Virus record (IMG/VR): IMGVR_UViG_3300028027_000197
Span: 1-27,071 of that record
Strand: one strand, 5' to 3'
DNA: 27,071 nt
Origin: a virus
The notes under the pieces were generated by a model. It had not been told where the DNA came from. It was given only the letters and a program-made list of their open reading frames with translations, and did not search any database. Positions 1 to 27,071 of this stretch are shown here, in pieces. Each line of letters begins with the position of its first letter. The first letter of the stretch is position 1. A program made the translations under genes and the position numbers.

Positions 1-404
1 CCCCCAATTCCAGCCCTACCCCCTCCTCTTTCCAGGGGGGTTAAACCGCTTTAAACGCGATTCTAGGGGGGTCTGTGGATTCCTAGGGGGGTAGTAGCTG
101 TTTGGTGCTTTATCACTCTGTAGAGGCCATCAAAAAGGATGCGAGCTAGTGCCCGATCATTTATGAGTTTTGTCCTGTTTTGTAGTGTCCTGATCAAAGC
201 ATTGGCGCTGGAAATGCTCAGGCCATGTTTAGTGCTGTTCTCTCTCTGTAGTAGAGCAAAGACACCGCCGGGATATCTCTCTTTTTTCTTTCATTCGTTC
301 GCTGGAATGCAAGCCCTCATGAGCAGCTCAAACCAGGCACTAATGACAATGCATTCTCAAATACACTTGATTAAAGATTTCAAGTGAAATAGTTGGCCAA
401 TGTA
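1..404. other. left-end stretch with no convincing gene
   Basis: No reading frame here has both a credible start and family-like protein sequence. The longest plus frame (139-387, 82 aa) is hydrophobic, begins directly against an AAGG with no ribosome-binding-site spacing, and resembles nothing I know. Visible structure is limited to three G-tract repeats (30-92) and a 7-bp inverted repeat CACTTGA/TCAAGTG (364-370 with 380-386) just before the promoter-like element at 405. The stretch may be an untranslated leader, an early-transcript region or part of an origin or packaging site; nothing in it decides between these. Confidence 0.5.
30..92 (+). repeat. three G6-tract direct repeats
   Basis: Three copies of a TTC(C)(T/C)AGGGGGGT unit lie at 30-41, 61-72 and 80-92, spaced 31 and 19 bases apart. 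The intervening DNA holds TTAAACCGCTTTAAACG. Such G-runs are rare elsewhere in the window; the spacer at 2541-2570 has comparable C/G runs. Function unknown. Confidence 0.55.
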
Positions 405-420
405 GGGTAAACACCTATGG
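405..420 (+). promoter_or_regulatory. GGGTAAACACCTATGG element, copy 1
   Basis: This 16-bp sequence recurs without a mismatch at 13502-13517, also about 55-90 bases before the first gene of a plus-strand operon. Read as sigma70, TATGGT at 416-421 could be a -10 with TTGGCC at 393-398 as a weak -35 (17-bp spacing). The second copy lacks a -35 at the same place, so the conserved block may itself be the recognition site (promoter or operator). Confidence 0.5.
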
Positions 421-446
421 TTTTGACGGTACAAGCTCATAAAATT

Positions 447-477
447 GTGCTTACCGGGTGCAATACCTGGTAAGCAC
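447..477 (+). promoter_or_regulatory. 5'-UTR hairpin before first operon
   Basis: A 13-bp stem (GTGCTTACC at 447-455 with GGTAAGCAC at 469-477, plus one G-U pair and GGT/ACC) closes a 5-nt GCAAT loop. It lies between the promoter-like element at 405-420 and the ribosome binding site AAAGGAAG at 496-503. No U-run follows, so it is not an intrinsic terminator. A translational operator, RNA-stability element or protein-binding palindrome would fit. Confidence 0.55.
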
Positions 478-507
478 TTCAACCAATGCAACTTAAAGGA
501 AGTCAAC

Positions 508-741
508 ATGCAAGACTATCAACATGAGTACATCACCACTCTGAATGGTGCAGCAGTCACTGTCGTTATTGACGTTACTTGGTATCAAGACGATGACGAC
601 AAGGCTGGACAATGGCAAGCCAACTTTAAGCTCGATTCGGTTTGGTTTGACTGTACTAACGTCTTGCCTATTCTTGACGTTCAAACCCAAATGGAATTGG
701 AAATGGAAGCGACTCGCGCTATTCAGGATGATCAATCATGA
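508..741 (+). CDS. small acidic hypothetical protein (77 aa)
   Basis: First gene of the left plus-strand operon. The ATG at 508 is chosen because AAGGAAG lies seven bases upstream; an earlier in-frame ATG at 445 falls before the 5'-UTR hairpin and has no ribosome binding site. The product is Asp/Gln-rich, with an Asp run near residue 29, alternating beta-like segments (VTVVIDVTWY) and an acidic C-terminus. I do not recognise a family. Its stop overlaps the next start (ATGA), indicating translational coupling. The role is unknown; it is probably an early accessory protein. Confidence 0.75.
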   Translation: MQDYQHEYITTLNGAAVTVVIDVTWYQDDDDKAGQWQANFKLDSVWFDCTNVLPILDVQTQMELEMEATRAIQDDQS

Positions 742-833
742 AAAGCTTTTTACTTGACTTGATCCATGCATGCATTTTCGCTGCAACCATTGGCGCACCT
801 TTTGTCGCCTATTTCATCATTTACGGGGCTTAA
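738..833 (+). CDS. tiny single-pass membrane protein (31 aa)
   Basis: Starts within the stop of the preceding gene (ATGA) and ends one base before the next start. The protein begins MKSFLLDLIHACIFAATIGA and is almost entirely one hydrophobic helix (about residues 4-28) ending in YGA. Support for its being real comes from the tight coupling on both sides and the uninterrupted hydrophobic profile. Tiny membrane proteins of this kind are common in phage early operons; no specific function can be assigned. Confidence 0.6.
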   Translation: MKSFLLDLIHACIFAATIGAPFVAYFIIYGA

Positions 834-834
834 T

Positions 835-1104
835 ATGATCCTTGCAACTAAACTCAGAAATCGTTTTCTTTCCACTCATACTGTAGCGCTAAAGAATATT
901 AGCGTTAATGGTGACAAACGTGGTTGCAGTGGCTTTATCGCACGGGGTGACCGTATTGTGTATGTAAACACTGAGCCTTGTGGTTCGCTGGGTTACATGT
1001 ACCGCACGGCTAAACACTTCAAAGACTATACGGGTGGTGTCAATCAATGGGCTAAAGACTTGGATTCTTTAGTGCATGGAATTGATACCTTACTAAAACC
1101 CTGA
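835..1104 (+). CDS. hypothetical protein (89 aa)
   Basis: The ATG at 835 follows the preceding stop by one base; a longer frame from 766 would overlap the membrane-protein gene and read it out of frame. The product is basic and mixed alpha/beta, with a GDKRGCSGFIARGDRIVYV segment near residues 26-44 and a C-terminal helix. Two cysteines (near residues 31 and 49) are not arranged as a zinc site. No family recognised. It sits between a small membrane protein and the GP88-like gene, so it is probably co-transcribed with both. Confidence 0.7.
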   Translation: MILATKLRNRFLSTHTVALKNISVNGDKRGCSGFIARGDRIVYVNTEPCGSLGYMYRTAKHFKDYTGGVNQWAKDLDSLVHGIDTLLKP

Positions 1105-1138
1105 TCACTTCAATCAATATATTCAAGAAATTAATATC

Positions 1139-2011
1139 ATGCAAATTAAACAATTCAAAACAGCGCCTAAATTCTCAAAACTGCAAAACCTTGCAATTGC
1201 AGTACAAACGGGCGATGACAATGTAATTAGCAAAACGCTTTATTCCCTTCAAATTGATAAAGATTTTCAGGGTATTGGGTGGCAAAACGTATTTGCAAAG
1301 CTTGCCGATACATTTGCAAGCAAAACCCCTAAATTTTCCATTTTTGCATTGGGTGGCAATTCCAAATTGCCATTTGTAAGCTTTTCTACCTTGCCTGGTG
1401 TCACTTGCCCTGGTGCGGGTGACTGTATTGATTTCTGTTATTCGTATAGGGCTTGGCGATATCCAGCTGCGTTTGCCCGTATGGTGCAAAACTGCTATTT
1501 GCTTAGGTTTGCCCCTGATCAGATATCCCTTGCATTTGCCACCATTGCAGCAAAAAGGCCGGAAGGTTTTGATTTCCGTTTGTATGTTGACGGTGACTTT
1601 TCAAGTGGTGCGGATGTTGCATATTGGATGCAACTTTTGACCGATACCCCAAATGCCCGTGCATATGGTTACTCAAAAAGCTTTGCTGCTTTGCTGGGTT
1701 TTGACATTGTGGGCAAGTGGCCCACAAATTACATGCTAAACATTTCAGGTGGCCACAATGCAAGCGCTGCAATGGTTACCGCAGTGAAAACCTTGCCAAT
1801 TGTTAGGGGCGAATTTATCGCCGTATCCATTGGGCGAAAAGTAAAAAGCAGTGATCACGGGTCAAAAACCACAAACGCTGCTATTCGCGCTGCTTTTCCT
1901 GATCAAAAGGTTTTCCCTTGCCCTGGTACATGCGGTACATGTACTGGTGCGGGTCATGCATGCGGTTTGCCACAAATGAAAAACCGAATTATTGCTATTG
2001 CAATGCACTAA
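1139..2011 (+). CDS. GP88-like Cys-rich phage protein
   Basis: The 290-aa product resembles the phage/plasmid GP88 (gene product 88) family, whose function is unestablished. Signature segments are a Cys cluster CPGAGDCIDFCYS (Cys90, Cys96, Cys100) followed by RAWRYPAAF, an acidic core RLYVDGDFSS (Asp151, Asp153) and an aromatic YGYSKS at 176-181. A second Cys cluster lies at the C-terminus (Cys261, 265, 268 and 275). The spacing suggests metal or Fe-S binding, but I see no classical radical-SAM CxxxCxxC. It is the largest gene of the left operon, with three small genes before and two after. DNA here is unusually rich in TGCA and TGATCA words, which may signal separate ancestry. Confidence 0.75.
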   Translation: MQIKQFKTAPKFSKLQNLAIAVQTGDDNVISKTLYSLQIDKDFQGIGWQNVFAKLADTFASKTPKFSIFALGGNSKLPFVSFSTLPGVTCPGAGDCIDFCYSYRAWRYPAAFARMVQNCYLLRFAPDQISLAFATIAAKRPEGFDFRLYVDGDFSSGADVAYWMQLLTDTPNARAYGYSKSFAALLGFDIVGKWPTNYMLNISGGHNASAAMVTAVKTLPIVRGEFIAVSIGRKVKSSDHGSKTTNAAIRAAFPDQKVFPCPGTCGTCTGAGHACGLPQMKNRIIAIAMH

Positions 2012-2021
2012 AGGCCAAATT

Positions 2022-2168
2022 ATGAAAACGTCAAACGACCAATTTCCGGGCGAATCAAGCGAACGGGTTAACCACTTGATCAACTTTTATGGTTGGTCAA
2101 GGTTTGAAGCCAAATGCTATTTCTTTTATGAACCTTTTGATCCTACAGACTGGGTGACATATGAATAA
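2022..2168 (+). CDS. small hypothetical protein (48 aa)
   Basis: The ATG is 10 bases after the GP88-like stop. The protein begins MKTSNDQFPGESSERVNHLI and is rich in aromatic residues in its second half (FYGWSRFEAKCYFFYEPF), ending in acidic TYE. It overlaps the next start by eight bases, consistent with a coupled operon. No known family is recognised. Its shortness lowers confidence, but position, direction and coupling support it. Confidence 0.55.
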   Translation: MKTSNDQFPGESSERVNHLINFYGWSRFEAKCYFFYEPFDPTDWVTYE

Positions 2169-2241
2169 GCTGTTAGCCCTAATCGCCCGTGCGCGTTTGA
2201 TCCTCATTGCTGAGGAAATCAGGCAAAACCTCAAACGCTAA
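2161..2241 (+). CDS. very small basic helical peptide (26 aa)
   Basis: Frame MNKLLALIARARLILIAEEI followed by RQNLKR, starting inside the end of the preceding gene and ending immediately before the operon terminator. The sequence is one amphipathic, basic helix. It could be a genuine micro-protein or chance; position at the operon end and exact stop-terminator spacing favour a real gene. Confidence 0.4.
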   Translation: MNKLLALIARARLILIAEEIRQNLKR

Positions 2242-2243
2242 TT

Positions 2244-2263
2244 GGCCCTTTTTGGGCCTTTTT
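2244..2263 (+). terminator. intrinsic terminator of left operon
   Basis: GGCCC (2244-2248) pairs with GGGCC (2254-2258) across a TTTTT loop, followed by TTTTT and further T-rich sequence. It begins two bases after the last stop codon of the plus-strand operon. Confidence 0.8.
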
Positions 2264-2693
2264 GCTTTTCAGGCTTGTGGGTTTGCTTTGCTTTTTTGGT
2301 GCTTTGCATCAGGGTGAAGCCTTGCCTATCGTTTTTGGCTTGTTTGGCTTGGCGATAGCGTGCGCGTTTGCTTTTTATGGGGGGTTTGCTGGGTGACTGT
2401 ATCGGGTTGCATTGAAAGCCATGCACCAAAGCCATTTAAACGGGTTTTGAGAGGCTTTTCGGGGTCATTGCTACCAGTGGTGCATCGATAAGCGTTGTGC
2501 GATTGTGGGCTGTTTTATGCGATTTCCCCAAATCTATGGGGGTTTACCCCTAGTTGACCCCCTCGATGACCCCTCTTGAGCGCTCCTAGCGACCAAATCT
2601 TTCTGTAGAAATAAAAGACCCCCACCCCCAAAAATTTTAGACCTCTCTTTTTGTTTGACAGGAAAAAGTCAGATTTTCCACAGCTTTTTGTCC
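2264..2693. other. convergent spacer, no gene seen
   Basis: About 430 bases between the two converging operons, without a supportable reading frame on either strand. Contents: inverted repeat TTTGGTGC/GCACCAAA (near 2297 and 2425), a CTATCG/CGATAG pair near 2328-2358, a diverged copy of the GGGTAAAC element on the minus strand (2534-2549), and G/C runs at 2538-2570 including two TGACCCC units. A TTTTCCACA near 2674 is one mismatch from a DnaA box, too weak to call. An origin or packaging role is conceivable but unsupported. Confidence 0.5.
2534..2549 (-). promoter_or_regulatory. diverged GGGTAAAC element, copy 3
   Basis: Minus-strand GGGTAAACCCCCATAG matches 13 of 16 positions of the element at 405-420 and 13502-13517. 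No minus-strand gene follows it in the window, so here it would either direct an antisense or untranslated transcript or act as a binding site rather than a promoter. Confidence 0.3.
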
Positions 2694-2719
2694 AAAAAAA
2701 AGACCCCAATAAAGGGGCC
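2694..2719 (-). terminator. intrinsic terminator of the early minus operon
   Basis: On the minus strand a 6-bp stem (GGCCCC/GGGGTC, one G-U pair) with a TTTATT loop is followed by eight U residues (A-run at 2694-2701). It lies 22 bases beyond the last stop (2742) and closes the long minus-strand operon. Confidence 0.8.
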
Positions 2720-2741
2720 TAAGTTCCTCAACCTAAGGAAA

Positions 2742-3104
2742 TCATCGCAAAAATTTTAAGCGGTAAATCGTACTGTCAATCAAATCTGCAATCTCGTCAA
2801 TAGCATTTTGAATCTCGCTGTCCTGCGGTAGCGCTTCCCGCTCGTCTTTGACAAAGTCTTTGAGGGACCGCAACTCATCCAGCGCATCTTCCATTGGTGG
2901 GTAGTAGTCAACAGGGTAATCAATCATCTCTTCTGTGATACCCATGATGCCTTCAGCCACCACATCAACCAGATCAGGAAGCTTGGCATAGAAATCACCC
3001 AAGGCTGTGTGTTCGGCATAGTTGGTGCTTCTCAGGTGCAACAGGTGTGCATTGGTTGCTGCATGGAGCAGCGTCAGTATAAAAGTCCCGACATCTTTGT
3101 TCAT
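2742..3104 (-). CDS. DUF5856-like ferritin-fold phage protein
   Basis: The 120-aa all-helical acidic protein begins MNKDVGTFILTLLHAATNAH and continues with LLHLRSTNYAEHTALGDFYAKL. This matches my recollection of the DUF5856 family, phage proteins related to the ferritin/Dps fold. His/Glu residues in the first two helices (His14, His20, His23, Glu31, His32) are placed where such folds bind metal, but binding is not shown. It is the last gene before the operon terminator and overlaps the stop of the YbcO-like gene (ATGA). A DNA-protection or metal-handling role is inference only. Confidence 0.7.
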   Translation of the reverse strand: MNKDVGTFILTLLHAATNAHLLHLRSTNYAEHTALGDFYAKLPDLVDVVAEGIMGITEEMIDYPVDYYPPMEDALDELRSLKDFVKDEREALPQDSEIQNAIDEIADLIDSTIYRLKFLR

Positions 3105-3397
3105 ATCAAACCCTTATCTTTGAGAATCTGTCTAGATTTCATCATCGCCATTGTAAAAGCTTCCTCAACATTGTCCAAGGACAGGTGTTCTGGGCGTTTT
3201 CTTTGTCTGTCGTACACCATGTGACAGTCATAACAACCGTAAGCACCATGTTCGTCTTTGGCCTTCAAACCCATTCCTTTGCCATGTTCAGACCTATTAC
3301 TGTGACACCAACAAACTGTCTCGGGGTTGTAGTTACAGACCCCAGGGAGGTTTATCGTGCAATCCTCACCTCTAGCACTCTGTCTAATCTTGGTCAT
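3101..3397 (-). CDS. YbcO-like (DUF1364) putative nuclease
   Basis: The protein starting at 3397 is 98 aa and begins MTKIRQSARGEDCTINLPGV, closely like the YbcO family of lambdoid phages (usual length about 95 aa). Family features visible are the early Cys13/Cys21 pair, NPETVCWCHSN, HGKGMGLKAKDEHGAYGC and a CxxCH..YD element resembling an HNH/beta-beta-metal nuclease. Longer in-frame starts exist at 3484 (ATG) and 3499 (GTG), adding residues with no family match; no strong ribosome binding site settles the start. The upstream leader is long and contains the RNA cassette at 3632-3732. Role inferred: structure-specific nuclease in recombination. Confidence 0.75.
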   Translation of the reverse strand: MTKIRQSARGEDCTINLPGVCNYNPETVCWCHSNRSEHGKGMGLKAKDEHGAYGCYDCHMVYDRQRKRPEHLSLDNVEEAFTMAMMKSRQILKDKGLI

Positions 3398-3631
3398 AAG
3401 TGATCTTTGGTGGATGTTTGAGCAAAGCACAGCCTTACCGTAAGCAAATACAGTTCGCTCTGTGCCTGTGATCTTTGGAGCCATGTCCTCGCACTGCACT
3501 ATCCCAGACTTATTTCAACCACCCGGCTCTAGGAATTCGCCCACCGTCCCTGCTTTGGCTTGCTCGTGTAACAGGGTTATTTAAGACTCCACCACTGACG
3601 TACCGCATGGTGTCCGAGTCATCGTGAAAAT
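3398..3631 (-). other. structured non-coding leader upstream of the YbcO-like gene
   Basis: Between the terminator of the RNA cassette (3632) and the YbcO-like start there is no convincing gene. A hairpin is visible at 3585-3620: GACTC/GAGTC and CACCA/TGGTG arms, a 3-nt bulge and a 13-nt loop. A second 5-bp stem CCCTG/CAGGG lies at 3548-3576. A minus frame (3510-3695) runs through but starts inside the hairpin of the RNA cassette and has no family features. This may be a long untranslated leader. Confidence 0.4.
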
Positions 3632-3732
3632 AAAAAAAGCCGTTTACAACTGCCCTCGGTGAGAACCCTAAAGTAAAAACCAAGGGCGAGAGCATGTGTA
3701 AACGGCCTAATTCTGTCGCTTCTCACGGCAAC
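3632..3732 (-). ncRNA. candidate terminated small RNA / attenuator, copy B
   Basis: Reading the minus strand from a predicted start near 3732: a leader with GTGAGAA (3726-3720), then GCCGTTTACA (3706-3697), CATGCT, an inner arm GCCCTTGG (3687-3680), a loop containing TTCTCAC (3665-3659), the inner partner CCGAGGGC (3659-3652) and the outer partner TGTAAACGGC (3648-3639), ending in U7 (3638-3632). The outer stem is a perfect 10 bp; the inner is 8 bp with one G-U. The leader GTGAGAA is a perfect 7-bp complement of the loop TTCTCAC (pseudoknot; one base, 3659, is shared with the inner stem). The design matches the element at 12790-12898. It could be a small RNA of about 100 nt or a read-through attenuator for the YbcO/DUF5856 genes. 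Confidence 0.6.
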
Positions 3733-3738
3733 GGGTGC

Positions 3739-3767
3739 AGTATATCAAAGATTTATGAAGTCAACAA
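3739..3767 (-). promoter_or_regulatory. sigma70-like promoter for RNA copy B
   Basis: Minus-strand TATACT (3744-3739) is a 5/6 match to a -10 box; TTGTTG (3767-3762) lies exactly 17 bp upstream as a weak -35. The expected start is near 3732, 26 bases before the outer hairpin arm. The promoter overlaps the 3' end of the methyltransferase gene. Confidence 0.45.
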
Positions 3768-4640
3768 TCGCCAAGCTTCTGCCGCACAAAGTGGGACTTG
3801 TCCGTTACCAATGGCTTTAAGTCTGTCCACCCTAGCGGCCACCCCATCAGCCACTCTACCCACGTTGGGTTCAGCTTCCCACCATTTCCGGCTTTCATCA
3901 GTCTTGCCTCTTCCACTGTCGTGTTCTTGTTCAGCAAATCCCATGAGCCACTGACCCCACACATCCCCTTGGTCCGGGGTGTTGGCCAGTTCCCTCTGAT
4001 TATCGCTGCTTTGCGACTGTTGCTCCCGCCATTCAACCCCTGCATTGTTGGTGTTGGCCAATGAACCTGAGTTCCGAGGTTGGGTGACTTTCTGTTGCCT
4101 TGGCTGGCTCCGCTGTCCTTCCAATCCCGAGCGTTTGGACTTGCCCACAATCCACATTCTGTCCCGCTTGTGGTTGGCTCCAACGTCTGCAGCTCCCATA
4201 ACAGTCCATTTACAGTCATACCCCATTTGGGCAAGATCTCCAACGACTCTTGTTCCTCCCCGAGTAGTGAGCATTGGGGAGTTTTCCACAAAGACGTATC
4301 GTGGTCGTACTTCGCCAACCACCCTCGCCATGTGCTTCCACATTCCTGATCGTTCTCCTTCCAGGCCATCTCCCTTTCCTGCTGCCGAGATGTCTTGGCA
4401 CGGAAATCCTCCAGATACAACGTCAACAAGTCCTCTCCACGGCTTTCCGTCAAAGGTTTGTATGTCATCCCAAATCGGGAAAGGCGGGAGAAGTCCGTCA
4501 TTTTGTCTGGCACACAGTACGCTTGCTGGGTATGGCTCCCATTCAACGGCGCAGACTGTTCTCCATCCGAGGAGGTGTCCCCCAAGTATTCCTCCACCAG
4601 CACCTGCGAAAAGAGCCAACTCATTTAATTGCCCTTTCAT
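3753..4640 (-). CDS. DNA (cytosine-5) methyltransferase
   Basis: The 295-aa protein would transfer a methyl group from S-adenosylmethionine to C5 of cytosine in DNA. Canonical motifs appear in order: FAGAGGG (motif I, about residues 11-17), GGFPCQDIS (motif IV with the catalytic Cys), VFVENSP (motif VI, Glu-Asn), HKRDRMWIVG (motif VIII) and RLKAIGNGQVP (motif X) near the C-terminus. The stretch between motifs VIII and X, normally the target-recognition domain, is Gln/Ser/Arg-rich and low in hydrophobics, as expected if a second frame constrains it. The start overlaps the upstream stop (ATGA). No cognate endonuclease is nearby, so it is probably an orphan phage enzyme used for evading host restriction. 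The target sequence cannot be read from the protein. Confidence 0.92.
   Translation of the reverse strand: MKGQLNELALFAGAGGGILGGHLLGWRTVCAVEWEPYPASVLCARQNDGLLPPFPIWDDIQTFDGKPWRGLVDVVSGGFPCQDISAAGKGDGLEGERSGMWKHMARVVGEVRPRYVFVENSPMLTTRGGTRVVGDLAQMGYDCKWTVMGAADVGANHKRDRMWIVGKSKRSGLEGQRSQPRQQKVTQPRNSGSLANTNNAGVEWREQQSQSSDNQRELANTPDQGDVWGQWLMGFAEQEHDSGRGKTDESRKWWEAEPNVGRVADGVAARVDRLKAIGNGQVPLCAAEAWRLLTS
3761..4468 (-). CDS. overlapping-frame protein inside the methyltransferase gene
   Basis: A second minus-strand frame lies wholly within the methyltransferase gene. It has no stop for 287 codons (3761-4624) and carries motifs I recall from uncharacterised proteins encoded with phage C5 methyltransferases: TSLWKTPQCSL, LPKWGMTVNGLLWELQTL, repeated WPTP or WASP blocks (LWASPNARDWKD, WPTPTMQGLNGG, WPTPRTKG) and a C-terminal LNPTWVEWLMGWPLGWTDL. 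The start at 4468 (MTYKPLTESRGEDLLTLYLE, 235 aa) is chosen from that resemblance; 4501 and 4624 are alternatives and none has a good ribosome binding site. Function unknown; a target-recognition or regulatory partner of the methyltransferase is a guess. Chance open frame is the alternative, but the Trp-rich repeated motifs argue against it. Confidence 0.6.
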   Translation of the reverse strand: MTYKPLTESRGEDLLTLYLEDFRAKTSRQQEREMAWKENDQECGSTWRGWLAKYDHDTSLWKTPQCSLLGEEQESLEILPKWGMTVNGLLWELQTLEPTTSGTECGLWASPNARDWKDSGASQGNRKSPNLGTQVHWPTPTMQGLNGGSNSRKAAIIRGNWPTPRTKGMCGVSGSWDLLNKNTTVEEARLMKAGNGGKLNPTWVEWLMGWPLGWTDLKPLVTDKSHFVRQKLGDC

Positions 4641-4960
4641 GGCAGGTTCTTCAACTCTTGACGCTTGGAATACTCTTGGGTCTTCCAGGTATCGTGCCTC
4701 ATCTGAGCGGCCAAGAGCATAAATTTCAGGTTCTCTTCCTGTTCAGTTGCTGCTTGCAAACCCTTTAGCTGGGCTTCGTAATCAGGGTGAGCATAGGCAT
4801 AGGCCTCACGTAGTCCCAGTGTTCCCTCCTCTTGTTGCATCAAACGGCTCTTAACCGTTCTCAGGTAGTTCTCAATAAACACCCGCTCTGCCTTTGCTTT
4901 GGCAAATTTAGGGGCGTTTTCCATGATGTATGCCACGCATTTGTTTGGGTCAATGTCCAT
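4637..4960 (-). CDS. hypothetical phage helical protein (107 aa)
   Basis: The start at 4960 is preceded by AAGGA with good spacing. A frame reaching back to a TTG at 5110 would have to read through the zinc-finger gene in another frame. The product is charged and helical: MDIDPNKCVAYIMENAPKFA, KAKAERVFIENYLRTVKS, and a C-terminal block ENLKFMLLAAQMRHDTWKTQ. This pattern (AER..LEE, HP.Y...L.GL, AAQ....W..QE) is familiar from conserved phage proteins without a known role, often next to recombination genes. Its stop overlaps the methyltransferase start. Confidence 0.8.
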   Translation of the reverse strand: MDIDPNKCVAYIMENAPKFAKAKAERVFIENYLRTVKSRLMQQEEGTLGLREAYAYAHPDYEAQLKGLQAATEQEENLKFMLLAAQMRHDTWKTQEYSKRQELKNLP

Positions 4961-5114
4961 TGCTTTTCCTTGAGTAACTGCTATAGGTTTGGATGGGTTT
5001 TTTTTCTTCACATTGATGTCTATTGGCTTCTTGCAAAGCAGCAAAAGGCCAGTTGCATTTGGTGCATACCCAATATGGCGGGTTGCCAGGGGCATCTCTT
5101 TTTTGCTCAAGCAT
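4950..5114 (-). CDS. small zinc-finger protein (54 aa)
   Basis: Not obvious because of its length, but well supported. The ATG at 5114 has AAAGGA upstream, overlaps the end of the alpha-CTD-like gene by 8 bases and runs 11 bases into the next gene. The protein contains WVCTKCNWPFAALQEANRHQC, a C-x2-C...H-x-C finger, flanked by a basic N-terminus (MLEQKRDAPGNPP) and a Ser/Lys-rich tail. The finger is the only recognisable part. Nucleic-acid binding is a reasonable but unproven inference. Confidence 0.7.
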   Translation of the reverse strand: MLEQKRDAPGNPPYWVCTKCNWPFAALQEANRHQCEEKKPIQTYSSYSRKSNGH

Positions 5115-5499
5115 CTTTTTGTCCTTTCAATTTAAGCCCTGCTTCGGCCATTGCTTCTTTAATCAATTTAACGCCCTTCAAACCTAAATTAGGAATCCTA
5201 CGAATGTCACGCTCAGTCCATTCACACAGGCGCTCTTTTGTGTAAATGTCCTCTGCTGTTAAACAACGGTGATACCTGACAGGCAAATTCAATTCGTGCA
5301 AGTTGGCAGTTGCATATTGCTTTTGCTGGTCTTCTTCACGCTTCCATTCAGCGTGTATTTGTCTCCGGTTTTCCAGCATATCTTGCGCCATTCGATACGA
5401 TGTTTGCGCCAGAGTAAAAGGATTTGTGATGCCAAATTTTTGTATTTGGGCTGTCATTGCATTGGTTGCAAAGTGGTCTAACAACTCTTCTTTATTCAT
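5107..5499 (-). CDS. protein with RNA polymerase alpha-CTD-like domain
   Basis: A 130-aa protein with a helical, Gln/Glu-rich N-terminal half (1-65) and a C-terminal domain (about 69-124) that aligns by eye with the bacterial RNAP alpha-subunit C-terminal domain: LNLPVRYHRCL versus LELTVRSANCL, and IPNLGLKGVKLIKEAM versus TPNLGKKSLTEIKDVL. Arg75 corresponds to E. coli Arg265, the main UP-element contact; Cys79, Gly106 and Lys108 match Cys269, Gly296 and Lys298. Asn268 and Ser299 are replaced (Arg78, Gly109). It may bind DNA or host RNAP to redirect transcription. A generic helix-hairpin-helix DNA-binding role is the conservative alternative. Start overlaps the preceding stop by one base (TAATG). 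Confidence 0.75.
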   Translation of the reverse strand: MNKEELLDHFATNAMTAQIQKFGITNPFTLAQTSYRMAQDMLENRRQIHAEWKREEDQQKQYATANLHELNLPVRYHRCLTAEDIYTKERLCEWTERDIRRIPNLGLKGVKLIKEAMAEAGLKLKGQKDA

Positions 5500-5774
5500 T
5501 ACGATTCCAATTTTTCATCAATTAATTTCTGTACACCATCACTCAAGTCACCGTTACCCATGTCCATCAGGAGTAGGTATTGCATCCTGGTGTGGTTGAT
5601 GTACACCTTAGCGTCATAGGGTCTGTCTCTTTTTTTTCCAGCCCCTTTACGCCTTCCTCCCCACTTGCCTATTGGTCTACCAAGACGTTTAGCCCTAGCT
5701 TCCCTGCGCTTCTCACGCTCCTCAAGGACCAACCACATGGGTTTCTTGTAGACAAACGGGTCATCCATTTCCAT
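5499..5774 (-). CDS. small basic DNA-binding-like protein (91 aa)
   Basis: The middle is strongly basic with Gly-Arg blocks (RLGRPIGKWGGRRKGAGKKR, about residues 30-49), AT-hook-like or tail-like. The C-terminal part, VYINHTRMQYLLLMDMGNGD followed by LSDGVQKLIDEKL, has the strand-helix-helix rhythm of ribbon-helix-helix proteins (compare ...LS.GI..li). A small phage DNA-binding regulator is likely; the target is unknown. It is coupled to the alpha-CTD-like gene by a TAATG overlap, so the two may be made together. Confidence 0.7.
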   Translation of the reverse strand: MEMDDPFVYKKPMWLVLEEREKRREARAKRLGRPIGKWGGRRKGAGKKRDRPYDAKVYINHTRMQYLLLMDMGNGDLSDGVQKLIDEKLES

Positions 5775-5892
5775 GTTGGCTCCTTGCCCACAACATTACC
5801 TTTTGATGCAACAAATCCCAAAGATTTGGATCACCTTGAAACAAAAAAACTAACAAAATAATCAAAACAACAGTGAGAAAAACATCTGTCAT
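5761..5892 (-). CDS. small membrane protein (43 aa)
   Basis: Starts in an ATGA overlap with the upstream stop and ends 14 bases inside the following gene. Residues 4-18 (VFLTVVLIILLVFLF) form one transmembrane helix, followed by a short soluble tail with Trp residues (QGDPNLWDLLHQKVMLWARS). Membrane topology is the only prediction possible. Tight coupling on both sides supports a real gene. Confidence 0.6.
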   Translation of the reverse strand: MTDVFLTVVLIILLVFLFQGDPNLWDLLHQKVMLWARSQHGNG

Positions 5893-6365
5893 GCTGTCTC
5901 CATGATAGGTCTGCACTTCTTCATCCGAATCTCTTCGTTAACAATGAACAAGGCTTGCTCCATATCCTTAACCGAGCATTCGTCTAGTTGGGCATCATGG
6001 AGATCCATCACCAGCTTGACAGCAGTCATTTCTGGTCCTGTAAACAAGAAGCTGTTCTTCTCAATGCCACGCTTACCCATTGTGTAGATAGCGTCCTGTG
6101 CTGCCCTAATTTCGTCTTTCCAATCAACTCCAAGTTCATCTCTGATACGGATCAAGGCTTCACTCATGTTGACAGCAGCAATCAATACATCAACGTGTTC
6201 CCGTGTGCCGTTGCCCATTAAGATCATGTTAAGAGAATTGTGATTTTTTAACTTGAGTGCAACACCAGCAGTAGGCAAAGTACCAACCTTCTTCATCCCG
6301 GCAACAATCCAGGATAAGTTGTCTAGGCGAATACCACGGGGTTTGTACTTTGATTTTTTCTTCAT
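5889..6365 (-). CDS. conserved phage protein of unknown function (158 aa)
   Basis: Begins MKKKSKYKPRGIRLDNLSWI; a basic N-terminus is followed by a mostly helical body containing KNHNSLNMILMGNGTREHVD, VLIAAVNMSEAL and FTGPEMTAVKLVMDLHDAQL. I recognise this arrangement as a widespread phage hypothetical (K.K.KY.P, K.H..L..L..G..T..D...L..A.N, FTGPEL..L......DAQLD). No catalytic motif is visible. ATGA overlaps at both ends place it in the middle of a translationally coupled run. Confidence 0.8.
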   Translation of the reverse strand: MKKKSKYKPRGIRLDNLSWIVAGMKKVGTLPTAGVALKLKNHNSLNMILMGNGTREHVDVLIAAVNMSEALIRIRDELGVDWKDEIRAAQDAIYTMGKRGIEKNSFLFTGPEMTAVKLVMDLHDAQLDECSVKDMEQALFIVNEEIRMKKCRPIMETA

Positions 6366-6574
6366 ATCTCGTGCTTGTTCAATTGTGGTTTGACACTTGG
6401 ATGCGCTCTGCTGTGGATAGAGAATTGCTTGTAAGCAACAATGTTCTCTTCCTTCGTCAAGTTCTCGTAGACCTGAGTCTTCTTAGGACGGAAATAAACG
6501 TCTTTGACAAACATGCTTGGTTGCGGGTTTTGTTTCCACAGAAACGGGGAAGTTGGGGGGCATTTGCATTTCAT
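6362..6574 (-). CDS. small basic hypothetical protein (70 aa)
   Basis: The start at 6574 is chosen because it overlaps the stop of the 29-aa zinc-ribbon gene (ATGA). The N-terminus has CKCPP and a Pro/Trp-rich stretch, then MFVKDVYFRPKKTQVYENLT and a His/Lys-rich tail. An internal start at 6514 would give 50 aa. The segment KEENIVAYKQFSIHSRAHPS has no family match I can name. Real-gene status rests on coupling both upstream and downstream. Confidence 0.55.
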   Translation of the reverse strand: MKCKCPPTSPFLWKQNPQPSMFVKDVYFRPKKTQVYENLTKEENIVAYKQFSIHSRAHPSVKPQLNKHEI

Positions 6575-6660
6575 TTAAATTTCACCATAAAAGCACCACA
6601 ACGGGCGCACTTATAAATCGGCTTGTCAGGGACTTCTTCCCATCTGTGTTGGCAGTTCAT
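6571..6660 (-). CDS. tiny zinc-ribbon protein (29 aa)
   Basis: Sequence MNCQHRWEEVPDKPIYKCAR followed by CGAFMVKFK: Cys3, His5, Cys18 and Cys21 form a plausible zinc site. Similar micro-proteins (C.H.W......Y.C..CGA) occur in many phage genomes. It starts in the stop of the upstream gene and its own stop overlaps the next start, both ATGA. Function unknown; zinc-stabilised adaptor or nucleic-acid binder is inference. Confidence 0.65.
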   Translation of the reverse strand: MNCQHRWEEVPDKPIYKCARCGAFMVKFK

Positions 6661-6932
6661 GTGTTGCTCCTTGCGTTCAGCCATGCACCAAACTTTGCAA
6701 TCTCTGGATAGTTCTTAAACCAATCTTTTGCCGCTTGCTCGTTAAGAGATTTCACGCCATGTTCAAGGTCAGACTGAACACACATCGACCATTCGTCAGT
6801 TATGACTTCACGCTCGTCAGCACGGACAAGCTCGGCAAAGGCTTCAACGCATTCAATGAATTTATCGTGAGGACACCCAAGACCGTAAATATCCAGCTTA
6901 CTTTTACGCGCCATTTCAATTACGGTCTTCAT
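6657..6932 (-). CDS. hypothetical phage protein with ADERE motif (91 aa)
   Basis: Helical acidic protein: MKTVIEMARKSKLDIYGLGC, CVEAFAELVRADEREVITDE, then a Trp-containing C-terminal helix (WFKNYPEIAKFGAWL). The FA.LV.ADERE block is a recurrent element of small phage proteins that are often annotated as hypothetical. No known activity. The start overlaps the upstream stop and the stop overlaps the next start, so it is part of the coupled run. Confidence 0.75.
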   Translation of the reverse strand: MKTVIEMARKSKLDIYGLGCPHDKFIECVEAFAELVRADEREVITDEWSMCVQSDLEHGVKSLNEQAAKDWFKNYPEIAKFGAWLNARSNT

Positions 6933-7639
6933 GTGTTTTCCTTGATTGCATAGTCGTGAAATATCGCCCCCTTGCTTGCGTCACCAACCTTGCAGGACTT
7001 GACCCAGACATTCTTTCCCGTCTTGAGCCTTCTCAGGTGGCCCCTACGCTCATGCAGTCGGGGTGATGCGTGTGTGCCCCCTTTGGACTCTTGGCGGGGC
7101 TTAGATGGCTCAATCCACACCGTTTTCCAGTCGTAGGTTGGCAGCTTCCCCTGCTGTATCTTCCGGCGGTTGGTAAATGTGTCACGCACTATGGGAATGT
7201 GCGCCTCAATACGCCTGTCCATCGCACCATACCAAGCGCCAATTTGAGCAAGCATGATCTCTGCCAATTCCTTGTCTATCGGCTCATCATCACTGACTGC
7301 TCCGTAACGGATGTTGTCATCCTCGATGAAGTAGAACATCGCAGGGATGGGGTGCAGCCTTGTGCCGCTTGGCCCCTTCCACATTGACACCGTGATTCCC
7401 TCGTTTGGGTCAGTCCCAGCCACCAGCATAAGAACCTCATAGCTCGGGTGGCTGCGAGTCTTTCCTTTCCAAGTAACAAAGCATTTGTCAAATGGTGGGC
7501 GATGCGTCATCACAGGCTCAAGGTTGGCGTGTTGATGCTCCGAGAACGCCCCGGTCAGATCAAACCATTTGATGTCCAAAATGTCTACACCAGCATCGGC
7601 CATCAACTTCATAGAATCACGAACCAGTTGTGTAGTCAT
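6929..7639 (-). CDS. conserved phage protein with C-terminal basic motif (236 aa)
   Basis: The N-terminal half is mixed alpha/beta (SMKLMADAGVDILDIKWFDL). The C-terminal third carries GGTHASPRLHERRGHLRRLK, TGKNVWVKSCKVGD and a final HDYAI. The motif ASPR.H.RRGH.R...G..VWV..C.VGD is one I recognise from a family of phage proteins of unknown role. Conserved His, Arg and Cys suggest nucleic-acid or metal binding without proof. Preceded by GAGGAGAAGCCACA, a strong ribosome binding site lying in the end of the upstream gene. Confidence 0.8.
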   Translation of the reverse strand: MTTQLVRDSMKLMADAGVDILDIKWFDLTGAFSEHQHANLEPVMTHRPPFDKCFVTWKGKTRSHPSYEVLMLVAGTDPNEGITVSMWKGPSGTRLHPIPAMFYFIEDDNIRYGAVSDDEPIDKELAEIMLAQIGAWYGAMDRRIEAHIPIVRDTFTNRRKIQQGKLPTYDWKTVWIEPSKPRQESKGGTHASPRLHERRGHLRRLKTGKNVWVKSCKVGDASKGAIFHDYAIKENT

Positions 7640-7758
7640 TGTGGCTTCTCCTCGTCATCAAACGCCATGTCTGGGTGCGGCACGTTGTCATGCACCACCA
7701 CACCATCAACGGCCTCGATGTACCGCCCACAGATAACGCAGTAATAGCCGTCATCCAT
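7636..7758 (-). CDS. small zinc-ribbon protein (40 aa)
   Basis: Begins MDDGYYCVICGRYIEAVDGV and continues VVHDNVPHPDMAFDDEE. C-x2-C plus two downstream His residues make a zinc-binding micro-domain familiar from phage genomes (C..CGR.....DGV..HD..PHP..F.E). It starts inside the previous gene with GGAG upstream and its stop overlaps the next start. Probably structural or regulatory; function unknown. Confidence 0.75.
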   Translation of the reverse strand: MDDGYYCVICGRYIEAVDGVVVHDNVPHPDMAFDDEEKPQ

Positions 7759-8407
7759 TGTTCTTCTCCAGCAGCTTAAATTCAGTAGCTTTTTGAACGT
7801 GTTCAGCATATTCACCAGCCGTTACGAACTGGTTGTAGCCGACACTGTTTCTGACAAGTTTGCGCTCCTCATCCGTCAGCCCAACCCATGTGCGCTGTGC
7901 TGGTGGGGAGATATAGGTGTACTGCTGTGTGTAGAGTTTGTGTTTACCAACTGGCAGGCTCATGTATTCCAGCCTCCAATCCTTACCAAACACCTCAATA
8001 ATTGCTCCACACTTAGGCGCCACAGGCTCTTGCTCTGGCTTTCCTATGCCAACACCCGTCTGCACAAGTTTGATTCGCTCTAGCTCTCCTTGTGCGTTTT
8101 CCATCAACCGATGGTCTGATGTGGCGCTGTATTGCTGTGCTGGCTCATAGTCCAGCCCCAACTCTCTGGCGTTCTCTGCCTTCTTGTCGAGGGCTTGCTT
8201 TGCTGGCTGCTCTGCATCACGGCAATCAGGCAAGTCTGTGCATGGGTAGCTGCATTTTGGGTACTTGCACTTCACTGGCTCAGGAACGTAGCCTTCCCAG
8301 AAGTCAGGCTTTGCCAGTGCTTCTCTAGCCCACGCTTGGTATTCGTAATCCATTGCATTGACAGTTGCAATCTTCTCCAACGCCTTTCGCATAACTTCTT
8401 TGCTCAT
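7751..8407 (-). CDS. Ea22-like modular phage protein (218 aa)
   Basis: The start at 8407 is chosen over 8422 because GGAGGG precedes it and it overlaps the upstream stop (ATGA). The N-terminus SKEVMRKALEKIATVNAMDY is followed by a Cys-rich patch (CKYPKCSYPCTDLPDC, about residues 47-62), a Gln/Glu-rich linker, and a C-terminal WVGLTDEERKL helix segment. This collage of short modules resembles early accessory proteins of the Ea22/DUF551 type in lambdoid phages, though I cannot fix the family. The Cys patch could bind zinc. Confidence 0.65.
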   Translation of the reverse strand: MSKEVMRKALEKIATVNAMDYEYQAWAREALAKPDFWEGYVPEPVKCKYPKCSYPCTDLPDCRDAEQPAKQALDKKAENARELGLDYEPAQQYSATSDHRLMENAQGELERIKLVQTGVGIGKPEQEPVAPKCGAIIEVFGKDWRLEYMSLPVGKHKLYTQQYTYISPPAQRTWVGLTDEERKLVRNSVGYNQFVTAGEYAEHVQKATEFKLLEKNNG

Positions 8408-8610
8408 GCCAAATCCCTCCACTTCCAGCCAAACATGGCCTCGGTGTTCTTAATCTGCTCATCAGTCGGCTTGATGTGCATCGCAAACATCGTATGTACT
8501 ACGCCACCGGGGTCTAGCACCCATGCACCAACAGGCTTTGGCGGTTGGTAAAAAGCGTATGTGGCTGTAGAAACCACACCTTCTGTCAACGATTTTTCTT
8601 CTTTGCTCAT
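8404..8610 (-). CDS. small hypothetical protein (68 aa)
   Basis: The start at 8610 is preferred because AAGGAAG lies upstream and it overlaps the Rap1a-like stop (ATGA); a longer frame from 8640 would add residues without support. The protein has KSLTEGVVSTATYAFYQPPK, a central GAWVLDPGGVVH and a C-terminal PTDEQIKNTEAMFGWKWRDL. The last part resembles short modules seen in phage accessory proteins. Function unknown. Confidence 0.7.
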   Translation of the reverse strand: MSKEEKSLTEGVVSTATYAFYQPPKPVGAWVLDPGGVVHTMFAMHIKPTDEQIKNTEAMFGWKWRDLA

Positions 8611-8933
8611 ACACCACTTCCTTTTCTTGCACAGGGCCAACGGTTCCCTAACGTGACAGTGACATAAACATCAGCAGATAAATGCCGCTCAGATGGAACA
8701 CGATCTAATGATTGCTTAACCATGTCAGCCATCTGCCCTAGCGTTACTGTATTCGGCGGGATACAAATGGTGACACCAGACTGAGAGTCAACAACACCTG
8801 AGATATACCCGTAAGCCCACATAAGATTACTGGTCAGCCTTGTATGCAACTCTTGGCCTGTAATTAGGATGGAGCTTTGTTGAGCAGATGCGTTTGTACA
8901 TAACAACGCAACAAGAATTAGTGCTGCTTTCAT
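8607..8933 (-). CDS. exported Rap1a/Tai-like protein
   Basis: A 108-aa protein with a clear signal peptide (MKAALILVALLCTNASA, cleavage likely after residue 17) and a mature part like the Rap1a/Tai fold: YGYISGVVDS (41-50), TICIPPNTVTLGQMADMVKQ (55-74), RVPSERHLSADV and a C-terminal WPC. Cys57 and Cys101 sit where the family has its disulfide. Rap1a and Tai proteins are periplasmic immunity proteins against type VI peptidoglycan-amidase effectors, though many homologues are uncharacterised. In a phage it could protect the host envelope, restrain lysis, or block competing bacteria; these are inferences. It lies in the early/accessory block, not the lysis cassette. ATGA overlaps at both ends. 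Confidence 0.75.
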   Translation of the reverse strand: MKAALILVALLCTNASAQQSSILITGQELHTRLTSNLMWAYGYISGVVDSQSGVTICIPPNTVTLGQMADMVKQSLDRVPSERHLSADVYVTVTLGNRWPCARKGSGV

Positions 8934-9211
8934 GCTGTGTACTCGATGGCTTGGAGCTTGGAGATACGCTCGTTAATACTGGCGACCTTCTTAGAAAACT
9001 CTTCTTGGGCTTTCTCTTTTTCTTTTTGCAAAGCAGCAAGTTGTTGAGCAGTGGGGTCGTAGTTGTCAGGAATGTCAACTTCAATCTCTTGCTCACAAAT
9101 GTATGTGCGATGTTCTGTATCTGGCATCCTGAACGAATGGATAAAGAGCTCTGCAGCTTCTTGCCATGAATATTGATTTTGGTGAACGTAAACCGTGATT
9201 TTGACTTTCAT
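8930..9211 (-). CDS. small protein with C-terminal coiled coil (93 aa)
   Basis: The start at 9211 follows AAAGGAA; the longer frame from 9262 would begin inside the regulatory spacer. The N-terminal part has a beta-strand KVKITVYVHQ and SWQEAAELFIHSF. The C-terminal 35 residues (TAQQLAALQKEKEKAQEEFS and beyond) form a coiled coil. No family recognised. It is the first gene after an unusual regulatory-looking spacer and is coupled to the Rap1a/Tai-like gene. Confidence 0.75.
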   Translation of the reverse strand: MKVKITVYVHQNQYSWQEAAELFIHSFRMPDTEHRTYICEQEIEVDIPDNYDPTAQQLAALQKEKEKAQEEFSKKVASINERISKLQAIEYTA

Positions 9212-9232
9212 TGCATTTCCTTTAGTGCCGTT

Positions 9233-9286
9233 ATTGGCAAGCCAATTATTCACTTGATTCACTTGAATTTGTATAGGGACTTACCC
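9233..9286 (-). promoter_or_regulatory. regulatory spacer downstream of rusA
   Basis: In minus-strand order: a diverged copy of the repeated element (GGGTAAGTCCCTATAC, 9286-9271, 11 of 16 matches), a perfect 9-bp tandem repeat (CAAGTGAAT twice, 9265-9248) and a palindrome ATTGGCTTGCCAAT (9246-9233), then the ribosome binding site of the next gene. It is one of the few gaps in an otherwise overlapping run of genes, so an internal promoter or operator is plausible. Confidence 0.4.
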
Positions 9287-9715
9287 CTAGTCCATGTCTT
9301 CTTTGACCAACACTTCAACCAAGCCCACAGTCCCGTACACCTTGGTGCTGTGCAAGGAAACCACCTGGGTGTCATCGTCATAAACAATCCCATTCATGGA
9401 ATCTAGGTAAGCTTTTACGATGTTGTCGATGTCTGGCTTCTTGCATGGCCTCTCAATGCCCTCTAAACAGGCCTTAAAGCGCTTTTTAGAGTACGACTGA
9501 GGGATAGGTACTGTGATGTAGATATAAGCTGCTACAGGCGTTTTTAAGGGTTCGTTACTTCCCATTGCTTGTTTGGCAGCATCCCTGATCAAATCCTCAT
9601 ACTCACGGGTCTTGGTCGGTGTGTAGGTAGAGACAAAGTTACCTCTACGAACGAATCTAGGACGTTGTTTCCCGACAGGATTTCCCTCTACAGAAAAAGT
9701 AACAGCAAAAGTCAT
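9287..9715 (-). CDS. rusA: RusA-type Holliday junction resolvase
   Basis: A 142-aa endonuclease that cuts four-way junctions. Family elements visible: SVEGNPVGKQRPR at the N-terminus, YTPTKTREYE, PIPQSYSKKRF, and the active-site block KPDIDNIVKAYLDSMNGIVY followed by DDDTQVV (Asp95, Asp97, Lys101 and an Asp near 114). The length is normal for the family. The start at 9715 has AAGGA upstream, within the end of the HNH gene; an earlier in-frame start at 9739 would overlap that gene. With the Sak3 annealase, SSB-like protein and YbcO-like nuclease it forms the phage recombination set. Confidence 0.93.
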   Translation of the reverse strand: MTFAVTFSVEGNPVGKQRPRFVRRGNFVSTYTPTKTREYEDLIRDAAKQAMGSNEPLKTPVAAYIYITVPIPQSYSKKRFKACLEGIERPCKKPDIDNIVKAYLDSMNGIVYDDDTQVVSLHSTKVYGTVGLVEVLVKEDMD

Positions 9716-9716
9716 T

Positions 9717-10196
9717 TCATATCCTTGCAAATTCGCCAAAAAACCTTACGGCTGCTTTTTTGTACGCCTCTGATGCGTCTTCAATCTTTTCAAACCTACC
9801 AAGAGACTTGAATTTGTTGTTTATCGTTATGTAAGCCATCCATTTATTTCTACCAGCATCCCAACAAACGCCTTTGTGACCACTTGTGTTGTGTGTTGGA
9901 ATCTTGCAATTTCTAGCGTTTTCATTTGCTGTGGCTGGACGCAAATTTTCTAATTTGTTGTTGGAGCGATTGCCGTCAATATGATCAAGAAACTGTGGGC
10001 AGTGACCATGATGCAAAAGATAAATTAGCCTGTGAGCAGGACGCAACTTGCCTTCAAGGCCTACCAAAACATATCCTTTTGAAAGACATCCGGCTGCTCT
10101 GTGAGCTATCTTTCTGCCTTGTGTTTTTTTCCAATAAAGAACTCCATCTCTGTAGTAAAGATTTTCTTTAACGGACTCAAGTAAGTTTTCAAGCAT
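9717..10196 (-). CDS. HNH homing endonuclease with AP2 domain
   Basis: A 159-aa protein with an N-terminal DGVLYWKK strand, an HNH core AHRLIYLLHHGHCPQFLDHI DGNRSNNKLENLRP (about 54-88) and a C-terminal AP2-like DNA-binding domain SGHKGVCWDAGRNKWMAYI to SLGRFEKIEDASEAY. The start at 10196 has GAGG at good spacing; 10208 and 10211 are poorer. Such genes are free-standing mobile endonucleases that spread by cutting and recombination. It sits directly before rusA, one base from its start, and after a truncated rusA-like N-terminus at 10295-10348. It looks more A/T-rich than its neighbours. Confidence 0.9.
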   Translation of the reverse strand: MLENLLESVKENLYYRDGVLYWKKTQGRKIAHRAAGCLSKGYVLVGLEGKLRPAHRLIYLLHHGHCPQFLDHIDGNRSNNKLENLRPATANENARNCKIPTHNTSGHKGVCWDAGRNKWMAYITINNKFKSLGRFEKIEDASEAYKKAAVRFFGEFARI

Positions 10197-10294
10197 GTCG
10201 CACCTCATCATTGGTGGAAGTCATCACTGAAAGACAACAGCAGGACGGTGATGAATCGTCTTTTCCCCCGCTAAAGGTAGCTGTTGCCTAAATT

Positions 10295-10348
10295 TTATAC
10301 CATTCCCTTGCCAACAGGTGTGGCTTCAACTTTGAAAGTGATGTGCAT
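10295..10348 (-). pseudogene. possible rusA N-terminal relic (17 codons)
   Basis: A minus frame opening in a TAATG overlap reads MHITFKVEATPVGKGMV then stop. It resembles the beginning of the intact RusA 600 bases away (MTFAVTFSVEGNPVGKQRPR): same hydrophobic strand and VEx(x)PVGK block. The ribosome-coupled start suggests it was once a functional rusA start. The AP2-HNH gene lies between the relic and the intact copy. It may equally be a coincidental short peptide. Confidence 0.4.
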
Positions 10349-10446
10349 TACCACGGTGCTGGCTCCGTCTTGAGTGGGACTTGTTCTGGTTTGACAGGTT
10401 TGCCGTTGCAAATCGGAAACGGCCATACTATTTTCTTGGTCATCAT
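10348..10446 (-). CDS. small hypothetical protein (32 aa)
   Basis: Starts MMTKKIVWPFPICNGKPVKP and ends LKTEPAPW. The start overlaps the upstream stop (ATGATG) and its stop overlaps the ATG of the rusA-like relic (TAATG). Proline-rich, single Cys, no recognised family. Coupling on both sides is the main support. Confidence 0.5.
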   Translation of the reverse strand: MMTKKIVWPFPICNGKPVKPEQVPLKTEPAPW

Positions 10447-10619
10447 TCTCGTTTTCCTTCCATGAATTCTTTGAAGTAGGCGTGTATTCGTCTAACGCCA
10501 TCAGGTCCATACCACTTGACCGAACCCTTGATAAGCTTCAGAGTGTTCTCTTTGTCTTTCAGGGTTTCGTGGGTTCTCCATATCTCTCTGGCTATACCAA
10601 TCTCGTCCTGAGAGTTCAT
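10443..10619 (-). CDS. small basic helical protein (58 aa)
   Basis: The start at 10619 overlaps the helicase stop (ATGA); the frame continuing to 10703 would run inside the helicase gene. The product MNSQDEIGIAREIWRTHETL..GSVKWYGPDGVRRIHAYFKEF is charged and helical. No family recognised. Position directly after the helicase suggests a replication accessory, by context only. Confidence 0.65.
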   Translation of the reverse strand: MNSQDEIGIAREIWRTHETLKDKENTLKLIKGSVKWYGPDGVRRIHAYFKEFMEGKRE

Positions 10620-11599
10620 GTGTGGATATGGGGGTAGTTGACGAACCACATGGGTCTGTCTTTGGGTTGACCAATGTACTGTTGGGCATCCCTGTGAAAC
10701 CACAGCTTGATCGTAGGTTCACCCTCTACCGAGCCTTCGTAGTTCCTCTGCTTACGGCATAGCAGGTAATGGTCAGGGTCTTCAGCAGACTTGGCAAAGC
10801 TGCCTTCAGTCTTGATGTCGTCCTCTTTAGACTTGTTTCTCCAGACAAGCATCACGTTATCAACTTGATCGGTGATAGCACCTGAGCCTTTGTTGTCATG
10901 TTTGTCAGGCATGGCGTATTCGTTTGCGGGTTTCTTCAGGTGGTGGACAAGGTGGATGTGGACTTCGTAGTCCCGAGCAATACTGGTCAACTCGTCAACA
11001 AAGATCTTTTGACCGTTGTAGTCGTCTTCACTCTTGACGCATTTGGCAAGGTTATCAATAAAGATGTGGGTTATCCCAAGCTCTTTGGCACAGTACCTAG
11101 CCATACCGATAACGGTCTGAGCGTCTGCTGTTCCTGTTTGGTCGTACAACCACATGGTTCCGTCTGTCCAGGTTCCGAACTGGTCATACATGTCATCAAG
11201 GGCTTCAATTCCTCTGTCGCCTTGGAACTCAGGCATGAAAGGGTTACACCCAATCCACATACGAGCCATACGCTGTAAGGTGACTGCTGGCTTCATCTCA
11301 AACGAGGCAATGCAGACCTTTTCGTTTTGGCCGATCAGGGATAAGGCAATCTGGGAGGTCATCAGGGATTTACCGTGACCGTTCTGTCCTGACCAAAGGG
11401 TTACCTCACCCTTCCTGAACTCAAAGTTTTCCTTGGTATGGTCCCAAGGGAGGTAAGACACCTTCTGGTCCTTCTTGGTCCTCAGACGGGTCTTGATGTA
11501 GTCAATGTACTCAGAAGCCTTCTTGACCTTGGTTTGGTTATCGGTTTCTTTGATGTATTTACTGAAGTCAATTGTGTCGGGTGTTATTACAAGTGCCAT
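10616..11599 (-). CDS. replicative DNA helicase, RecA/DnaB-type core
   Basis: The 327-aa protein starts at 11599 (GGGAAATGA upstream); upstream in-frame ATGs lie in the preceding gene. Motifs: Walker A GQNGHGKS (71-78), an ASFEM segment (98-102), Walker B IFIDN (179-183), HLVHHLKKP (216-224), KGSGAITDQVDNVMLV (237-252) and a CRKQRNYEG arginine-finger region near 281-289. This is the C-terminal helicase domain of DnaB or T7 gp4-type proteins. There is no DnaB N-terminal domain and no primase zinc or TOPRIM domain, so a separate primase or host priming would be needed. It follows the replication initiator in the operon. Confidence 0.9.
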   Translation of the reverse strand: MALVITPDTIDFSKYIKETDNQTKVKKASEYIDYIKTRLRTKKDQKVSYLPWDHTKENFEFRKGEVTLWSGQNGHGKSLMTSQIALSLIGQNEKVCIASFEMKPAVTLQRMARMWIGCNPFMPEFQGDRGIEALDDMYDQFGTWTDGTMWLYDQTGTADAQTVIGMARYCAKELGITHIFIDNLAKCVKSEDDYNGQKIFVDELTSIARDYEVHIHLVHHLKKPANEYAMPDKHDNKGSGAITDQVDNVMLVWRNKSKEDDIKTEGSFAKSAEDPDHYLLCRKQRNYEGSVEGEPTIKLWFHRDAQQYIGQPKDRPMWFVNYPHIHT

Positions 11600-11600
11600 T

Positions 11601-11936
11601 TCATTTCCCAATGTAGATTTCTGACCATGCGGTCTGACGGAAGTGTGGTTGACCAGGAAGCAGAACACAACTGGTGATAACCCTTGCTTTGCAATCAATG
11701 AGCTTCTGGTGGATTGCCTTTGCTCTACGTTCATCAAGGCTTGAGAGTTGGACAGTAAGGCCAATTACAAACCGTAGGTCAAGGGTGTGTAGGTCGTCTT
11801 TGGCTACACAGATGGTAGGAGCGTCATCCCACTCATGCCACTCATGGGCATTCAAGGAGGGATGGTCTTCAATGGAGATGTACTGGGGTGCTACTCCAGA
11901 CATCCTCATTTTGATCAGGGGTTCATGGCCGAGCAT
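11601..11936 (-). CDS. conserved phage protein of unknown function (111 aa)
   Basis: Sequence features: KMRMSGVAPQYISIEDHPSL, a Trp/His-rich HEWHEWDDAPTICVAKDDLH and TLDLRFVIGLTVQLSS, ending with VITSCVLL. I recognise the pattern (SG.AP..I...D.P....HEWH.W.D.PT......D.....DLRF..GL.V.L) from phage replication regions. It starts 14 bases inside the end of the initiator gene and ends just before the helicase start, so it is translated with them. Biochemical role unknown. Confidence 0.8.
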   Translation of the reverse strand: MLGHEPLIKMRMSGVAPQYISIEDHPSLNAHEWHEWDDAPTICVAKDDLHTLDLRFVIGLTVQLSSLDERRAKAIHQKLIDCKARVITSCVLLPGQPHFRQTAWSEIYIGK

Positions 11937-12582
11937 TTGCCATCCTTTTCATTTTCTCTGCTGCTGTCAGTGGTGGAGCAGCGATCTCATCTTCCCAGCG
12001 CTTACCGTTCAGCCAAGTACTGGGGTGTGGGATGTACTGAACATCTTTGTCTTTCCAGATGGTTTTGACTTGGATACTCAGAGAGTGAAGGATCTTGTCC
12101 AACAATGGTTGATCAACCCGAAGCTTTGCGAAGACCCGTTTGGCAAATTCCTTGTTGGTCTTCTTGGGGTAGGCTTTCCAGAAGGAAATAAAGAACACAT
12201 CCTCCTGCCCAACAATAGGTTTAATTACTGTTTTATCTTCCTGTTTATTGGGTGCTTGATTTGAGCACACCCCTATGCTCGTATTGAGCATACCGTCTGC
12301 TTCATTTGAGCAGGGGTCTAGATTCAGTACGTATTGATTTGGAAGCTGAACACCATCAACAAACTTTGGAATTATGGTTAAAAAACCAGTTCTTTGAAGT
12401 TCAACAATATGCTTGCGAAGGGTAGAAGCACCCATTTCACAAACATCTGCAAGACGGCGATGTGATGGGTTACATTGGCCTGTAACTCCGTTTGCATGGT
12501 TAGCCAACATCAAAAGAACTAGCTTCTGACCACTGTTTGCTGTTTTTTGCTTGGATGCCCAAGCCATAGCTTCAAAGGACAT
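11923..12582 (-). CDS. phage replication initiator-like protein with winged helix
   Basis: A 219-aa protein. The N-terminal winged-helix region (about 18-75) reads QKLVLLMLANHANGVTGQCN, SHRRLADVCEMGASTLRKHI and VELQRTGFLTI, the layout of phage O-type or RepA_N-like initiators. A Cys/Asn-rich linker is followed by a C-terminal domain typical of phage replication proteins: FWKAYPKKTNKEFAKRVFAK, QYIPHPSTWLNGKRWEDEI. It probably recognises the phage origin and recruits the helicase encoded two genes downstream. The start is 11 bases inside the preceding gene. No origin iterons were seen inside the gene, but I did not find a decisive repeat search possible by eye. Confidence 0.85.
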   Translation of the reverse strand: MSFEAMAWASKQKTANSGQKLVLLMLANHANGVTGQCNPSHRRLADVCEMGASTLRKHIVELQRTGFLTIIPKFVDGVQLPNQYVLNLDPCSNEADGMLNTSIGVCSNQAPNKQEDKTVIKPIVGQEDVFFISFWKAYPKKTNKEFAKRVFAKLRVDQPLLDKILHSLSIQVKTIWKDKDVQYIPHPSTWLNGKRWEDEIAAPPLTAAEKMKRMANARP

Positions 12583-12775
12583 CGTCTTTTCCTTCTAAAG
12601 CCCACTCGATCATTTGCTCTTTTGTCATGCCTTTAGCCTCAAGCATGCGATCAGCAAGCGTATAAGCCATAGCCACAATGACTTTTCCAGACATTCCAGG
12701 ACGATATAAATCGTTAGCTGAAATATTTGCGGCTAAAGAACAGGCAAACTTATCCCTAATATCCATCGGTTCCAT
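12572..12775 (-). CDS. small hypothetical protein heading the replication genes (67 aa)
   Basis: The start at 12775 has GGAG six bases upstream; a TTG at 12787 is the alternative. The protein MEPMDIRDKFACSLAANISA..GKVIVAMAYTLADRMLEA is helical, with an acidic tail (EGKDDVL). Similar MDIRD.FA..A....... A...AD.ML proteins recur in phage early regions. The ribosome binding site lies only four bases downstream of the U-tract of the RNA element at 12790-12898, so expression depends on reading through that terminator-like hairpin. Confidence 0.75.
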   Translation of the reverse strand: MEPMDIRDKFACSLAANISANDLYRPGMSGKVIVAMAYTLADRMLEAKGMTKEQMIEWALEGKDDVL

Positions 12776-12789
12776 AAAGAACTCCAAAC

Positions 12790-12898
12790 AAAAAAGGGCT
12801 ACACCTGCTGTCTCACCCTTGCGGATGTTGGCGGACTGGCTTAGTACCAGCAGACAGCATGTGTAACCCCACTAAGAAACGCCGCCAAGCGTTATTTC
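12790..12898 (-). ncRNA. candidate attenuator / small RNA, copy A
   Basis: From a predicted start near 12898 on the minus strand: a leader with TTGGCGG (12888-12882), a long stem GGGTTACACATGCTGTCT (12869-12852) pairing with AGACAGCAGGTGTAGCCC (12813-12796; 16 Watson-Crick pairs, one G-U, one mismatch), and U6 (12795-12790). The loop contains CCGCCAA (12834-12828), a perfect 7-bp complement of the leader TTGGCGG. A leader-peptide-like frame MLSAGTKPVRQHPQG (12860-12813) starts in the 5' arm with GGGG upstream. The hairpin is followed directly by the ribosome binding site of the next gene, so it is best read as a promoter-proximal attenuator, alternatively as the 3' end of an independent RNA. 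The copy at 3632-3732 has the same design. Confidence 0.65.
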
Positions 12899-12904
12899 GT
12901 ATGG

Positions 12905-12933
12905 ATTATGTACGATCCCAAATAAAGTTGCAA
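12905..12933 (-). promoter_or_regulatory. sigma70-like promoter for RNA copy A
   Basis: Minus-strand TTGCAA (12933-12928), 17 bp, CATAAT (12910-12905): 4/6 and 5/6 matches to consensus. It overlaps the 3' end of the zinc-ribbon gene. The predicted start lies about 29 bases before the hairpin arm. The layout equals that of the promoter at 3739-3767. Confidence 0.5.
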
Positions 12934-13106
12934 GAATCGCACTTCTTATGTGAATGCCACTTGTCGTAGTCCTTGAAGTGCTTTTCTTGGCAGTTCTCAG
13001 AAGCACAGACAGGACACTTCAACTTCCTGCCAAACACAGCTTCGTAGTTGTTTGAAAACGTCTTGTGATCGACATCAAAAGGTCTTGGTGATGAACCCTT
13101 GGACAT
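12906..13106 (-). CDS. small zinc-ribbon phage protein (66 aa)
   Basis: N-terminus MSKGSSPRPFDVDHKTFSNN followed by YEAVFG is a conserved start seen in many phage proteins (MSKGS..RP......... ...FG). The second half has CPVCASENC and CDSC, a four-Cys zinc ribbon with intervening HFKDYDKWHSHKK. Likely a small nucleic-acid-associated protein; function unknown. It starts two bases after the upstream stop. Confidence 0.8.
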   Translation of the reverse strand: MSKGSSPRPFDVDHKTFSNNYEAVFGRKLKCPVCASENCQEKHFKDYDKWHSHKKCDSCNFIWDRT

Positions 13107-13108
13107 GG

Positions 13109-13270
13109 TCAGAACTCATCGTAATCGTCATCAAGCATGGACCGCTCTTCTTGTTTCCTCTGGTAGTAAGAATCAAGTAAGGCTGCTTTTTGTTGGTCAA
13201 GCAGGTAAGAGCCATCAGGCTCAGGCATCAGTCCAGCACGGGGAGCATCGAATTGGAAGTCGTATCTCAT
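13109..13270 (-). CDS. small acidic hypothetical protein (53 aa)
   Basis: Starts MRYDFQFDAPRAGLMPEPDG and ends MLDDDYDEF; the central part is a Gln/Lys/Glu helix (LDQQKAALLDSYYQRKQEER). The start overlaps the upstream stop (ATGA) and a TTCC/GGAA-type ribosome binding site (GAAAGGAAAG) precedes it. Acidic C-terminal tails occur on many phage early proteins; no family is recognised. Confidence 0.7.
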   Translation of the reverse strand: MRYDFQFDAPRAGLMPEPDGSYLLDQQKAALLDSYYQRKQEERSMLDDDYDEF

Positions 13271-13464
13271 TTCTTTCCTTTCATTACAAAAACTTGTTCA
13301 ATGGGTCTGACTTTACGGCCACTTGCAACCTCAACAGATCTTATCAAAGCAGCAACAATAGCTGCCTCCCAATCCTCCTCTTGAAGGTGTTGGGACAGTC
13401 GATCAGTGGCAAGGACGATTAAGTCGTATGCCAGTACTTCTTCAATTTTGTCTAGGTGGCTCAT
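13267..13464 (-). CDS. first gene of the early minus operon (65 aa)
   Basis: Helical protein MSHLDKIEEVLAYDLIVLAT..LQEEDWEAAIVAALIRSVEV ending in basic MKGKK. It begins the minus-strand operon, divergent from the plus operon at 13573, with about 108 bases between the two starts. The ribosome binding site is weak (AGG, eight bases). No known function; the first position suggests early expression. Confidence 0.7.
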   Translation of the reverse strand: MSHLDKIEEVLAYDLIVLATDRLSQHLQEEDWEAAIVAALIRSVEVASGRKVRPIEQVFVMKGKK

Positions 13465-13501
13465 GTGGTGAGCCTATCAAGAAAAAAACAGAAAACAACT
13501 C

Positions 13502-13517
13502 GGGTAAACACCTATGG
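13502..13517 (+). promoter_or_regulatory. GGGTAAACACCTATGG element, copy 2
   Basis: Exact 16-bp repeat of the block at 405-420, placed 55 bases before the first gene of the second plus operon and within the divergent intergenic region. There is no good -35 at 17 bp, unlike copy 1. Its CACCTATGG end is faintly like a T7-type initiation region (CACTATAGG), an unsupported resemblance. Confidence 0.5.
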
Positions 13518-13572
13518 ATTGAATGAAAAACAACAAGTACATTCACTGCTCTTGCTTAACGAAAGGAACTCA

Positions 13573-13728
13573 ATGAACACGCAAGCTCTTACTAAGGTCC
13601 GTCAACTGTTCTGTGTTGATGGTGTCCCAGCACACATCCAGCGTCATAACTGCCGTCAGTGGATCAAATCAATCCGCTTCCTCGGTGACAAGTGGTTGTT
13701 GGCTAAACAAGTTGGGAGGACACAATGA
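13573..13728 (+). CDS. small basic hypothetical protein (51 aa)
   Basis: The start at 13573 has AAAGGAACTCA upstream; the frame reaching back to 13456 crosses the promoter region. The protein MNTQALTKVRQLFCVDGVPA..QWIKSIRFLGDKWLLAKQVG is basic with a helix-turn-helix-like rhythm but no recognised family. First gene of the plus-strand recombination operon. The stop overlaps the next start (ATGA). Confidence 0.7.
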   Translation: MNTQALTKVRQLFCVDGVPAHIQRHNCRQWIKSIRFLGDKWLLAKQVGRTQ

Positions 13729-13913
13729 AAGACTTCTTGATGCAAGCCAAAGAGGACCTACATGGTGTGGTGTACTGCCCATACTGCATGGAGCCTCGTA
13801 ACGACAAACGCTCTTGCTGTGGTGAAAACCACTTTATAGAGTTCCAGGACTTTGATGACGACACACAGAAACAAATCATCCAAGACGAATATGACTCAGC
13901 AAACTGGAAATAA
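13725..13913 (+). CDS. small acidic zinc-ribbon protein (62 aa)
   Basis: Contains YCPYCMEPRNDKRSCCGENH, a CxxC...CC..H metal-binding segment, then an acidic tail (FQDFDDDTQKQIIQDEYDS). ATGA overlap with the upstream gene; the Sak3 gene starts three bases after its stop. Likely an accessory of the recombination operon; no specific role known. Confidence 0.75.
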   Translation: MKDFLMQAKEDLHGVVYCPYCMEPRNDKRSCCGENHFIEFQDFDDDTQKQIIQDEYDSANWK

Positions 13914-13916
13914 TGT

Positions 13917-14579
13917 ATGTCAATTGAAAAACTGCTTCAGACCAACGTAAACGGTCATACAGAGAAGAAAAACAACTTAACGTACCTCTCATGGGCCTGG
14001 GCATGGGCAGAGGCTTTAAAAGCCGATCCCGCTGCTACATACAAGGTTGAGACGTTCCAAGAGCATGGTCAAAACGGTTCATGCCGTACTGTGCCTTACA
14101 TGAACATCAATGGCTCTTGCATGGTGTTTGTCACTGCCACTTTGTTTGGCAAACCAATGACCTGCCAGTTGCCAGTGATGGACTACAAAAACAAAGCTAT
14201 CCAAGAGCCTGATGCCTTTGCTGTCAACACTGCCATCATGCGTTGTATGACCAAGGCTCTGTCATTGCATGGATTGGGTCTGTACATCTATGCTGGTGAA
14301 GACTTGCCAGAAGAGGGCGATGTCCCAAGAAAAGGAAAAGGAGCAATAGTCACACCCCGTGGTGGTATTGGTGACGACCTTCCACAAGACATCAAAGAAT
14401 TCCTGACTGACTTGGCAGCAGGAGTAACAGAGTTGGTTGACCAGGGTAAGGCTAAAGAAGCTCTTGCCATGATTGACGAACAGGCATTGGAGCCAGATCA
14501 GCGTGTCTGGTTGGCTAACCAAATGTCTTCCACCGTGCGTTCTGCACTAAAGAAAATCAAAGAGGTAAATAATGGCTGA
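13917..14579 (+). CDS. Sak3-type (DUF1071) single-strand annealing protein
   Basis: The 220-aa protein matches the Sak3/DUF1071 annealase family: LTYLSWAWAWAEALKADPAA, then VFVTATLFGKPMTCQLPVMD, NKAIQEPDAFAVNTAIMRCM and TKALSLHGLGLYIYAGEDLP. The conserved domain spans about residues 18-130; the C-terminal 80 residues are a variable, charged tail. These proteins coat single-stranded DNA and anneal complementary strands in phage recombination. The SSB-like protein follows immediately (8-base overlap), the usual pairing. The start at 13917 rather than 13913 keeps the frame; the upstream ribosome binding site is weak (GGAAA). Confidence 0.9.
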   Translation: MSIEKLLQTNVNGHTEKKNNLTYLSWAWAWAEALKADPAATYKVETFQEHGQNGSCRTVPYMNINGSCMVFVTATLFGKPMTCQLPVMDYKNKAIQEPDAFAVNTAIMRCMTKALSLHGLGLYIYAGEDLPEEGDVPRKGKGAIVTPRGGIGDDLPQDIKEFLTDLAAGVTELVDQGKAKEALAMIDEQALEPDQRVWLANQMSSTVRSALKKIKEVNNG

Positions 14580-14826
14580 ATTCGACAATACCAACAGAGG
14601 GTCAATTTTTCGCAATGAAAAGAAGACTGAAGAAAAACACCCAGATATGAGTGGCTCCATCAACATTGATGGCACTGAATACTGGATCTCTGGATGGAAG
14701 AAGCAGAGCAAGGCAGGAACAGGCTTTATCAGTCTGTCAGTGCGTCCTAAAGAGCAGACACGGCAATCCAGCCAACCAACAAGCAAAGCCAAAACAAACG
14801 ACTTTGACGACCTTGATATTTTTTAA
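14572..14826 (+). CDS. SSB-like small protein with acidic tail
   Basis: An 84-aa protein: AEFDNTNRGSIFRNEKKTEE, HPDMSGSINIDGTEYWISGW, KAGTGFISLSVRPKEQ, a Ser/Gln linker and the tail NDFDDLDIF. The first part has the beta pattern of small OB-fold or DUF736-like proteins (NTNRG.LF.N......P...G...I.G.EYW...W.K....G..F.SLSV). The tail resembles the acidic tip (DDDIPF) by which bacterial SSB recruits partners. Position directly after the annealase strengthens a single-stranded DNA-binding role. Confidence 0.75.
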   Translation: MAEFDNTNRGSIFRNEKKTEEKHPDMSGSINIDGTEYWISGWKKQSKAGTGFISLSVRPKEQTRQSSQPTSKAKTNDFDDLDIF

Positions 14827-14835
14827 GGAATTGCT

Positions 14836-14985
14836 ATGGGATTGATTATTGGCATCACTTGCCTATTTGCATGGTTCAACCACATCTTCACATGCTTCAG
14901 CGATGGGCTGTGGGGGTTCTTGTTGGCAGGTGCTATCTTCTTTCCCATAGGAATCCTCCACGGCTTCTGGCTGTGGTTTAGCTAG
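14836..14985 (+). CDS. small two-helix membrane protein (49 aa)
   Basis: AAGGAATTGCT precedes the ATG. The product MGLIIGITCLFAWFNHIFTC..WGFLLAGAIFFPIGILHGFW has two hydrophobic helices (about 2-18 and 24-47) separated by a short polar turn. Topology is holin-like, but it lies in the recombination operon, away from the lysis genes, so superinfection exclusion or another envelope function is as likely. Too short for homology by eye. Confidence 0.65.
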   Translation: MGLIIGITCLFAWFNHIFTCFSDGLWGFLLAGAIFFPIGILHGFWLWFS

Positions 14986-14990
14986 TTTTT

Positions 14991-15130
14991 GGCCGAAAGC
15001 GGATGCTAGGCAACGCGCCGTAAGAGAGTGGGCGAAAGCCCTGTAGCACCTAGACGCAGCGAGTAGGCCTTCCCTTGTACAATGTGAACTGGCTAACCCG
15101 ACGGGGGACAGAACGGATTGAATCACCGTT
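14991..15130 (+). ncRNA. candidate structured RNA upstream of HNH gene
   Basis: The only sizeable gap in the plus operon (178 bases). It contains nested pairings: GGCC (14991-14994) with GGCC (15066-15069), CTAGG (15006-15010) with CCTAG (15049-15053), GGGC-GAAA-GCCC (15030-15041, a perfect GNRA tetraloop hairpin) and AACGG (15112-15116) with CCGTT (15126-15130). No reading frame fits. A structured RNA next to an HNH gene recalls HEARO/omega-RNA arrangements, but the protein here has no RuvC-like part. It may be a mobile-element leader or an intron-like remnant. Identity unproven. Confidence 0.45.
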
Positions 15131-15163
15131 TTGCCAAACTTCAAGATTCACATGGAGATTCAC

Positions 15164-15526
15164 ATGAAACAATGTTCTTGCTGTAAAGAGCGAAAAGATT
15201 TTATTTTTTTCAGCACTGATAAAGCGCAAAGGTCCGGCTACTCAACATATTGCAAGCCATGCAAAAAACAAAAAGCCAAAGTTTATTCTTTGACAAGAAT
15301 TGTAGATAAAGCTAGAAAAGACGAGTGGCGCAAAAAATTTCCTGAAAGAAAAAACGCCCAAGCAAAAGTTTATCGAGCTTTGTCTTCAGGAAAATTAAAA
15401 AAACAACCTTGTTTTGTTTGTGGCGAAGTTGCAGAGGCGCACCATCCAGATTACTCAAGGCCACTTGATGTGGTTTGGCTTTGCGTTTCACATCACAGAC
15501 AGGCTCACGCCATAACAAATCAATAA
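15164..15526 (+). CDS. HNH endonuclease with N-terminal zinc finger
   Basis: The start at 15164 has GGAG six bases upstream; an in-frame ATG at 15131 lacks one. The 120-aa product starts MKQCSCCKERKDFIFFSTDK with CxxC and CKPC pairs (zinc finger, about residues 4-35), a basic helical linker, a second zinc pair PCFVCGEV and the nuclease core AEAHHPDYSRPLDVVWLCVS followed by HHRQAHA. This is a common phage free-standing HNH type (C..CG....HHPDYS.PL.V.WLC..HH...H). It is clearly more A/T-rich than the flanking genes and interrupts the plus operon, so it is probably an inserted homing element. Confidence 0.88.
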   Translation: MKQCSCCKERKDFIFFSTDKAQRSGYSTYCKPCKKQKAKVYSLTRIVDKARKDEWRKKFPERKNAQAKVYRALSSGKLKKQPCFVCGEVAEAHHPDYSRPLDVVWLCVSHHRQAHAITNQ

Positions 15527-15554
15527 CCAACTTACAACCCCCTTGGAGAAAACC

Positions 15555-15716
15555 ATGACATTTAACCTTGACCCCAATGAAGCCGCTTTTATCGTCCGTG
15601 TAATCGGACAGTTGCCTACCGAAACAGGCGCATACCCCCTCCACCAAAAACTTGTTCAGCAGTTCAAAGAACAAGAAGCAGAACCAGAGGTGATGCAGGT
15701 CGGAGGTACTGATTAA
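15555..15716 (+). CDS. small hypothetical protein (53 aa)
   Basis: GGAG lies eight bases upstream of the ATG. The product MTFNLDPNEAAFIVRVIGQL PTETGAYPLHQKLVQQFKEQ ends in acidic, Gly-rich EVMQVGGTD. The pattern (F.L...EA..I...I..LP...A..L...L..QF..Q) is familiar from small phage proteins that may dimerise by helices; function unknown. Its stop overlaps the next start (TAATG). Confidence 0.75.
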   Translation: MTFNLDPNEAAFIVRVIGQLPTETGAYPLHQKLVQQFKEQEAEPEVMQVGGTD

Positions 15717-16021
15717 TGAGCTTCTCAATGATTGAGATGGATGTAATTAGATGGGGTGAAGACCGTCTGATTGTCCAGCACAGCAATCCTTACGCTCAAG
15801 CCCTAAAGACTCTAGAAGAAGTTCAAGAGTTGCTTGATGCAATCCAAGCCAATGACCGTGAGGCCATGATTGACGCATACGGCGATATCTTGGTTACCCT
15901 TGTCATGGGTTGTGCCACTGCTGATCTTGACCTTGTGAAGTGTTTTAAGCATGCCTACGAGCAGATTAAAGATAGATCGGGAACACTTGGCAAAGATGGC
16001 ATCTTTTACAAGGACAAATGA
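15716..16021 (+). CDS. MazG-like nucleotide pyrophosphohydrolase
   Basis: The 101-aa all-helical protein has the metal-binding pattern of the MazG/dUTPase-like fold: KTLEEVQELLDAI (Glu34, Glu35, Glu38) and EAMIDAYGDILVTLV (Glu49, Asp53, Asp57). Family enzymes hydrolyse nucleoside triphosphates to monophosphate and pyrophosphate, in phages shaping nucleotide pools. The C-terminal LGKDGIFYKDK is typical of phage members. Coupled upstream by TAATG and downstream by ATGATG. Confidence 0.82.
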   Translation: MSFSMIEMDVIRWGEDRLIVQHSNPYAQALKTLEEVQELLDAIQANDREAMIDAYGDILVTLVMGCATADLDLVKCFKHAYEQIKDRSGTLGKDGIFYKDK

Positions 16022-16248
16022 TGACTGCTTTACAACAACAAGTTGGTGGCGACCATTACAGGGCTAAAGGTATCCAGCCGATTGAGTACATCCATGCCAA
16101 CAACCTTGGTTTCTGTGAAGGTAACGTAGTGAAATACGTCACCAGATGGAAAGACAAGGGAGGTGAGGATGATCTACGAAAGGCAATCCATTACCTTGAA
16201 TTGCTCATTCAGCTAGAAACAGAGTCTTCTCTGCAACACGGCGTTTAA
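16018..16248 (+). CDS. DUF3310 protein
   Basis: Diagnostic sequence VGGDHYRAKGIQPIEYIHAN, NLGFCEGNVVKYVTRWKDKG, GEDDLRKAIHYLELLIQLE. DUF3310 includes the T7 gp1.7 nucleotide kinase relatives, so a role in nucleotide metabolism beside the MazG-like enzyme is reasonable. The length (76 aa) covers only the core domain. Two adjacent start codons (16018, 16021). Its last 44 bases overlap the 3' end of the endolysin gene on the opposite strand, with no terminator visible between the operons. Confidence 0.88.
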   Translation: MMTALQQQVGGDHYRAKGIQPIEYIHANNLGFCEGNVVKYVTRWKDKGGEDDLRKAIHYLELLIQLETESSLQHGV

Positions 16249-16711
16249 CGAGTCCTGGCAACACTCGGCCACCACCCTTGGTCCAAGCCATAAAAGCCTC
16301 GGCAGCACCCTCCCAATCGCCTCTATTAGCCTTCATACGGATAGTAGAGCGTTGGAGGTTGCCTAAGCCTATGTTGTAGGCCAGAGATACCAGAGCGTCA
16401 AAGCGGCCTTGATGCCCAGATACGCCGGGAACAAGTCGTAAAACACCACGTTCAAAATTTGCGAGATCATTTTTGAACATCGCAACCAATTCTTCTTTGG
16501 ACCAGACACGGTTGTCCTCCGGCTTCAATGCGTATTTACTGCGTATCAATCCTGTGTAGCCTTCTTTCCTGACCATAGGCAGTTTGATCTGCTCTTGATA
16601 CAGTACAGTTCCCCAACCGCAAGTCCAAATATGGGCTGGGCACAAGTATGGTTTGTTCTTGTAGCCTTCAAATTTGTGCATAAGATGAAGGCCATCTTCA
16701 GAAGTTTTCAT
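16205..16711 (-). CDS. endolysin, T4-type lysozyme (GH24) with Cys variant
   Basis: A 168-aa muramidase that cuts peptidoglycan for lysis. The catalytic layout is E-8-C-5-T: Glu15 (KFEG), Cys24 (YLCPA) and Thr30 (WTCGWG), where most family members have Asp at the middle position. Further family features are ALVSLAYNIGLGNLQRSTI and FMAWTKGGGRVLPGLVKRR. No signal peptide or transmembrane segment, so release needs the holin-like protein upstream in the operon (17311-17814). AAGGG precedes the start by eight bases. An HNH gene on the opposite strand separates it from the rest of the lysis cassette. Confidence 0.92.
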   Translation of the reverse strand: MKTSEDGLHLMHKFEGYKNKPYLCPAHIWTCGWGTVLYQEQIKLPMVRKEGYTGLIRSKYALKPEDNRVWSKEELVAMFKNDLANFERGVLRLVPGVSGHQGRFDALVSLAYNIGLGNLQRSTIRMKANRGDWEGAAEAFMAWTKGGGRVLPGLVKRRVAEKTLFLAE

Positions 16712-16712
16712 G

Positions 16713-16741
16713 TTGCACCCTTATCTTTGATGCGCTATAAT
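16713..16741 (+). promoter_or_regulatory. promoter of the HNH gene
   Basis: A perfect TATAAT (16736-16741) with TTGCAC (16713-16718) exactly 17 bp upstream. The expected start (about 16748) falls two to four bases before the ATG at 16751, implying a nearly leaderless transcript. It lies in the endolysin's upstream region on the opposite strand. Confidence 0.6.
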
Positions 16742-16750
16742 TGCGACACC

Positions 16751-17308
16751 ATGCAAAAAATACAGATTACCGAAAAAGGTTTTGACTTTCTTGTAGATCA
16801 AGACCTTAACATCTACCGCCCAGCGTTTACAACAAAATCTGTTCGCAGTCGGTTTGGCAAACAACAAGAGTTTGCTGTAAATTTTCTTGAAAAAAAACTT
16901 GCACAAACCAAAGATCGAAACGGATACTTGTACGTCAGCATAAAAACTGGAGATAAGCGGCCAAAATTTTCTTGTCACAGGATTATTGCCAAGGCGTTTG
17001 TATCTGGGTATCAAGATGGTCTGCACATAAACCATATAAATGGAGTGAAAACAGACAACAGGCCAGAGAATCTTGAGTGGGTTACAAATCAAGAAAACGT
17101 TTCTCATGCTTGGCAAACTGGGCTTGTTGACCTAAGAGGCGAAAATGCTCCGGGTCATAAGTTGACCCAAAAACAAGTCATTGAGATACGCAAAGCGCTT
17201 CGACTTGGAGTAACAGCCAACTCGCTTGCAATCATTGCGGGACTTAGCCCGTCCACCATCCACCTTATTGAAAAAGGAAAACGATGGGCAAGCCTTACCG
17301 AGGAATAA
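16751..17308 (+). CDS. HNH homing endonuclease with C-terminal HTH
   Basis: The 185-aa protein starting at 16751 (MQKIQITEKGFDFLVDQDLN) has an N-terminal segment typical of phage HNH enzymes, the nuclease core SCHRIIAKAFVSGYQDGLHI NHINGVKTDNRPENLEWVT (about 76-115), and a C-terminal helix-turn-helix GHKLTQKQVIEIRKALRLGV to SPSTIHLIEKGKRW. The frame extends back to 16595 but that part is antisense to the endolysin and lacks a ribosome binding site. It is on the plus strand inside the minus-strand lysis module and is A/T-rich, so it is probably a mobile insertion. It has its own consensus promoter. Confidence 0.9.
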   Translation: MQKIQITEKGFDFLVDQDLNIYRPAFTTKSVRSRFGKQQEFAVNFLEKKLAQTKDRNGYLYVSIKTGDKRPKFSCHRIIAKAFVSGYQDGLHINHINGVKTDNRPENLEWVTNQENVSHAWQTGLVDLRGENAPGHKLTQKQVIEIRKALRLGVTANSLAIIAGLSPSTIHLIEKGKRWASLTEE

Positions 17309-17310
17309 CC

Positions 17311-17814
17311 TCACTTCTTGGCCCAATTGCGTGAACCAAACCAAAACCCAATGATGCCTCCAAGCATTGCCATCTCATCGCTTGAAAACACCAGTTCAGA
17401 ATAACGAATGACATCGTCAATGTTCTGGATCAAACCTGGGTGGTGGTACATATACCAGCACATGAAGGCATTGACCAACACCAACTCAATGACAAAGATA
17501 TAGGTCACTGTAGGACGTACAGTCCCCACATAATTAGCTACCCATTGGCTTGCCTTTTCAAGCACCTTCTCATCGTGTTTAAGAGCCGCCTCAGTCATCT
17601 GGGCTTCAGACTGCATGGCAACTTGTTCGGTGCGTATCTCTTCAACCCTTGCTTGAGCAGCAAAACCAGCAGCAGCCAATGCCAACTCACGCTCTGTCTG
17701 AACACGGGCCAAGGCAAGCTCATGACGCTGATCAGCCTTGTTCTGAAAGTGTTCAAGAAGCTTTGGTAAGCCAGAAATTAAAAGGCCCCCTAGGGTAGAA
17801 ATGAGAGATAGCAT
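17311..17814 (-). CDS. 3TM holin-like protein
   Basis: A 167-aa protein: N-terminal amphipathic helix (MLSLISTLGGLLISGLPKLL), a long coiled coil (about 20-90), two transmembrane helices (TVTYIFVIELVLVNAFMCWY near 103-122 and MLGGIIGFWFGSRNW near 150-164) and a basic C-terminus. The layout, with the terminal GFWFGSR, fits the 3-TM holin family known from gene-transfer-agent and phage lysis regions. It would make membrane lesions that let the endolysin reach the wall. It lies directly upstream of the endolysin in the operon, apart from the HNH insertion. Confidence 0.7.
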   Translation of the reverse strand: MLSLISTLGGLLISGLPKLLEHFQNKADQRHELALARVQTERELALAAAGFAAQARVEEIRTEQVAMQSEAQMTEAALKHDEKVLEKASQWVANYVGTVRPTVTYIFVIELVLVNAFMCWYMYHHPGLIQNIDDVIRYSELVFSSDEMAMLGGIIGFWFGSRNWAKK

Positions 17815-18297
17815 TTATGCGCTCCTTGCGTCTAGGACAATGTAGACCCCAAAGCCTACCAAAAGAAAAATCAGTATTACGCCACCGACCACGATAAGAA
17901 TTTCAACAAGTTCTTCACGCTCTTGTTTTGCCCTTAATGCACGGTCACGAGCAAGTTGTGCGTCAATCTTGTCTTGCTTATTCATTTCAGCAACACGGAC
18001 CATGATGGCATTCCATACATCCATGTTGTTGGGGAAAAATAGTCCTTTGACCTGTTCCTCAAAGTCCTTTTGTGCCTTGAGATCAAGTTCAATTTGAATG
18101 GCTTTTCCCATGTTGGAACCGCCACTGCTTTTGGCTTGGTCTAGTGCCTTGGTGACCTCATGCTTTTGCTCAAAGTACTTGCCAAGCAATGGGCCAAGAC
18201 TTCGCACATCATCCATTGTTCCTGAGACTTCTTTGATCAGGGAGACTGTCTTTTGAACAGCCGCCATGCCAGCAAGCGCCAATGTGATCGGGTCCAT
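17815..18297 (-). CDS. membrane-anchored helical phage protein (160 aa)
   Basis: An N-terminal hydrophobic segment (PITLALAGMAAVQKTVSLIK), a central charged coiled coil (about 45-130, with KAIQIELDLKAQKDFEEQVK), and one C-terminal transmembrane helix (LVEILIVVGGVILIFLLVGF). Such N-in, single-pass proteins occur in the lysis or late regions of short-tailed phages. Whether it is a spanin-like, holin-accessory or virion protein is not clear. It ends immediately before the holin start. Confidence 0.7.
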   Translation of the reverse strand: MDPITLALAGMAAVQKTVSLIKEVSGTMDDVRSLGPLLGKYFEQKHEVTKALDQAKSSGGSNMGKAIQIELDLKAQKDFEEQVKGLFFPNNMDVWNAIMVRVAEMNKQDKIDAQLARDRALRAKQEREELVEILIVVGGVILIFLLVGFGVYIVLDARSA

Positions 18298-18389
18298 TAC
18301 TTCAACACCTCAATAAAGACTTTGGCGCACCAAATGACAAAGCCAACAACAAGGGCCGCAGCAATGAAGCTAACGGCCCATTCTTTCAC
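18297..18389 (-). CDS. tiny membrane protein, GTG start (30 aa)
   Basis: Opens with GTG in a GTGA overlap with the upstream stop and closes with TAATG over the next start. The product MKEWAVSFIAAALVVGFVIW and CAKVFIEVLK is one transmembrane helix with charged ends. It fits the small membrane protein set of the lysis cassette; missed by length filters. Function unknown. Confidence 0.6.
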   Translation of the reverse strand: MKEWAVSFIAAALVVGFVIWCAKVFIEVLK

Positions 18390-18619
18390 TTGAAATGATC
18401 CTTGACTGTTTGCCAGTAAATAGCAGCAGCAGCACACACCGCACCAATGTAGAGGATTGGTTTGGCAAGCTTACCTAGTGTTTCGAGGACCAGAAAAGCA
18501 CCAGACGCTGCTTGAAATGCAGCAACAACACCTTGAGTATTCTGATCAATACGATCCACCTTCTCTTCAACAAGAATAAGACGGGCATAAATTTCAGCAT
18601 GGGAGACTTCTTGTTGCAT
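18386..18619 (-). CDS. small membrane protein with coiled coil (77 aa)
   Basis: An N-terminal heptad-like helix (EIYARLILVEEKVDRIDQNT) leads to a hydrophobic segment (LAKPILYIGAVCAAAAIYW, about 51-69). The layout is like small phage holin-associated or spanin-like proteins, e.g. a coiled-coil domain of the XhlA type. The start is three bases after the upstream stop. Part of the lysis cassette by position; precise role not determinable. Confidence 0.7.
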   Translation of the reverse strand: MQQEVSHAEIYARLILVEEKVDRIDQNTQGVVAAFQAASGAFLVLETLGKLAKPILYIGAVCAAAAIYWQTVKDHFK

Positions 18620-18622
18620 GAT

Positions 18623-19918
18623 TTATCTCTGATAAGCAGATGGGGGAGCAATACCACGACCAGCCCCAACTTTACGGACGTATTCCTGTTCTTGCCTTTG
18701 TTTGACAGCAAGAGGGGATTGAGCGTAAGGGCTTCCCAACAACATGGCCTGAGACATGCTAGGAACAGTGCCAGAACCTTCACCAGCACCACCCATCATC
18801 ATGCCCGGAGGTAGTACGGCCTCTAGCAAGTTAGCCCCTGCCATGCCACGTTGACCGGGAGTCTCTGCTTTAGCAAGGTCACTGATAGCCATCAAAGCAC
18901 CCACAGTACCCGCTACCCGTACAGGCTTAGTGCCAGCAGAGGTTTTCTTGGTAATGCCGGGAGTCAGTTCAGCAGGTGGCAACCCAGCAGCAATGTTTTC
19001 AGCACGAGTAGCCCTACCCAACATTTTGTTGATGTCCTTGGACTGTTGGATAGCCAACTCGTTTGTCAGTGGGAAAGGCTGATTAGTAAACGCCTTGGTG
19101 TACTCAGCTTGACCAATGTTTTGACGGGGTGTGTCAATGTATTGAGCGCCTGGAACAAAAGCGTAACCACGAGGAACAGCATTGATGTCTGCATACTCAG
19201 GCTTAAACTTAGGCTCCCCCTTTTTGTTTAAAGCAGCTTCTGGACCCATGCCAGCAAAGGCAGGCTTACCAGTACCAGTAACCAAGTCTTGAGGTGGTGC
19301 AACAGGCTGCGGTGCAGCAACAGGAGCGGCGACAGGCTTTGTGATGTCTGTTGGTTGAGCAGGTGTCTCCTGAATCATCTCCTTGACAGTGTCAGTAACG
19401 ATACTGGTCACAGGAGAGTTGGGTTGAGCAGAAGGTGTTGGTGCTGGAGCATCCACGGGAGCGGCTGTAATTGGGGTGTTTACAGGCATCTCAGGAGCTA
19501 CAGGAGCTACAGGCTTCAATGCAGCAGCACGGGCTTGAATGTCTTGAGGTGTAAGGTTGGTCTGTTGAGGCAAAGACGGCTGAACAGGTTGAAGTGGCTG
19601 CACAGGCTCAGGCGACATTGTTGGGTCGATCCTTGGGCTTTGTGGAGCTTCTGATTTACCAAACCCACCCATTAGCTTTTCTGCGCCATATGCAGCAGCA
19701 CCAAGCACAGCCAAGCCAGCAGGAAGATGCCACCAATCGTTACCAAGACGCTCTTTGACTTGGTCTAATGAACCAAGCTGAAAACCGTCTTCAGTCTTTT
19801 CAAAAGTCTTATCTTGCTTCTGATCACTGGTTTGAAAACGGATTTCGCTTTCAATCTCAGCCTTAGAAATGCCAGCAGCAGTAGCCGCTTTGCGATATCC
19901 CTCAACATCAAAAGCCAT
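18623..19918 (-). CDS. Pro/Ala-rich virion-associated protein (431 aa)
   Basis: The N-terminal 60 residues are helical (VEGYRKAATAAGISKAEIES), followed by a hydrophobic Ala/Gly-rich segment (LPAGLAVLGAAAYGAEKLMG, about 65-84), then a long low-complexity region (about 90-215) dominated by Pro, Ala, Val and Gln (PVQPLQPVQPSLPQQ, PVAAPVAAPQPVAPP). The C-terminal part is more globular and ends in a Gly/Met-rich stretch (PPGMMMGGAGEGSG). In this position, between other late genes, it is probably an internal or ejected virion protein. No enzyme motif is seen. Confidence 0.7.
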   Translation of the reverse strand: MAFDVEGYRKAATAAGISKAEIESEIRFQTSDQKQDKTFEKTEDGFQLGSLDQVKERLGNDWWHLPAGLAVLGAAAYGAEKLMGGFGKSEAPQSPRIDPTMSPEPVQPLQPVQPSLPQQTNLTPQDIQARAAALKPVAPVAPEMPVNTPITAAPVDAPAPTPSAQPNSPVTSIVTDTVKEMIQETPAQPTDITKPVAAPVAAPQPVAPPQDLVTGTGKPAFAGMGPEAALNKKGEPKFKPEYADINAVPRGYAFVPGAQYIDTPRQNIGQAEYTKAFTNQPFPLTNELAIQQSKDINKMLGRATRAENIAAGLPPAELTPGITKKTSAGTKPVRVAGTVGALMAISDLAKAETPGQRGMAGANLLEAVLPPGMMMGGAGEGSGTVPSMSQAMLLGSPYAQSPLAVKQRQEQEYVRKVGAGRGIAPPSAYQR

Positions 19919-19920
19919 GA

Positions 19921-21543
19921 TTATTTCCTTCCACCAAATTGACTTGCCAAATCACGGGCTGATGGGGCCTTTGATTTAATCTCGGGATTCTTGATAGACC
20001 GACCACGAATAGACTTAGGCTCTTCTTTAGGTGCGCCACCAATGCCAAGAGAGATGCCAAAGTCAGCAGGAGTTTCACCTGTTGCCGGACGGCTTTGACC
20101 CGATTTACGCATGATTTCACGGTTCCTGTCTGCAAACTGCTGACGCAAATCACGGAATCCCTGTGTACGAGCAAAAGCACTTTCAAGTTCACCAGCACTT
20201 GGTACTTGTGATTTGTCCTTAAACTTTGCTAATTGTCCTTTGCGCCATTCAGCAAATGCTTGAGTAGCGTCCTGATTGAATTCACCAATCAAAGACAAAG
20301 CCTCACCACGGACAAACTCATCACCAAGTTGATACGTCTTGGGGTTAATCAGGAAAGGCAAAGTGCCATGCTTGGCAGACAACTCAAGTTGAGTTCTTTC
20401 AACCATTTGCTGGATGTCCAGAATGCGGCCAAGATTTCGCATCTCGCCTTCTTTCAATCCTTTAAATACTTCAGAACGAATGAAGTCCTCTTTGGATTGA
20501 GCAAAGTTCCTGTCAAACTGAGTGCCGCTTGTCAGGCTGTTTTGAGCTTGGTCAAGGTCAGTCTTGGTAACTGCCTCACCAGTTTTGTTGGTTACAGTGC
20601 CATCGGCCCCTACACGGAAACCAAGCCTATCAAGAACAGCACTCAAAGACTTTTGCTGTGCTTCAGACAAAGACGCATTCTTGTTGTCAACCTTTTGACG
20701 CAGAGCATTAAGGCCTTCAGACACTGTTTGCGAGTAACCAAGAGATCTGTTGGTAAACGCACCAATAGCCTTACGCTGCTCTTCACTCAAATCAGCACCA
20801 CCAAGGTTTTGCAGACGTTGACGTAGTTCGCCATACATTTCTTTTAACTCAGGAGCTTTTGCCGAATAAGCCTCAGTGGCTGCATTGGCTGAATTCAAAG
20901 CCTGAGTGTTGAATGTAGATGTGGCCTTCTTCTCTTGATAGCCAATGGCTTCTTGCAAAGAAGGAACAAAGTTACCACGAGCAGCAATTTCCTCACGGGT
21001 CAACAGTTGACCAGTGTTGGCATCAACAGCCTTTACGGTCTTGCCCAATTCATTGGTTGTTTTTTCAATTGGGTTGCCTTGCATGTCATATTTGATTTCC
21101 GTCTTCTCGGTTCCACCAGTGACAAACAAGCGCCAATTAGGATTGCCAACAAGCATTTCAACAAATGCCCTCATCTTCTGAGGTTTGTCAGCCATGTAAT
21201 CAATGGTTTTGCCAACAGCAAGACGGCCTTCTGGGGTGTTAACACCGCCTTTGTCCATTACAGGCTTAACGTCCTTCTCAAAGTCCGCCAAATTTCTTTG
21301 CATGATCTCGGCAGAACGCTTAACAATAGGCTCAATCTCAGTACCCTTGACTCGGCTTGTCAATGAATACATAGATGCAGGGTTGCCTGAAGACAAGGCA
21401 TCCTCATACATCATGGATACATCAGCATCCCTAGCCCGAACAGGCGCAATTGCACCGCCAACAGGGTCAGGATTGTTAATGTCGGGAGGAGCCACCGGAG
21501 CAGCCATTTCTGGAGCTTGCATTAATGCAGGTACTGGAGTCAT
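19921..21543 (-). CDS. large helical internal virion-like protein (540 aa)
   Basis: After a Pro/Ala-rich N-terminus (MTPVPALMQAPEMAAPVAPP) the protein is long and helical with many Gln, Asn and Lys, plus an embedded beta segment near 130-180 (GTEKTEIKYDMQGNPIEKTT). Its size, composition and location between tail-fibre-type and lysis genes are typical of internal core or ejection proteins of short-tailed phages. The C-terminus is basic (SIRGRSIKNPEIKSK). No transglycosylase or other catalytic motif was seen. The start overlaps the upstream stop (ATGA). Confidence 0.7.
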   Translation of the reverse strand: MTPVPALMQAPEMAAPVAPPDINNPDPVGGAIAPVRARDADVSMMYEDALSSGNPASMYSLTSRVKGTEIEPIVKRSAEIMQRNLADFEKDVKPVMDKGGVNTPEGRLAVGKTIDYMADKPQKMRAFVEMLVGNPNWRLFVTGGTEKTEIKYDMQGNPIEKTTNELGKTVKAVDANTGQLLTREEIAARGNFVPSLQEAIGYQEKKATSTFNTQALNSANAATEAYSAKAPELKEMYGELRQRLQNLGGADLSEEQRKAIGAFTNRSLGYSQTVSEGLNALRQKVDNKNASLSEAQQKSLSAVLDRLGFRVGADGTVTNKTGEAVTKTDLDQAQNSLTSGTQFDRNFAQSKEDFIRSEVFKGLKEGEMRNLGRILDIQQMVERTQLELSAKHGTLPFLINPKTYQLGDEFVRGEALSLIGEFNQDATQAFAEWRKGQLAKFKDKSQVPSAGELESAFARTQGFRDLRQQFADRNREIMRKSGQSRPATGETPADFGISLGIGGAPKEEPKSIRGRSIKNPEIKSKAPSARDLASQFGGRK

Positions 21544-21941
21544 TTTTTAAGTCCCCAAAAATCATCAATTAATCCATCGCCGTCTAAATCAGCACCTTGG
21601 GCTGGCATATTAGGCAAACCAATTTGAGGCAATGTCAGGTTTGGAATTTCAAAAGAGCCTGGAGCTATTCCAGTACCACTTGGCGCATTCGGATTGATTC
21701 CAATAGGTGGTGCAACAGGAGCAGAAATTCCTTGGCCCAAAGCAGGTGCAGAAGTTGGACTAGGTACTGGCTCACCACCCATACCCGCCAAACCAATACC
21801 CAAAAGATTGGCTACTGGGCTTTTTTGAATCTTTGCAATTTTTTGTTGGATTTTCTTAGCAGGTGACTCACCTTGCCCCATGTATTTACGAGGGTCCCCA
21901 TAGTTTCCAAAACTAAGCCCAAATGGTGTTTCTGCTGCCAT
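21540..21941 (-). CDS. virion protein with EF-hand-like tail (133 aa)
   Basis: A short basic helical part (PAKKIQQKIAKIQK, about 27-40) precedes a Pro/Gly-rich region (about 55-110). The C-terminus reads DLDGDGLIDDFWGLKK, whose D-x-D-G-D-G-x-x-D is an EF-hand or thrombospondin-type-3 calcium loop. Encoded between two internal-virion-type genes, so probably structural. Calcium binding is inferred from the loop alone. Confidence 0.7.
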   Translation of the reverse strand: MAAETPFGLSFGNYGDPRKYMGQGESPAKKIQQKIAKIQKSPVANLLGIGLAGMGGEPVPSPTSAPALGQGISAPVAPPIGINPNAPSGTGIAPGSFEIPNLTLPQIGLPNMPAQGADLDGDGLIDDFWGLKK

Positions 21942-21950
21942 GATTGCCCC

Positions 21951-22655
21951 TTAAAAGCCAAAGCCCTTGCTGCCCGTCTTCTGACCCTGAGTGCCTTGGA
22001 AGCTTGGGGTAGTAGATGCCTGTGGCGTACCGTACACAATTGATGCGTACTTGGAATACAGGTCCAAAGGCGCACCAGCACTTGAGATTTGCTGTTGACC
22101 AGCATTCATACCCAAAGTGCCCAAGCTCTGACCGCTTTCCAATGCTGTTCTAGCAGCACCCATACGGTTAGCTTGAACCTGAGCCTGAGCGCCAGCAGCA
22201 GCAGTGGCCTGACGTTGAGCATTCAAGGAATTCAAGTTGCGATCAGCCAAGGCCATACGGGAAGAACCCAGACCACCAGCAGCACCGTACATGGCGTTTT
22301 GACCCAACTGTGACTCACGAGCAGCTTCACGGCCTGTTTGCAATGCTGCTTGGATCTGGTTTTGCTCGTACTGAGGGTCAAACAAAGCACCGAGAGTAGT
22401 AGCGCCACTTGTTACCAGTTCGCCAGCTTGTTTAGTAGCGCCAGAAGCAATTTCACCAGAACGGTCAAATACGTTTTTAGAAGCCTGTTCAATAAAAGGC
22501 TGCAATCCCGTCATGCGCTCTTCAGCACCACCAATGGTTTTTTGGTACTGAGGGAGAGCCGTGCCTGTCAGAAAGCCAGTTTGTGCCCGTAAAAGCTCTT
22601 TTTGCTCTTCCGTTACAACTGGTGCGGATGAGGAACTACCTTTACCGAAACCCAT
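21951..22655 (-). CDS. Ala/Gly/Gln-rich internal virion-like protein (234 aa)
   Basis: The N-terminal MGFGKGSSSSAPVVTEEQKE is followed by a helical body rich in Ala, Gly, Gln and Ser (NAMYGAAGGLGSSRMALADR, ATAAAGAQAQVQANRMGAAR) and a Ser/Thr/Gly tail. Similar Ala/Gly/Gln-rich proteins of this size are a regular component of short-tailed aquatic phages just after the tail genes and are thought to be internal or ejected proteins. No catalytic motif. Confidence 0.7.
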   Translation of the reverse strand: MGFGKGSSSSAPVVTEEQKELLRAQTGFLTGTALPQYQKTIGGAEERMTGLQPFIEQASKNVFDRSGEIASGATKQAGELVTSGATTLGALFDPQYEQNQIQAALQTGREAARESQLGQNAMYGAAGGLGSSRMALADRNLNSLNAQRQATAAAGAQAQVQANRMGAARTALESGQSLGTLGMNAGQQQISSAGAPLDLYSKYASIVYGTPQASTTPSFQGTQGQKTGSKGFGF

Positions 22656-22657
22656 GA

Positions 22658-22957
22658 TTACACTCCTTTACCAGTTGCGATTTGAGCAAGTTGGCTGTTT
22701 GCCGGACTTCCCTTGCCTGTGCTGGGCTTGGGTTGCTGCTGATTATACGGCTGCACCGTATTTTCGTAAGGATTTGGCATACCCAGTTGAGGTTGACCAC
22801 CTTGGCTAGGCGTAGTGATCTTACCCCCTGCCAAGCCAGTTAAAAATTTGATAACGTCATCTTCTTTGCCATCTTGTTGTGCAATTGGATTGATGCCATA
22901 ACCTTGACCATATTGTGCAGATTGAGGCTGCTGTATTTGAGGTGCAAAACCGCCCAT
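22658..22957 (-). CDS. Gln/Pro/Gly-rich small virion-associated protein (99 aa)
   Basis: Low-complexity protein: MGGFAPQIQQPQSAQYGQGY at the N-terminus, a short folded-looking helix DDVIKFLTGLAGGK (about 33-46), then Gln/Pro/Gly-rich sequence ending ATGKGV. Starts and ends within three bases of its neighbours. Likely a minor structural component by context; no family is recognised. Confidence 0.65.
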   Translation of the reverse strand: MGGFAPQIQQPQSAQYGQGYGINPIAQQDGKEDDVIKFLTGLAGGKITTPSQGGQPQLGMPNPYENTVQPYNQQQPKPSTGKGSPANSQLAQIATGKGV

Positions 22958-22959
22958 AA

Positions 22960-23229
22960 TTAACTCCTAGCCAAATCAACGTAGTGCCAAAGATCTTCGT
23001 TTCTGTATGTCCCAACAGGTTTGTCAGGACACCAATCCAACGCAGGACCATTCAATTCTGTGTACTCATCACCCGCAACAACAAAAATTTGGAATTGTTG
23101 AGGAACAATCCATTCCCCATCCGCGTCTTTTTTGCCAACAGTAAACCGCACTTGTAGTCCCGGTGTCTCGTCAATTTGACTGATGTCTTCAATGACAGAT
23201 TGTTGGGGGATTATGACTTCTCTTGGCAT
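22960..23229 (-). CDS. hypothetical protein next to tail fibre (89 aa)
   Basis: A compact beta-rich protein: REVIIPQQSVIEDISQIDET, LQVRFTVGKKDADGEWIVPQ, FQIFVVAGDEYTELNG and a Trp-rich end (LDWCPDKPVGTYRNEDLWHY). It immediately follows the tail-fibre gene, so a small fibre-attachment or fibre-chaperone role is possible but unproven. Confidence 0.7.
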   Translation of the reverse strand: MPREVIIPQQSVIEDISQIDETPGLQVRFTVGKKDADGEWIVPQQFQIFVVAGDEYTELNGPALDWCPDKPVGTYRNEDLWHYVDLARS

Positions 23230-23231
23230 AA

Positions 23232-25253
23232 TTAACCTTTTGCTTTTAACGCTGCAACTTCAGCAGACAACTCTTGGATGGCTTTTGTTAAAACCGCAAT
23301 GTATGACGGGTAGTGGATTACTTTAAATCCTTTTTGATCGCCTACTTGCCAATCTGGTTCATGGTAAATTAATGATGAATCTAGGCCAATCAAATCTTCT
23401 ACTTCATCAGCAATAAACCCATAGCCCTTTTGCTGTTTAGGATCGGCTTTTAACTTGTACGAAACTGGACGCAACTTGTTTACAAACTCTAGTCCCAAAT
23501 CTGTGTCGTGAATTTCTTTTTTTAGCCTAACATCAGAAGGACTGGTTGTTTGAACGGTAAAGATAACCGTATCACCACTACCTGATGTGCCTACATAAGC
23601 GCCGGGAATTCCTGTTGCGGTGTTGCCGTTAAGAACAATTCTAGAATTTGATGGGGTTGCATCGCCAGAGTTTGTGGCAAATGTTCTTGCGTATGCTGAA
23701 CCTTGAAAATTGTCTAACAAATCAGCATTAAGGTTTGTAACCAACGTGCTGTTGTTGATCCGCATAGGACCAAGAACGTCAAGTGCAGCAACCCCGCTGC
23801 CATCGTCAAATGCAATTACACCTAAACCACCAGGACCACCACCGTTTCCTCTTACGCCTGTCGTGCCAGTTCCAATTACGCCTGTAGTGCCTGTACCTTC
23901 AACACCTGTGCCAGATACAGATTGCGCTAATAACGCTCTACCTGATCCAGAATGAAAGGCATAAATTGCATTGCCACCACCGCTGGATTGGTTAAATGCT
24001 CTGACAGCACCTGCCGTTACAAACGTATTATTTGTAAGTGCTTCAACGCCAGCGTTTTGTGCAAGACTAGCATTGGCAATAATTGCAGCAGTAATGCCGC
24101 CTGTTCCTGAATTTGCTCCATCAAACCTTGCAACGCCACGGCCATACACGCTGTTCAAATACATGTCGCCAGTACTGCGCTGTATGTAATAACCCGCTGT
24201 GCCGTGAGTGGAGATTGTTCCCGCTATTGGCGGGTTTGAGCCGTTCCAGTTGTCAGACCTGATGTCCTGAAAAACGCTTGCAGCAGTAGGTACACCCCAT
24301 ACTGTTTGACCGGCAGGAACACCATCAAGAGTTGCAGCACTTGAGTTGTAACGACCAAAGCTGTACCAAAGGACCTCACCAACAGCCACACTAGGAGCCG
24401 TTAAAGACCACCCAGCAGGCGCTGTAGGACCAAACGTATTGCTAGGAGTACTAGGAGCAGCAGCAGACTGGTTTTGCACCAAGAATGCAGTTATTGCACT
24501 TATGCCGTTAGCACCAGTAGCTCCAGGAGTGCCGTCATCACCGTTGTAAGAAAATGCATACAAGGGGTAAGCAACATTAGTCCAATCCAGCGTGGATGTG
24601 ACAGTGTTTGAATTGACCACCAAAACAATGGTGATTGCCCAAAGATAACTACCGGGGGTGGTGTTGGTTATTGGTGCTGTTGTCCAGCCAGAAGGCGCTG
24701 TATAAGCTCCAGTAGCCCATGTATACGTTGATGTCGTTGATGGTCTTGCAGGAGGAGTGGATGTTGATGTCCAAATGTAAATCGATGGAGCAGCGGTGTT
24801 GTAAGCAGTTGTTGTGGTGACAATATCTAAATCAATTGCCGGACCAGACTCTTGCAGGTAAGTTGAATCAGGAGCAGTAGTAGCAGCAACAAAGTTAATC
24901 TGACGACCACCATTGGTTTGGTAAAACAAAAACTTGGTTGTGCCAAAGCCACCAACAACTTTGTTCCAAATGTAGTCTGCTGGGTTAGTAGACTCAATGG
25001 TGTCGTTGGTGTTCCTCAGACCGTAGTATTCACGGTTTGTAGGGCTGTTACTGAAGTTAACCGAACCATCAGCACTGTCAGCATACTTAACTGCCAAGTA
25101 CCTGTACAAGTAAGCAACAATGATCCCTGAAGGACCACTGATCTCACCACTGTTTGGGTCAGCAGTAAGGTTTGCTCCAAAATTAGCAAGCAGGTAATTG
25201 ATTGACTCTGCCATCTCAGATGGAAGAGCATCGCTGTCTAGTAAGAATGGCAT
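23232..25253 (-). CDS. tail fibre with S74 intramolecular chaperone
   Basis: A 673-aa fibre. The N-terminal part (1-130, MPFLLDSDALPSEMAESINY) probably attaches to the tail; a Ser/Thr-rich beta region follows (about 130-240), then a short collagen-like GDDGTPGATGANG and a Gly/Val repeat section (GTGTTGVIGTGTTGVRGNGG) typical of beta-helical shafts. The C-terminal 103 residues (from about 571) are a peptidase S74 chaperone: SPSDVRLKKEIHDTDLG with the Ser-Lys dyad, then LRPVSYKLK, GFIADEV and a final coiled coil AIQELSAEVAALKAKG. S74 domains trimerise the fibre and cut themselves off. The host receptor cannot be inferred. Confidence 0.9.
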   Translation of the reverse strand: MPFLLDSDALPSEMAESINYLLANFGANLTADPNSGEISGPSGIIVAYLYRYLAVKYADSADGSVNFSNSPTNREYYGLRNTNDTIESTNPADYIWNKVVGGFGTTKFLFYQTNGGRQINFVAATTAPDSTYLQESGPAIDLDIVTTTTAYNTAAPSIYIWTSTSTPPARPSTTSTYTWATGAYTAPSGWTTAPITNTTPGSYLWAITIVLVVNSNTVTSTLDWTNVAYPLYAFSYNGDDGTPGATGANGISAITAFLVQNQSAAAPSTPSNTFGPTAPAGWSLTAPSVAVGEVLWYSFGRYNSSAATLDGVPAGQTVWGVPTAASVFQDIRSDNWNGSNPPIAGTISTHGTAGYYIQRSTGDMYLNSVYGRGVARFDGANSGTGGITAAIIANASLAQNAGVEALTNNTFVTAGAVRAFNQSSGGGNAIYAFHSGSGRALLAQSVSGTGVEGTGTTGVIGTGTTGVRGNGGGPGGLGVIAFDDGSGVAALDVLGPMRINNSTLVTNLNADLLDNFQGSAYARTFATNSGDATPSNSRIVLNGNTATGIPGAYVGTSGSGDTVIFTVQTTSPSDVRLKKEIHDTDLGLEFVNKLRPVSYKLKADPKQQKGYGFIADEVEDLIGLDSSLIYHEPDWQVGDQKGFKVIHYPSYIAVLTKAIQELSAEVAALKAKG

Positions 25254-26866
25254 TAGAAAGCGTCCTCAACAATGGTTGCTTGCCAGTTCAAAGCCGTCAA
25301 GTTCCAGGTGTTTGTAGCATCGTTTGACTCAACTTTGACAGACACTGTACGAACAGCATTCTGTTGAGTTGTTACCCAAGGACTGTTTGTATCAATGCTG
25401 GTAATACCCGTCTGTCCGTATGTCGGTGTTTGAGCAGTTGAGTTAGCACCACCAACAGCAATGTTGATAGCACCAGTACCTGAAATCTCAGGAAGCAATC
25501 TGTGTGTGTACACCTTGGAACTGTATGGAACAGGACCTTTGTCTGATTGCAAAACCACGTTATTACGCTCAAACAAAGCAGGGATTGGTGCTGAGTTAAT
25601 GAAAGAGTTACCAATGTTGGTTTGAATCAACTTCTGGCTTGCTACGCCACCACGGGCATAGGTCACCACACGGGATGCTTTCTTAAATGAACCAGAGATG
25701 AACTGAGGCCCTTCAGCACCCATACAAGCGTCAGCAATGTCTTTAGGAGCATTCCAAATCTGCAAGTCATAACGGTATGACAGCATCTTGTTGCAGTAAC
25801 CAGTAGAAGTCAGGTCGGGATAGTAAATCTCAATCTGGTTTTTCTGAGTGTTGTTGACCATAAAGATACGGTCAGAGTAAACCGTACTCAGGTTGCTGTA
25901 GAAGTAGTTCTTGACCTTTTGGTTACCCAAGGATTGGAAGCTTGCACCATCAAACACCCAGATGTCTCGGGAATCAACACCGTAGACGTTGGAATCAGCG
26001 CTTGACCAGCAATTGTTGTTGATCAACCCACGACCTTGGTTGAACAAGCGAATGCCAAACACTGGGGCTGTGGAGTTCTGATAGTTGATCGGAGAAAAGA
26101 CAACAGTATCCCAGTAGGAGCAAACGTAGAAGTTGCCACCAAACATAAACCCGTCAATCAATGGACCACGAACAGGCACTTCTTGTTCGTTAGCCACGTT
26201 AGACAAAGTTGGCTCCCATGTACCGGGAAAACCGTTTTGAGCAAAAGGCTGTGACCACCGTACCGTAGTAGGGTAGTTGTACTCAATGCCACCAATGACT
26301 TTGGTGATATTGCCAGCAACTAAGAGGTTGCCAAGGTTGGGAGAGGAATAGTTCCTGACAAACCCAGCAGTTGTTTTGGTAACCCCAGGCTCGTAATTCC
26401 AGTTTGCATCAGACTCAATGGTGATCTCATTGGCCGTAGATGTGAAATACATAGGATTGTTGATCGTGTCATTAATGAAGAACACGCCACCAACAACAGA
26501 CATGGTGATGTTGAGGTCAGCAGTGTATCCAGCAAGAGTGACACTTGGATTTGCACCAACACCAGGGGTAATGTTACTGATACCAGCAGAGGTCAGCATG
26601 TACCACCGACCCTGACTAGAAGAGTTTCTAGTGGCAACAATGTAAACCCACTGAGTTTCCGAACGATACCCACCTTCCATGAAGATAGGCTCGTTGGGAA
26701 TAACGCTCAGTATCTCTTGTTCACCAAAGATCTTTTTGATGCCACGAACATCAGACTCTACGTTACGCCCGTTGTTGTATTCATTTGGACCAAGAGCGTT
26801 ACTCGGTACATCTGGAGTAAACGACATGTTGGTAAACGGAGTTCGTAGCCTTATATATTCGGACAT
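25253..26866 (-). CDS. tail hub / DNA-stabilisation protein (P22 gp10-like)
   Basis: The 537-aa beta-rich protein looks like the tail-nozzle or packaged-DNA-stabilisation family of short-tailed phages: MSEYIRLRTPFTNMSFTPDV near the start, repeated Trp/Tyr beta-propeller blades (WVYIVATRN, VRWSQPFAQNGFPGTWEPTL, NFYVCSYWDTVVFSP, NVYGVDSRDIWVFDGASFQS, LSYRYDLQIWNAPKDIADAC) and a beta C-terminus. It would close the tail channel and carry the fibre encoded next. AAGGATCTTT precedes the start. This gene is the main reason for calling a short-tailed morphology. Confidence 0.8.
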   Translation of the reverse strand: MSEYIRLRTPFTNMSFTPDVPSNALGPNEYNNGRNVESDVRGIKKIFGEQEILSVIPNEPIFMEGGYRSETQWVYIVATRNSSSQGRWYMLTSAGISNITPGVGANPSVTLAGYTADLNITMSVVGGVFFINDTINNPMYFTSTANEITIESDANWNYEPGVTKTTAGFVRNYSSPNLGNLLVAGNITKVIGGIEYNYPTTVRWSQPFAQNGFPGTWEPTLSNVANEQEVPVRGPLIDGFMFGGNFYVCSYWDTVVFSPINYQNSTAPVFGIRLFNQGRGLINNNCWSSADSNVYGVDSRDIWVFDGASFQSLGNQKVKNYFYSNLSTVYSDRIFMVNNTQKNQIEIYYPDLTSTGYCNKMLSYRYDLQIWNAPKDIADACMGAEGPQFISGSFKKASRVVTYARGGVASQKLIQTNIGNSFINSAPIPALFERNNVVLQSDKGPVPYSSKVYTHRLLPEISGTGAINIAVGGANSTAQTPTYGQTGITSIDTNSPWVTTQQNAVRTVSVKVESNDATNTWNLTALNWQATIVEDAF

Positions 26867-26901
26867 AAAGATCCTTGTTTTTTAACAGCGAGAAACAAGA
26901 T

Positions 26902-27071
26902 TTAGGTTGATGCCGACCAAGGAGTGCCAGTAGCAATCACGGGGTTCTTTTGCAACTCGATGTTCTGAGCCAAAGCAGCCTCGGTGGCTGTCTTGTCAAC
27001 ACCCGATGTCCAGCACCAATCCAAAACTTCTTGCATGGTTACATCGGCGTAAGGAATAGATGGTGTAGCAG
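26902..27071 (-). CDS. partial virion-module protein (C-terminal 56 residues)
   Basis: The 3' end of a gene that continues beyond the right edge. Readable C-terminus: ATPSIPYADVTMQEVLDWCW and TSGVDKTATEAALAQNIELQ, ending GTPWSAST. It is helical with a Trp-rich motif (VLDWCWTSG). Phage proteins with this kind of end (..V..W.W.SG..K...E..LA..I...KNP) occur upstream of tail hub genes but their role is unclear. 35 bases separate it from the tail-hub start. Confidence 0.7.
   Translation of the reverse strand, partial: ATPSIPYADVTMQEVLDWCWTSGVDKTATEAALAQNIELQKNPVIATGTPWSAST

Follow-up and report, generated by a model that had tools for sequence, protein, structure and literature searches.

A candidate transcription attenuator preceding the replication genes of freshwater phages

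A structured RNA element, referred to as element A, is located immediately ahead of a replication module in a 27,071-nt viral sequence (IMG/VR record IMGVR_UViG_3300028027_000197), which was analysed over its whole length and is called the window. Both strands of this 27-kb virus record carry genes for replication and recombination, with structural genes farther along. The best reading of the sequence evidence is that A, present in many freshwater phages, is a phage transcription attenuator of a new class. A probably acts in cis, with a probability of about 0.6, through nascent pairings (P1 and P2) that would compete with an intrinsic terminator and thereby gate the replication genes. The following parts are distinguished.

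12933-12905, minus strand: putative sigma70-like promoter of A (-35 TTGCAA 12933-12928, 17-nt spacer, -10 CATAAT 12910-12905)
12893-12790, minus strand: element A, about 105 nt (5' hairpin, linker CUUAGU, 18-bp hairpin, U6)
12893-12878, minus strand: 5' hairpin of A (AACGC 12893-12889, loop TTGGCG, GCGTT 12882-12878)
12888-12882, minus strand: P1 5' strand TTGGCGG, pairing with 12834-12828 in a 7-bp long-range helix
12876-12871, minus strand: P2 5' strand CTTAGT, the linker preceding the terminator stem, pairing with 12845-12840
12870-12795, minus strand: terminator stem, outer part GGGGTTACAC 12870-12861 / GTGTAGCCCT 12804-12795, inner part TGCTGTCT 12859-12852 / AGACAGCA 12813-12806
12860-12813, minus strand: 15-codon frame MLSAGTKPVRQHPQG, probably coincidental (GGGG 12870-12867, ATG 12860, stop TGA 12815-12813)
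12851-12835, minus strand: inner hairpin 1 (GCTGG-TACTAAG-CCAGT), whose loop carries the P2 3' strand
12845-12840, minus strand: P2 3' strand ACTAAG
12834-12828, minus strand: P1 3' strand CCGCCAA, located at the junction within the terminator hairpin
12827-12814, minus strand: inner hairpin 2 (CATCC-GCAA-GGGTG), variable in length
12795-12790, minus strand: U-tract (U6) of the predicted intrinsic terminator
12775-12572, minus strand: first gene after A, a 67-aa protein of no known family (Shine-Dalgarno GGAG 12785-12782)
12582-11923, minus strand: replication initiation protein (O-like, HTH_36; phrog_270 6e-33, PF13730), presumed to be controlled
11599-10616, minus strand: DnaB-like helicase (family match), presumed to be controlled

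Judged from sequence and pairing, the best-supported features of A are the 5' hairpin, P1, P2 and the terminator, the first three of which are absent from the initial annotation of this region. A has the G+C-rich stem and directly adjoining U-tract of a predicted intrinsic terminator, and its terminator hairpin reaches a minimum free energy (MFE) of -42.3 kcal/mol (z -4.95, with 0 of 200 shuffles as low). The U-tract ends at 12790 and is followed by four bases (GTTT), the GGAG at 12785-12782 and the ATG at 12775, exactly as the initial annotation had described. The second copy of the element that it implied does exist, at 3708-3632; together with its own 5' hairpin this related element, B, has the following layout.

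3744-3739, minus strand: -10-like box TATACT of B, ending 6 nt ahead of its 5' hairpin
3732-3632, minus strand: element B, related to A, with its own promoter-like site
3732-3715, minus strand: 5' hairpin of B, whose loop GTGAGAA 3726-3720 pairs with TTCTCAC 3665-3659
3707-3632, minus strand: terminator hairpin and U-tract of B (sequence, pairing)
3430-3628, minus strand: segment C, GC-rich, between B and an HNH gene

Homologue patterns were built on the part common to A and B and searched in viral contigs, which provided aligned sets of 42 A-type and 49 B-type sequences. Covariation was measured as pair counts for a stated structure, completed by shuffles and slid controls. In the 42 A homologues, the 45 pairs of the structure are 99.9% intact and 11 of them show compensatory changes, amounting to 72 cells, a value matched by none of 500 shuffles, although such shuffles overstate the significance since the sequences within each set are related. 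Slid controls of the A and B alignments drop to 32-51% pairing. The compensatory changes extend to the long-range helix P2, which is 100% intact with four of its six pairs compensated (39 compensated cells, 0 of 500 shuffles as high), and to inner hairpin 2 (four of five pairs). The 5' hairpin is paired in 100% of the homologues, with one compensated pair and one pair varying on a single side. The P1 sequence is identical in all 42 sequences of a set that was not selected for P1, so its pairing in A is beyond the reach of covariation and rests on its own conservation and on the B elements. In B, the P1 sequence varies and four of its seven pairs carry compensatory changes, as do four of the five stem pairs of the 5' hairpin; over the 49 sequences, 99.5% of the cells are intact and 19 pairs have changed on both sides, and every shuffle gave fewer compensated cells. 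Two sets of helices, the terminator set and P2, are thus both kept by compensatory change in A, while P1 covaries in B only. The RNA itself is retained between unrelated surroundings: across 524 locus pairs whose two 300-nt flanks match at chance level, its mean identity is 91% and never falls below 84%.

The variety of stem types provides a stronger argument than the shuffle statistics. The first pattern had fixed TTACACATGCT, and the apparent invariance of the stem was therefore an effect of ascertainment. A later pattern relied on the P1 strands only, in a stem-independent viral scan for which the family size is a lower bound. Filtering of the combined set left at least 95 distinct elements possessing a terminator stem, the choice of pattern, the 10-bp filter and the distance limits having been set while viewing the data. 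Among the matches listed, many have terminator stems of unrelated sequence in an unchanged layout. The hypothesis that the stem sequence is a conserved protein site was rejected, as this stem varies freely in the scan. The broad alignment holds 94 sequences, after exclusion on inspection of L367 (one of the 95) and L307 and addition of the window. Stems this variable make its columns unreliable, so pairing was evaluated for each sequence against partners swapped between sequences. Among the matches listed, a terminator stem pairs over 10.6 bp with its own arm versus 6.6 bp with swapped arms, and P2 over 4.6 bp versus 3.0 bp.

The position of A relative to the following gene is nearly fixed. 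A codirectional gene starts 0-15 nt past the U-tract in all 42 close homologues and, among the matches listed, no more than 15 nt past it in about 93 of the 95 elements of the broad set (88 with an ATG found by script, and five of the other seven recognized by eye as GTG or ATG). Such a gap is too small for a promoter, as the initial annotation had argued for the window, and the genes must therefore be transcribed through A. This part of its proposal stands. Transcription from far upstream, which it also named, is not required: a promoter-like site lies directly upstream of A and a -10-like box recurs at a similar place in the A homologues, so a nearer origin would suffice. The gene directly upstream of A in the window encodes a 66-aa protein without family. 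In many relatives this neighbour belongs to the P22 Cro family, whereas the downstream neighbours vary (O-like replication initiation, DUF1376, ParB-like, HNH or GIY-YIG proteins). A thus occupies the gap between cro and the replication genes in many relatives, which is the position of lambda tR1. This order is seen in a complete circular genome originating from Manatee Spring, with a Cro-like gene, small ORFs, A and an O-like gene; its record leaves the replication gene unannotated and calls a reverse-strand ORF over A. The near-fixed cis position, often within this gap, supports the earlier suggestion of an attenuation or antitermination control point ahead of the replication genes.

The accompanying proposal of a leader peptide fares differently. 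Ribosomes translating MLSAGTKPVRQHPQG were supposed to open the terminator stem, and the window indeed contains the frame in the 5' arm, its ATG preceded by GGGG at a six-base spacing. Among the 42 A homologues, however, the frame ends after 15 codons in only 15; it ends after 19 codons in 16, and the remaining ones stop after 12, 13 or 16 codons or have no stop inside the element, because indels in inner hairpin 2 shift the frame end. The coding stem is wholly replaced in the broad family, and both the ATG and the GGGG belong to a stem whose conserved trait is pairing. The leader peptide was rejected on these grounds, and attenuation dependent on its translation is most improbable. The peptide SAGTKPVR is encoded both in this frame (12854, minus strand) and at 18940 (minus strand), within the coordinates of a 431-aa structural protein (18623-19918); this match was judged to be due to chance, the 27 identities in an ungapped 55-nt comparison being at background level.

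Sigma70-like sites are fewer in 12 kb of the window (5 found) than expected from shuffling (14.8), and the single promoter match of A therefore means nothing when taken alone. In its 42 homologues the promoter score is at least 8 of 12 in 32 cases, versus 23% of shuffles, with moderate matches, and in most of them 6-13 nt separate the -10-like box from the 5' hairpin. Of the B elements, 38 score at least 8, and in 36 of these the box stops 6-7 nt short of the 5' hairpin. As read from these sequences, the spacing covers a wider range and the match is weaker in A than in B. These regular -10 boxes would also suit a different function, in which A, like B, is mainly the gene of a trans-acting small RNA with its own promoter and terminator, yielding a pseudoknotted RNA of about 110 nt; the downstream genes would then be reached by incomplete termination or by an unrelated antitermination system. 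The conservation of the RNA between unrelated flanks is consistent with this reading, as is the context of B, which is directly followed by a further conserved segment (C) and not by a gene. In relatives, the position of segment C is occupied by several sequence types, one of which matches, in three loci (L003, L014 and L172), the Betaproteobacteria-1 RNA (RF02932), filed as a small RNA in Rfam. Against it stand the near-fixed distance of 0-15 nt between A and a codirectional start codon and the lack of conservation of the terminator-stem sequence in the broad family. A small RNA function is accordingly considered unlikely, though not negligible, and attenuation is preferred because of this cis position.

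The window's own segment C has no Rfam match and was rejected as a stable fold, its folding energy being not unusual (z 0.20). Likewise, A and B do not constitute a fixed pair: among 50 records of unstated completeness, both are present only in the window and in G015. In the latter, locus L268 (G015:39900-41200) holds a B-type element that is divergent: its promoter-like site reads TTGACA / TACAAT, and an otherwise invariant stem is altered with compensation (TTACTCATGC / GCAGTAGTAA).

For attenuation by A, we infer the following course of expression, termination, fold competition and triggering. A probable promoter of its own would start the RNA directly ahead of the replication genes. As this RNA emerges, the linker and the 5' loop would pair with the loop of inner hairpin 1 and the junction (P2 and P1, respectively), and the resulting antiterminator-like fold would have the terminator's 5' arm inside it. 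Once the 3' arm has emerged, the terminator stem would form instead, stopping transcription at the U-tract and releasing an RNA of about 110 nt. Read-through would take place when P1/P2 persists, or when some factor or condition stabilises it, and a ribosome could then load just past the U-tract, at the gene that opens the replication module. In pseudoknot-free folding of the broad set, among the matches listed, P1 belongs to the MFE structure of the nascent RNA in 91 of 94 sequences and is missing from that of the full-length RNA in 94 of 94; the nascent RNA of the window folds, under the same restriction, with P1 plus P2. P1 still forms in 79 of 94 controls with a shuffled middle (among the matches listed), so nascent folding mostly reflects the strength of this helix and adds little to the covariation. 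P1 and P2 have essentially no nucleotides in common with the terminator, hence their competition would be steric or topological rather than of the classic shared-strand type. The exclusion would be geometric, since the linker abuts the base of the stem and its partner lies beyond the top. Alternatively, P1 could be a loop contact coexisting with the terminator in a pseudoknot.

Several known systems combine comparable parts. In phage lambda, the tR1/nutR region places a terminator in an early operon, between cro and the replication genes. A likewise lies between cro-family and replication genes in many relatives, but differs by its pairing-conserved 5' hairpin, P1 and P2 and by its probable own promoter. 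A terminator of this kind might be relieved by an N-like phage protein, or RNA polymerase might be acted on directly, as by PUT; in either case P1/P2 would serve for recognition and not as a switch. The invariance of P1 in the 42 A sequences is what a recognition site would produce, and the cro-replication position also fits; P1 nevertheless varies freely with compensation in B, and no antiterminator gene is among those identified, which makes this explanation rather improbable. The PUT RNA of HK022 is a phage RNA element acting on early-operon transcription; A, likened to it by description, differs by ending in its own predicted terminator. Riboswitch and ribosomal-protein attenuators consist of a promoter, alternative RNA folds, an intrinsic terminator and the regulated gene. 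The order is similar in A, which is however phage-borne and whose P1/P2 has no strand in common with the terminator. In the IncI/IncB repZ pseudoknot, ahead of a replication initiator gene, a UUGGCG-type 5' hairpin loop is paired to a CGCC strand farther downstream, and the effect is on translation, close to the start of the initiator. A has the same type of loop pairing ahead of replication genes, but with an intrinsic terminator in between. More speculatively, A may be a widespread, uncatalogued phage riboregulator, whose invariant core (UUGGCGG loop / CCGCCAAC) would sense a factor or metabolite and time the replication switch where lambda uses tR1 and N.

The window also contains a catalogued phage RNA.

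10287-10221, minus strand: int-alpA RNA (Rfam RF02996; 39.3 bits, above gathering), preceding an HNH endonuclease gene

Like A, this RNA has two inner hairpins within an outer stem, but nothing in its model corresponds to P1/P2. With no match to RF02996, A was rejected as an int-alpA member. An extended -10-like sequence, TGGTATAAA, is found just upstream of the int-alpA RNA of the window.

In Rfam 15, no family scored above gathering for A or B, and a search with the element alone up to an E-value of 5 was also empty. The titles and abstracts of general papers on PUT and such attenuators contained no matching description; large candidate lists of viral RNAs may hold A unnamed. A occurs in viral contigs, a single phage genome (two GenBank records of equal length) and one contig of a metagenome-assembled genome (MAG). 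Models R1 and R2, with strict filters, recovered only this starting MAG contig from a sample of 369 bacterial genomes of one class, as did the exact core pattern from a sample of 398 genomes of the phylum.

How phages time early versus replication genes is known mainly from a few models. A is found in many environmental phages, and its covariation is strong enough for exact disrupt-and-restore mutants to be designed, which makes this control directly testable. With A as a marker, early promoters and replication modules missed by gene callers can also be annotated. In MW202462.1 (L272, 817-1728), for example, a reverse-strand ORF is annotated over A and the adjacent downstream gene, a 233-aa replication gene, is left out.
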